DNA from: Verticillium longisporum
Taxonomy: Eukaryota; Ascomycota; Sordariomycetes; Glomerellales; Plectosphaerellaceae
Direction of reading: 5' to 3'
DNA length: 64,000 bases
Assembly (NCBI GenBank): GCA_019188255.1
Contig: JAETXT010000002.1
Span: 3,720,001-3,784,000, forward strand
The translations under genes and the position numbers were made by a program. The notes under the pieces are model-generated. The model made no database searches and was not told the origin of the DNA. It worked only from the letters and a program-made list of their open reading frames with translations. Below, one piece after another: positions 1 through 64,000 of the stretch (position 1 is the first letter of the stretch; each line of letters starts with the position of its first letter).

Positions 1-562
1 CTGATTCACTCTGGCGATGCGACATGTCTTGCCCACATGGCAAAAGGGAAGGGAGGCAGAATGCCCCTGGGTGGTAGTACTATTAATAAACAGGCTGGAG
101 CCTTGCGTCATTCTTTCTTCAGCAAAAGATATGGGATGTTGCAATCTGGGGTGGGCAAGCTAACATTCCATAGCGCAACCTAATGCCCTCTGTAGTATTC
201 GGCGGCAGGACTCACTTAGCGCAGCGGCCGCGGGTCCAATGGTTCAGACCAGCCATCTCCCTACTGCCACGGTTCCCTCGAGCTAGGGCGTCAACCTCGT
301 ATTCCCCATACAACATGTAGCACCCAGACAGGACAGAAGGTTGAAGCTTCTCGGCGGAGTCCGTCCTCGCACGCGGCTCTCCAAACACTAAACAGATTTG
401 TTGTTTACCCCTATAAGTACCGACCCTTCCCTTGTTGTTTGTTTGTGAAGTCTCCAAAAGCCATCAAGCGTTTCACATCACGCAACTGTCTAGCATCAGC
501 CACATCTCACTCTATCTACCTACCTACCTACCTACCTACCTCTAAGGTACCTACCTATCAAC
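1..562. other. Gene-free left edge and promoter of the first gene
   Basis: No convincing coding region is seen. The right part is the probable promoter and 5' UTR of the secreted protein that starts at 563. It contains a CTAC tetranucleotide run at about 515-541 followed by further TACCTAC units just before the start codon. Confidence 0.6.
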
Positions 563-1246
563 ATGAAGTCTTTCACCGTCCTCGCTGCCCTGGCCAGCCT
601 CGGCGCCGTCTCGGCACAGACAAACAACTGCCCTGCCCCAGGCTCGACCAGCGCTGCTGGCGACTACAGCTGCAACCCGGCGCACGCGTACCCCGAGGGC
701 CAGCAGTGCGTCCTCGTCAACGGATGCTACTTCCTTCGCTCCAAGGCCGCCTCTTCCACCGAACCCCCGATGGCCGCCGCTTCCCAGCCCACCGGCACCA
801 GCTGCCCCGCGCCCGGCTCGACCAGCGCTGTTGGCGACATCAGCTGCCTCCCCACCCAAAAGTATTCCGAGGGTCTGGAGTGCGTCCTCGTCAACGGCTG
901 CTACTTGCTCCGTCCCATGTGCAGCACGTCCTCCACCGCCGCCCCCAAGCCCACCACCACCAGCTGCCCTGCGCCGGGCTCGACCAACGCCGCCGGCGAC
1001 TACAGCTGCAACCCCGCCCACAAGTACCCCGAGGGCCAGCAGTGCGTCCTCATGGACGGCTGCTACCTGCTCCGCACCACTGGTGGTGTCCCGACCACCC
1101 ACCCCAACACCACCGTCCCCGCCACCAGCACCAAGCCCGTCGTCCTGCCCACCAACACCGTCACCGCCGGCGCCGGCGCTCTCTCGGCTTCGCGCCTCTC
1201 TGCCGTCGCCGGTCTGGTGGCTGCCGGTTTCTACCTGCTGCTCTAA
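563..1246 (+). CDS. Secreted, probably GPI-anchored protein with three cysteine-rich repeats
   Basis: Single-exon protein of 227 aa. Residues 1-18 form a classic signal peptide with likely cleavage after AVSA. Three near-identical modules follow at about residues 23-59, 81-117 and 135-171. Each has four cysteines with the exact spacing C-x13-C-x11-C-x5-C and the conserved words CPAPGST and YPEGQQC (SEGLEC in the second). Modules are joined by Ser/Thr/Pro/Ala linkers, and there is one unpaired extra cysteine at about residue 120. The C-terminus (about 205-227) is a small-residue stretch ending in a hydrophobic tail without basic residues, as in a GPI-anchor signal. I infer a cell-wall or surface protein. 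I do not recognise an enzymatic domain. The ATG is preceded by an A-rich context and is the only one that yields the signal peptide. Confidence 0.85.
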   Translation: MKSFTVLAALASLGAVSAQTNNCPAPGSTSAAGDYSCNPAHAYPEGQQCVLVNGCYFLRSKAASSTEPPMAAASQPTGTSCPAPGSTSAVGDISCLPTQKYSEGLECVLVNGCYLLRPMCSTSSTAAPKPTTTSCPAPGSTNAAGDYSCNPAHKYPEGQQCVLMDGCYLLRTTGGVPTTHPNTTVPATSTKPVVLPTNTVTAGAGALSASRLSAVAGLVAAGFYLLL

Positions 1247-2544
1247 GTGGCAGGCGCGCTTTGCTTTTTTTGTTTTCTTTTCCATTTTCACGAAAAGGAC
1301 GGGGCCGGGATTTTTAGATGATTATTTACACTACGCCGTGATTTATATGCTTAGATCGAACAGATAGCCTCATGCAGCGGTATAATATACTACACACTTT
1401 CTAAAACTTACACCCTTTCTGAAAAAAAAGTCCTTGAAAAAATGAACAAGAGACGCATCGTGAAAGCATCGTTTGGAGTCCTACTTCGCGCGTTGCCCCT
1501 GACAGCCCAGCCCACCCACATGGATACGACCACAGTCACCTGGTGACACTTGAACCTTGTTTGACCATTCCTCGTGTGCAGGCATCACTGGCCCCCGTCA
1601 TGCCGCTTGGGAGCATGCCAAGTTGGGTAAAGAGTCGGGTTGACAAAACGAACAAATGTCGTGTGCGTGGTTGGTCAAGATTCCTGGAGAGGGTCGGTAG
1701 GTAGCTTTTGATAATTGAGATATGCGCGGGCACTATTGAAACCCCTGCCAAGGGATTTCCCAGGGATTTCCCAGCCTCAGCAAACTTCGGGTCGTCAGTT
1801 GTTCGAGGGCACCCTGCAATCAAGCGCCTTTGTGCAACTGCCTCGACGAACATTGTTGAAGTCGTGGCAGGCATTGTGCACGCATAGGCCTGGAATCGCA
1901 ACATGGCTTTCTACCGTTTCTACCTTCCTAGATTGGTAGGTTGGTGCTGGGTGTTGGAAGTGTCACACCACAAGGTCCCTGACACAAATCATCTCCGTTT
2001 CCGATGGCACCGTTTCCGATGGCACCGTTTCCGCGTACCTACCCTTATTACCGTTGTTTCTGCTTCTTGTCGGCTTATCTAAGCACCCATTGTGGCTGAA
2101 CTGGCAGGGTGGCCGTGCCTCTTAGGGCAGCAATGACGCTAACCGGATCCCGCCTTGGACCTGGGCGGTGGGAAAACCGAGTACCCCGCCCGCTTGCGTC
2201 CCCTCGATGAAAAAGGAAAAGAAGGCACACCCGCTCGCGCGCGTGTGCAAAGACGAAATCCAAGGTCGAGCGAGCCGGGGCAAGAGCGACCCCCGCACAC
2301 AAGAAAGGTGGTGTTGGTCCTTTGTCTTTCAATTGCCCCCCCTCTCCCTTCCCCCCCAAAATTTCCCCGTGGTCAGTAAAGCAAAACTTGGACCCAAAGC
2401 ACGCCCCAGCCTCCGTGGTCGGACGTCCCCCTTCAACATCACAGCCCTCCTCCTCACCTAACCATCGCGACACCGGACACTGGCCACACACCCCGACATC
2501 TCGGCTCGGAGCAAGCCTATTCCACCCTCCTTCCGCCTTCGCCC
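1247..2544. other. Intergenic region upstream of the Zn2Cys6 regulator
   Basis: About 1.3 kb with no supportable gene. It holds the 3' end of the secreted-protein gene and the promoter and leader of the regulator. At about 1998-2029 a short GTTTCCGATGGCACC unit is tandemly repeated. The last 200 bases are C-rich, as in fungal leaders. Confidence 0.5.
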
Positions 2545-5098
2545 ATGGTCATGGACGGCGCCGCCATCCTGTCTGCTGCTGCTGCCGCTGGCGGGGCCAC
2601 GCCTGTCAGTCCTACCAGTCCCGTGAGTGCCCGTCCAGGGAACACGCCGATTAGCATTGGCGTTGGACCCAATGGCGTCAAGAGAAAGCGAAACAGCATG
2701 GTCATGAGCAGCCCTGGCAGCCCGGCCGGCCATGACGACGACACCCTCCTCGACGGCGACCCGAAGAAGCGCCAACCTGGCGTCAAGAGAGCGTGTAACG
2801 AGTGCCGCCAGCAGAAGGTGAGTCACCCCCGCCCGCCTTGGCCTCGATCTTCTTGTCCTCGCCCGTCGAGCCAGCCGGCGCATCGTCTGCGACGGCGGTT
2901 TGGGTGACATGAAGTCCCTGGGGAGACCAAATCAGCTTGACCACTTGCTGACCATTGTCTCAGCTCCGGTGCGATGTCGCCCAAGACCCCTTCCAGAGCT
3001 GCTCGCGCTGCAATCGCCTCAAGCTCGACTGCAAGATTGAGTCCAACTTCAAGCGCGTCGGCAAGCGCAGCAAGCACGCCGAGATGGAGAAAGAGATCGA
3101 CACGCTGCGAAGAAAGCTCGGTCGCGCCCAAGCCCAAGGCTTCACCGTCGACGACGACGACCACGACCTCCAGTCCCCCGTCGCCGCATCCGCCGCCTAT
3201 ACACACACCCGCAACCCCTCACTCATGGGCTCCGACGAAGCTGTCTCATCCCTGCTGCACCTCAAGAGGGGCGGCTCTTACAACATGCCACGATATACCC
3301 ACGAGCTGGAGAACGTCCGCTTGACCGAGGACTCGGTCTCTCAGCTCTTCAACATGTTTTTCAACTACTACCACCCATACCTGCCTTTCCTGAACCCTCA
3401 CCAGTCGCCCGACACGTACTACCAGCAGCACTCGCTCCTTTTCTGGACCATTGTCGCCGTCGCTGCGCGTCGCTACAGTGCCGACCCGACCCTGCTGACC
3501 ACCTTGTCGGGCCCATTGACGCGCCTGCTGTGGCAGACCATTGGCGACGTGCCCAGCAGCTACTACGTCGTCAAGGCGCTCTGTTTGTTGTGCACCTGGC
3601 CCCTGCCCACAAGCACGACGACGGCCGATCCTACACACATTCTCTGTGGCGTCATGCTGAGGACCGCCACGGGCATTGGCCTGCACCGCCCGAACCACAC
3701 CCAGGACTTCTCCCGCGTGTCCGTCGACCTGAACAAGGAGCAGCTCCATGACCGCGTCACGACCTGGGCCGTGTGCAACATTGTCGCCCAGTCCATCGGT
3801 ACAGGCTACGGCCAGCCTGCGTCGACACTGTACGACTGGACGCTGGCTGTGAGACGAGGCGAAGATGGTCCCTTTACTCTATCGCCCGTTCTCGAGGCGA
3901 GGCTGCAGATCGAAAGGTTCTGCGACAAGGTGTCCAAAGAGATGTACAGCAACGCCAGCGACTCGCGCGGCGTCGCAGGTGACGAGCACAGAGCCATGCT
4001 GATGCGTGTCTATCGGCGGGATTACGGAGAGCTTCAGGCTTCCATCCTTTCGCAGCATCTTGGGCCCATCGTCAACCTCCATCTCAGGGCCGCAGCTCTT
4101 CATCTCCGATTGGCCGGCTTCTTTGACTCCAACACCACCCCGGGCTACATGGATGATCTGATGGGCCTTTGGCGCGCAACGACGGCCTTCCTAGACCACA
4201 TTCTCGAGGACGACAAGGTGACGTCGCCAGGTCAAAACACGGCTGGCCACATTCTGCTCTACGCCTCGAATTACATCCAGCAGATGCTCGTCGCGGCAGG
4301 ATTTGCCCTCCTCAAGCTGAGCAAATCATTCTTCGCCGAAATCATCGAAGCCGAACGCAGCCGCAGTCTGTTCCACAAGACATTGAACGCCATCCGCGCC
4401 ACCAGCGTCATCAACAATGATTTGCAATCCCGGCTCGCTGAGCTGATGGTGCAGATGTGGAATGGCGCGCGACACGACATCAAGTCTGTCAAGAACGACG
4501 AGGTGTCGCCCCGGCCTGTTGTCGATGACACCCTGCAGCTCAAGGTTCGGTGCCGTCACAGCATGAGTCTCGTGTTCGACTCGGTATGGCGCTGGCGTGA
4601 GGACTATCAAGCCCAGGGCCGCGGCACACTGGACGGTAACTATCCCCCTTGTTCCCCTCCCTTCCTTCCCTGTGCGCTGGCTCGATGCATCCAAGTCTTC
4701 TTTCTGAGTGACTGCGGTGACTGACAACAGGCGCGCGCACAATAGCCCTGAAACAACCTACTAATCCGGACTCAGCGAACGAGTCTTCGGCTTCATCGAC
4801 ACACATGGATTCGACACTGATGCCTGCCGCCGCTGGTGCGCAGAATCTGCCACAGACATCGGGCAACATGCTGGCAGCGACCAATGGTGCCCTCACGCCG
4901 GGTACCACTGCCGCGAGCCTCGCAGCGCCAGCCAGCGCGAACGGCAATGCGGCGGCAAACGGCACCAATAGCAACCTCTTGAGCGGCATCAATTATACGG
5001 ATAACACCAACTACGACTTCTTCGACCCCCAACACTGGATGCTAGACGGCTTGCTAGACTTCAACTACTCATTCGCCCAGCCTCTCGAAGGTGCCTAG
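2545..5098 (+). CDS. Zn2Cys6 fungal-specific transcription factor (Leu3/War1/PrtT-like zinc cluster)
   Basis: Three exons give a 770-aa protein: 2545-2817, 2964-4635 and 4731-5098. Intron 1 (146 nt, GTGAGT..CAG) lies inside the zinc cluster and intron 2 (95 nt, GTAACT..CAG) lies near the C-terminus; both joins keep frame. The cluster is C84-x2-C87-x6-C94-x9-C104-x2-C107-x6-C114. It begins with CNECRQQK and is followed by a basic FKRVGKRSKHAEMEKEI linker and a short heptad-like helix, as in the Leu3/War1/PrtT type. The middle part (about residues 150-500) resembles the fungal-specific regulatory domain, including the FNYYHPYLPFLNP-like motif. The N-terminus is Ala/Ser/Pro-rich with a basic KRKR patch. 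The C-terminal exon is Ala/Asn/Thr-rich and ends in an aromatic/acidic stretch (YDFFDPQHWMLDGLLDF) that looks like an activation region. A nuclear DNA-binding regulator is clear; its target pathway is not. Confidence 0.88.
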
Positions 5099-6066
5099 AA
5101 CGCACATATCCAAGAAGGCTCCCAACATTACTCGCGGGCCATTTCTGCTGCTATCAACTCTGGGTCACAACAATTTTAACACGAGTGAAGACAACTCAGT
5201 GACCAGCTGCATCAGATCAGGGCTCTCAACGCGTCCTGCAAGCATATTCTTCTGTTTTCAAATTCTTTCGTACTACCTGCACTTTCTTCTTGTTCTTAGT
5301 TGTGATATCCCGTGTGGAAGGACGTCTCTTTTCTCCGCTCATGTCGACACGGTCACGATGACGACTCATGACAGACAGGCGGCGAGGGCCACATTTCGGC
5401 ACGGTTTTTCGTGAGATTTCTGTTTTCTTGCGTTTCGTCTAATTCTCGAAAAGATTGTTGCATTTTGGGGTTGTTCTTCCTGTCTTTTAGTTTGCCATGC
5501 GCTTGTTGGGCTGGTATATCAGAGCATGGCAATGGATGGATGGGGATGGGGATTGGAGTTGGCGTCTTTCATTTGCTATTTCGGGCCTACCATCGAGGTC
5601 ATGGAGCGGAGGGACTGAGCTGATACATTAGCATGTTCGTAATGAATTCAATGTCTCGTGTGGACTTTCTCACGTGAATTTTTGTCGTGATGTATTCTAT
5701 GTGGAAATTTGTCATGGTGTACTCTATGTGCTTGGAGCTGTGTGGTCATGAGCGGGCACCTAGTGTTTCCAGCATGGACCGTCAGTGATTTGAGTTTGCG
5801 CTGACTTTATGTGGCGGCGGTTGAAGACTTACTATTGAACAGCCACGAGCTATAGCAGGCACCTTGCCTCGCGTCACCGGGAAGCAAGGGAGAAGACGCC
5901 TTATCGGGAAATTCACCACTGGTCCCATAGATTCACAAAATCAAGTCGCCTAACCCCCGCCCCGTACATAATCGCTCCTGTCGTTTCAGACGGAAGCCAG
6001 CCGGCCATCTACTCAGCCAACCAACCCGTCACCTCGTTGCCCATGTATCGGCCCCGAGAAATTCAG

Positions 6067-6090
6067 TGTGTGTGTGTATGTGTGTGAAAG

Positions 6091-6126
<36 letters not shown>
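6067..6126. repeat. TG and AG dinucleotide microsatellite
   Basis: A TG run at about 6067-6086 is followed by an uninterrupted AG run at about 6093-6126. Confidence 0.95.
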
Positions 6127-6130
<4 letters not shown>

Positions 6131-9100
6131 GCAGACATCTGTCCCTCGACATCAGCGATCATGGCCTTTTGCATCGCTCGCGCTCGTTCCATCATTGCAC
6201 ATGGTACCAACCGCAAAATCGCCCCCTCCCCCTTTTGCCTCCCCGATTCGAAACTTGGAGTCCGGACAGCGGGTTGGAGATTGCGTGTTGCTCTGAAACA
6301 AAAGAGGCCCGGGAAGATGGTGTGTAGGCTACTTGGGGGCGGGCGCGTTTCCCGTCTTTTCGGGGTATCGTGGTTCCTCTGCTCGCATCTGTTGTTTCTA
6401 GATATCGCGTAGTACTTCTCATGCATGGCAGGTTCGCAGGTTTACTCTGTGATATTGGGAAAGAGGATCAAACACGCCGTGGATTCAGTGGTTCGTTTCC
6501 TTGTGACGACCTACGGTTGAAACGCTTCGAGTGTGTGTGAATGCCATTGCAGTTTGGAATCTGCCAAGTGTCGAACACCTTATTGGTTTGAATTATGGTT
6601 CTCGCTTTTGATACGAAGCACAATTATAGAGCGAGTTCTCTCATGATCGTCCCTTTGTCGTCTTAGTTACAACATCTTCTGCCCTGTTCAGGAGCCTCAT
6701 CGTAGCCATCGTACGATACCTGGTGCTGTAGCTTCCCATCTACTACAACCAGATACAGATTGCATTCCCACATCGACGCTACTGAAGGCAGGCCGGAAAA
6801 GACAACCGGCCAGCGACCCATGGGTGAAGCCAATGCAGGGGAAAAGGATAACCAGAAAGTAGAAAATCGCAAAGAGAAAGCCTAAGGAGGCCGCCTTTTG
6901 GGCCGCCAGATAGAGACCCAGCTTCAAAATCATACAAAAGAGCCTTCCAGTGGGCCCCACGGACGGGCCGCTGTTATGGCCTCATAAACGGCCGAGACGC
7001 GATGCTGAAAACATTGGCACGACCTCTCTTTGCAGGTATAAGGCGCAACCTTTGGCGTCGCTCCACGCGAAGGGGGCAAAGCCTCACAAGACAAGGCATT
7101 CTTCTCCGCCTCGCAGTTTCAAACGGGACCAACGGCGGGGCGCGCGGTAGTCCTGGACAATGGACCAACAAGTTCTTCTTCTTCTTTTTTTCCCTTTCTG
7201 TGTGTTGTGGCCTGGCACGACCCCTCCGTAACGTAACTCGGCGTATGATACCCTGCCCGACCACAACGAAGAGACGTGGCTCTTGAGCCCAATGTTACCT
7301 GGCACGAGACTCGTGTTCACTTCGGCGGCCGTCCTGGTGATCGTTCCGTTCCTCCCCGCGCCCCTTGAAGGCCTTTTTCTGACAGCGCCGCAGCGCCCGC
7401 CACAGGCCTTCTTGTTGGCTGTGCGTGTCTCTGTCTCCCAGAGCTAAGTCCCGGGTGGTACCGCTTTCAGAGAGTGAGTGCCCCAACTGGCGCGACGGGA
7501 GGCCGTGTCGGTCATGTCAAGGCTTAGTGGCCCCGCCAACTGGTGCGGATTTTTTCACACCAGAGCAAAAGCCGTTCTGCTTGCGACCTGCCTCAACCTC
7601 TCATTGGGGGGTCCAGAATGCAGGAGTTGGAAGGGCAGGCAGGGAAACAAGAACAGTCTCATGGCGCGTGCCGGAGATGATGGGCAGGATGACTGCCGAA
7701 GAAGAGAGCACGCGCTGCATACCACACATGCAACACTCGGATTATACGTGGTCCAGACACACCGCGCTTGTAATTTCGCCAGAGGACAGGTCATATCGAG
7801 TGGAAGTTCTTCCAGTCAGGTCGATTCGAGTCCACATTTAATAACACGCCGCCAGAGTAGGCAGGACTCCTAGTCTGAAGGCACAGCGTCGTACGGTCCC
7901 TCCATGGGGAAGACCAGGAGGAGGAACTCCGCTCGAACAACAAGACCGACAACAAGACGCCCCTCATCAGAACGTACTAAACCGCATCGACTCTCTGAGG
8001 GACTCGGTAAGAAGGTGGATGGCTTGTCCAGGGGACCATTGGTCCAATGCATAGTGCCCCACGGCAGGGGCGTCCGCTGTGACAAACACAGTATGTTCAT
8101 CACGCACAGAACGGGTGGCAAAACCAGAGCTGCGACTGGTCCACACGGTGGGGGAAAGGGAGGTGCCACCGATGAGCCGATGGCAAAAGCGGTAGGTCAG
8201 TGTACACAGGCGGCCGCTGGACATCTAGGCACCACCACGCCCCTTGCCCTGCCGGAGCAAGGGGGCAGAGGGGTTTGCCCCAGACCGGAGAGCGGTGATT
8301 CTACCGGCGACACATGCGAGGGATGGATGTCAGGGGGCCAAGGGGCTGTGTCTATCCTAGGTGGAAGCAGAATGAGAGACGAGTCAGTCTCTATCCAATG
8401 TCAGGCGCAAGCTAATGTCCAACCACGCCGAGAATGTTGGTTGGGGTCATGTCCAAAAAAGAGATCATACGGGGGGCAGTATTCGAGAAAGGACTGCTGG
8501 GTGTGTACGAAGAGAATGCGTCCAGCACTCTGGCGGGTTGTTTGCTGAGAAACCGCTTTATCCGGCCAGGGGTGTGTGATGTGAGGCAGCTGAATTTCGG
8601 AATCGTTGCCCGGTTTGCGGTGGAGACGCGAGGACAAGCACAGCTAGAAGGGCGCTTGTTGGCCTTGACTGGATCTGGAGCATCGAATACCATGTACGCT
8701 CGCCTGAAGCTAGACGCGGCAACGAGAGGCGTCTGGATGTTGCCGGCTGATGGTTGAATCGAATCTGATCTGCCGCATCGCGGTACATCACAAATAAGCG
8801 CCACGGAAAAGGACTTTGTAGCTACAGGGCCGGCAACATGGCATTGCGAGCGGTCAAGAACCGCGTCACCCACACCACAAGAGAGTGAGCCGCTCATTTT
8901 GGACTCAAATCACACATGATGTAGGAGAAGGGGATATTTGGAGTATCTGGTCACACCTAGGCCAGCAAATCAGACGAATAACGCGAGGGCACGTCACACA
9001 GACGACCCGAGGAATTGGTAGCGCTCATATGCATGTTGTCTTGATGCAACACGCCGCTGCTGCTGCAGCAAAGGCGACCACGAGCCATGTTGGATGGGCG

Positions 9101-9641
9101 AACAGGCCATTCTGGGAGCCGATCCTGGCTGGATATCGCGCCTCGGAGTCGACAACAAACGCGCCAGCGGCCATGGTTAATGTGACGATGTTCATCGGGG
9201 GCGGCTGAGAGGGCTTCCCAGGCGCTTAGAAGCTGCATGAGGCCTTGTAGAGTCCCGGAATCAAGGTGCATGATAGGCCAGGCAGCGACTGCCAATGCCT
9301 CGATATCGGGCTGTGCTGTACAATAATAGGTTCTGTGACGTAAGTGCAAGGGGGGTAGGCCGCGCACGAGGTGGTATCACGCATGCAGAGAAGAGGACAC
9401 TGCCGCGTTGGCCCGTCGAAGAGACCCAAGGTTGATATGTCAGTGCTGGTAAGGCTACAGTGCCCCCCCATCTCTCCCCCCAGTTCCTCTACCCCCCGGA
9501 GCCTGTGTCTACTTTCTTCCTGGCCGTGGCCCCTGCAACCAATTTTCAGTCACCAAAGCCGGAGAGTTTGGGGGCGGTTGAGTTTCACTTGCTGATGCGG
9601 GTGACGCCTCAGCCATTGGCGGCCCCCATCATGACCGCCAC

Positions 9642-9669
9642 GATGATGATGATGATGATGATGATGATG
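9642..9669. repeat. GAT trinucleotide microsatellite
   Basis: About nine uninterrupted GAT units in non-coding DNA. Confidence 0.95.
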
Positions 9670-10206
9670 CCATTTGCAGTCCTAGAGCATTGCCACGAAT
9701 CGAGGCAAAGGGGGCGTTGGAGGTGTGACTCCAGACCGTCGGGTCGCATAATGATGGCTATGCTCGTCTGATGAGTCCACCCTGTCACTGCAAGGCAAAC
9801 TTGATCAATGTCATGAGAAGGCCATGGATCGAACAGGCGCGAGAGCCATGGTCCCTGGTCTTCCGAACAATACTAACTAGGGACTGTCGAAAGGGACGAC
9901 GGGTATCTGCAAATAGTGCCGTGTGATGTGATGGACTTGCGTTTCGGGTACCTTACCTGAGCGTCTGCTCGGATCGAGCAGCGTAGAGAACATTGTGGAA
10001 GGGTGGTGATGAGGGAACAGGGAATGTACATTGGGTCATTGAAGTCGAAGGGGCTTGACGGGTACCTTGGCGGGGATCGATGGTGGTGGGTGCAAGGAAG
10101 AAGGACCAAGGGGACTTGAATGGAGGCACGGAAAGAAGAGGAAGGGCGAAAGAGCGGGAAGGAGAGGGGGAGGGCGTGTGAAGACGTGAAGGCGTGCGGG
10201 TGTGAG

Positions 10207-10209
<3 letters not shown>

Positions 10210-10256
<47 letters not shown>
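10210..10256. repeat. GT dinucleotide microsatellite
   Basis: About 23 uninterrupted GT units. Open frames crossing it encode only Val/Cys or Thr/His alternation and are not genes. Confidence 0.97.
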
Positions 10257-10257
<1 letters not shown>

Positions 10258-10826
10258 GGCATGTGGTGCGTGTTGGGGCTTTTCTTGCGGTGTTGGTGTC
10301 GACGTCGCGGCGATCTCGTCTATTGTCTGCTGCAGGCCAATGGCAAGTGCATTCACATTCGGCAGACGCGCGCGTGTGACAAGGGCTCTTCCCTCAATAA
10401 GGCATTAGCGCAGGGTGAGGGGAAGCATCGAGTGCCCATTGGCCCAAGCCTGGGTTCCGCCCCTGGTCCTGCCAATGTCATGAACAGTGACTTCCAGACT
10501 GATAGACGCCCAGCATGGTCCGACCTTGGGTTAGTGGCAGGCATGAACAAGGGGTAGGGGCAGGTACATTGGAACGCTGAGAAGTCACTCCCCTCTGGGT
10601 TACCCCTGCTAGACTGGAGCTAACGACCCGACAGTTTGGTTACCCCTAGTCGTCTGTGGGGCAATGTAGCAATGAGTAGGGTATGTGACTGGTTCACCTG
10701 TGATAGTGCGAGTAAAGGCGGAGCCATAGGTGGGACCAGCGTTCTGCGAAATAGACTCACTTGTCCTCATCCCGCCTTCCTCGCTCTTTCTCCCATCCCG
10801 GACGCGGACCTTCACGCTTCAGGCTA

Positions 10827-10830
<4 letters not shown>

Positions 10831-10861
<31 letters not shown>

Positions 10862-11042
10862 TTACTCCTTCTCCATCCACCCCCTTGCCTTTTTTTGAGG
10901 GGGAAAGGGCAATGCAACCCCTCCCTCCTCCAGCTCGAGGACCACCTCCAGTCCCAGTCCTCGTCCCAGCTGTAGCTAAAGCTACAGCGACTCCAGCTCC
11001 AGCTCCAGCTCCAGTACATACACTTGCCCACACACACACACA
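10831..11042. repeat. Cluster of CT, CCAGCT and CA simple repeats
   Basis: CT run at 10831-10859, CCAGCT hexamer run at about 10992-11014, and CA run at about 11029-11042, all within 210 bases of non-coding DNA. Confidence 0.9.
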
Positions 11043-14000
11043 CCTGTCATGTGTGTCATTTGACAGACAATCGCTTCCTTGATCAATCATATGTCCCACC
11101 GAGTCGCCTGCAACCGCGTCAGTCGACCCTCCCTGGAGCGTCAGTGGTTGGCTCCAAGCCAGCAGCCACCGCGGATTCGCACACATCGACCCAACGTCTT
11201 TTACCTCTTGGGGCCGCGGCATCCACGGCATCAGGCACAACAGAGATCTGACATGTCCGGCTGTTGTCGCGCACAGTTGGGCGCATCGAGTGTAGCGCCA
11301 TCTCCGATCAAAATGCGGGAGGATTTACGGCCTCAGATCCGCGCTCGCGCTCCATCTGCCCACAGACTCGACGGAGCGAACCTCTCAGACCACCCACGCC
11401 TCTCATCTCCTTGTTCTGTCCCCACAATCTGCCAAGACGGACGCGACACAGCAGAGGCAAGACAGGCGGCCCAAGACAGGGTTCTACCCTGCCTTATTTT
11501 GTACAAGTACGATGTCAGCATCGGTCGTTCTCAAGTCTGTCAAGACGCGGATTGTCAAGACGGGGAGTGTCGTTAAAGCATGCCTCCAGACGTCGAACCG
11601 GCCGCAAAGCACAGAGCACTCGCTCGTTGCCGTGCTCGCTCGACGTTCTCGTGCCAAATACATGTACACCATGTACCCCTACCGAGGTCGAACACCCCTG
11701 CTTTGAGGAGAGTTCTTGGCACGGCTGGCACGCCTGTCATCCGCAGTCCCCGAAACCCGAACCGAATCATTACGTCGCAATCACTCACACCAGACACTGG
11801 GCCAGGACCAGATTTGCTGCTCTCTCGCCCTCTTTTTTCTCTTTTTCGCTCTGCGCGCTCTCCCTCCCCTTGATCTAGTCCGTCGCTCTTTCGCTGTTCC
11901 TTCTCCACCGCAGCCCATCGCACACTCCCACTTCCCCCGTCAAGGGTCCGATCTCAATGGCAAAGGGACTGAGGCCCCCAGATTTTGTCATCCAGTCCGG
12001 GCCAGGTCCGGCCGCAAATCCATAGCTGGGGCTGTCCTTTGTCCTCTAACTAGGAGACCCAGGGGGGGGCGGAAGGGGAGCCCATTAATTCAAGGTCGCT
12101 CCTCCGCAATCTGCCGTCTCCCCCCACCACGCTTGGCCGCCTCTTCAGGCCGAGGCGAGGCACACTGGAGGAATGTGAAAAAGAAGAGATGAAGTACAAT
12201 GGCAATCACGAGTGCTGCCTTGTCGCCGGCGCGCCAAGGGTCAGTCGAGCTGCCTGCTTCGTGAGGTTGTCTGGTGGCCAGCTCTTCACATCATCAACCG
12301 CACCCACAGCGAGCGCCATCAAATCCCCGTTGCGGCATGCCAGTCGCCGCGCACAACTGCCATCTCTGCCATGCCTCGTTGGTGCTGCCAACGAGCCGCC
12401 CCTCCTCGATCTACCTTATGGCAATTGCTGCAGAGTCATGCCACCCTTGGCTCTGACAACTGACCACTCCAGATGACAAGCGCAGTCAAGGCGACAGACC
12501 AATGCTAGCCTTTTCGTGCCAGTCAATGGCGTAGAGACACGGACCTGACTACCGATGAGCCCCCATGCTCTTCTGCCTTGCGCACGGCAGAAACACATTG
12601 CACACTGCCGTTCATCGTCAATTTCGTTATGACCTGCCGTGAACCGATCGCCTATGGCCACACTGCAGTTCATAGACAATTCCATATCGTACAGGGTTCC
12701 ATCTCGGTGGTGCACTGTTCAATGGAAAGCCTGTGGGACGCTTGTCTCATGCCCATATCTCAACCATGCGGAAGCGCGCCTGGTCTGTTTCCGCCGTGGA
12801 CAATAATGGCCGAGCTCGCAAAGCTCGTCCCTCACTTAGGCGCCTCACACATGAGAGCCGCAGAGAAGCAAACCATAGCTCGTTCGTCCACGAAAGATCT
12901 GCCCGCCTGTCTCTCGCTCTAGTCACGTATGTGCTTGAGAAAGACCCCTGTGATGATATCGGCGCGCTCTCCTGGCTTTGGGTCTTGACTCTCCAGTTCT
13001 CTGGCGACACCCCTCCACCCTGGACCACCGGCGCGCGCTCTCGTCTTGGAAACACGCCTGAATGGAAGGGTGCTACGCCTGGCAGAACCCGACGAGCCCG
13101 TCAGCCCGTCCCGCTCTGAAAAGCAACGGCGGCTATCGTCTGCGAGAGAATCGCTCGCATCCCCGTCTCCGCATGCAGCACAGCACCCAGAAGACGCTGC
13201 CTATCCAGAACCACAGCAGGGTCCCATGTACCCCTACCATGTACACATCGGCGGCCAGACTGATGGTGGTGGAGCTGTGTGCTAACCCCTGTCGCGCCGA
13301 GCAGGGGTCGGACGACCCGGGGTGCTACCTGTGCAAGACGGGAGCAATACCCTACGTCAAGCCCTGGGGAGAAGTGCCTGCGTTCTACCTGTTCGCTCTT
13401 CAGCGCCGCCCGATATACAGAAGCTCCGTCTTCTCCATCCTTCATACTTAGACCCGCGATGTCTGCGCCTTCGCAAGGCTCACTTTGCGACTTCATCCCC
13501 TCTCCTCCTCCTCCTCCTTGATGACCATGTCTGAGGCCAGAGGCTGATTCGACTCAACTCTGTTCTCGCTCTTGTTCCTGTACCTGTGCCTGGCGAGACA
13601 CACTACATGCTCATCAGCCCTCCCCCTCCCCCAATTCTTTCTTCTATATCAATCTGTTGCTCGACTTCATTCGATCGCAAACCGGAACCCCCCAACATCC
13701 ACACCTGCCCACCTTCCAAAGACAGTCAAGAAGACATCAAACATCTCCTCGCCGCCAACAAGCACCACAACGCCTTGGTCAGGTCCGTGAACGTCAATTG
13801 CAGCTCACACAGCCCCACTTTTTCCAGATGGCCATGACAGACCTCCACTACCTCCCACCTCCTTCCCATGTCCGAACAGACGGCCTCCCAGAGGACCTAC
13901 ATGACGACTGCTCTTCCACCGTACAAACGACTAGCTTCTTCTTTTGCTACCACTCGCTTCACTTGGGGTGTTCATCCACTCGAGCATACATTCTTTCTTT

Positions 14001-14121
14001 GCAGGGCTGACACTGCGCGTCTCAGGCCTCGTCCTTCAATCAACCTCATCATTGTGACACCAATCTGCTCACGCCTATTTCGAGCGCCAGCTCGCCCCCC
14101 CTACAACAGCGATCACAGCTT

Positions 14122-15745
14122 ATGAGCCGATATCCTTCTTCGACGGCACCCAGCATCCAGCAACATACTCCCCCAGGGACAGCCAAGATGTACTGGGGCA
14201 CCCCATACGATATGGGGACGGCGCCTTCGACCCAAGCAGCTTCGCCGATGACCATGCAGCCGCCTACCACTGATGGTCAGTTCGAGATGGGCTATATTCT
14301 TTCCGAGCCGTCACAGAGCCATCACCACCACCACCATCACAAGGAGGATATCCCTGAGCCGCCTGAGCCTTACTTCGGATCCTTTGGGGTCTCCTCGACC
14401 GAACCAGAGCAGGTCACTGCGCCGGCGCAACAGATGCATCACCACCCTTACTACCTATCCCATAACATGGGGCAACAGCAGCAACACATGAGTACAACAC
14501 TAGCGCCAAGCATACTCGCTGTCAAGCCCGAACAGGAGATGGACATGGATATGCAGCACCACAACATGCATCGCCACATCATGCCGTCCCCCGACGCGCC
14601 AAGCCTTCACCAGACGCAACCGAACCACTATCGATCGCCGCAATACAGAAGCCCGAGCAATGAAGACTTGCGCATGATGCACAATGGGGGCTACACGCTG
14701 CCACCCAACACGAGCGGAACCCAAGTCAGGCGGGGCCAGCCCCCTCCCCGTGTTGCGAAACGAACTCGCATACGAGGTCGCCAGGCGCCGCAGTCGACCG
14801 GCGGACGGGAAGGAACAGGGGAGAAGGACGCTCCTCGGAGCACCGCCTTTCCCCCTAGCCACGGCAGCTCTGAGCCTTTGGATTTCAAGGAAGGCATGCC
14901 TGACACGGACAAGTTTCTTTTCGAGCTGCGCGCCAAATACAGCGACAACAAGGGTAAGGGGATGTGGGACCCCATTACACGGGAATACAACGAGAGGTTC
15001 AAGACACAGTTTGATCGGGCCGCGCTCCAAATGAAAGTCTCAAGAGCAAAGTCCAAGTGGATACAGTGGCATGAAAAGGATGTAAGTTTACAAGGCCGAC
15101 CCCTCGCCAAAAGAATGATCCCGCTCACATTCCCTCTAGGACACGATTCTTGTGGAAGCGGCCAGACAAGTCGAACAACAGTACTATCGACAGGTGCACC
15201 TGAAATTTAAAGAACTTGGAGGCAACCCTCAAGCAGACTTTAATGTTGGCAATATCGAGATGCGCATGGTTGAGCTTGGCCTTTCACACGTCTGGATGGA
15301 CGCCTGGAAAGGGGACGCCAAGATGAGCACCCGCCGAAGGCGCAAACTGAACGAGCGCCAACGTAGCACAGCGACTACACGCGACGACGACCGCGGACGT
15401 CAACAACTACCCTCAGCTACTTCTTCCTCTTTTATCCACGATTACTCGGTTCGAGACGACTTGCCAAACAGTGCGAGCTCCTTTGCTACCATTGGCCTGA
15501 GCCCTGGGGAACGCGAGCAGGTGCTCGATGATATCGACACGCGAGCGTATAAACTGGAGGCCGAGTCACCCCAGACTTTTGATAACGACGACGATTCGGT
15601 GGGCATGGGACAGTCCTCTTCAATCCAACAGGGCCGGCGGGCCACGAAGCAGGCGTGTGGAGAGATGGTTTGCAACAGCAGTGGTAACAGCAGGGCGCCC
15701 ACAGGCTCGCCACAGAGCCGTGGTGGCAGAGGGATGCGTGCCTAA
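14122..15745 (+). CDS. Putative Myb/SANT-like DNA-binding regulator, low-complexity N-terminus
   Basis: Two exons, 14122-15081 and 15140-15745, joined in frame by a 58-nt intron (GTAAGT..TAG), give 521 aa. Residues 1-220 are rich in His, Gln, Met, Pro and Ser, with a run of seven histidines near residue 67. Residues about 254-345 form the only globular part. It starts at DFKEGMPDTDKFLFELR, contains WDPITREYNERF and KSKWIQWHEKD, and continues across the intron. Evenly spaced Trp and basic residues suggest a helix-turn-helix of Myb/SANT type, but I cannot name the family. After that come a basic RRRRKLNERQR patch and a disordered C-terminus. The start is the first in-frame ATG before the conserved part; an additional upstream exon within 13.8-14.1 kb cannot be excluded. 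Confidence 0.72.
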
Positions 15746-16107
15746 GCAGGCGCTTCCCGGCCATTTCTTCATCATTTTTTTGTTTGTTTCTTTTTCGTGC
15801 TTCTTGAAGCGCATGTTCGGCCGAATACACTCATTTCGGGCAGACGGACGCGGCTCGATACGGATAGGCAATGGGAGGCAATGGGGGCAGACGGACTACA
15901 ACAGCTCACGCGAGACAATCTCCATGCAATGAGAGGTGGATTCACCTTTACTTCTTCTCTTCTTCTTCTCTCTTTTATCCACATTACTTCTTCTGGTCTA
16001 ATCTTGGCCTGTTCATGTTTCGGGATCGGGGGCGGGACTTTCACTACCTCATGAGGGAGGGTAGACGCGGGGCAACTACAGCGATGGGTGTCGAACGAAC
16101 CGTATAA
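15746..16107. other. 3' flank ending at the AT-rich boundary
   Basis: Normal-composition DNA downstream of the regulator, with T-rich stretches that may serve as its 3' UTR. Composition changes abruptly to strongly AT-rich at about 16108. Confidence 0.6.
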
Positions 16108-16365
16108 CGTTATCTTTTATATTCTTCTATTATCTTTAAGAAGATTAGAATATTATTAAGGTATATTATTATAAAGACGTTTAGGAATTCTCGTAATATA
16201 TCGTTAATTATATTTTAGAAGGTTATAGGGGTATTAATTAATCCGAATAATATAATTAAATATTTATAGTATCCTTATTATATTCGGAATATTATTTTCT
16301 ATTCTTCTCTATCCTTAATATAGATAAGGTTATATACTCTTTTAAGATCGAGTAACGTTATTAAA
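16108..16365 (-). repeat. Inverted, RIP-mutated fragment of a chromovirus reverse transcriptase
   Basis: The reverse complement of this stretch matches the RIPed reverse-transcriptase region at about 18570-18810 further along the same island, and through it the intact pol at about 25200-25460. At about 16365 the sequence switches directly to forward gag sequence. This is a rearrangement junction inside the relic. Confidence 0.8.
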
Positions 16366-19300
16366 ATCGATAATCGTTAATATAAATATAGAATAGAAAA
16401 GGGATAAAAGCCTATTATAGGATTATAGAATTCTCGTATTCCTTATTATTAATCTAATTAAGGATATAAGTATTAATATAATAAACCCTATATTAATATA
16501 GCTTAGGGATAGATTACTTATATAGGACCTATAGAGCTTAATAATATTAGATATAATAAACTAAAGGATCTTAAGGATATAAAATATTATAATTATAGTA
16601 AAAACGGGTATATAGCTCGAGAATACTAATAACCTAAGAAGCCCTAGAAACCTATAAATAAACGATAGCTTAATTATACTTAATACTAAGATTATATTAA
16701 AACTAACTAGACTTTCTATTATTAAGATAATTATTTAACTTATAAGGATAATAAGGAATAGAATAGATAATTCCTTAGGGTACTTATAGGATAAAGAACC
16801 CTAGCTATAATAGTTATTATTAAGAAGGAAAGACGAATTTAGAAATAAGCTTAGTAAATAATACCTAAGACTTAGGAAATCGATATAGACGAGGAAAGAG
16901 CTTACGAATATACTTACTTAGAATTATAATTAACTCCCTATATAGGACTAATAAATAATATAGAATAGGATAAATATATATAAGCTAGCGAAGAAGAATC
17001 TCCGCTTAGATAGACCTAGCCCTATATACCTATATAAGTATATAAAGTTAGTAGCGCTAATAAGGATTACGATCCCCTTATATTATAGGACGAACTTATC
17101 TATTATAGGACTAAGCTATAGAAGGCTAGCGCCTAAAAGTAAGAAAATATAAAAGAAAATATACGATTTATAATAAGAGACTATCTAGTATTCTATTACG
17201 TTTATAAATAATATTATTAATTATTTTAGCCTGAATATATCTATAATAATTATAAATATTATTTTAAAGAGAAAGCTATATATTAGTTTCTCCTATATAA
17301 TTATTAGACTAAGCTATAAATAATAATAGAGTTCGAATAGGAAAATCGTAAATAGATCCTATATATAGACGAATATAGTTAAAATTAGCTTATATTCTAA
17401 CTAGACCCCGTTTATTATAATAAATACTATTAAGATTATATTAGATAGGAGGATTATAATAATTATATATATATAAAGTATTATATAGCTAAGGCTAGAG
17501 ATTAGAGGCTTTATTATATAAAATATATTAAGAAGCTATTCTTTAAAGTCTATTATAAGGATAATAATAACCTCGACCTAAGTAATCTAAATATAATATA
17601 GCTACCTATTATACTATTACTTTTAGGAAAAGGTAAGTATTAATCGGATAAGGATAATAATTAATAAAGGAAGTAAGAGCGATCTATTTAGCTAAATAAA
17701 CTTATAATATAAATTATCTCTATATAAGAATAAACGTAAGAGGATAATAAGTAAATACGCTATTAAATAGTAGCGTTTAAAGTAATTATATAAGCCCTAA
17801 ATATATTAATAAGAATAAGATTATATAGAAATATAAAGAGGAACCTTATTAATTTAGTATAATAGAAGGATAAGCGGTCTTATATAGAAGAGGGATCGTA
17901 AATATAGAAACTACGCCCCTCTAAGTATTTATCTCTCGCTATTAAGATTATATAACTTTCGATATTATTAATATAAAAGGAAAATAAATTATTCTAAATA
18001 TCCTATAGCTTAGATAATAGAACCCTTAGATTAATTAAATAGCTAGCTATATTTAGTAGAGTACGTTAGCCCTTAAGGAAAGACTTATAAGCGGTCTCTT
18101 AAGCGATTTCTAATTAGCTTTTATAAATAGGGATAACTTAGAGGAGATAACCTTAGAGGAGCTTATAATAGAATAATAAGAAAGATTATAGAACGTATTT
18201 AAGGAATACTAGAAATATAAAAAGATCTTTAAGGAAGAAGTCGATATAGTATTACTTAAGTATATATATTACGATTACGAAATCCTAATTAAGGAAAGGG
18301 AGAGCCCCTAATTTAATAAAATCTATAGATTAAACCTTTAATAAATAAATATTCTCGATAAGTATTTTAAGGAGAATTTTAGAAAAGGATATATCTAATT
18401 ATCGATATCCTTAATAGGATACTTAATTCTCTTTATATTAAAGAAGAATAATAAGGAAAGATTATATATTAATTATAGATAATTAAATAATATTATTATT
18501 AAGAATTACTATTTATTACCTTTAATATTAGAATTTAGGGATATATTAATAAGAGCTAATTAGTTTATAGCGCTCGATCTTAAAAGAGTATATAACTTTA
18601 TCTATATTAAGGATAAAGAGGAATAGAAAACGGTATTCTAAATACGATAAGGATATTATAAGTATTTAATTATATTATTCGGATTAATTAATATTCTTAT
18701 AACCTTCTAAAATATAATTAATAATATATTACGAGAATTCCTAAACGTCTTCGTAATAGTATATCTCGATAATATTCTAATCTTCTTAAAGATAATAGAA
18801 GAATATAAAGGATACGTTTATTAGGTCTTTATACGATTATATTAATATAAGCTATTAATAGAACTAGAAAAAGCTAAGTTCTATATATAGGAAGTAGATT
18901 TCCTAAGATATACGATTACCCTAGGAGAAATTAGGATAGAAAAATCTAAAGTAGTAGCTATTAGGGAATAATTTATATTAAAGAACGTTAAGGACGTTAG
19001 AGTATTCCTCGGTTTCGTTAACTTCTATCGACGATTCTTAAAAGGATATAATAAAATTATTAATCCTTTAATAAGCTTTATAGTTAAGGAAATAGAGTTC
19101 GTATAGAACGAACCCTAAGAAAAGGTATTTCGCTAAATTATTAATACTATCCTTAGCGAATTAGTCCTCTAAATAATAGACTTTAAAAAACCTATAGAAG
19201 TCGAGATAGATACCTCCGATTTCGCTATTAGAGGATAATTAGGATAAAGGGACGACTAAGGACGCCTATACCTAGTAGCATTCTTCTTAAAGAAGCTATA

Positions 19301-21433
19301 TAGATTAGAGCTTAATTATTAGATATACGATAAAGAATTTATAGTAATTATCGAAGCCTTTAAAAAATAGAGAATATATCTCTCTAGAGTACGATACGAA
19401 ATTAAAGTCTATACTGATTATAGAAATCTTATATATTTTATAATAAATAAAGACCTTAATAAATACTAAATAAGATAAATAGAATTCTTTTCGGAATTTA
19501 ACTTTATTATTATTTATTATAAAAGATTTAAGAATAATAAAATAGATATTCTAAATAAATACTTAAATTATAAATAAAATACGTCCTTTAATATTAATAT
19601 TATCCTAGCGAAAGATAAAGAAGGGAATCTTATCCCTTATTATTAAATACTAATAGTTATTATTTATATAATACTCGCTAGACTATTTACGGAAGTATTA
19701 GAACTAATTCGATAAATCTACGAAGCTAAAGCTTATAGGTACTAAGGAGTAACGAAGACCTTTACTCGATTTAAGAAATATTATAACTTTAAAGGAATTA
19801 GATAAGACGTTATAATAATTATTTATAATTACGACCTCTATAAAAAGAGTAAAATAGAAAAGTATAAGCTTTATAGAGAACTTAAGGCTTTATTAATATT
19901 AATAATAGCTTAGGAGTTAATCTTATTAGATTTTATTATTAGCTTATTATTATTAAAGGAACCCTTAATTAGGACCTCTTATAATAATATCCTAGTAATC
20001 GTAGACCGATTTACTAAATATTTATATTTTCTCCTATATAAAGCTATAAGAATAATAGAAGACCTCGTTTATATATTCCTTAAGAATATTATAGGATAAT
20101 ATAGACTCTTAAAAGAATTAATATTAAATAGAGATAAGCTCTTTATTAATAATTTCTAGAAGTTACTTATTACTTAACTTAGAGCTAAATATAAGCTATC
20201 TACGGCTTTTTATTTATAAATAGATAGATAGATAGAAAGAATAAACTAGATTCTAGAATAATACCTTTAATATTATATTAACTATTAATAAGATAACTAG
20301 GTTATATTACTATTTATCGTATAATTCGTATATAATAGCTTATTAAATAAGTTAATAAAGGAATTACCTTTCTATATTAATTATAAATATAACCTTATAA
20401 TTTATATAGAACGACGCGAAACGCTAGATATATTAAAAGTAATCTATATTATAGATAATATCTATAAGATTTAGGACTAAATTAAGCTTAACCTCGAATT
20501 TATATATACTAGAATAACTACGTATATTAATAAAATAAGGATAAAGGGACTATCTTTATAAGAGGGAGATAGCGTTTACTTTATCCGCTAGAATATAAAA
20601 ATTAAACGATTAAACGATAAACTAGATTTTAAAAAACTAAGACCTTTTAAAATTTTAAGAAACTCTCGGATATTAATTATTACCTCTTATTACTAGAGAA
20701 TATAAAGATTTATTTTATCTTTTATATAGTATTTTTAGAATTAGTATTATTAAATATACTATTTATAATTAATATAGAAGTAGAAGATATAAACGAATAC
20801 GAAATCGAAAGAATTATCGATTATAGAATAAAGGATAATTAGGACGAGTACCTTATTAAGTAGAAGAATTATAATTATAAAGAAAATATATAGGAATTAA
20901 TTAAGAACTTAAACTATTTATAGCTATTAAAGTAGTTTTACTAATACTAGACTCCTCTAGTAACTCCCCTAAACCTAAAGAGGGCTAATCTATATCGGAA
21001 GTTACCCCTATAAATACTAAATTACTCTCTATATAATACTTATAAGTATTAAGAATAGGAAATAAGCTATCCTCCTTATCTAGCTCCTAGATACTTTAAT
21101 GAAACGCTTTATTATTATACTCTTTTACTTTCTTCTTAATTTACTAAATCTACTATAAGCGATTTATAGTATATAATAGATCTTCTTATAATTTAGCTAG
21201 CGCTTCTTCTATAGCTTCTTTATTATCTTCTAATTTCTTTTCGGTTTTTAAAAGACGCTTAATTAAGCTATTATTAGCTACGATAACCTAATTAGTGGAA
21301 AATACGATACTTATAAGAAGATAATACTAAAATACTATTATATTAACGACCTCGCTTTATATACTCCCTATACTATATAGACTTCTCCGATATACGATAT
21401 TTTAAACTTTTCCGGAAATATTAAATATAAGGT
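16366..21433 (+). mobile_element. RIP-destroyed Ty3/gypsy chromovirus (mid-gag to past the end of pol)
   Basis: This 5-kb relic is collinear with the intact element at about 23016-28130. Nearly every CA has become TA and TG has become TA, and many other C/G positions have also changed, while many CG dinucleotides survive. No reading frame remains; most stops fall where the intact copy has CAA, CAG, CGA or TGG. The remnants are traceable in order: gag zinc knuckle near 16590, the Cys/His part of Gag, the -1 frameshift region near 17630, protease, reverse transcriptase (about 18280-18900), RNase H, integrase (about 19700-20300), the chromodomain region (about 20790-20930), and then the antisense gene. 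It differs from the intact copy by more than RIP alone, so it is a related older insertion. Confidence 0.9.
21060..21433 (-). pseudogene. RIPed antisense Zn2Cys6/coiled-coil gene
   Basis: Read on the minus strand from 21432, the sequence keeps the exact zinc-cluster spacing of the intact antisense gene at 27554-28204 (x2, x6, x8, x2, x6). All six cysteine codons are TAY (tyrosine), as expected from G-to-A on the coding strand. Flanking residues are conserved too: CF before the first x6 segment and ECIKRGR in the last. Further along (about 21290-21060), in a shifted frame, a Lys/Glu/Leu-rich coiled coil is readable; its stops sit where glutamine codons are expected. The 5' end is lost at the junction with an inverted LTR at about 21434. 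This is an old copy of the same accessory gene. Confidence 0.8.
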
Positions 21434-21889
21434 TATTACGACCTAGTAGCTTCCGAAGGGGGAATACTATTAGAGGGTTAGGGTTACTATTTATAGAAGC
21501 TTAGGTTATAACTCTAAGATAATATAGTATTATAAGGCGTTATATACTCGTTATAATGAATATAAAGTAAGACTTAGATTAATTACTATTATAAGAAAGA
21601 ATATATCTATAAGTCTAGAATATCTATCCTTATATATTTACTATCTTATCCTTATTATATTAAATAGTAAGCTTATATTAGATAGCTTACTAATTAGTTA
21701 TTAATAATCTATAATATTAAAATTATAGTATATTATCTTATAAATTATTCCCTAGCTTATTATAGCGTCCTTAATAAGCTCGACGATTTACCTTTCATAT
21801 CTAAGTAAGCTATTACGTAATTTACTAAATAAGCCTAATTCTTATTTTATTACGCTCCTTAATTATAGAGTTATTAATTCGTAGCTACC
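21434..21889 (-). repeat. RIPed LTR in inverted orientation
   Basis: The reverse complement matches the 3' LTR at 28305-28780 along nearly its whole length after allowing C-to-T and G-to-A changes, including its U3. About the first 22 bases of that LTR are missing at the 21889 end. The dyad sites of the 13-bp-spacer type are still visible, for example GATTTAC at 21785-21791 and GTAAGCT at 21805-21811 with 13 bases between. Its orientation is opposite to the gag-pol relic beside it, so the two are not a simple element end. Confidence 0.85.
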
Positions 21890-21969
21890 TGTAACGCCCC
21901 AGCCCGGTCGTCACCAGGACACCAGGCAGGACACCCCGCAGGCGATCGGACGCGCCGCACGGACCCACA

Positions 21970-22071
21970 GGATCACTCACGTGACCGTGACCAGATCACG
22001 ATTCTCAAAGTGATCCGGTCACTAACCACACCGTGACCCAAGCAACAGGATCACGACAAGAAAGGTGAGCC
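21970..22071 (+). promoter_or_regulatory. Four inverted GNTCAC pairs, 10-bp spacer
   Basis: Half-sites lie at 21970-21976/21987-21993, 21993-21999/22010-22016, 22016-22022/22033-22039 and 22048-22054/22065-22071. Each pair reads NGNTCAC, ten bases, GTGANCN. All eight cores (TCAC or GTGA) are perfect. The array ends 49 bp before the TATA box. This is a candidate operator or upstream activating array for a dimeric DNA-binding protein. Confidence 0.8.
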
Positions 22072-22119
22072 ATCCAACATGGACTCACCAACCCAACACG
22101 ACAAGGACAGAATGACAGG

Positions 22120-22126
22120 TATATAA
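22120..22126 (+). promoter_or_regulatory. TATA box of the 5' LTR
   Basis: TATATAAGG, conserved in the 3' LTR at 28578-28584 and in the RIPed LTR near 29061. Gag-pol transcription is expected to start shortly downstream. Confidence 0.7.
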
Positions 22127-22324
22127 GGACGGGCATTCGGTACTTGTAGATACATTCTTTCTCACGACAGTGATCAATCTAAGTCTTACCTTGTATCCAT
22201 TGTAACGAGTGCGCAACGCCTTACGACACCACATCGTCTCAGAGTCACAACCTAAGCTTCTGCAAACAGCAACCCTAACCCTCTGACAGTGTTCCCCCTT
22301 CGGAAGCTGCCAGGTCGTAACATT

Positions 22325-22333
22325 TTGATCACT
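22325..22333 (+). other. Candidate self-priming primer-binding site
   Basis: TTGATCACT begins two bases after the 5' LTR. It is the exact reverse complement of AGTGATCAA at 22169-22177, early in the expected transcript. After one mismatch four more bases can pair, one of them as a G-U wobble. There is no match to the usual tRNA-Met type site. Tf1/sushi-group elements prime reverse transcription from their own mRNA 5' end in this way. Confidence 0.55.
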
Positions 22334-22385
22334 CTTGTTCAGTAGGTTTACCTTGTGACACTGAGCAATACTTACCACAGGAACA

Positions 22386-23387
22386 ATGTCCACCAACAGC
22401 GTCGGAAACAGCGCCAGCAACTTGGCCGCTATGATCCAGGAGCTCCGTTCGGAGAACGAACAGCTCCGAGCCTCAATGCAACAACTTCAAGGCGGAACGA
22501 GCATGAAGGCTCTTCCCCCTCAGTCATTCGACGGCAACCCTAGGGCACTTCAGTCTTTCATCACCCAGGTACGCCAGTACCACAAAGCCAATGAGGGCCA
22601 ACTTAAGTACTGGGGCGAGAAGGTCGCCAACGCCTCCTCTTACCTCAAAGGGGACGCCTTGCACTGGTTCGAACCCTTCATTAGGGACTATTCCACCCAC
22701 ACCAAGAAAGAAGATATGAAGCAGGCCACCCAGGACATCTACGCAGGTATGAACGCATTCGAAGAAGCCATTAAAGGAGCGTTTGGGGACGTGGACGAGG
22801 AACGACAAAACGAAAGAAAAATCCTTCAGCTCAAACAGACCGGGCCAGCCACTAAGTACGCCACGGAGTTTCGACTCTTAGCCAGTCGACTCGATTGGAC
22901 AGAGTCCGCTCTCATGGCCCGTTTCTACGAAGGACTCAAAGACGCCGTCAAAGACGACCTCATCCGGGAGGATAGACCCGAAACCCTCACCGAGTACATC
23001 GCCATGGCCGTCAAAATCGACGATCGCCAGTACGAACGCAGAATAGAAAAGGGACGAAAGCCCGCTATAGGACCATGGAACCCTCGCATTCCCCACCACC
23101 GATCCAATCAAGGACGCAAGTACCAGCACGACAAACCCCGCGTCAGCACGGCTTGGGGACAGACCACCCATGCAGGACCCATGGAGCTCGACAATACCAG
23201 ACATGGCAAACCGAAGGATCTCAAGGACATGAAATGCTACAACTGCGGCAAAAACGGGCATATGGCTCGAGAATGCCGGCAACCTAAGAAGCCCTGGAAA
23301 CCCGTAAACGAACGACAGCTCAACCATACTCAACACAGGACCATGCCAAAACTAACTGGACCTTCTGTTACCAGGATGATTGCCTGA
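22386..23387 (+). CDS. gag: Gag, 5' part (capsid and zinc knuckle), truncated by a one-base deletion
   Basis: Frame of 333 aa. Residues about 14-40 form a short coiled coil (MIQELRSENEQLRASMQQL), followed by the retrotransposon gag capsid region with FDGNPRALQSFITQ, WFEPFI and the YATEFRLLASRLDW motif. A zinc knuckle C-x2-C-x4-H-x4-C (CYNCGKNGHMAREC) follows near residues 283-296. Beyond it the frame runs on for about 30 residues unrelated to the family and stops at 23387. The continuing Gag sequence lies in the frame that is open from 23288. The RIPed relative has one extra base at the matching point (about 16687), which would keep both parts in one frame. The visible stop is therefore probably a recent mutation in this copy. 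Confidence 0.88.
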   Translation: MSTNSVGNSASNLAAMIQELRSENEQLRASMQQLQGGTSMKALPPQSFDGNPRALQSFITQVRQYHKANEGQLKYWGEKVANASSYLKGDALHWFEPFIRDYSTHTKKEDMKQATQDIYAGMNAFEEAIKGAFGDVDEERQNERKILQLKQTGPATKYATEFRLLASRLDWTESALMARFYEGLKDAVKDDLIREDRPETLTEYIAMAVKIDDRQYERRIEKGRKPAIGPWNPRIPHHRSNQGRKYQHDKPRVSTAWGQTTHAGPMELDNTRHGKPKDLKDMKCYNCGKNGHMARECRQPKKPWKPVNERQLNHTQHRTMPKLTGPSVTRMIA

Positions 23388-24328
23388 CCCACAAGGACAG
23401 TAAGGAACAGAATGGATGGTTCCCCAGGGCACCTACGGGACAAAGAACCCTGGCCATGATGGTCACCACCAGGAAGGAAAGACGAATTCAGAAATGGGCC
23501 CAGCAAGTAACGCCGGAGACCCAGGAAATCGATACAGACGAAGAAAGGGCTTATGAACAAGCTCACCCGGAACCACAGGCCGCACCCCACGTTGGACTTA
23601 TGAGCAACGAGGAATGGGACGAATACACGCAAGCAAGCCAGAAGGAGGAACCCCCGTTGGGACAACTTCAACTCCACATCCCAACACAGACCTACGCCGT
23701 TAGCAACCCTAGTGAGGATTACGATCCCCTTGTACCGTGGGACGAACTCATCTACTACGGGACCAAGCCATGGAAGGCCAGCGCCCGAAAGCAAGAAAGC
23801 ACGAAAGAAAACGTACGACTCATGGTAGGAGACCATCCAGCACTCCACCACGCCCACGAACAACACTATCAGTTGTTTTGGCCCGAATGTGTCTACGACG
23901 ACTGCGAATATCATTTCAAAGAGAAAGCCGCGCACCGGTTTCTCCCGCGCAACCACTGGACCGAGCCACGAGTAACGGTAGAGTTCGAACAGGAAAGTCG
24001 CAAATGGATCCTACACATGGACGAATACAGTCAAGGTCGGCTCACGTTCCGACCAGACCCCGCTTATCACGACAAATGCTACCAAGACCATGCCAGATGG
24101 GAGGACTGCGATAATGACGCGTGCATAAAGCACTATATGGCCAAGGCCAGAGATTGGAGGCTTCACCGTATGAAACACGTCAAGAAGCCACTCTTCAGGG
24201 TCCATTATAAGGACGACGACAACCTCGACCCAAGCAATCTAAACACAACGTGGCCACCTACCATGCCGCCGCCTTCGGGAAAAGGCAAGCGTCGGTCGGA
24301 CAGGGACAACGACCGACGAAGGAAGTAA
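23288..24328 (+). pseudogene. gag: Gag, 3' part with three C-x4-C-x2-H modules (frame-shifted from the 5' part)
   Basis: This frame is open from 23288; the first ATG is at 23456, which would give 290 aa. The likely ancestral protein is a continuation of the upstream gag frame after about 23336. It contains three copies of a cysteine/histidine module C-x4-C-x2-H at 23366-23392, 23888-23914 and 24107-24133. Each is preceded by an aromatic residue or Trp and followed by a Lys and an FP/WR-type segment. The end is Pro/Lys/Arg-rich and overlaps the pol frame by 79 bases. The -1 frameshift signal lies in the overlap. Role inferred: nucleocapsid or assembly function in the virus-like particle. Confidence 0.75.
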
Positions 24329-27300
24329 GAGCGATCTGCTCAGCCGAACGAACCCACGGCACGAATCACCTCTACGTGAGAGTAAACGTAGGAGGACGAT
24401 GGGCAAGCGCGCTACTAGACAGCGGCGCCCAGGGCAACTACATGAGCCCCGAATACATCAACAAGAATAAGATCACATGGAAATATAAGGAGGAACCCTA
24501 TCAACTCAGCACGGTGGAAGGACAAGCGGTCTCATACGGAGGAGGGATCGTGAACACGGAGACTGCGCCCCTCCAGGTGTTCATCTCTCGCCGTCAAGGT
24601 CACATAACCTTCGACATCACCAACATGGGAGGAAAACAAATCATCCTAGGCATCCCATGGCTCAGACAATGGAACCCTCAGATTGACTGGACAGCTGGCC
24701 GCGTCCAGTGGAGTACGTCAGCCCCTGAGGAAAGACCCACGAGCGGTCTCTCAAGCGACCTCCAACTAGCCCTCACGAATAGGGACAACTCAGAGGAGAC
24801 AACCCCGGAGGAGCTCACAACAGAACAGCAAGAAAGACTGCAGAACGTACCCAAGGAATACTGGAAGTACGAAAAGATCTTCAGGGAAGAAGTCGACACG
24901 GTGCTACCTAAGCACACACACTACGACCACGAAATCCCAATCAAGGAAGGGGAGAGCCCCCGATTCAACAAGATCTACGGATTGAACCCTCGACAGATGG
25001 ATACTCTCGACGAGTATCTCAAGGAGAACCTCAGAAAAGGATACATCCGACCATCGACATCCCCAGCAGGATACCCGATTCTCTTTGTGCCAAAGAAGAA
25101 TGGCAAGGAAAGACTATGCGTCGACTACAGACAGTTGAACGACATTACCATCAAGAACTGCTACCCATTGCCTCTGATATCAGAACTCAGGGACGCATTA
25201 GCAGGAGCCAATTGGTTCACAGCGCTCGATCTCAAAGGAGCATATAACCTCATCCGCATCAAGGATGGAGAGGAATGGAAAACGGCATTCCGAACACGAC
25301 GAGGACACTACGAGTACTTGGTCATGCCATTCGGATTGACCAACGCTCCCGCAACCTTCCAAAACATGATCAACGATGTACTGCGAGAATTCCTGGACGT
25401 CTTCGTGGTGGTATATCTCGATGACATTCTGATCTTCTCGAAGACAATGGAAGAACACAAGGGACACGTCCACCAGGTCCTCACACGACTACACCAGCAC
25501 GAGCTGTTAGTGGAGCCTGAAAAAGCCAAGTTCCACACACAGGAAGTAGATTTCCTAGGGTATACGATCACCCCAGGAGAAATCAGGATGGAAAAATCCA
25601 AAGTGGCAGCCATCAGGGAATGGCCTACACCAAAGAACGTCAAGGACGTCAGAGCATTCCTCGGTTTCGTCAACTTCTACCGACGATTCCTAAAAGGATA
25701 CAGCAAGACTGCCAATCCTTTGACGAGCCTCACGGTCAAGGAAATAGAGTTCGCATGGAACGAACCCCAAGAAAAGGCATTTCGCCAAATTATCGATGCC
25801 GTCCTCAGCGAACCAGTCCTCCGGATGATAGACCCCGAAAAACCCATGGAAGTCGAGACAGATGCCTCCGACTTCGCCATTGGAGGACAGTTAGGCCAGA
25901 GGGACGACCAAGGACGATTGCACCCAGTAGCATTCTTCTCGAAAAAGCTACACGGACCAGAGCTCAACTATCAGATACACGACAAAGAACTCATGGCAAT
26001 CATCGAAGCCTTCAAAGAATGGAGAACGTATCTCTCCGGAGCACGACACGAAGTCAAGGTCTACACTGACCACAAGAATCTTGCACACTTCACAACGAAC
26101 AAAGACCTCAACAAACGACAGATTAGATGGGCGGAATTCCTCTCGGAATTCAACTTCACCATCATCTACCGCAAAGGATCTGAGAATGGCAGGGCAGATA
26201 TCTTGAGCAGACGCTCAGACCACGAACAAACCACACCCCCAAACAATAACGCAATCCTCGCAAGCGACAAAGAAGGAAATCTAATCCCGTACCACCGTAC
26301 CTTGGCGGTCACCACACGAATAAAACCCGCCAAGCCACCCAAGAGCACCACAGAGCTCATCGAACAAGTCCACGGGGCCAAGGCCCACGGACACCAAGGA
26401 GTAGCGAAAACATTCGCCCGACTCAGAAAACATCACGACTTCAAAGGAACCAGACAGGACGTCACAGCAGTGATCCGCAACTGCAACCTCTGCAAGAAAA
26501 GCAAGGCAGAGAGACACAGGCCCTATGGAGAACTCAAAGCACTACCAGTACCAACCGCAGCCTGGGAGTCAGTCTCACTGGACTTCATCACCAGCCTGCC
26601 ACCATCGAAGGAACCCTTAACTGGGACCTCTTACGACAACATCCTAGTAGTCGTCGACCGACTCACCAAGTACTCCTACTTTCTCCCGTATAAAGCCACA
26701 GGAACGGCAGAAGACCTCGCCTATGTGTTCCTCAGGAACATTGTGGGACAACACGGACTCCCAAAAGAACTGGTGTCAGATAGAGACAAGCTCTTCACCA
26801 GCAACTTCTGGAAGTCACTCATCGCTCAACTTGGAGCCAAACATAAGCTATCCACGGCTTTTCACCCGCAGACAGACGGACAGACAGAAAGAACGAACCA
26901 GACTCTAGAGCAGTACCTTCGGTGTTATATCAACTACCAACAAGATGACTGGGTCACATTACTACCCATCGCACAGTTCGCATACAACAGCTCACCAAGC
27001 GAGTCAACAAAGGAATCACCCTTCTATGCCAACTACGGGTACAACCCAACAGCCTACGCGGAACGCCGCGAAGCACCGGACACGCCAAAAGCGACCAACA
27101 TTGCGGTCAACATCCGCAAGATCCAGGAACAAATCAAGCTCGACCTCGAGCTCGTACGCACCAGAATGACCACGTACGCCAACAAGACAAGGATGAAGGG
27201 ACCATCCTTACAGGAGGGAGATAGCGTCTACCTCATCCGCCGAAACATCAAAACCAAACGACCAAACGACAAATTGGATTTCAAGAAACTAGGACCATTT

Positions 27301-27666
27301 AAAATTCTCAAGAAACTCTCGGATACCAACTACCACCTCTCATTACCAGAGAACATGAAGATTCACCCCGTTTTTCACATTGCACTACTAGAGCCAGCAC
27401 CACATAACGCACCACTCGAAACAAACGTGGAAGTCGAAAATACCAACGAGTATGATGTCGAAAGAATCCTCGATCACAGAAAGATAAGCAAACAAGAAGA
27501 ATACTTGATCAAATGGAAGAACTATGGGCATGAAGAAAACACATGGGAACCAGTCAAGAACCTGAACTGCCCGCAGTTGCTCCAAGAATATCATCGCCTG
27601 GCACAGGACCAAGGTCGGAAAATTCCTCCCCGAAGCCCAACGAGGACCAGTCCACGACGCCGCTAG
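24250..27666 (+). CDS. pol: Pol polyprotein: protease, reverse transcriptase, RNase H, integrase, chromodomain
   Basis: Uninterrupted frame of 1138 aa from the first ATG, although it is probably translated by frameshift at 24277. Domains with approximate residues: aspartic protease with LLDSGAQ (55-61); reverse transcriptase with the catalytic YLDD near 386-389; RNase H with ETDASDFAIGG near 537; integrase H2-C2 zinc finger (about 712-755, HGHQG, CNLC); DDE core with LDFITSLP, VSDRD and HPQTDGQTERTNQTLEQ (about 775-900); and a C-terminal chromodomain (about 1068-1115) with YDVERILDHR, YLIKWKNY and TWEP. Catalytic residues visible to me are intact. The chromodomain is expected to steer insertion to methylated-histone heterochromatin, consistent with its location in RIPed DNA. 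The last 113 bases overlap the antisense gene tail to tail. Confidence 0.96.
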   Translation: MATYHAAAFGKRQASVGQGQRPTKEVRAICSAERTHGTNHLYVRVNVGGRWASALLDSGAQGNYMSPEYINKNKITWKYKEEPYQLSTVEGQAVSYGGGIVNTETAPLQVFISRRQGHITFDITNMGGKQIILGIPWLRQWNPQIDWTAGRVQWSTSAPEERPTSGLSSDLQLALTNRDNSEETTPEELTTEQQERLQNVPKEYWKYEKIFREEVDTVLPKHTHYDHEIPIKEGESPRFNKIYGLNPRQMDTLDEYLKENLRKGYIRPSTSPAGYPILFVPKKNGKERLCVDYRQLNDITIKNCYPLPLISELRDALAGANWFTALDLKGAYNLIRIKDGEEWKTAFRTRRGHYEYLVMPFGLTNAPATFQNMINDVLREFLDVFVVVYLDDILIFSKTMEEHKGHVHQVLTRLHQHELLVEPEKAKFHTQEVDFLGYTITPGEIRMEKSKVAAIREWPTPKNVKDVRAFLGFVNFYRRFLKGYSKTANPLTSLTVKEIEFAWNEPQEKAFRQIIDAVLSEPVLRMIDPEKPMEVETDASDFAIGGQLGQRDDQGRLHPVAFFSKKLHGPELNYQIHDKELMAIIEAFKEWRTYLSGARHEVKVYTDHKNLAHFTTNKDLNKRQIRWAEFLSEFNFTIIYRKGSENGRADILSRRSDHEQTTPPNNNAILASDKEGNLIPYHRTLAVTTRIKPAKPPKSTTELIEQVHGAKAHGHQGVAKTFARLRKHHDFKGTRQDVTAVIRNCNLCKKSKAERHRPYGELKALPVPTAAWESVSLDFITSLPPSKEPLTGTSYDNILVVVDRLTKYSYFLPYKATGTAEDLAYVFLRNIVGQHGLPKELVSDRDKLFTSNFWKSLIAQLGAKHKLSTAFHPQTDGQTERTNQTLEQYLRCYINYQQDDWVTLLPIAQFAYNSSPSESTKESPFYANYGYNPTAYAERREAPDTPKATNIAVNIRKIQEQIKLDLELVRTRMTTYANKTRMKGPSLQEGDSVYLIRRNIKTKRPNDKLDFKKLGPFKILKKLSDTNYHLSLPENMKIHPVFHIALLEPAPHNAPLETNVEVENTNEYDVERILDHRKISKQEEYLIKWKNYGHEENTWEPVKNLNCPQLLQEYHRLAQDQGRKIPPRSPTRTSPRRR
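24277..24318 (+). promoter_or_regulatory. Programmed -1 ribosomal frameshift signal (gag to pol)
   Basis: The slippery heptamer G GGA AAA at 24277-24283 is in the gag frame. A six-base spacer (24284-24289) follows, then a perfect nine-base-pair GC-rich stem: CGTCGGTCG at 24290-24298 and CGACCGACG at 24310-24318, with an 11-base loop. Slipping back one base enters the pol frame. GGAAAAGG and the length of the region are preserved in the RIPed relative. The arrangement is the standard one for retroviral-type -1 frameshifting. Confidence 0.82.
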
Positions 27667-28204
27667 CACCCCACTCCTGAAGGTCCTGCACCACGTTGGC
27701 CTCCTGAGCCTCGAGGCTTAGGTTGTCCCCGCCCAGAGGAAGGACGCCGTCCTCCTCATCCAACTGACGAATCCCACGAGCAAACAACTCTTCCCCACGA
27801 GCCTTCGCCGCCTTCCGCATCTTGCGAAGACGGGACAAACGACCCAAGGCCGTCGCCAACTTCGTTTGGAGCACCTCCAACTCCATTTCAGCATCCTCAA
27901 TCTCAGCTTCTCGCTTCTTCTGCTCTGCAAGAGCCTTTTCCACTAGACGATCATTAGAAAACAGGACCATGACCCCACCAGGGACCAACTTACGCGCAGA
28001 AACCACGCTCACACCATCACAAGAGCGACCGCGACGGATGCACTCCCCACAGCGAGAAGAACCAGGGGCGGTCTTACAGACGAGATGTCGCTTGAAGCAC
28101 CCCGTACAAGGCATCTTGATTTCGCCCTCGGAGTCAATCAAAGCAGCGAGCGCCTTTCTTTGGTCGGTTTTGGCAGACGAACGTTTTATGACACGACCTG
28201 ACAT
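27554..28204 (-). CDS. Antisense Zn2Cys6 plus coiled-coil protein carried by the retrotransposon
   Basis: Frame of 216 aa on the strand opposite gag-pol, between pol and the polypurine tract. Residues 1-30 are basic. Cysteines 33, 36, 43, 52, 55 and 62 give C-x2-C-x6-C-x8-C-x2-C-x6-C, the spacing of a fungal binuclear zinc cluster. A linker (63-85) leads into a strong coiled coil (about 86-136, rich in Glu, Lys, Leu and Arg), then an acidic Gly/Ser/Leu-rich tail. Layout is therefore DNA-binding domain, linker, dimerisation helix and possible activation region. Met31 is an alternative start. The RIPed relative at 21060-21433 carries a homologous gene with identical cluster spacing, which argues for real coding function rather than a chance frame. 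Its upstream region is the 3' LTR, whose dyad array lies about 200-325 bases before the start. Function inferred: transcriptional regulator of the element. Confidence 0.78.
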   Translation of the reverse strand: MSGRVIKRSSAKTDQRKALAALIDSEGEIKMPCTGCFKRHLVCKTAPGSSRCGECIRRGRSCDGVSVVSARKLVPGGVMVLFSNDRLVEKALAEQKKREAEIEDAEMELEVLQTKLATALGRLSRLRKMRKAAKARGEELFARGIRQLDEEDGVLPLGGDNLSLEAQEANVVQDLQEWGASGVVDWSSLGFGEEFSDLGPVPGDDILGATAGSSGS

Positions 28205-28289
28205 TTTGTCATGGTTAGTAAGGATGACAAGAGAAGAACCACCGCAGGCGGCTGGGACTTACTACTTATGGCCGCTGGGACATCGGCCT

Positions 28290-28299
28290 GGAGGAGGAG
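28290..28299 (+). other. Polypurine tract
   Basis: GGAGGAGGAG followed by five bases and the 3' LTR. The RIPed relative retains AAAGGAGGAG at the same place before its LTR (about 28796-28805). Expected plus-strand primer. Confidence 0.7.
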
Positions 28300-28304
28300 C
28301 ATCA

Positions 28305-28780
28305 TGTAACAACCAAGGAAGCAGGGCGGCCGCGAATCGACGACCCCGCGATCAGGGAACGCGATAAGATAAGAATCGGGCCCACCTGGCAAATCACGTG
28401 ATGGCTCACTCAGACATAAAGGGTGAGTCGTCGGGCTCACCAAGGACGCCGCAGTGAGCCAGGGAATGGCTCACGGGATAACACACCGTGATCCTAACAT
28501 CATGGATCACCAACAACTAACCAGTGAGCCATCCAACATGAGCTCACCACCTAACACAACAAGGACAGGATGGCAGGTATATAAGGACGGACATTCTGGA
28601 CTTGTAGATACATTCTTTCTCACGACAGTGATCAATCTAAGTCTTACCTTGTATTCATTGTAACGAGTGCGCAACGCCTTACGACACCACATCGTCTCAG
28701 AGTCACAACCTAAGCTTCTGCAAACAGCAACCCCAACCCTCTGACAGTGTTCCCCCTTCGGAAGCTGCCAGGTCGTAACA
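28305..28780 (+). repeat. 3' LTR (476 bp)
   Basis: It begins TGTAAC and ends GTAACA. R-U5 is nearly identical to the 5' LTR, but the first 200 bases or so are different and 43 bases longer overall. It contains four dyad sites, TATATAA at 28578-28584, and the AGTGATCAA motif that would prime reverse transcription. Its U3 is the type found in the inverted RIPed LTR at 21434-21889. Confidence 0.92.
28403..28530 (-). promoter_or_regulatory. Four inverted GNTCAC pairs, 13-bp spacer
   Basis: Half-sites lie at 28403-28409/28423-28429, 28434-28440/28454-28460, 28468-28474/28488-28494 and 28504-28510/28524-28530. Each pair reads GGNTCAC, thirteen bases, GTGANYC. Every TCAC/GTGA core is perfect. The array ends 48 bp before the TATA box, the same distance as in the 5' LTR. 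Facing left, it also lies in the probable promoter of the antisense gene. Confidence 0.8.
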
Positions 28781-29264
28781 TTAGGATATCGGCCTAAAGG
28801 AGGAGTATTATATAACGAGTATAGGTCGAATAACCGGCTATAGATAAACCCTATATTAGAAGATCTAGGGTTATTAATAAGATAAGGCTTATTAAGGCTA
28901 GGTTATATAATAAGATTACTAGGAAATAGTAATCTAGGATTAAGGATTACTATTTTATTTAGATTATTATAAGCCGTAATCTAATATAAGAGGATTACGA
29001 TATAATAGTAAGCTATTTAATATAAGCTTACTACTTAATATAATAAGGATAGGATAGTAGGTATATAAGGACGGATATTCTAGACTTATAGATATATTCC
29101 TTCTTACGATAGTAATTAATCTAAGTCTTACTTTATATCTATTATAATGAGTACGTAACGCCTTACGATACTATATCGTCTTAGAGTTATAACCTAAGCT
29201 TCTATAAATAGTAACCCTAACCCTCTAATAGTATTCCCCCTTCGGAAGCTGCTAGGTCGTAATA
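28781..29264 (+). repeat. RIPed polypurine tract and LTR of a third element
   Basis: 28781-28810 is the RIPed equivalent of the bases just before the 3' LTR, including the polypurine tract. From 28811 (TATAAC, from TGTAAC) to 29264 follows a full RIPed LTR whose R-U5 matches both other LTRs but whose U3 matches neither. At least three dyads with 8-9 bp spacers remain: 28913-28919/28929-28935, 28961-28967/28976-28982 and 28992-28998/29008-29014. It abuts the intact 3' LTR directly. Confidence 0.82.
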
Positions 29265-29597
29265 TAAGCTTATATAAAAGTCTTAAAATACTTAAAAATA
29301 AATTAGTATTCTTATAATTACTTATAAAGTATAATCGATAAGCTTATATATAGTAAATATATTATTTATAGGATCGATCTTAATTTCTCTAGCTCTAGCT
29401 ATTCTATATTATATTAAACGTAATATTAATTAATATTAAAAGGGCTTTATTATTTATATAAACCTTAATCTAGTACTTCCGCTATACTTACGAGCTCTAG
29501 ATAGGTAGGGTATCTAATAAGTCTTATAATAGTTAATTCTTATATAATTATCTGCTTCTCTAAGTTACTACTACCTACGTGAGTTAGATATACCTAT
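29265..29597. other. AT-rich, RIP-like sequence of unknown origin
   Basis: About 330 bases of TA-rich DNA continue the RIPed island to the right. I find no clear match to the chromovirus body or LTR. Confidence 0.55.
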
Positions 29598-29646
29598 CTA
29601 CTCTCAGCGATCACGTAAGCCGTAGTTCACGTGGTCCTGAGAGTAG
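29598..29646. repeat. Imperfect palindrome at the right edge of the AT-rich island
   Basis: Arms 29598-29616 and 29629-29646 share CTACTCTCAG/CTGAGAGTAG exactly, plus an inner CACGT/ACGTG, around a 12-base centre. Just outside, CTAGATATC-like words repeat (about 29653-29680). Composition returns to normal immediately after. Confidence 0.65.
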
Positions 29647-30735
29647 TGGATCCTAGATATCCTAGATACCTTAGATATCACCATCCTAACCACAGAGTTC
29701 CCTAATATTGGTTCAATAGGCGAAAAGGGTAAAACTACGGCAGCAGAGACAGGAGGCAATTAATCACCTTTCCTTGGCTTCGGCTGGCGATCGGATATAT
29801 TATCACGACCACCGAACGAACCATGGGCAAGCTTCCGCGGCGCTTGATCCAATCCAGGGGTGGGGGGTCTTGCTACGATTTAGCCGCGAGCTCGGCAATC
29901 CTTGAATGTACCGGTACTTCCTGGCGGAAGACAGGGACAAAAAGCACGCCCTCTCCCCGGATCAAGGCTCAGCAAACCTTTTGAGATTATGTCAAGGCAT
30001 CCTTGGTCGATCACAAGCGAACGGGAATAGACCAAAAAAAAAAAGTGTGACGATGAGAAGTCGGAATTGGAAATTGGCATGAGAGGTCCGAGTGGAGATG
30101 CTGAGGTAGCTTGGGGCAGCTCGGGCACCTCAACTGGGATCCCCTGCGAGAACACAATCGGCCGGGGAACGTGGACCATCGCCGGTGAGCCTTGACAGGT
30201 TCAGTGCAGAGCACTGGCCACTTACAGGGCTCTTTCGGGGATGCCACGCCCCGGGTGTGTTGTGTCGTGCTTGTAGCTAGGTAGGGGGGGGTGCTTTCGG
30301 TGCTTCGGTGAGAGTATCCGGCGAGGATTGAGAGTCGGTGGGCCTTAGTGAGCCTCAGAATCAAGGCTCCCATTTCTGCTCCCTTGTCTCTCTGCTGAGG
30401 TAAGCAAAACAGGAAAGGTTATGAGCACCAGCCACAGAAGCTCCTTGCGCCACATCGCGAATGAGTGTCGCGTGGCTCGCCAAGATGACAGCATCCCACT
30501 TCAGAGTGCCATATTCAACGGGCTTCAGTCCTGACGCTACCTCGACATTCGCCGCCCCTACGCTGCTTCTTTCTAGCCCCGGAGACACCCAAATCCCTCA
30601 TGAGGATTCCTTGCTGAAGCTGCCGCCGATTCCTGGAGTTCGGGAACCTGCCGGCGGCGTGGCGTGTGGGCGCATTCATGGGAACCTGTGAATAGTTCTC
30701 CCACCTTCTTCGACGGAGCACCGGCGCGAGCAATC
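29647..30735. other. Intergenic region between the repeat island and the mannosidase gene
   Basis: Normal-composition DNA with no supportable gene. The right part is the mannosidase promoter and leader. Confidence 0.55.
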
Positions 30736-33700
30736 ATGCCGTCGACATTGGCCCTCCTCAGCTGTCTCTTACTGTCCCTGACATGGCCAGCAAGAGTCAA
30801 GTCAATGGGTGCGGCCCGCCTGGCGGAGCTCCGGAAATCAACGGTTGAGGTCTTCCAGCATGGCTTCAACAACTACATGCAGCACGCTTTCCCGGAGGAC
30901 GAGGTTCGAGCCCCACCATCTTTAATCTTCCCCTCGCATGGCCTGGGCTAAACTCTTCCTCGCAGCTACGGCCCGTCTCATGTACGCCTCTTTCCCGCGA
31001 TCCGGCGAACCCAGGGGATTACGACCTGAACGACGTCCTCGGCAACTACTCCCTTACCCTTCTCGACAGCTTGTCGACCCTCGCCATCCTCGCCGGCACG
31101 CCCTCCGACGACCAGACGGCAGAATGGGCTCTCAAAGAGTTCCAGGGCGGGGTAGAAAAGTTTGTGCACTACTACGGGGACGGACGGCGTGGCCCATCGG
31201 GCCAGGGTATACGTGCGCGCGGGTTCGACCTCGACAGCAAGGTCCAGGTCTTTGAGACCGTCATCCGAGGGGTGGGCGGCCTTCTGAGCGCCCACCTCTT
31301 CGCCGTCGGGGAGCTCCCCATACCTGGCTATGATCCAGAGCATGCAGGGCTGAACGACGACGACGACGACGACTCGGATCCGCTGGAGCTGGCCCCCATC
31401 CCGTGGCCGAGCGGCTTCCACTACGACGGCCAGCTCCTGCGACTGGCCCTCGACATGGCAGAACGGCTGCTGCCGGCCTTTTATACGACGACTGGTCTGC
31501 CATATCCGCGTGTCAATCTGCGCCATGGCATTCCCTTTTACATCAACTCACCCCTGCATAAGGTTTCGCCCAACGACCCTGACTCGACGCAGAAGTACCC
31601 TGAGAAGACGGACACGTGTGCGGCGGGCGCCGGCAGCTTGGTGCTCGAGTTTACCGTCCTCAGCCGCCTCACCGGCGACCAGAGGTTCGAGCATCTAGCC
31701 AAACGCGCCTTCTGGGCTGTCTGGAAGGGCAAAAGCGAAATCGGCCTGGTCGGCAACGCCATCCACCCCGAAAGGGGAGACTGGGTCAACTTTGACACGG
31801 GCATCGGCGCTGGCGTCGACAGCTTCTTTGAGTATGCTTTGAAGAGTCACATTCTGCTGTCCGGCCACGACCTTCCCAATGTCACCGCGCGCGCGCCGAC
31901 GACGTCAGACCGTCAGTGGCTCGACCCGAATACGTTGCACACCGAACCTTTGACTCCCGAGGAACACACCGCGGGAGCCTTTCTCGAGGCCTGGCATCAG
32001 GCGCATGCGGCTATCAAACGCCACTTGTACAACGACGCTCACCACCCGTACTACATGACAGGTCACAGGACCAGGGGCTACCCTTTCACGGCCTGGATCG
32101 ACAGTCTGGCGGCATTCTATCCCGGCCTGCTGGCCATGGCTGGCGAGGTTGCGGAGGGTGAGGAGGCGAACCTTCTCTATACTGCACTCTGGACTCGCTA
32201 TGGTGCCCTGCCAGAGAGATGGTCGGTTCGAGAGAGGCAGGTCGACTCTGGAATCGGCTGGTGGCCCGGGCGACCCGAGTTTATCGAGTCGACATACTAT
32301 CTGTATCGTGCCACCGGCGACCCGTGGTACCTGCACGTTGGCGAGATGGTCCTTGCGGATATCAATCGTCTCTGCCGGACCAAGTGCGGCTGGTCGGGGC
32401 TCCAAAATGTCGACACGGGCGAAAAGGCAGATCGGATGCAGAGCTTCTTCTTGGGTGAAACCACGAAGTATCTTTATGTCCTTTTCGATCCTGAACACCC
32501 GCTTAACAAACTCGATGCCGCTTTCGTCTTCAGCACCGAAGCCCATCCGCTCATCATTCCGGGGCAGCGAGCTTCGAGGCGCGGTCAGAAAACAAGAAAG
32601 AAGAAGAAACCGCAGGTGAACCGTCTCGTGAAGGGCGTCAAGGCGTACCACGATGAGCATTACACCAACACTTGCCCGGTTGCCTCGAGGCCTCCATTGA
32701 CGGGCTCGGCCATGGCCGCACGCGCCGACGTGTTCCAAGCCGCCAGCTTCGTCAACCTGCATACGGTCGCCAACCCTCACAGTGGCATGAAGCTAGTCCC
32801 AACCTTCAAGGGGTCCAACGAGACTGTTCTCCGATACAAGGAGAACCACACCTTCTTCCCCTGGACGCTGCCTACTTCGATGGTCCCGGACAACGGCACC
32901 TGCGCGGCTCTCACGTTCAAGCCAACCCTTGTCATCGAGTTTCCCTCGACAAACCAACAGGGCAGTGCGCTGAACCAGCTGTTTGCGAATACGGCAGCAT
33001 TCAAGACCCTTTATGGCGCCAAGATCACCTCGCTGAACGGCTTGAAGATTACTTTTATCAAGGAGGAGTCCTTTGCGCCGAACTACGACCACACCTGGCG
33101 CGTCACGCACGTCAATCACATAGCTCTCGGCAAGGATGAGATCGTACACATCGATGGCGACATGCTCTCCGACATCAAAGACCCCCTCTTCAATCGTGTT
33201 CGCTACACGCCGTACGTCGACCTCATGATTATCTACGGAGAACCTCCCTCGGAGAACACCACAGCAGAGACCCCACTCGAAACGGTCGAAGTGGCGCTCG
33301 ACGAGCACGGCAACGAGATACACCTGAGCGAGGAGGCGTCCTCGTGGCTGGAACACGACGCCGAGGCACCGGACTCGCTCGACCCCTCCTACGGCTCCAT
33401 GCTCAAGAGCCTCGTCCGCGCAGTCACCTCCGTCTTCGACCCGGCCAACACGCCCTCGCCCGACGACGGCCCCGCGGGCGCCAGCCGGCGCACGCTGCAC
33501 ATGGAAACCTACAAAGCCGCCCTGCCCGTCGGCATCGGCGCCGTGCCCCTCCCCGACGTCCGCGACGCGCCCCTGGCCCCGGCCACGGCGCCGGACGAGA
33601 ACACGCCCGCCGCCCAGCTCCACCTGCCCTGGCACACCGTCTACCTCGCCGGCCAGGGCTGCACCGCCCGCCTCCCGGACGCCATCCCGCGCAACCACCA

Positions 33701-34097
33701 CGTCATCGCCCTGCGCCGCGGCGGCTGCTCCTTCAGCGCCAAGCTCGCCAACATTCCCGCCGTCACGCCCACGGCGCACTCGCTCCGCCTCGTCGTCGTC
33801 GTCAGCCACCCGCACGAGGACGGCCCCGGCGACGACGTCGACGACGACGACGCCGTCTACGGCGGTCACGTCGATCGCCCGCCCTGGGACGCCGCCCACG
33901 ACATTGTCAAGCCGCACCTCGAGGACGAGCAGCGCACACCTGGCGGCATGCCGCGCCACCGCCCGCTCAGCCTGGTCATGATCCGCGGCGGCCAGACGGC
34001 GTGGGAGCAGCTCGGGCGCGCGAGGGGCGTCGGCGTCCGGAGAAAGTATGTCATTGAGACCCAGGGCCGGCGGGTGGACAACATCATCGTGCTCTGA
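30736..34097 (+). CDS. EDEM-like glycoside hydrolase family 47 mannosidase with PA domain
   Basis: Two exons, 30736-30903 and 30966-34097, joined in phase by a 62-nt intron (GTTCGA..CAG), give 1099 aa. The join restores the family motif FPEDELRP. The N-terminus is a signal peptide (about 1-22). The GH47 fold spans about residues 30-580, with YSLTLLDSLSTLAIL (near 83), CAAGAGSLVLEF (near 273), RPEFIESTYYLYRATGD (near 493) and the family-end motif FSTEAHPL (near 578). An RGGCSFSAKL segment near residue 920 marks a protease-associated domain, as in the EDEM3 branch. There is no HDEL-type retention signal at the end. The known role of the family is trimming mannose from misfolded glycoproteins in the ER so that they are recognised for degradation. 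The last 250 residues are very GC-rich and Asp/Ala-rich. It is convergent with the APRT gene. Confidence 0.93.
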
Positions 34098-34812
34098 AGC
34101 ACGTTGGCGCACAAGGGGGGATGCACGGATGGATGCGAGGCATGTACATATGATGAGAGGAACCCCCCACCACATCACGTTGGGTTATCTCGTTGAGTAG
34201 GATGACGGCATGACATAGACATGAGAGGACATGAACTAGTTTGTCTTTAGAATACCACTTGCGTTTTTGTTTGACTTGAATGGTACCATGGCTTGCGAGA
34301 AATGGTGCGGAATGATGTGACGGCCACATCGTACTTATTAGCCTTCAGGGTACTTCAACCCATGCATGCCAACTGCTGCACCGAGAGCCGCCGCATAAAC
34401 ACCGCTCCACCGCCCCAACAGTCACTGTTAGAAACCAAATCATCATGCGTCAAATACTGTTGAGTATTAAGCTGTCGCATCAAAACCCCGCAGCGGGAAA
34501 CCCGTCAACGGGCCGTCTGCTCGAGCACAGATGCCAAAGCTAGTCTAAGATAATGCAATCATGCAGCCGCCCTCCCAAGCCAAGTTTGAATGATGTCCTT
34601 TTTGAAAATCCCTGAAACGCCGACGCAGGCCCCGCGGCGTGCGTTGGTGTACCGTGCAGCTTTCGGTGGGAAGGTGTCAGGACGGCACAAGAGCAGCCCG
34701 TGCCGCCCCCCGGAACGTAGTATGTATATGTACTCATGCTTCGATGGCGTGATTGAGCAAAGGGAAAGCTTTGCGGATCACCCCTCGCTGTCATTGTAGC
34801 CCGTAAACGCGT
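34098..34812. other. Convergent intergenic region
   Basis: About 700 bases between the ends of two convergent genes, holding their 3' UTRs. No gene or structured RNA is recognised. Confidence 0.6.
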
Positions 34813-35553
34813 TTAAGCGTCCTCAATGAGAATGGTAGTGTTGATACCGTCGAGCTTCTCGCGGCCGTTGAGGCCAGGAATCTCGAGGATGAAGAGGAAA
34901 CCCATGATTTCACCTCCAAGCTTCTTGACAAGGTCAGCTGCCGCCTTGGCCGAACCACCTGCATCAAGTCAGTAAACAAGCCCAATTTTCGCATTCGAGG
35001 CGGCTGAGATGTGCCTACCAGTAGCAATAATATCGTCAACGATGAGCACCTTCTGGCCAGGCTTGATGGCGTCCTCCTGCATCTGGAAGAAATCGGTGCC
35101 GTACTCCTTCTGGTATTCAGCGGTCACACAAGGACCAGGAAGCTTGCCCTGCTTGCGCACGGGAGCGAAGCCCTTGCCGAGACGGAGAGCAAGGCCGGGA
35201 CCAAAGAGGAAACCACGGGCGTCGAGGCCGACGATAACGTCGGGGACGACACCGCCGTAGCCTTCTTGGATCTGGAGGTGGAGAGCGGAGACGAGAGTTT
35301 CATGGGCGGTGGGGTCGAGGAACAGTGGCATAATGTCGACAAAATCGATGCCCTTCTGGGGAAAGTCGGGGAAGTGACGGAGAGCGGCCTTGAGCTTCAC
35401 CTTCCCACTGGCGAGTTCGGAGGAACCGGTGGTGGCGGCGGTGGGCTGTCGTCCCTCGGCATCTTGAGGGTTGGCGGGGTTGGCGGCGACGTGGGTGATT
35501 GGCGACGCAGATGACGCGGTGGTGCCAGGGGCGATTTGCTGTTCGGCGGACAT
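34813..35553 (-). CDS. APT1: Adenine phosphoribosyltransferase
   Basis: Two exons on the minus strand, 35019-35553 and 34813-34958, separated by a 60-nt intron (GTAGGC..CAG), give 226 aa. The enzyme converts adenine and PRPP to AMP in purine salvage. The PRPP-binding motif VLIVDDIIATGGS spans the intron near residues 168-180. Other family words are FPDFPQKGIDFVDI, VGLDARGFLFGP and AEYQKEYGTD. The C-terminus ends INTTILIEDA. About 50 N-terminal residues rich in Ala/Ser/Thr/Pro precede the catalytic domain and are extra compared with the usual roughly 180-aa enzyme. The first ATG is used; no later ATG would keep the full PRTase fold. Confidence 0.95.
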
Positions 35554-38500
35554 GATGAGGAGAAGAAGAAGAAGAAGAAAAGGAAGAAGAGAGGAGGAGA
35601 GGAGGAGGAGAGGGGAAAAGTAGGCAGGAGGAGGGATGGCTGGGCCGATATGGGTTTGTATCAGAGAGAAAATTTTGGGGTCTGGGGTGGGTGGGTGTGG
35701 GACATCAGAGCCGGTGGTGGTGGTGCTGCGCGGCCAGCGGGTGTAAGGTCAGTTCGACGGCAGGCGGGCGGGCGGCGGGATTACCGTGAGGCAGAGCCAG
35801 GAGCCAGGGCAACAGGGTGGTCCTTGGCCCGGCTTTTTGCCTTATTGCTGGATAGTGTATGGCCACGACACGGTCGCCTGTGCGTGGGAGGAACAAGGCG
35901 CGTAGAATTGTCCCCGTCTACCCAGGCTGCGAGGACATGAGCCAGACGGGACGGGACGGACAGACTGAACAGGGCAAAGCACGAAAGCAGGCTGCGAGAT
36001 GGCGCAGACCGCCAGCCGGCGAGCCTGGGGTTAGCAAGTGAGCAGCGCAAAACGCAAACCAGAATTGCGCCGGCGAGGGACGGAAGACGAGCCGAAAAGG
36101 CAAGTGGAGGAGGGGTAGGATAAGGCCTAGATGGATAACACGCAGGAGGACAAGGCGAGGCGAGGTGTTCGATGACAAGGACAAGGAACGTCGGTCTAAC
36201 TAGCGGACAGTTTTCTTTGTCGGTCTTTCTCTTGTCTCGGTGTATTTTTCAGGCGATTTCCTGTCTCCTCTGATGGGCAATTGGGAGAGATAAATTCGTA
36301 TCTGAATCGCGCAATCCGGTGCGAACGTGAATTGTCTCCAAACCTTGAAGGTGAGAGGCAAGGGGAAGCTTGATGCTTGAATCCATGGAGGGGCGCCCTG
36401 ATTGTTGGAGGGGTCGGAGGGGCAGCCCAAGCCCAAGCCTAGCATGGTCTCGCAGCGGCCTGCACGGGTCCGTCCAGGGTCAAGTTCAGGATCAGGTTCT
36501 AGATATGGGGTGTTGACAGTGCCAATGCCACGCCCGTCTGGCGCACGTTTGTGTGGGTGTGGTCAGATAGGCAGCGAGGCCCCTGATTGCCCTGTCATGG
36601 CGGGACGCCTAGAGGCACTGCGTGTCACCCAGTCGACCGACAAGAAGCCGATGCCAGCAGTGGTCGTTTGCCTGCGTGGCCCGACCGGCGGTGCATCGAA
36701 GTCATGCCTTGTTCTCGCAGGCCTCGGAGGCCATCTGGACATGGCTACAGCCACGGTTGCGTGGATGGCTGAACGTGTCCAGAAACACAAGGAATACCCC
36801 ACTGTGCCATGTTGCCATGCTGCCGTCCTGTACAAATGAAGCTCAGCATCAGCAAGCCTCCTTGACAAGGATCTAGGTCGGTACGGCAGGGGTGGATGGG
36901 TTTTTGGGGGGGTTGCCTTGGGAGGAGGGGTTCGGGGTCCCAGCCAGCACGTTATGCTATGCGTTGCATCAAGATTGTACTCTGGCGAGACATGTCGGCA
37001 ACCGGCGGCGTACATGGGCTTGACAAGTTCCGTCAGCGGCAGCCCGCAGGTTGCACCAAATCGAATCGGCCTGGCATTATGCAGGCCTGGCTGATGTGAT
37101 GCTGCATTTGTTCTTCTCTCCGACGGCAGCCGGGCAGCTGGATTGTTCGATAGAGGTTGGAGGACTGGAAGAAACTCTGAGGGGAGGAAGGGTTGAGGCT
37201 CCGTGTCATTGGAAAGTCTGTTGGAGCACGGGGCATTCAACTTTGGCGGGCGCGTCCGACACTCAGAGTAACCGCCTGCCTGCGGGCTTAGCTAAACCAT
37301 CGTTCCTTCCAGAGCGACAAACTTTGGGCGTCATCATCCATGTCCTTTCCAACCTTGCCGGGGCATCAGCCAGCCCAGGCAGGAAAGGCTGACAAGAATA
37401 CCGATGTCAGAATGGATATTGCCAGGAAGGAGCTACGGGGTCAGTGAGGCAGGCGGTACCACATTCACTCACTCGTGCCGCCCCCCCCCCACAACACCTT
37501 CCTCACCAGACGCCACCAGCAACGCCGTCATCGTGTTGCAGATGCACAAAGTTCGATCATTGCAACCTCTGCTCATCATCCTCGTATTGCTCGTTCGACC
37601 ATGCCCCATCTACCTGCCCTCGAAACACCAGCCCGAGGCCAAGATGGCCAGACGACCAGACGACAGACGATGAGTCAAATCTGCTTGCTGGCAAGCGGCA
37701 TTTAATACCGACGTATCCGAGACGGAGTGACACGACACTCCGATGATGAATGGCATGTTGTCGGCAGGCCGGGTGTATCCATCCCCCACCAGCAGTACAG
37801 CTACCAAATACATGTTTGATGGCGGAGATACTCAAACAGACGGAACCGAAGGGCACGCCTCTGATCATTGCGCCGCAGCTTACACAGTATGCTCACGCGT
37901 TGCATCCCCTTCTCATCAAGCGCGTGGGGTCCTTTGCATCAGACAAAGCAATACCACGTCTACGTCGTTCATCGACTCTACGAATCACGGACCCGAGACG
38001 TTGTTTATGGTATCCCGACCCCCGCGTCGCCGAGCTGGTCCCGACACGCAAAGCCGCGACGTGTTACTGACCGCTCATCTATAACATGACGAGGCCATCC
38101 TCTCAGTACAGCCCTCACCACACCCTCTTGGTGCCTCGGTGGGGTCAAATCCCACGTCGGTGGGCGCCCGCCGTCTGCGGCCTCCAGGCCTCTGGCTGAT
38201 ATCTTCCGAAACAGCCTTCTGCCAATTTACTTTGTCATATAGCGGCGCTGACGGTCTGGAACCAGTGAGCTTGTTTTTCGTCACTCATGGCCCAGCTGGT
38301 ATGCAAACACTCTTATATCCACCACTGTTGAGTGATATGACTTGGTCGGTGTCGCACTTACGTATAGTACCCGTTGCCGACCGTTTCGTGACCCTTCGGG
38401 TAGGGGCAAACCTCCTCATAAATCGCCCACAAGCCGACCCGTGCAGTACGAAGCGGCCAGCCACCAATATGCCCCCCTGACGGCAGAAACTGAGTCTATC

Positions 38501-39718
38501 TGCTCCGACTTTGTGTCGTCCGCTCCGGCTTTCCCTGGAGCATCTCTCACTCTCGAATCCACCTTGCATCACCCTCAGCACGACATCAGCCTCGAGGTGC
38601 AGGCGCCAGTGACCCAGAAAGGAGGAGCACTTATGGAGCAGGAAACCTCCCGTCATTGCATGTTGGCTAACTACCTTGGTAGACCGAGCAAGGGCTAGGC
38701 TAGATCCGCGGCCTGTGGCTATCCAGCTACCTTTTCGGCTACTTTCACCGCCTTTGTCACGGGTCAACTTCATTGGGCCTCGCGTGAAGGATTTGCGAGT
38801 CGACTCGCGTTGTCAATGCAGAGAGAGAGAAAGTTCAAGCATCAGAACGCGGCTCGAATGAGAATCCTAGGCAGGAGACTGGAGTAGAGGCGTGCGATCA
38901 GCACGATCATCTCGAGGCCTGGGCCCGCCTCTTCGAGCTACTCATGTCTGCCGCCCGCGTCGCTCCTGTCGGCCGGCTCAAAAGGCCGGGCGTTATGCAG
39001 CCATCCCATTCGGCAAACTAGCAATCTGAAATCCCGCGAACCGGCTCTCCTCTTCGGCCACTGGTCCGCTGGTCCTACCTCTCTGTGCTGTGTTGCACGC
39101 TTGCAGGTGGACCAGATCCGCCTGCGAGGTTACAACGCGTACTGGATGCCAGCCCGCATACTGCAGATCAAGCCCACAAGACTCCATCGCCGTACTTTAG
39201 TAGAGAAACGTGCTAGGTTCAGCGCTGGATATCACGGTCAAGCCTGCAGAGAACAGAAAGCACTAGTCATGGACCAGGTCAAGCGAACGAGAACGTATGG
39301 CGCATTCTTTCTGTCTTGTCATTAAAGTTGGATATTTTTGCAGTGTACTATGCTCGCTAGAAACATCGCGCATGAAGGGGGTATCACTCTTTCTTCGCCT
39401 CTTCTCTTCTCTTCTCGTACCTCTAGACCTGAGTATGCAACAGGCGATGACAGCGGTTCGAAATAAGAAATTGTACGCAACAAACGCAAAAGGGGAAGCC
39501 AAATAGCACGTAACAACGAGACCCAAAAAGCAATGCAGAACCAAACGAGACAACCGTCTTCATCTCCAACCGGCTCTTTATCGTGGTCGCTCGTGACATG
39601 AAGCCCCGGACGCCATGCAAAGTAACGCAGGCCATACTTCAGCCTGTACCTGCCCGCCTGCCTGTCAAATGTCATGGACCAGATCACATAGGTCATGCTT
39701 CAGACGGGCGTTCCGCCA
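35554..39718. other. Gene-free region of 4.2 kb
   Basis: The first part is the APRT promoter, including a GA/AAG-rich purine stretch at about 35555-35625. No coding sequence is convincing on either strand. A T-arm-like stem near 38135-38155 was considered and rejected as a tRNA. Confidence 0.5.
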
Positions 39719-41759
39719 TCACTGCAGCTGAAACTGCAACCGGATGATGGAGAAGAGCATGTTCTGCAGGACGTGCAGCATGACAGCGACGCTCGTGGGG
39801 AGCAGCTCGGGCCAGACGGCAAGGTCAAGGCGACCCTCCCTGCCGACGTCGACGCCGTAGCACCAGCGGATGAGCAGGCGCAGGCACAGCGAGGCGGCGA
39901 GCTCGCAGGCCCAGGTGACGGACGAGGCCCAAAAGGTGAGGCGAAAGTCGTAGCGCTCCGAGTCGTCGTCGTCAAAGTCAAAGGCAAAGTAGGGGTAGAC
40001 GTCCTTGTTGGGGCCAAAGTGCAGGACGAGGACGCTGCCGAGGAAGGCGGCCATGGAGACGTTCTCGGCGAGGAACCGGATGAAGACGTTGCGCGTGCAC
40101 ACCTTTTGGTACGAGGCGTACGACTGGTCGGTGAAGTTGAGGGCGCGCGAGACGCGGTGCCAGAGCGGCGACATGGTCAGCGGCGTCAGGAGGATGAGGA
40201 AGCTGCTCGAGAGGATCTGCAGGAGCACGAACTGCTGCGGGGACCGCAGCCGCGCGTACAGGGCGCGCACGTAGGTTTGGTACGTGAGCATGAAGTAGCT
40301 GCGGGCCTTTCTGTCAGTTGGTGGTTTTCTTTTTCAATAGATTCCTTCCCAAAAAAGGCGGAGGAGGGGGGGGGGGACAATCTCACAGCTTGAAGATCCA
40401 GCTCAGCGGGTAGCTCCCGACGCGCTCGCCCTCGCGGATGCCGAGCAGCCAGCCCGTCAGCAGGTCGAGCAGGTGCACGGTGACGACCCAGCTGTAGACG
40501 TACATGATGGTCTCGAGGTTGTCGTGAGGCAGCGTGCGGAGGTATATCTCGGCGTACGCCTCTCCTATGACGTACGCCATGAGGCCGACGAGGAGCGCGA
40601 GACAGAACCAGATGAAGCGCACAAAGCTGGCGGGAAGCCAGCGGGCTCGCAGGCGGGCCAGCAGCGGTTGCTGGTGTTGACGCTGCTGGGTCTGCCGCCC
40701 GCGGCGGCCCTGCTGGATGCCACGAGCGTCAGGGGCGGGGCCGGCTGGAACGCGACGGGGAGGGGTGGCGCCGCCGAGGTCGCCGCCCGTCCACCAGGAG
40801 GTCGTGTAGATGCGCTGCGAGTCGGACATGCAGTTGCGGGGGCCCCGGTGGTGGCGCTCGGACGTTGTGAGGATGAGGAAGGCGATGGCGACGGGGGCAG
40901 CCATGACGATGAAGGTCCAGGCGATCCACGAGGTGTTGTGGACGGCGAGGAAGCGCGTCTCGGGGGTGAGGTAGATGGGGATCGGGAGCACGAGGGCGAG
41001 GGTGGCTATGAGTGAGACGGTGGGCAGGAAGCCAAGAGACTGGGGCCACCAGTTGAGGCTGTAGAGGTTGAAGACTTTGGTGATCCATATGAGGGCGGTC
41101 AGGTTGTAGAAATTGTAGTAGACGAAGAGGAAGAACCAAAAGTTGACGCGCACGCGAGGCTGGCCGTGGCCGGGTGTCTTGCGCGTGGGTGCATCAGAGG
41201 AACGCCGTCGCCGCCGTGGTGATCGTTGCCGTCGCCGTCGTCGAGGAGGGGATACTGCGGGAAGGGAAGGGCGCACCATCCGATGGCCTGTACGTGGTCA
41301 GCAATGTAACAACAGTTTTCTCCGCCTCTCCCACGTCTTTCCTCGTTGACATACCAGGACGGCCGGCAGCACGACCAAAACACCATATCGACTCCACCAA
41401 ACATCGACCACCCTCCTCACAGCGCCCTGCTTCGGCTCGATCCAAACATCCACCGTCTTCCTCCATATCCTCCTCCCCAACCCCGTGCCCTCGTTATGCG
41501 CGTCATCAAGCGCCGCCTGTACATCGTCGTCGTCGTCGTCGTCATCATCGAGGCCGGCCGCCAAGACGGCGCCGTAGCCGACATGGACGCTCCCTCGGCC
41601 GTTCCCGGGGGCCGAAGACGGCAGGCCTAGGGCGCCATGAGAGGGCCTCGGGGCGGTGGAAGGCGGAACGGCTCGGAAGCGACCGAGGAGTGGGGAGGAT
41701 TCAGGTTGGAAGCGGGCGCGGGACTCCTGGCCCGGGGTGAAGGGGAAGAAGGAGGGCAT
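39719..41759 (-). CDS. Polytopic membrane protein, family not recognised
   Basis: Model on the minus strand: exons 41355-41759, 41204-41287, 40387-41159 and 39719-40298, giving 613 aa in frame. Intron 1 (67 nt, GTATGT, CTGAC branch, TACAG) and intron 3 (88 nt, GTGAGA..GCAG) are strong. Intron 2 (44 nt, GTTCCT..CCAG) is short and is chosen only because it restores frame. Without it there would be a one-base frameshift, or a single 195-nt intron joining 41355 to 41159. Residues about 70-80 are a run of aspartates. Several membrane helices follow: one across exons 1-2, then near FWFFLFVYYNFYNL, LPTVSLIATLALVLPI, IAWTFIVMAAPVAIAFL and FVRFIWFCLALLVGLMAYVIG, with more in the last exon. A Gln/Arg-rich loop separates the halves. 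The last exon has a cytosolic DFDDDDSE patch. Function unknown. Confidence 0.72.
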
Positions 41760-42729
41760 TTAGGTAAAAGGACAGAAGAGAGAGGGGGGGAGAGGGAGAG
41801 AGGGAGAGAGGGGAGGCTAGCGTGCAGCTGGCGCCGAGCGAGGCATTGGGCCGGATTCGTGGGTTCGAGGCTGCGGGAGGACGGGCCTCGATGTCGCTGG
41901 AGGGGTCTGCTTGCCGAGACGAGGGGTTCGTGGTGGGTGTGCAGGTGGGTGTGCGGGTAGGGTGCAACGGCGACGTCAAGGTGGAAGCGAGGATGATGTC
42001 GAAATGCTGGAGTCAAAGTTCCAGTGCAGGTCCAAGCTCGGGTCGAGGTCCAGGTCGAGGTCCAGGTCGAGGTCCAGGGCCATGTCTGTCCAGGGTCAGG
42101 GTCCAGTGACGATTGTTTCCTGACCGACTTGACCTGACGAGGGATGGCGCTTGCGCAGGGACCAGCCTGCCACTGGGCATTCCAGGCATTCTTCCCTCTA
42201 GGCGCTACCCGCCAGTGAGGTGTCTTGGGCCTAGGTATATGACTGTGGCTGTTAGGCGGGCAGGCCAACACCGCACCACCATGGCGAGGCCCGATGTTTT
42301 TGCGTCGGGAGAAACTTCGGCACTCGAAAGCCCAACGTCGCTCAGCCTCCATCCATCCTTGATGCAAGATTCAACGGACAATGCATGAACAAGCCACAAA
42401 CCCGAGTTCCAGTAATCCGCATCACGCCCCCCGGAGCTCGTGCTCTCTTTGTATTTCTGAACACCCAGGTCAACTGCCGAGGCTGGGATGGGCAGGCTCG
42501 ATGCTACAATCCTCACCAGATCCTACGCAATGCCAAGATCAGCTTCTCGTCAAAACGCGGGGGGGCCGCAGCCTGGACTTGGAGTGCAACGGAGAAAGGC
42601 AGGTCGCCTGCCAGCAACAGCCAGGATCGCCATGACCTGCTTCAACCCCAAGAATCCGTCTGGTGCCAATCAACAAGAGCCGCCTCGTCTTTTGCTGTAC
42701 CCATGAACACTGGGGCCAAGGAAAATGCG

Positions 42730-42771
42730 AAAGAGACGGCCTTCGTTGTGAAAGAGACGGCCTTCGTTGTG
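42730..42771. repeat. Two exact 21-base tandem units
   Basis: Identical 21-base copies at 42730-42750 and 42751-42771, starting AAAGAGACGGCC, with a partial third copy after them. Confidence 0.9.
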
Positions 42772-42974
42772 AAGGAGACGGCATCTGACATGTCCATACG
42801 AGTAAAAGCTGGAGCCCCGCCTAGAAGCCTGGAAGTACCATGTCCCTTTGACGTCGGTAGACCCAGACAAGCGGGGTCTCATTATGCATCGTCTGCCCGT
42901 GTGGGTTTGCCCACTCGAGGAAGAGCTGTGTTCCATGTGCATAGCATCGTTCACGCGGTATCGCATCTGGAGAC

Positions 42975-43011
42975 TTTAGCCGCACAGCAGGCTGCTTGCC
43001 GGATTTTAGCC
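42975..43011 (-). promoter_or_regulatory. Two GGCTAAA sites upstream of lad1
   Basis: TTTAGCC occurs at 42975-42981 and 43005-43011, exactly 30 bp apart. On the minus strand these read GGCTAAA, the known XlnR/Xyr1-type binding word that controls pentose-catabolic genes in fungi. They lie about 860-895 bp before the lad1 start codon. Function here is inferred from the motif and the target gene. Confidence 0.4.
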
Positions 43012-43869
43012 AGACCGAGGCGAGGGGAAATGATGGGCACATATAGCAGCCGAAGATGAGCAGACGACCGAGCGGACGAAAAACCCAATTCAATGTGGCA
43101 GCAGATAGGATGAGGCCCACCGGCGGCACCTCAGGACCGAGTCTCACTGGGCACGGCGCCGGGGCCAATGGACCCCCCCAACTTTCGGGGCAGTCGGGGC
43201 GATGGCCTGTGATCGCCGTGATTGGCGCGCCAGAACCATCTCGACGCTTGCAAAGGGGAATCGGTCTTACAGCGACCGAAGCGCACCAAAAAGAAGGTCG
43301 AGAGCCAGTACCGCTATCCGCTGCTCTTCCCCCACCTTGTGCGCGCCCACATGTTCCGTTTCCGCCCCTACGAGCGCATCTAGCTTGACAAGCTTCGTAC
43401 CCTGCGTGACCTTTGAATGTGGGGAACCCTGGCCTGTGTTTTGCTGCGTCCTGAGAATTCCCGATGGGCCCGCCGCGAATGGCCGCCGAGAACGACGAGA
43501 CGAGACGTGTCGGCGGCGTTGGGGCGAAACGGCCACCGAGGGGTTGGAGGGGTCACCAAAATCCTTCCCATCCAATATATAGCAAGAGATCTGACCCTCC
43601 CCCTCCTTCGATCGTCGTCACACGGCATCGTGCCAGCCCAGCTCTGCTTCTCCTCTCCTCTTTCCTACAAACTCGTCATCGGCCCTGGGCTCCTCTGCTT
43701 CTCTACCTAACCCCCCTCCCGCCGCATCCTCCCATCCATCTCATCGCAAACCCTCCTAGCTAAGGCCGAAAGGACGCTTTCGCATCGTCATCGCGCAGCT
43801 CACGGTCGGCACTATCGAGGCGAATACGAAGGAGAAGAAGAAAGTCGAGACCAGAAACACAAAGCAATC

Positions 43870-45100
43870 ATGACGGCGACAAACGGTACCAACGGTCACA
43901 CCAACGGCGCCACGGCCAAACAGTCCAAGAGCAACATTGGCGTCTTCACAAACCCCAAGCACGACCTGTGGATCAACGAGGCCGAGCCCTCTCTTGAGAA
44001 GGTCAACTCTGGCGAGGGACTTGCCGTTGGAGAGGTGACGGTTGCCATCAGGAGCACCGGTATCTGCGGGTGAGTTTTTCTTTCTCCCAAATACGCGGCA
44101 GCACACATTCCGTCTTCAGTCGGATCAAAATCATGTCAAACCCAGAAAACAGAAAAAGACTGACTCGACCAGCTCTGACATTCACTTCTGGTGCCATGGC
44201 TGCATCGGCCCCATGATTGTCGAGGCCGACCACATTCTCGGGCACGAGTCGGCCGGCGATGTCATCGCAGTGCACCCCAGCGTCGAGCACCTCAAGGTCG
44301 GCGACCGCGTCGCCATCGAGCCCAACGTCATCTGCAACGCCTGCGAGCCCTGCCTCACGGGGCGTTACAACGGCTGTGAGAAGGTCGAGTTCCTTTCGAC
44401 GCCTCCCGTGCCCGGCCTGCTGAGGCGATACGTCAACCATCCTGCCGTCTGGTGCCACAAGATCGGCGACATGTCGTACGAGAACGGCGCCATGCTTGAG
44501 CCCCTGAGCGGCGCCCTCCCTGGCATGCAGCGCGCTGGTGTTCGCCTCGGCGACTCCGCCCTCACCTGCGCCGCCGGCCCCACCGGCCTCATCACGCTCC
44601 TTTGCTGCCGCGCCGCGGGCGCCGCGCCGCTCGTCATCACCGACATTGACGAGGGCCTCGCTTTCGCCAAGGAGCTCTGCCCCTCGGTCATCACGCACAA
44701 GGTCGAGCGCGCGACGCCCGAGGACTCGGCCAAGGCCATCGTCCAGGCGTTTGGCGGCGTCGAGCCGGCCATTGCGCTCGAGTGCACGGGCGTCGAGAGC
44801 AGCATCGCCGCGGCCATCTGGGCGTGCAAGTTTGGCGGCAAGGTCTTCATCATTGGTGTCGGCAAGAACGAGATCAACATTCCCTTTATGCGCGCGAGCG
44901 TCAAGGAGATTGACATTCAGCTGCAGTACAGGTACTGCAACACGTGGCCGCGCGCCATCCGTCTCGTCGAGAGCGGCGTCATCGACCTCACCAAGCTGGT
45001 CACGCACAGGTTCAACCTCGAGGATGCGCTCAAGGCATTCGACACGGCCAAGGACCCCAAGACGGGCGCCATCAAGGTGCAGATCCAGAGCCTGGAGTGA
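43870..45100 (+). CDS. lad1: L-arabinitol 4-dehydrogenase
   Basis: Two exons, 43870-44069 and 44173-45100, with a 103-nt intron (GTGAGT..CAG) splitting a glycine codon, give 375 aa. The enzyme oxidises L-arabinitol to L-xylulose with NAD+ in fungal L-arabinose catabolism. It is a zinc-dependent medium-chain dehydrogenase. Visible features are a catalytic-zinc Cys near 66, GHE near 90-92, the structural-zinc cysteine cluster [15 protein letters not shown] (near 121-135), and the signature stretches [14 protein letters not shown] and [21 protein letters not shown] that identify LAD rather than xylitol dehydrogenase. The length fits the family (about 375-385). Oddities: the Rossmann glycine motif reads AAGPTG instead of GAGPIG near residue 200, and one residue is missing shortly after (DIDEGLAF). 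Confidence 0.95.
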
Positions 45101-45824
45101 TTGATGGTGGGAGAGAATGACACTTTAGCAAGGAGGCAACTGATTAGCATCGGGGTGTTGGGTGGCGAAAGTGTTAGAGTGGTGGTGACTGTGACGACGG
45201 CATGACTGGCTTTCCTGGTGTCGAATACCACATTCTTCTGTACCTTGTATCATGATGAATCTCGTGAGATGGACTAGTTGATGTCTCATAGTGACGATGC
45301 ACGCGGTGTGCCATTGTGACCTTGTTGAGAGAAGCTTCTTGCGACCTTGCAGAGAGAAGCAGAAGCTTGTGAAGACGGCAGGGGCAAAGGAAACTGCGCG
45401 CCTGTCTATTCCTTCCTGCCATTGACTTCGTGGAAGGAGCTTGGGCCCCTTCTTGCCAACACTGAATTGGCACCCTGTCATTGGCTGTGCCGAGCTCCCC
45501 CAATCAGTTAGCGGCCCGAGCCACAGTGCCAGCCACTCACCAGACAGAGAAGGAGAGAGCGAGAGGTCCACTTGCCCGGCTCGCAATGGAACAACCTGAA
45601 GCGAAATCTTCCGAGCTCTTTTTTCCAATCCTCGCTCGCCCCGTCTCGTCACCTCACCACCCCCGACCTCAACCTCCACGCCCATCTCCATCAATTGGCC
45701 GCCAGCGACACTCCGCCGAGCCCCCTTCACCGACCAACGCGTCTTCGAACGTTCATCCAGTTACGAAAGCCCTTTCGATCCCTTGCCCTCGGTTGAAATC
45801 CTTCGTCTGCCGCCTACCATCACA
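45101..45824. other. Intergenic region between lad1 and ATP20
   Basis: 3' region of lad1 and the C-rich promoter and leader of the ATP synthase subunit gene. No other gene is seen. Confidence 0.6.
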
Positions 45825-46582
45825 ATGTCTGCCGTCGCCGCCCGTCCCGTCCTGCGGTCCGCCGCCCTGAGGAACACCCGCCTCCCTTCGCGCATCGCCG
45901 CCCGCTTCGAGTCGTCCACCACCCAAAAGGCCGCCGACGCCGCCAAGAAGCAGGCCTCGAACATCCAGTCCAAGGCCTCTGAGGGTCTGAGCCGCGTCTC
46001 CAGCTCTGCCGGCCCCGCCATCGCCGGCGCTGCCAAGGGCGTCGCCAACGCCCTCGGCAAGGTCGGCGGTCGCACCGGCCGTGTCATCGCCTTTGTCGAG
46101 AAGCAGGTCCCCTTTGTCGTCTACTACTCCAAAGTCGGCCTCGAGGTCTCCAAGATTGTCTTCCGCGGCCAGAAGATGGCTCCTCCGTAAGTTTCAGCGC
46201 GTTTGCTCCCTGATGGCTTGCAAGACCAGCACATGCCCACAAGGTCATGAGCCAAAGCATGAACACGAACAAAGAACCTGACAATGAACTCCTTGCCAGT
46301 CCCATCGCCACCTTCCAGTCCTACGCCCAGAACGCTCTCCAGTCCGCCAAGAACCCCAGCGCCCTCTTCAGCTCCGCCTCCCAGACCGCCCAGTCCGCTG
46401 CTCAGTCCGCGGCCCAGCAGCCCGCTGCTACTGCCCAGCGCCTCCGCGGCATCAACACGGCGACGCTTGTCACCGTCGGTGTCGTCGCCGCCGAGTGCCT
46501 CGGCTTCTTCACCATTGGCGAGATGATCGGCCGCTTCAAGCTCGTCGGCTACCACGGCGAGACTGGTGCCGCTCACCACTAA
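45825..46582 (+). CDS. ATP20: Mitochondrial ATP synthase subunit g
   Basis: Two exons, 45825-46186 and 46300-46582, with a 113-nt intron (GTAAGT..CAG) splitting a proline codon, give 214 aa. Subunit g is a peripheral-stalk/dimerisation subunit of the F1Fo-ATP synthase in the inner mitochondrial membrane and helps shape cristae. The N-terminus is Arg/Ala/Ser-rich without acids, a mitochondrial presequence ending near RFESST. Ala/Ser/Lys-rich helices follow. The conserved core is VPFVVYYSKVGLEVSKIVFRGQKMAPP (about 96-122), followed by IATFQSY and a C-terminal membrane helix with VTVGVVAAECLGFFTIGEMIGR. It contains the expected GxxxG-like small-residue pattern. The start chosen has an ACA context and gives the presequence; an upstream in-frame ATG at 45783 would add 14 less typical residues. 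Confidence 0.92.
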
Positions 46583-49500
46583 GCGCATACCTGCTAGCGA
46601 TGGGCGAGGGAAAGTCCTTTATTTTGCAATCGGCAAGACACAGTCTCGCGAACTGGGGGTCGCGGGCGTGACATAGAAGAGAAGGGAGCGAAGCGAGCTC
46701 GACGGAAAAGAATACACGGAAGCTTCGAATAGACGGCCATAATGGATGGCAGATCCAGCATCCTCGGTTTTCATCTCCGTCAAGGGCGATGGGGGCTCAC
46801 ACGGAGATCCTGTCGTCGTATGTCGGGTCAGGAACAATGAGCGCGAGGAGGGAGAGGGATAGACCGAGGGAGACAGATTCGCTCCTCGGTTGGATCCCAT
46901 GATCATCGGTTTTTTTCTTTTGTAGACCCTGTACACCACCACCTGGACGCAGCTCGGCTGCTGTCTGCTCTGCCTACGGCGGGGAGAATGGGAAGAACTC
47001 GTTGAAAGGATTTGCCTGCGCATTGCTGTGAATTGCCGAATCCGAATGGCGACTATACGTGCTGAGAGTGGTGGTTTAACGACAGGGCCGTCGAGACTTT
47101 ATCGGCCTTCTTTTCGTCGAAGCATGGTGCATGCCATCCGGTGTGTCTCATGGCATGTCTTCACTCCGACATGAGTCATGTCCTCTACATATCTGCAAGG
47201 CGACCTAATGACGCTCAGAGGTAAGTACTAAGTGTCCTATGATGCGTTGCTTCATGAGCTACTTGCTACACATCCTATATGAAGCTTCAGCAAGCAGTCA
47301 CAAAGTAGATATGTGAGGATCTGCTCATGTAACGCCCAGGACCCTCCCCTTAATTGCCTGTCCGTGTGTCTTGCACACGCAGCTGGAGGCTTGGATTGAC
47401 TGCGATCAAGACTGACCAAAGCGAGGCCTGCTTGGTCTCTTCAACTTATCCACACAGCAAACATCACAGATGTGCATCATTGCGAATTTATGCTTCTCTG
47501 GTCCATAGCAAGAGACGCAAGAGGCTGCACATGTCGTGTCGATCCTCAAGACGGGCATCTCGCACTCGGCTGACGGTGCGTGTCACGATCATTGATCAAG
47601 TCTGACACACAAGCCCATACACGATAAGCCACCCAACATTTCTCAACAACCAACAACATCAGCAATTCAATGAGGCGCCAACTTCTCCATTCCGGGCCCC
47701 TTCCAGCTCATCCTACCAAGTTGATCAAGAACAATGTCAGGTACCCTAAGCAGGCCGCCCGAGGCCCCCGTGTGGCCGCCATCAAGCGGCCCCCTTTCCC
47801 TCGTGCCACGCAAAAACACAAAACAACAACACACCGCGACCCGGCCAGCTCCACACACACACACAAACATCTACATCGTCATCGTCACCGCCGTCGATCG
47901 ATGGGTAGCAAACACACAGTTCCACCGAGCGGCCTACAGACCCCTGAATCACTGGTCCATCATGCCCGACTACGCCGTCTATCACCAACGTCCTTTCCAT
48001 CCACATCCCCCATGAACTTTGACCTCACCGCCCTCTTTCTTGACAAAGCCCGATGAACAACAACACGCGAAAGTCACGGATTGTTGGCGCTAGCACCGGT
48101 ATTCAAGAGGTCACACGGTCTTATAGCGCTCCTTTGCCCATGCAGTGCCAGCTGGACATGCATCCTCCCCTGCCGGGAGAGCGTCGCCTACCCACCGGTC
48201 GAAGGCGTGTCCAGTCCACGAGCTAGACGGGATAACACGATCCGTCTTGCCGGGTTGGCGATACCAACCATCGCGACCTAAGTCATGTCAGGGATGTGGC
48301 CTAGATTTCGAGAGCAGGGGGGGGGGTTAGCCGGTAACAGAAGCCAAAGACCACGGGTTCATCGAAGGCCTGCAAGCCATGTTTCGCCACCAGCAGCAGC
48401 GGTGGTCACACGAGAATAGTCCCTTCCCTCCAAAGGGAGGCAAAAATCCACGAAGGAACCGCCACGGCAAACCAAACCCCTATCCTGTCCGCCCCTAAGG
48501 AGAAAAGGGACAACGACGCCGTGCGCCGGCCCCTAACCAACAAGGGGGCAACGCAACAAAGAGATGGCAGATACCTCACATTCCAATCACCGTTCCGTGA
48601 CCCGCCAACGGGACACCGGTACCGGTAACACAGTATCAGCCGGGCAAACCGGGGACAGCGCATGCCCTGCGCCCAACAGTGCCAGCAAAATAACTGCCTG
48701 CGTCATGTTCGTGAACCAAGCGGACAGGTAGCACACGATAGCCAGCCACACACCTCGACCTGGTTCCCATGCAGCAAAACATTGGGATACCCGGGGACGG
48801 CACAGGAGGAGGGGGAGCCTGGGTCTGATGTTCAGAGGGTGTGACAAGGCGTGTGCGAGCGAAGCCGCCTCTCTGGCCCGCCGTCGTGCAGGGTGACGAG
48901 GGAGCCATTCTCGTAAGCAACCCCTATACATGAAAGCACAGGGTACCTGGACAGGAAGTACAACGACAAGTACACGTCAAAGCAACGCTGGCAGGTTTGC
49001 TTGGCCGATTGTTCAAGTACAGGACGAGGGTGCATGGCCGAGGTAATATCATCCATGGCAAGACATTTCAACAAGCGACCTGATACTCTCCAGTCGGCTA
49101 CTCAAGTCAGATGGTGAAAGAGGCAATGCAATGGTGGGAAATACGTGAAGTAAAACAAGAGGCAAGACCATCTGGCAGGGCTGAGGGGAGCGGGAAGCTT
49201 GAGGAAGCCGGAAGCTCTCATACGATCAGTATCCGGGCCTAAAGACATGGTTAGACTGCCGGAATGACGGGTACCATCTGATAATGACCGAACGCAAGTT
49301 GTAAAAAAGTAGCTGTCGATTGAAACGGTCATTGAGCGCCAAAATTGGTATTGAGAAAGCTCACTGTGCATACGGCAGCAACGCATGCAAACTCTACTTG
49401 ATTTTTTATACCCATGCCAAAATCTACTGCTTTCAAGCATCCAATCGCCTCCATGCTTTCCAAGTGTCCCCAACCGATAAGTGGAAAATATCGATATTTA

Positions 49501-50525
49501 CATATGCACACATATCATTGCACCGAGAGATTTCCCATTCCCGAACCATAATGTAGGTAGCAGAAATAGCCTCTGGAGATCTGGACATGACATGACGCTT
49601 TGCGGCCTACAGAAGAAGGAGCAGGACTCTGATGGTCTGCCTGAACGCGAGAACTAAAAAACAATGAAACCAATAATCCAAGGCAGCTCCTATGCGCCAG
49701 TCACACAAGGTGCAAGGCATGCCTGCGACCGACGTTTCATTTTGGTGGCAGGTACCGCGCTATTCTGCACGCTGCATCAACTGCGGGTGCCAGGCTAGGC
49801 GGCCTACGGCCACTACCCGGGACGAGCTTGAGGCTTGGCAAACTTCCCGAACCAAAGCGGGCAACCACATCCTGTGGGGTCTAGTCGAGAGATCAGATGA
49901 TCCTTAGAGGCCGCGGTTGCGTTGGACAGTGAGATTCTTCACTATAGCGAACTCGCTGGCCAATGTCGAGCCCCAAGCTGGCCTAGTAAACCAGACAGAT
50001 ATTGAATTTTCCATGCCGTCCGAAAATTGATAGGAGGGCTTCATGCGGTATGCTTCAGAACGCAGCAAATGTTGTCGCAGCCAAAAGGGAGGATGACCTC
50101 GCTGTGTAGGGCGCCCCCTCGCTTTCTAGAGCGCACCTCGAAGCGAAGGCTACCAGGATGTATTCTAAGGACGATGAGATATTGGTGAATAAAGTGATGA
50201 TATATGGCAAAGGCGGTGATGATAGTGGTAGTATACAGAGGCTGGAAAAGGCTCGATGACCCAATCGATGTTGTGCTTTCGTCCAGTTTAGGGGCGTCTG
50301 GTCTGTAGTGCGGTTTCTGGTCACCAGCACCAGTATCGACAACGTGTTATAATGACGGGAGGGTAACGACAGGGTCACCAACACTTGCTCGCGACGCGTT
50401 TTCGAGCGCGGGATGCCATGAAGCCTCTTCCCCTCCGTCGACTGAAAGCTTTTGAGCTGTCCGAGAAAGGTGGAAATACAACACATGCCGAGGATCGGTA
50501 ATTGGGCCAAGCTCCTTCGCCCTCA
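46583..50525. other. Gene-free region of 3.9 kb
   Basis: No convincing coding region or RNA gene on either strand. There is a short CA-rich stretch near 47850-47866. Frames here are short and lack family features. Confidence 0.5.
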
Positions 50526-51802
50526 TCATTGGCTCGGTTTCTTTGCTGTCCATACATGTCTGCGCTCGACTATTAGCGTGTCTGCGCCTTCTCGGCGGGT
50601 AACTGCATAGGGGGCCACTTACAGTCTGCAGTATGCATGGATGCTTAGTTTGCAGAGGTTCTTCTTCACCTCGCTTCCGAGACTCTGTACTTGTTCGACG
50701 GGCCAACCCTCAACCCGGGTGAGTGGTGCTAGGCTCATGGCGTTGACGGCATGAGTGGCTGCAAGATTGAACCATCGACCCAACTCTTGGTCATGCTTAT
50801 TGTCGGCCCAGGGGTTGATCGGGAGCTTGACAATTGTCTCGGTTACGTCCGTGAAACCAAGCGCTTGGAGGTCACCTTTGATTCTGTCATTGATGTCCAA
50901 TGGCGTGCCAAAGGTCCGTAACGCCCGATGCACAGCTTCGCTCCAAGCCACCAGAGCTGTGTCGGAGGTGAGTGTGTTGTCGTCAGACCGGAACGTCCAG
51001 TCGATCTCTACATGTTCCAGATAGCCTCCAGGTTTCAGATGCCTGATCGGTGCTTTAGCAGATGATCGAGTAGTCCTTGGTTGCGAATCAGTGCTTACCT
51101 GAAAATCTTCCGGTAGAGATCCGTCCAATCCCGAATCCCACCCTTCAAAAGCTGAATATGTATCATGTCGTAATCATTCTCGCGCAGCGGCCAGGGTTCT
51201 TCTACATCTGCCTGCATAAAAGACACTGTAGATGGTACGCTGGAGTGTGTCAGCCAGTGAGATTTCAGCCATTGCAGCAAGTTGTCCGAACTCACTCGGC
51301 GGGCTGTATATAAGCAAGATCTAGTCCATGTACGAGACCGTGGTTCTCAGGTCCCTTCCAGAGGGCGCTGCATGTGTCGTCAGTGGATATAGTCACCTTG
51401 AAATACACACAAGCAGTGTCTTACTCGGAAACATCGATTGCCCATATGCCAGTGCCCGTGCCGAGATCGAGAACTCGGGCGCGGTCCGGAACCTCGTTGT
51501 CGAAGTGCTTATTCTGCCGAGCCAACGACACAACTCGGTGAAGGACGTCAAACCTGTCTTTTTCTTCCTATGCACATGAGTGACTTCAGCAAGACGTCCG
51601 AATAACTCCAGTTTGCAAGTTGACTCACCTCATCGATGGGGAATAAATAACGTCCAGGACGAAACTCTCCATAAACACGTCCATTTTCCCGATAACCTTG
51701 CGATCCTGCATTTCTGCTGATGACCGACGATTAGTTAGCAAGATAACTACATTCTGAGTCAGGGGGCGCGGCGGGGGGAGAGCCATACCCGTTGATAGAC
51801 AT
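50526..51802 (-). CDS. LaeA-like class I SAM-dependent methyltransferase, seven exons
   Basis: Model on the minus strand: exons 51789-51802, 51629-51713, 51425-51567, 51296-51367, 51099-51239, 50623-51042 and 50526-50559. All introns are 56-75 nt except one of 57 nt, with GTATGG, GTGAGT, GTAAGA, GTGAGT, GTAAGC and GTAAGT donors, and all phases agree, giving 302 aa. The N-terminus carries the family word YRENGRVYGEFRPGRYLFPIDE. The SAM-binding motif I is VLDLGTGTGIWAIDVSE (about 60-76). Post-motif segments are VHGLDLAYIQP, DVEEPWPL, YDMIHIQLLKGGIRDW and HLKPGGYLEHVEIDW. The protein ends shortly after IHAYCRLHVW. Relatives include the global secondary-metabolism regulator LaeA and many cluster-embedded methyltransferases; substrate unknown. 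No biosynthetic genes lie nearby. The 14-nt first exon is the least certain part. Confidence 0.83.
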
Positions 51803-54450
51803 GATAGCTGACACGCGAAACGCGCGATTGTTGTTAAGCCAGCAGTGGGGGGTGGGTGGTGTGGTGCCTGGATAACCGAGACTCCGATGTGGTGATAGGT
51901 GAGCTCTGTGGTGGTATGCAGATGCAAGAAGCGAGATCAAGGGCCTTAATTGGTCGAGTCCGGGTACTCAGGCAGTGCGGCAATGCTCTGATTATAAGCG
52001 TCGGTGGTTGTAGGATGGGATACCTTCCGAATAGGTCAGCCTGACTACTCCAGACCAAGCCACGAGTCAAAATCAAGGAACAGACAGAAACAAGCTGCCT
52101 TCTTTCTAGGAGAATGACAGAGGCGTCCGGGTGAAGAGGGAGCGTATCAAGTATGTTTTGTAAGAGAAGCGAGGTAGTGGTGGTGGCGGTTGGCAGGCTG
52201 CAGACAAAGCATGTCGGTAGAACACACTCCTCTGAGGACGAGCACAGGACCTTTTTATGGGGCGGACGACGGTCCTTGTAGACGGAGGCATGACGACCAG
52301 GCCAGGCAAACAGGAGAATAAAAGAGTGAACGAATCGAGACAACCAACAGGAAACAACATGGGGACGCAAGGATGAGCGTGTGTGTTTTGCAGGGGGCCG
52401 GGCAGAGGAACTTGACTGATTTGTATCCCAGTGACAGTTAGGCCTTGTACCATGTCCCAACCTCACACACGAACGCCCAGTGAGGACGGGGATCTGTCTC
52501 TTCCTTTGCGATGTGTTGTTGCGGGACAAGATATGACACGACACCGTACAGGGTGACTACGACAAAGTCGGTAGGCAGCCCGCCAAAGTGGCCAACAACT
52601 TGAGGCGTGGAGCCATATCCAGGACAGGACAGGATGAACCGTCGCGGTCCGTGTGTCTCTGCACATCTGCCTGCCCACTGAGGCGCTGACAGAGAGCTGT
52701 GAACAGCAGACGAGCGCAACGTTGTTGGCCCGAAAGCCAGTACCTGCTGCACCTGCGTGGAGCGTGACGACTGCTTGGGCGACTGGCTGACTTGTCCAAG
52801 TTCTCCAGAGCAGAGCCAACTAGGGGCATGCTGTGCTGCGCCGTGCATGTGAGGCGGGAAAAACCAATCGACCAGCGAGTGGGTGTGCTAGGAGACGAGA
52901 GGGGGTGGAGTGAGAACGACGAAGGACTGTGACGGCATAGGACAATGGTGCTGCGCGGACGATATCGAAGCCATGCCACGGAGGAGCAGCTTGACAGGCA
53001 CACCTACCTGACAGATTTGGAATATCTCGCTCGCGGGTGACGACGGAGTTCACGTCCCTTTCTGGCCCGCCCAAACGGCCATTCGAGGCGTCGAAGCAAT
53101 GTCGTAAAAAGTGAGAGGCACAGGCGAAGGTTGATTCGAATGCTACTTGACTGTGGCTCAAGCAATCTAGAGTGAGCCGTTCCGAGGCAAACAAATGGAG
53201 GTCAATCTTCGAGGAATGACCAGACGGTGTCGCAATGCTGAGAAGCCCAAGTCGGACTCAAAAGTGAATGATCCAGTGCGAGGAGCGAGGCTGCGGGTTT
53301 GAGGCGTAGACTATCTGGGCCTGTGTCGATCAATTGGAGGCTTTGGCGGCTGAGTGTAGTGTCGGAATTTTGCTGAAGCAAGGTCGGGCGTGGAGCAAGA
53401 ATTGGAGATTGTGCAGGCGCTGGCGTTGGTGACGGAAGGCGAAGTGACCTGCGGCAGGCCTGACTCGAGACTCGATTCGAGACTCGGCGTTGGGCACGGG
53501 AACGGGAACGGGGAACGGGGGTGGGCAAGGCAGGCAATGGCTATCGGCTCGATCGTCCAGGGGGATATGGCAGCGTTAAGTAATTACCTTAGGATAGGGC
53601 ACCGAACTTTAGTCGAAGTAGAGTAGAACTGAGCAGATTCAAAAGCCGGGCGACGGGACTTGAGGAGGGACGGAATTGCCCACACTTAGGGCGAAGCAGG
53701 CGAGCGAGGTATGGTAAAGTAGGCTGAGATTTGTGGGTTTCCCCCCTGGTTCCCTGCCCGCGATAATTGCGATGCCAGATTCGGGACCAGAAGATGGACG
53801 GACGCAAAGAGTGGGGGTGGAAGCAGGCTAGTCAAGGTGGTGTCCGTGTCGCTTTGTCTGCCGCAGCCGCCGCTTGTTGACGTTGGTGCCTGCGCCTGGA
53901 TCTGCGCCTGCCCACTGCGGATGACCTGCGTTAGCCTACACCTTGATGAGACTAGGATGGTTTCCCTGACTGCCTCTGTTTTCTACCCATCTTCTCCTCC
54001 GACATGCCATCCCATGGCCTGGCGGCGTCGGCGGCGACGTAACGTCTAGTAGGACACAAGGGAGGCCCGCCCCTCCATGTTCCATGCTCCATGTTCAGGG
54101 CCGGGTGGTCTGTGTTTCTGTTGTCTGGGCCTCGTCCAATGAAGTCCATACGGCGGGCGTCAATCTTAGTGCACTATGAACACGGACCTGGCTGGACAGG
54201 CAAAGACGTCTGGCGCCTCTGACTTGACTGGGGAATTCCAGGCGCGCCAGGCCAACAACGATGTTTTGCTGGTCTAGAGATCATCCACAGCAATGTATTC
54301 GGCCGCATGTGGACGTAAACGTGGTAGTGAATGTTGCTGTGGATGCTGAGGGATGATATTGTCATGTCGAGATTGGATTGAAGTCGAGTGGAGAGAGGTT
54401 GTTGGTGAGGGCAATGAGAAAGCAGCTCGACTTCCTGCGGTGTCCACATG

Positions 54451-54475
54451 AGGTAGGTAGGTACCTAGGTAGGTG
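54451..54475. repeat. GGTA/TACC palindromic word cluster
   Basis: AGGTAGGTAGGTACC followed by TAGGTAGGT. The same word recurs at about 55042-55062 and 55566-55597. Confidence 0.7.
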
Positions 54476-55316
54476 CGGGGAGCAGATCAGCTGCCTGAGA
54501 TAGGAGCATCCCCATGCTAGGTAGATCCTTCTGTTTATTTGGTCCTCGGGGTCTGTCCTTCCTCAGGATACTTCACCTCACGGTGTCGTTGATACCGTTG
54601 GCAGTCAGGACCAACAGGCAAATAGCGTAAGGTGTCCAGTGTGTCTTGCCAGGCATCTCTCCTAGCCCTGGCTGTTTCCCAGAAACATGGAAGGCGACGG
54701 ACGGCCCGGCTCAGCCAGCGTTTAAGTGGATCCAGACAAGGAACATGCCAGCCAGTCAGATGTACTTCCCACTCAACGGACGATGAGTTTTAGTGCCCGT
54801 CCGGTCTTCGCTGGGCAATTTTGGGAGGACTCCCGCACCCACTCGCAACCCGCACCCCCTGAACCTGCACGCTTTCGCGCTCCTGCCCGGCATGCCTTTC
54901 CCTGTCCCTGCCTGTTCTCTTCAATGCTCCCGGGTCCCCTGTCGGAGCTAGTTGTGCCTTCCACGCACAACGCCTAACCGAATCCCTAGCCAGGGCAGCC
55001 GCCCTACAGACAGCCAGGCACCAGGTAGACACCTGGGTATCTGCCTACCTACCTAGGTACCGAGGCAGAAGGAGGACCGTCTCTTTGATCCCCTGTCACC
55101 ACTCTCCTTGCCTCTCTCTAGCTCCTTGTGGGTGCCCTGTTGTGGGCGCGAGTGGTGAAACATCCAAGGTTCTGGTCATGTCAGCCTCCTTGGTGGGACG
55201 CGGATCTGGGAGAACACATGTAGGTAGCATGAAGCTGATGAGCTTTTAGTTGGGTCCCGGAGCTACCTAATTCGGCACCGTACGTCCTCCAAAACAACGT
55301 TAGGGCGTGTCTGGTG

Positions 55317-55318
<2 letters not shown>

Positions 55319-55354
<36 letters not shown>
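55319..55354. repeat. GA dinucleotide microsatellite
   Basis: Eighteen or so uninterrupted GA units. Confidence 0.96.
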
Positions 55355-55358
<4 letters not shown>

Positions 55359-55575
55359 CAGGGCCTGTCAAGCTGAGCTGTTGGTCCAAAATCTAGTAGG
55401 TTCGACCCAGAATAGCGGGGATATCCCCAATTTTTCCCATGCTTCCTTCCTTCCTTCCTTCGGATACCTCGCTCGACGAGAGGGTGTGAGCTCCAATTGT
55501 GGTTGCTATACCCAGGCTGGTGCCTGCCTGCCGCGAGAAAGGGGGTTGTCCCCCCTTCATGCACCTACCTCAGGT

Positions 55576-55636
55576 AGGTAGGTACCTACCTTACCTAGCC
55601 AGCCAACGCGTCATCATCATCATTATCATCATCAAG
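55576..55636. repeat. 16-bp perfect palindrome and ATC microsatellite
   Basis: AGGTAGGTACCTACCT at 55576-55591 is a perfect palindrome. A short, once-interrupted ATC run follows at about 55611-55635. Confidence 0.85.
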
Positions 55637-58600
55637 TCACCTGCCTCGCTTTGCCCTTCACATGCTTGAAATCTGATCCGTGTGCGTGGCCGCTACAAGA
55701 AGCAAGCCAGCCAAGCCTTGTAGGGCGTGGCGACAGAGTTATCCTTTGCACCGTATTGATGCTGGCCCATGACTTCTGGAGACAGTAACTCAAGCGAAAT
55801 CAATCCACTTCACGTCCAGCGCCACGGGTTCACAGTCGACAGAAGGAGGCGGGGGTGGATGGGTGGAGGGGTTGATCTCGCCGCTTTTGTCGGGCCCAGT
55901 AGCTTGGGACGGGCTAATGAGTTACCCAGAGGATCTGTCCACCAGGCTGCAGTTCGACAAATTTCCTTCTCCGCGGGAGTCCTCGTCATCGACATGCCTT
56001 TCACAACGTACAGTGTGGGCCTTTCTTACGCATTGGAATCAATCTGGGAGGTTACCTCGTTCAGAGCCACGGAGAAATTGTTTGAGAGGGCAAAGCAGAC
56101 GTCGAAACCAAAAGAACGCCAAAACGGATTGGACAAGTGGGCAGAACAAAGGGCTCGCCAGTATGCTCCTACTGCCAGCAGAACGACTCACATACATGCA
56201 CCTGCAACATGTGTGCTCATCACGATCTCTCTGCATCCCAAACCATTGACCTTACACGGCGGCAGATAGGGGTGCATGAATACAAGGGCGTTGTTCCCAC
56301 TGGCCTCGACCGTCTTTCAAGCACTGCTATTGTCGCACTGGGCAGTCTCGTGGCTGCTCTTCGCATCGGTGCACGACGCTGGATCTCTTTACACAAAGAC
56401 ATTTCGGTCACAAGGATCAACAGGAGTCCCGTTTTCAGCGATCATCCCGACGAGGATTTCTAGTCCCATGGCCGCGGTCTCCTCTCGCTGCCAACCACAG
56501 CCCAGTTGGATTGCATGCCATGGAAACCCTTGGCGTCTGTGCCTCCGCCGTGGCGTTGGGGCGCCAGGCTTTTTCCACGCCTTCGTGATTCGGAAAGGAT
56601 GTGTTTGGCGACACACACAATGGCTTCTTTTCACGCTGCTTTGAGTACGCAGGAAGCCATATTCTGAGGGGCTCATGCTCCAAACAAGAGTTCGTAACTG
56701 ACCAAGGCCGCCTGCTGGGGATCAAGGTAGCCGCCCGCCAACCAACTCAGCGAGGCAAACTACACCGCTTCGCAATGAGTGGCGTTTCGAGGGCTGAAAG
56801 CACAAATCTCCCTACCCTTACCTAGATTGCAACGGTTAGATGACGCCTCATTTCGCTGATCTCGAGACATCGGCATGGTCGTCTTCAAGGATGTGGACAG
56901 TTGAGACTGGTGTGTGCAAACCATCGTTGCGTACGATCCCTCGCTCCTTGGCTCTGCGATGTGCAATACCAGGTCTGAAGCTCCTTGCCAGTGAGCGTAC
57001 CGCGTTTCGCGAGATGAAGAGATTGGCCCGCTGGTGGGTACAGTGGCTTGGGTAACTGACGGAGCTGTGCCCTGTCACCGACGGAGCTGTGCCCTGTCCA
57101 CCCTCAGATGATAGTCGCACTATACCCTTGAACCCTGAAGAGCTACGGACCCGACAGTTTGGAACGGACCCCGGCGTACCATCAAATCACCAACAAGTGG
57201 CTTGGAGTACCTTACTAGGTCGACCAAACGAGAATAGCGGAGCGAAACCCCCCAGGCATCTGCACAGGTTTCGCAAGCTGGGCTTGCTGGGTCATCAGCA
57301 ACCTTGTCAGGCAGTCGAGTAAGACCACGAGTCTGACCAGGCGTCAGGGTAGATACCTGTCAACGCCATTTGGTGGTTTCCTCCGTCGAGGCGGGAAACG
57401 TGACCGCCATAAACGCATCTGTGTCACATGAATGGATTCTCTCGGTCCTATTTGTCAGTGAGACTCTTGATCCTACCTTCGTCTCATGCCTGTTGGTCGT
57501 TGCTCTGTACATTACATAGTGCCCTCGCTTACCTTGTCTAGCCCTCGGCTCAGCAATTCGTGCCACTCATGATCCCAGACCCAGAGCAACGATACACCTT
57601 GTTGCACCTTCAGCCCGTCAGACCTCCAGCAGCCGCCGGACAGGTGGGCCCATTCCACCCGCCAACAGTCGTGCAACCTGTCATTCAGCCATTGCACATC
57701 ATAACACAAACGACGGCAAGCTAATGCTCGGCTCTACTTCCACTCCAGGTAGGTAAAAGTGTAGCCCGAACTTTATCAACTTTCTGCGACAGTGGTGTTC
57801 TCCCGTCTGGTACGATCCGTCCGTCCATCGACCCCTCTCAGACGGACGACTGAAGAGCCACCAGACCAACTGCATAGCAGTCAATCATGTAGCGTCAGGC
57901 TCGACACGGTCTAGGTCAATGGAATGGGAGTCGATCATCCATACTGCACGTATATCTTCTATCGCTTCGTCGCCTGGCGTCTGCGTGGAGTGGTATCGAT
58001 GGCGTAGTGTCTGCCGTTTGCGACACTGCAGACACAAATGTGGCGAACCCCTGTTTGCGCCAGTCCGCCTCGTGTCCGATGCATCGCCCTCAAGCAGCTC
58101 ATTGGCAGGGCGCGTGGCATCCAACAACGGCCGCCTGGTCTTTTGGGCGATCTCAATCCCCGGACATGGCAGCAGTCACGGCAACTTGCCTATCACAGGT
58201 CAGCATAGCCGTCCGACTGGGGATGTGACGAGTCATCCCCAGCCTCGGCCCGGGAGCTTGTCTGCATCCTACTTTCGTTGCGACGCAAGGGTCGAGTGGT
58301 CGGATTTCCGAACTTCATCTGTCCATCCGTCTCGCTTTGATTACGATGCAGGAACTTTGGTCTGCCAAACGAGAGGGGCGTAAGCAGGGAAATCTCCGAC
58401 TGATCACGCATGCGGCGTGCAGACGAACCCCGAGCTTTTTTTTTTTTTCTTTGCTTTTTAATCTCGCAACTCCAGAACCAGACTGCTGGGTCGGGAGCCG
58501 CCAAAGCCGGTCACATTTCGATTGCGCGTGTCCTGGCACACTATTCAAGCGCAATATGCACTACTATCCACCCCCTGAGTAGGTGCTCGCGTACCTCAGT

Positions 58601-60895
58601 CGTTCTCGTGAGTCACAGCGCGGGACCGCGTGAGAGACTCATGGTTGGTGACTGTGAACTCATGTTGAATAGCATAGAATGAGGACCCTCCACAAGTCTG
58701 CTAACTCGGTGCTCTAATTCTCTGGGACGATGGGTCCTTTGCACCGAATACATGAAGAAGCCATGTCCAGGGTGGCATGTTAGGTAACAATCACATCGTC
58801 AAGGTGCCATTCACCAAAACAAGATGAGAGTTCGACCCCTTGCGTATGAAGACCACCAGTTCGTACACAGAATAATGTGGGACGCAGCTCCGTCTGCATT
58901 CTTGAATCAAGTGAACCCTTGTTAGTACATACACTGACTTGTTCGATATCTCGTTACCATCTGGCTGGTAACCAGTCGGACGCTGCAAGAGTTGGCCCGC
59001 GAACCAGCATCGCGGCCAGCCCTGGCCACATTATACTGGCCACGACTAAACAGCCTATAGTGTTGGCCGCCTCGGTCGACTCAAGCGTTGCCGAATCTCT
59101 CGATAACCGGCAGATGTCTTGTCCATAACTAATCACCCGTTGAAGCGGGGATGCCTGCGTCCATGCGAGTGTCCTCTGACTGAACAGCTTCACTCCTTGT
59201 GGACCCATCTGCCTTCTCTTGCAGCCTTGCACATTCAGAGGGTGACTTGAATTCAATCGTTGGAGCTTTTTTTTTCGATCACTTCATTACTGACGCCCAG
59301 GTCTAGATTGTAAAACGTGACGAAATACTGCATGCGCCGCATTCGATGCGGCGCCGTTTTGGCTGCCACACAATGCATCGTCCGATGGATGGGTAGCGCG
59401 CGCGATGCAGCCAAGGGTGGCACGGCGAGCGCGTATCGTTACATCAATCCAACTTGATTCCACGGCAAGCGGACTTCCATGGCATGAGCCGTCATGTCTC
59501 GGCACGTTTCGTTTCTGGTTTCCACTGTTCGAGAAGGATGAAGGAGATGAGGGCCGGCGCGCTGCAACGCTGTGCTACAAGCGCCAGGCCGTGGGAAATA
59601 TCCGCTGGAGTAGGCCGGAGATTGGGCGTCTCGCCGAGGGGGCGGGGGCGCGCAAGGGTGGAGGGGCGGCGCAATGATGAGCGTAGAGGGGAGATTTGGG
59701 GGTGGTAGGCTCGGCGGCGGCGGCAACGGTAGATGCGCGTTCCTCTGCCAGGAGGCAAGTCCGGTTTGGCATGGAACGACGCCTCGCAAAGCTCGCGATC
59801 CCCCAGAGCAGGTGATTCTGTTCGGCCGGGACGGCTCTCGTGGCCAGGGTGACGAGGGACGCCTACCATGCCAGGCCTTTGAGACGCGGGGCAGCGGGCC
59901 CTTGTTTCGAGGGCGATACGCTCGTGGTCGGCGCGTGTTTGCATTGGCGGGGGTGGTTTGCTTCTCGAATGGCCGCGCCTGGACCGGTGAACGGGGGGGG
60001 CTGTTCGACGTTTTCGTCGTCGTCATTGACCTGCTCAGATTGCTTTTCGCATAGGTAGCTGGCTACGGGGATCGTCGGGCCGGCATGGCTTAGAGTCTAC
60101 GTCGCGACGAGACATCCATGATGACATTGGCGCTCGGCTGAACATGAGACCTCTGGAGAGCGACATCCATCATAACACCACGAGGTTGGCCGTCCGCGAC
60201 TGGAAGGTATGGTGTCGGCGATCCTTATGGTGCGTGGTTACTGTCACGATGAACGCTGCGTCGACATCTTCGTTCGCCTCTTTGCAGCAAGAGTTCGGGT
60301 GAGAAAACCCGCCCTGTGCATGGAGATCGAAAGTCTCACGAGGCATGAACACGTCCGATCACTCAATTTCGAGCTAGGACAAACGTCCAAAGCGGAAGAT
60401 TCTTGCATATTCAGGAGGACAGTACAACGGGCTAAACTACATTCACTAGAAACTTGCTGCACATGGCCAGCTGCTGGTAGTGAGACGAGGTAACATTCAC
60501 AAGCACGGATGCAAGCCACATAGAACGTAGCCAAGGCGGTTCTATTATAGAGAGCCAACCTCTCTTCTCTCGCTGCTGCTCCCAAATTGAGGGATCGCTG
60601 GTTTCTTTCTGACTGAGCCCTCGCCGGGGCGCTGCTTCCCCGTCATAATACATCCCGTACGCGCGCGAAGAACCCCATAAGAAAAGGGGTTGCGACTCAA
60701 GGTTGTGAGCGCAACCATCTATCCCTCTCCCTCTCTCTCTCCAATGCGGCGAACTAGCCCGAACTGAAGCTCGTCGAGTACGAGAGCAGTTCGAAAGAAA
60801 GAGAAAAAAAGGCACGATCGACATCGTCTGCTAGACGGCTGCGCCGTGTCCAGCTGTTGCGTAAAAAAGAGCCCGCACAGATTGATTCCAGCCAA

Positions 60896-62140
60896 CTACC
60901 ACTCGTACTCTCCCGTGGCCTTGTGGAATACGTACTCCTTGCCGTTCACCGTAAGAACGCCGTCCTTGAGCACGCACTTCCACTTGTTCTTGACGCGCTG
61001 GACCTTGTCATACATGCAGAGCATGATGTGGCCCAGACCCTCGTCGTCGACCTCGTCATCGTCCTTTTCATCATCCGAGTCGTCAAGATCGGAGTTGATG
61101 GCGTCCTCGTCGGCAATCTCAGGGCCGTCTTCGTCGTCTTCGCCGTCATACTGCGCAACGCCGCCCGCACGCTCCTTGCCCTTTCTCGACGCAGTGACGG
61201 CCGAGGAGGACTTGGACGTTTCCTTGAGAGGCAGCATGAGGCCGCCGCCCTCCATGGCCTTGGCCTTGGAAAGGAATTGCTGGTGCAGGAGCCCGTCGAT
61301 CTCCACTCGGCCAAGCTCATGGAGAGTACCCGCCTTGTCACGCTGCATCAAAATACCCTGGACCTCGTCGTAGTCGTCCGCCTCGTCTTCGTCCTCGTCA
61401 CCGGCGCCGTCTGTTTGCGAATTCTTGAAGCCCTGTTGCTGCTGACCAGGAAGGGCATATTGTGGTTGTTGTTGTTGTTGTTGTTGTTGTTGTTGCTGCT
61501 GCTGCTGCTGTGGCTGGCCGGGCCTGGCCTGGTTCTGTTGCATCTGAGGCAGTGCGGGTGCCGGAGCTTGCTGTGCGCCGGCGTTGATGGCGCTCGAGGC
61601 ATCGTTTCCATAGCGGTTGCTGATGTGCTGCATGGCTCGCGCCTGGGCGAGACCGCCAGCGGCGTGCATGTTCGGGGCCCCTGTCTGACTTCCGGGTTCC
61701 TGCTTGATATACGGCTCATTCTTGACGTTCGGGTCGTGGTTGACGGGTCCGCCCGTGGGCAGAGAGATGCCGACAGCGTTGGGCGCGGGGTTCATGGTGG
61801 CCTGCGTGTACTGCGCCTGAGGGTGCTGCTGCTGTTGTTGCTGGTACATGTGTTGCGGCTGTTGCTGCTGCTGCATTGCCGGCCCTTGCTGCTGCTGTTG
61901 TGATGAAGCCTGCGCGGCTGCCGTAGGAGGCTGCGCGGAGGCAGCGGGCTGGGGAGGGTCCGGCTTGGGATCCCACGGGAAGCTGGCAACCTCGAGCTGC
62001 GAGAGCTTCTGCTGCCAGCCCCGCTTCAGCTCCTCGAGAACGCCATCCTCAACACCGCCTTCCTCGAAATCGACGCGCGAGGCACTAATGACTTCCTCAA
62101 TGACCTGTTGGTAGACATTACCAACGACGTTGTTCGACAT
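60896..62140 (-). CDS. TOA1: Transcription initiation factor TFIIA large subunit
   Basis: Single-exon protein of 414 aa. TFIIA binds TBP on promoter DNA and stabilises the pre-initiation complex in the nucleus. Residues 1-55 form the N-terminal helix-bundle half, with VYQQVIEEVI, FEEGGVEDGVLEELKRGWQQKL and FPWD. The middle (about 60-260) is a disordered linker with several polyglutamine runs, the longest encoded at about 61466-61513. An acidic region (DEDEDEADDYDEVQG, later DDSDDEKDDDEVDDE) precedes the C-terminal beta-barrel half, with LCMYDKVQRVKNKWKC, LKDGVLTVNGKEYVFHKATGEYEW at the very end. The arrangement is the standard one for fungal Toa1, longer than in yeast because of the glutamine linker. 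It is divergent from the synthetase gene, 0.9 kb apart. Confidence 0.96.
   Translation of the reverse strand: MSNNVVGNVYQQVIEEVISASRVDFEEGGVEDGVLEELKRGWQQKLSQLEVASFPWDPKPDPPQPAASAQPPTAAAQASSQQQQQGPAMQQQQQPQHMYQQQQQQHPQAQYTQATMNPAPNAVGISLPTGGPVNHDPNVKNEPYIKQEPGSQTGAPNMHAAGGLAQARAMQHISNRYGNDASSAINAGAQQAPAPALPQMQQNQARPGQPQQQQQQQQQQQQQQQPQYALPGQQQQGFKNSQTDGAGDEDEDEADDYDEVQGILMQRDKAGTLHELGRVEIDGLLHQQFLSKAKAMEGGGLMLPLKETSKSSSAVTASRKGKERAGGVAQYDGEDDEDGPEIADEDAINSDLDDSDDEKDDDEVDDEGLGHIMLCMYDKVQRVKNKWKCVLKDGVLTVNGKEYVFHKATGEYEW
61449..61515. repeat. CAA/CAG trinucleotide repeat inside TOA1
   Basis: On the coding (minus) strand this is a mixed CAG then CAA tract encoding about 17 glutamines. It is length-variable in principle and lies in the disordered linker. 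Confidence 0.9.
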
Positions 62141-63056
62141 GATGGCGATTCAAACGGTGTCAATGTCGGCGAAGGTCGGTCTAGCGATCCAAGGTGGGTC
62201 GCGGTCGGTGTACTGCTGTTTCTGTGTCTTTGAGGTCGCTCGGAGGTGTATGCCGTCAATTCGCTTCAGGTGGTGCCGCAGGGACAAAGGCAGCGGTGGG
62301 GTTGCGGTCAGGTTCGAAGTGAACGGAAGGTCTTTGTCTGCATGGGGCTTGGACGGCCGGCCTCTGCGTACCTTGTCAGCAGACTGAAAGTCAAAGCCAC
62401 TGCTGTAGCTAAGACGTACTAATAAGTAGCTGGATGTTCGTAGACTTGGGTCAACGGAACAGTCCACACTGTGACGTGAGGTACCGCAGGGCAGGATCTC
62501 TTTAGTGGGGAAACGGTGGCGATCTCAGACGGTAAGTGAGCGACTCGTGGGGGACGAGGGAAGGCGCGCCAAAGGCGGGAATATCTATTGTGTATGGCAA
62601 ACGAGAAACTGTTCTCTTGCACTGGCGCTTTGCAGAAAATCGCAATTGTCGAGCCCCGTGACTAAGGGTTGAGATTCTGCGGCGACCAGGCGCGTGACGA
62701 TGGCGAAGTTGGTGTTGAGGTGAAGTTGCCTGGACTGGAGGCCGAGCAACAGAAGAACGGCCTATGGCGGCCGTCGCAAAGGATTAGTCAGTGAATTGGC
62801 TTATCGATAGTTCCCCCAAAAAGGCAGAGGAATTGAGGGGCTGCAAGGAGTGCTTTCACCGGGTCTCACCAGGACTTACCGGGCCTCACCGAAGACCGAA
62901 GGCCGAAGGCCGGTACCTGGCCAAGTCACTAGTCCTCTTTGAGAAAAGAGCTTGCTCGATCCCTGTATACATTTTGCGAGAGGCACCTGCTGGATGGTTT
63001 CCAGCTCCTCTGCCACACATTCTGACAATGACTTGCCATTGGCAAAGACCAACGTG
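62141..63056. other. Divergent promoter region between TOA1 and the synthetase gene
   Basis: 0.9 kb without a gene, containing both leaders. CCGAAGGCCGAAGGCC is a short direct repeat near 62895-62910. Confidence 0.6.
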
Positions 63057-64000
63057 ATGCTCCCATCACGGCTCGCACGACAGGCTCTGCGCTGTTTCCA
63101 TCGACCCCATCAAATCCCCAGGACCGCCTTCGCCAAGCCATCACGATTTTCCTCAGCCAAGGCGACACCTCGTCGAAATGACAGGCTCGAGTTGCCTGAC
63201 CACCGAAAGGTGGGCGCACAGCAGGAGCTGTTCATGACGTCCGTCTACAGCCCCGGATCGCCCATCTTCCTACCCAACGGCGCGCGAATCTTCAACCGCC
63301 TCGTCGACTTTCTCCGCCGGCAATACGTCAGCTATGGCTTTGAGGAGGTCATTACGCCCAACATCTACAAGAAGTCTCTGTGGGAGGTGTCGGGCCACCT
63401 GCAGAATTACGCCGACGACATGTACACCGTGACGAGTCGCGCCCGCCAGCCCGAAGCGACGAGCTGCTGCGGCGACCGCGAGCCGCCGACAGCGACGAAC
63501 GACGGCAGCAGCCGGCTCGCCGAGGGCGAAGACGACGACTACGGCCTCAAGCCAATGAACTGCCCGGGCCCCTGCCTCATCTTCGCGTCCAAGGCGCGCA
63601 GCTACCGCGACCTGCCGATCCGCTACGCCGACTTTTCGCCGCTCCACCGCAACGAGGTCTCGGGGGCGCTCAGCGGGCTGACGCGCGTGCGGCGCTTCCA
63701 CCAGGACGACGGCCACGTCTTCTGCCGGCCGGTGCAGATCCAGCCCGAGGTGTTCCGGACGCTCGCCTTTATGAAGAGCGTCTACGGCGCGCTGGGCCTC
63801 GGCGACGGCTACGCGTTTGCGCTGTCGACGCGGCCGGCGGACCACTACACCGGCACGGACGCCGAGTGGACGGGGGCCGAGGCGCCGCTGCGCGGCGCCC
63901 TCGAGCAGGCGGGCCTCGCGTACACGGTCAAGGCGGGCGACGGCGCGTTCTACGGGCCCAAGATTGACGTCATGCTGCGCGACTCGCACGGCAAGCCGCA
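63057..64000 (+). CDS. MST1: Mitochondrial threonyl-tRNA synthetase, cut by the window end
   Basis: An uninterrupted frame from ATG 63057 to the window end gives 314 residues of a class II synthetase; the C-terminus is outside. It charges mitochondrial tRNA-Thr. The first roughly 45 residues are rich in Arg, Ser, Ala and Pro with few acids, a mitochondrial targeting sequence, and there is no editing domain. The catalytic core begins with ELFMTSVYSPGSPIFLPNGARIFNRL and includes motif 1 (YGFEEVITPNIYKKSLWEVSGHLQNY), LKPMNCPG, SYRDLPIRYADFSPLHRNEVSGAL (motif 2 area), RRFHQDDGHVFC and FYGPKIDV. Asp/Gly/Ser-rich residues (about 137-160) form a loop before LKPMNCPG. Odd point: the residue after MNCPG is proline where threonyl-tRNA synthetases normally have histidine. 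Confidence 0.92.
   Translation, partial: MLPSRLARQALRCFHRPHQIPRTAFAKPSRFSSAKATPRRNDRLELPDHRKVGAQQELFMTSVYSPGSPIFLPNGARIFNRLVDFLRRQYVSYGFEEVITPNIYKKSLWEVSGHLQNYADDMYTVTSRARQPEATSCCGDREPPTATNDGSSRLAEGEDDDYGLKPMNCPGPCLIFASKARSYRDLPIRYADFSPLHRNEVSGALSGLTRVRRFHQDDGHVFCRPVQIQPEVFRTLAFMKSVYGALGLGDGYAFALSTRPADHYTGTDAEWTGAEAPLRGALEQAGLAYTVKAGDGAFYGPKIDVMLRDSHGKP

Follow-up and report, generated by a model that had tools for sequence, protein, structure and literature searches.

An antisense gene and an adjacent array of spaced half-site pairs in a Verticillium longisporum chromovirus as a candidate regulatory cassette

Antisense genes in fungal chromoviruses, and proteins encoded by transposable elements (TEs) that bind sequence motifs, are already known, with brtn of Boty and VANC as the respective examples. 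VANDAL elements are Mutator-like DNA transposons, and lambdoid phages whose genomes are otherwise similar exchange the regulator and operators of their immunity regions en bloc. The brtn gene of Boty reportedly goes back to Zhao et al. (2011, Virology 417:248). In the excerpts cited here, a Boty-like chromovirus of Botrytis cinerea has the antisense gene brtn (PMC8365987, PMC7264820, PMC4227169, PMC5987419), the plant elements Retand, Grande and RIRE2 have antisense ORFs, with a TRP28 domain in Retand (PMC11963269, PMC7264820), and the antisense genes that lie after pol and ahead of the 3' LTR, whether in plants or in Boty, are said to have an unknown role (PMC7264820). Excerpts on other systems report that Arabidopsis VANDAL elements encode sequence-specific VANC proteins, for which binding was shown (PMC5735166, PMC10398659), and that the antisense protein HBZ of HTLV-1, whose transcript starts in the 3' LTR, regulates the 5' LTR (PMC3185765).

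The element at positions 21890..28780 of our window (the whole stretch of DNA analysed, 64,000 nt) is a Ty3/gypsy chromovirus, in which a domain search found gag, then protease, RT, RNase H and integrase in pol, with the chromodomain terminal. Analyses of ORFs, domains and LTRs bore out the positions that a first-pass annotation had given for gag, pol, both LTRs and the antisense ORF (Table 1).

Table 1 Features of the element, in window positions
Feature	Positions	Strand	Remark
5' LTR, family A type	21890..22322	+	433 bp, TG...CA ends
Everted pair 1 of 5' LTR	21973..21990		TCAC-N10-GTGA
Everted pair 2 of 5' LTR	21996..22013		TCAC-N10-GTGA
Everted pair 3 of 5' LTR	22019..22036		TCAC-N10-GTGA
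Everted pair 4 of 5' LTR	22051..22068		TCAC-N10-GTGA
TATATAA box, 5' LTR	22120..22126	+	48 bases past final GTGANCC
gag ORF	22386..23387	+	Retrotrans_gag and zinc knuckle
290-aa ORF separating gag from pol	23456..24328	+	Pfam match absent
pol ORF	24250..27666	+	protease-like region, RT, RNase H, integrase, chromodomain
Antisense ORF, unspliced	28204..27554	-	
Antisense gene, predicted exon 1	27994..28204	-	zinc-cluster-like CX2CX6CX8CX2CX6C
Antisense gene, predicted intron	27943..27993	-	51 nt, GTAAGT...TAG
Antisense gene, predicted exon 2	27554..27942	-	coiled coil, C-terminal DWSSLGFGEE motif, end overlapping pol end
Purine-rich tract, probable plus-strand primer	28290..28304	+	immediately 5' of 3' LTR; sequence reading
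3' LTR, family B type	28305..28780	+	476 bp
Everted pair 1 of 3' LTR	28406..28426		TCAC-N13-GTGA
Everted pair 2 of 3' LTR	28437..28457		TCAC-N13-GTGA
Everted pair 3 of 3' LTR	28471..28491		TCAC-N13-GTGA
Everted pair 4 of 3' LTR	28507..28527		TCAC-N13-GTGA
TATATAA box, 3' LTR	28578..28584	+	47 bases past final GTGANCC

Two families, A and B, recombined to give this copy, which is why its LTRs are unlike: the 5' LTR, with N10 spacing, comes from family A (in a comparison of 432 bases, six further 5' LTRs of A type were identical to it), and the antisense gene comes from family B. That the LTRs of a single element belong to two families had escaped the first-pass annotation and is new here. No target-site duplication was found for this copy with its LTRs of two types, nor for one pure A copy and one D copy. 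Pure B copies have identical LTR pairs in all six cases and an exact 5-bp duplication in four of the six, and the family, unlike the window copy, fits the pattern of identical LTRs with a duplication.

Our main reading, to which we give a probability of roughly two in three, is that the antisense gene makes up one regulatory cassette with the U3 next to it, the protein being a self-encoded dimeric regulator of U3s of its own class. We infer transcription, splicing, dimerisation, binding, regulatory sign and exchange route as follows. Transcription of the gene, probably from the side of the 3' LTR, would be followed by removal of one intron, and the small zinc-cluster-like product would bind, as a dimer, to everted TCAC/GTGA pairs in U3s of its own class. 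One array would serve both the sense promoter of the 5' LTR and the antisense gene at the 3' LTR, as it could because reverse transcription copies U3 to both ends. Moreover, the cassette forms the 3' end of the genomic RNA, so that one template switch or one crossover within pol could swap regulator and promoter jointly, and such a swap would explain closely similar gag-pol regions with very different cassettes. Control of its own 5' LTR by the window's antisense protein is the least certain case, because that LTR derives from A and the gene from B.

The antisense gene is of the same class as the adjacent 3' LTR in 11 of 11 B copies, 3 of 3 B1 copies and 11 of 11 A copies (excluding the A fragment C11:2994640 and RIP-like A relatives at C9:6357k and C13:3926k), 40 LTR candidates having been scored in the class comparisons; all 25 copies have the gene next to a U3 of its class, in line with the co-occurrence of antisense gene and four-dyad U3 that had been put forward as a check. 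Among 30 loci examined, RIP-like B-type loci (which do not include the B1 copies L023-L025) matched in 13 of 16, the other three (L028, L030 and L036) lacking their own 3' LTR within the stretch. Two points weigh against the main reading here: gene and 3' U3 adjoin, so the class match could be linkage alone, and among 22 copies of A or B type, at least 6 have a 5' LTR whose class differs from that of their antisense gene.

Cassettes are distributed as a mosaic across families. The gag regions of A and B are 99-100% identical at the nucleotide level in three of five B copies (in the other two, identity on the gag side falls to 74-75% within a diverged block), their R-U5 regions are 97-99.5% identical, and pol of B1 and D is 99.76% identical over 1233 bp ("B" in pol comparisons being the pol of the window's recombinant copy). 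Antisense proteins from different classes are only about 41-51% identical. Given backbone parts that are nearly identical and antisense-gene-plus-U3 units that are very different, regulator and promoter look, at the sequence level, like one exchangeable cassette, and three classes of gene-plus-promoter cassette coexist in one genome on a largely common backbone. Within family B, the last 1490 bp of the window copy before the antisense stop show 0 to 9 differences from the other ten copies, and the 577 bases of gene upstream region and LTR are 99-100% identical to the window, without being letter-identical in eight of the ten.

A further family, X, with an RT 58-59% identical, also has reverse-strand cysteine-rich, coil-like frames 3' of pol; no TCAC/GTGA array was seen by eye in its 214-bp LTR at locus L071. 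These frames make it doubtful that the antisense gene is exclusive to the present families in this genome.

As for the sign of regulation, we favour activation over repression by about 60:40, because the array lies at least 48 bp upstream of TATA and the C-terminal motif is acidic and contains tryptophan. The same cassette could instead encode a repressor, limiting copy number within its own class and leaving the classes independent in the manner of heteroimmunity; this we regard as rather unlikely, its share being the minority sign inside the main reading and not additional to it. In its favour, heteroimmune phages show similar backbones coexisting with different cassettes, as do the very different cassettes on closely similar backbones seen here. 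However, the array stands upstream of TATA as activator sites would, the C-terminal DWxxLG motif appears activator-like, and many A and B copies are identical and recent, so that any repression stopped neither class. The more elaborate proposal of private, heteroimmunity-like circuits, in which an antisense zinc-cluster protein and a spacing-specific U3 array (N10, N13 or N8-9) would form one template-switched 3'-end cassette and related elements would be separately regulated, is a tentative one, with somewhat less than even chances.

The candidate targets of the main reading are the arrays themselves. The first-pass annotation had described four evenly built pairs in each LTR, some 48-49 bp before TATA, with spacers of 10, 13 and about 9 bp. 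The distance held (48 and 47 bases separate the final GTGANCC from TATATAA), as did the even build and constant spacers of the N10 5' LTR and N13 3' LTR, whereas the D/E class proved irregular: intact D and E LTRs have spacers of 8, 18 and 9 and failed the equal-gap test (P 0.97 and 0.96, the 5' and 3' LTRs of family E being taken from two separate copies), which tells against the main reading. For the window's LTRs, four equal gaps have a chance probability of 0.001 (5') and 0.0012 (3') when the same number of half-sites is placed at random, and did not arise once when each U3 was dinucleotide-shuffled 20,000 times. Furthermore, a genome-wide search for double pairs from k=9 to k=13 found 158 per strand at k=10 against 0 with a reversed-pattern control, and 140 against 1 at k=13, with counts (controls) of 1 (1) at k=9, 0 (0) at k=11 and 1 (0) at k=12. 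N10 and N13 are real spacing classes. All four units are N10 in A and in A2 (there with a mismatch in one half-site), and N10 is retained in the RIP-like A3, where three units per end satisfy the script's rule, the list being one unit short owing to its flank rule. Likewise, all four are N13 in B and in B2 (again with a mismatch in one half-site, and with one additional overlapping chance unit in the list), and B1 has spacers of 12, 13, 13 and 13. In diverged lineages spacer length is retained though spacer sequence has changed, and half-site cores are less changed than the remaining array (P 0.005 and 0.001 for B/B1, 0.001 and 0.055 for D/E, the two values depending on which member marks the sites). 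An inverted reading, GTGA...TCAC, gives gaps of 4, 10, 13, 15 and 16 in B and of 5, 5, 11, 14 and 16 in A, and the everted reading was retained because these are inconstant. Just downstream of the element, at about 28810-29060, lies a third LTR, AT-rich, RIP-like and of E type, in which a spacer of 9 can be read in the first and last pair.

The Zn2Cys6 consensus is CX2CX6CX5-12CX2CX6-8C. Six cysteines with this spacing are invariant across the six antisense proteins, which speaks for the Zn2Cys6 part of the Zn2Cys6 plus coiled-coil protein originally proposed; domain searches do not, since Pfam Zn_clus stayed below its gathering score, appearing in three of the six members at E up to 10 (best 0.1) and not in the window's own antisense ORF, and further weak Pfam matches, chiefly coiled-coil types, scored as high or higher. 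In a PDB profile search eIF2-beta came first (E 0.0097, in the helix region), ahead of weak zinc-cluster matches to Put3 (0.54 and 0.73), Cep3 (0.8) and Lac9 (6.4); Put3 was also weakly matched without the profile, at 0.27 and 0.36. A single-sequence model of the unspliced ORF as a monomer predicts one helix, 78-150, with pLDDT above 90 at mid-helix, and is poor elsewhere. The protein appears only distantly zinc-cluster-like, and DNA binding is what we infer for it from sequence. The sub-threshold Zn_clus score, the ranking of eIF2-beta above Put3, the poor model outside the long helix and a TCAC/GTGA half-site where CGG is usual in the zinc cluster family all count against the main reading, as does the independence of linker and spacer length. 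Indeed, the expectation that spacer and linker change together was contradicted, B (N13) and D (N8-9) having linkers of equal length; the A (N10) linker, whose length varies with which acceptor is taken, came out 5 residues shorter with the one used. Scans of IMG/VR with the antisense alignment and with the RT recovered no relative.

A distant relationship to zinc clusters would also suit a host factor, for example of the bHLH type, that binds the pairs while the antisense protein, though real, acts elsewhere, for instance in the handling of RNA or particles, in integration or in the control of host genes. One TCACGTGA is present in the U3s of A, B, B2, D and E, and GCACGTGA in those of B1 and A2, and linkage alone could account for the match of gene and U3 class. 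Yet such a factor must tolerate two exact spacings, each maintained separately per lineage, and among the double-pair matches listed (k=10 and k=13) all except C4:2598578 show A- or B-type array letters. We consider this explanation improbable.

The antisense gene is conserved as a protein-coding gene. Where it does not overlap pol, its frame shows strong purifying selection, with omega of 0.037 and 0.046 in two family pairs (B/B1: dS 0.366, dN 0.014; D/E: dS 1.407, dN 0.065); substitutions per codon position over the whole gene are 3/6/41 and 23/10/73, respectively, and in both pairs the exons are free of indels, which are confined to the intron. Purifying selection, on which the initial proposal had staked itself, is thus present at an omega of about 0.04. 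The predicted intron, whose ends were picked for consensus signals and frame, sits at one position in A, B, B1, D, E and gene F; its phase is 0 in A and 1 in the other five, and alternative acceptors in B and F likewise keep the frame open. The idea that the family A gene is simply broken was dropped, a 72-nt intron giving one copy an open frame to the normal end; in a second A copy with this intron the frame extends beyond it. Overlap with the end of pol on the opposite strand might suggest that the antisense transcript matters rather than the protein, through double-stranded RNA against gag-pol, but such selection outside the overlap, with codon structure intact, makes this very unlikely. 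Tandem duplication of a single unit, with equal spacing as its by-product, has equally slight prospects, for although the half-sites are repeated and all of one kind, spacers inside one LTR are unrelated by eye and fixed in length, and gaps between units differ (10, 13 and 15 in B; 8, 14 and 13 in B2).

Under the main reading, fixed-spacing arrays would be a concrete candidate target for antisense genes of this kind, which here are under strong protein-level selection, and their function becomes directly testable with small DNA pieces. Three cassette classes on a common backbone in one genome amount to a natural experiment, which would show how retrotransposons could keep and swap private promoters. 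The claim that no such arrangement had been described needs narrowing: brtn is a precedent for an antisense gene in a fungal chromovirus, and it is the combination of antisense regulator gene and spaced U3 array in one retrotransposon for which no report turned up in the literature listings consulted.

HBZ, as its excerpts describe it, is a bZIP factor acting via CREB and p300/CBP in an unrelated virus of people, a self-encoded array of spaced sites not being part of that description; the window element is a chromovirus with a six-cysteine motif, not an HTLV-type retrovirus with a bZIP protein. Activators of the Gal4/Put3 type share the cysteine spacing and paired half-sites, have a zinc module and then a dimerisation helix, the order predicted here (PMC5559640, in excerpt), and differ in their CGG half-sites from the TCAC/GTGA sites and small, sub-threshold protein considered here. 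With lambdoid immunity regions the cassette would have an analogy of organisation alone, the two being unrelated. Excerpts on Retand place it in a non-chromovirus lineage, with an unrelated domain and target sites undescribed there, yet Retand, Grande and RIRE2 all place their antisense ORF after pol and ahead of the 3' LTR, and the Retand product has been proposed as a DNA-binding regulator. VANDALs are not LTR elements (the window element is one, and hence no VANDAL DNA transposon), and VANC, according to its excerpts, has an anti-silencing function and motifs all in one orientation; what they share with our candidate is a TE-encoded protein together with the element's own non-coding motif arrays, diverging between related families. 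For Boty, a zinc cluster, LTR binding sites and cassette exchange are not described in the excerpts cited, whereas they are proposed here for the window element, but the two are alike as fungal chromodomain Ty3/gypsy elements that carry an extra antisense gene after pol and before the 3' LTR.

The element, in a genome of 72 Mb and 16 contigs, encodes gag and a pol with RT, RNase H, integrase and chromodomain, and bears on its opposite strand an antisense gene whose 3' end overlaps pol. It is flanked by AT-rich DNA holding RIP-like copies of related LTRs (see table). A 290-aa ORF between gag and pol has a Cys/His-rich middle and no Pfam match, and two further window ORFs have glycosyl hydrolase family 47 and Fungal_trans domains.

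In this genome, the related families A, B, B1, D and E have parts of a backbone in common: R-U5 identity among them is 97-99.5%, and RT fragments of open copies match the window copy at 99-100% protein identity (93-98% where split by frame). B1 and D pol are 99.76% identical across 1233 bp. Synonymous divergence in pol blocks ranges from 0 to 0.72 depending on pair and block, being 0.007-0.05 for B1/D, 0-0.135 in codons 100-900 and then 0.306 for B/E, and 0 and 0.038 followed by 0.28-0.38 for A/B. Between classes, antisense proteins agree at only about 41-51% of positions, and dS either exceeds 1 or is saturated. The antisense gene belongs to the class of the adjacent 3' LTR in 25/25 A, B and B1 copies, and in each of the 13 RIP-like B-type loci, of 16, that could be assessed. 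Such a match is expected from linkage, since gene and U3 adjoin at the RNA 3' end; it demonstrates a unit (the cassette), not binding.

The window copy is itself a recombinant of A and B: its 5' LTR and gag resemble family A; from the 3' end of pol onwards, through antisense gene and 3' LTR, it is B. Its gag-side 1.4 kb is 99-100% identical to six A-type loci, and equally so to three of five B copies, the other two having a diverged block. The 5' LTR is of a different class in 6/22 A- or B-type copies, for which ectopic recombination is the simplest source. Two of these (C2:2410k and C1:3061k) have the same flanks on both sides, which suggests segmental duplication. No target-site duplication was found in the five mixed-class copies (of six) with flanks compared. 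Pure B copies show an exact 5-bp duplication in 4/6 and identical LTR pairs in 6/6. Since the duplication is also missing from one pure A and one D copy, a copy without it need not be a recombinant.

Features in the window and loci elsewhere in the genome
Feature	Position	Strand	Remark
Chromovirus element	21890-28780
RIP-like LTR, B type	21398-21866	-	upstream of element
RIP-like LTR, E type	28806-29300	+	downstream of element
290-aa ORF	23456-24328
Domain-bearing ORFs (glycosyl hydrolase family 47; Fungal_trans)	31071-34097; 2955-4724
A/B mixed-class copies	window copy; C1:3080279
B/A mixed-class copies	C7:1397k; C2:2410k; C1:3061k
E/A mixed-class copy	C1:7147k
Gene F (L062; L072)	C4:226800-229000 (L062)
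Family X (L066, L071)	C11:5411300-5414500 (L071)

In the window, the antisense ORF (216 aa) runs through a 51-nt stretch bearing fungal-intron marks. Introns are predicted at the same place in B1 (49 nt), D (62 nt), E (52 nt) and the stand-alone gene F (72 nt), where they connect the zinc-cluster and coiled-coil frames, and in A (72 nt) in a different phase; their ends were picked by consensus and frame. Purifying selection on the antisense frame is borne out: outside the pol overlap, dN is 0.014 against a dS of 0.366 for B/B1, and 0.065 against 1.407 for D/E, with substitutions mostly at third positions and exons free of indels.

The Zn2Cys6 call of the first-pass annotation is upheld by pattern. 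A comparison of six antisense proteins shows full conservation of six cysteines, the CDG motif, coil residues, and a C-terminal Trp and Gly. Pfam Zn_clus matches 3/6, below threshold. Weak PDB matches include the solved zinc cluster Put3 (with a profile also Cep3 and Lac9), but coil-like matches score equally or higher, led by eIF2-beta (E 0.0097). The protein thus looks zinc-cluster-like by pattern and is a candidate member of that family.

Gene F, a relative with 46-48% identity to the antisense proteins of B and B1, has a neighbouring gene of BTB-like appearance. The 3.7 kb compared there gave only marginal scores against LTR, gag and pol (1 to 4 over the best of 15 shuffles); gene F is possibly a source or domesticated copy. 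In family X, whose RT is 58-59% identical, the reverse strand downstream of pol holds cysteine-rich and coil-like reading frames split over several pieces. Its LTR of 214 bp contains the palindrome CAACAGG-N6-CCTGTTG, and no TCAC/GTGA array was seen in it.

Evenly built half-site pairs with a spacer constant within each LTR, as first described, are present in the window copy (four TCAC-N10-GTGA in the 5' LTR, four TCAC-N13-GTGA in the 3' LTR) but not in D and E, whose spacers are 8, 18 and 9; the B1 array has one unit with a spacer of 12. Half-sites number 12 and 11 in the 5' and 3' LTRs against 3.6 and 2.8 in shuffles, and four equal gaps, given that number, have P of about 0.001 for each LTR. 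Double pairs per strand genome-wide number 158 for k=10 and 140 for k=13, whereas k=9 and k=12 give 1 each and k=11 gives 0. This shows specificity rather than independent events, because many of the hits are repeat occurrences of the same LTRs. In the diverged relatives A2 and B2 (apparently solo LTRs) and A3 (a RIP-like element, also with an A-type antisense gene at 74% nucleotide identity), spacer sequences differ and N10 or N13 is retained. Gaps are fixed inside units and variable between them, and half-site cores are less changed than the rest of the array. By eye, a double GATA-factor-like site, GATAAGATAAG, is present in the U3s of families B (28305-28577), B1, D and E and was not seen in that of A.

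In a new copy, both U3s come from the RNA 3' end. The gene, its selection, the N10 and N13 classes and the cassette structure are shown here by computation; the antisense protein would bind its own array and control the element, and an activator is favoured over a repressor because of array position and the C-terminal motif. Zinc-cluster homodimers read paired half-sites with help from a coiled coil (PMC5559640).

Among the matches listed (title and start of abstract, subscription journals sparse), none reports a self-encoded zinc-cluster regulator with LTR target arrays. Extra antisense genes are described for Boty (brtn; PMC8365987, PMC7264820, PMC4227169, PMC5987419) and for plant Retand and relatives (PMC11963269, PMC7264820), and HBZ is the antisense analogue among retroviruses (PMC3185765). 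The VANC proteins of VANDAL elements (PMC5735166, PMC10398659) illustrate the principle of a TE-encoded regulator with a motif array, and binding was shown there.
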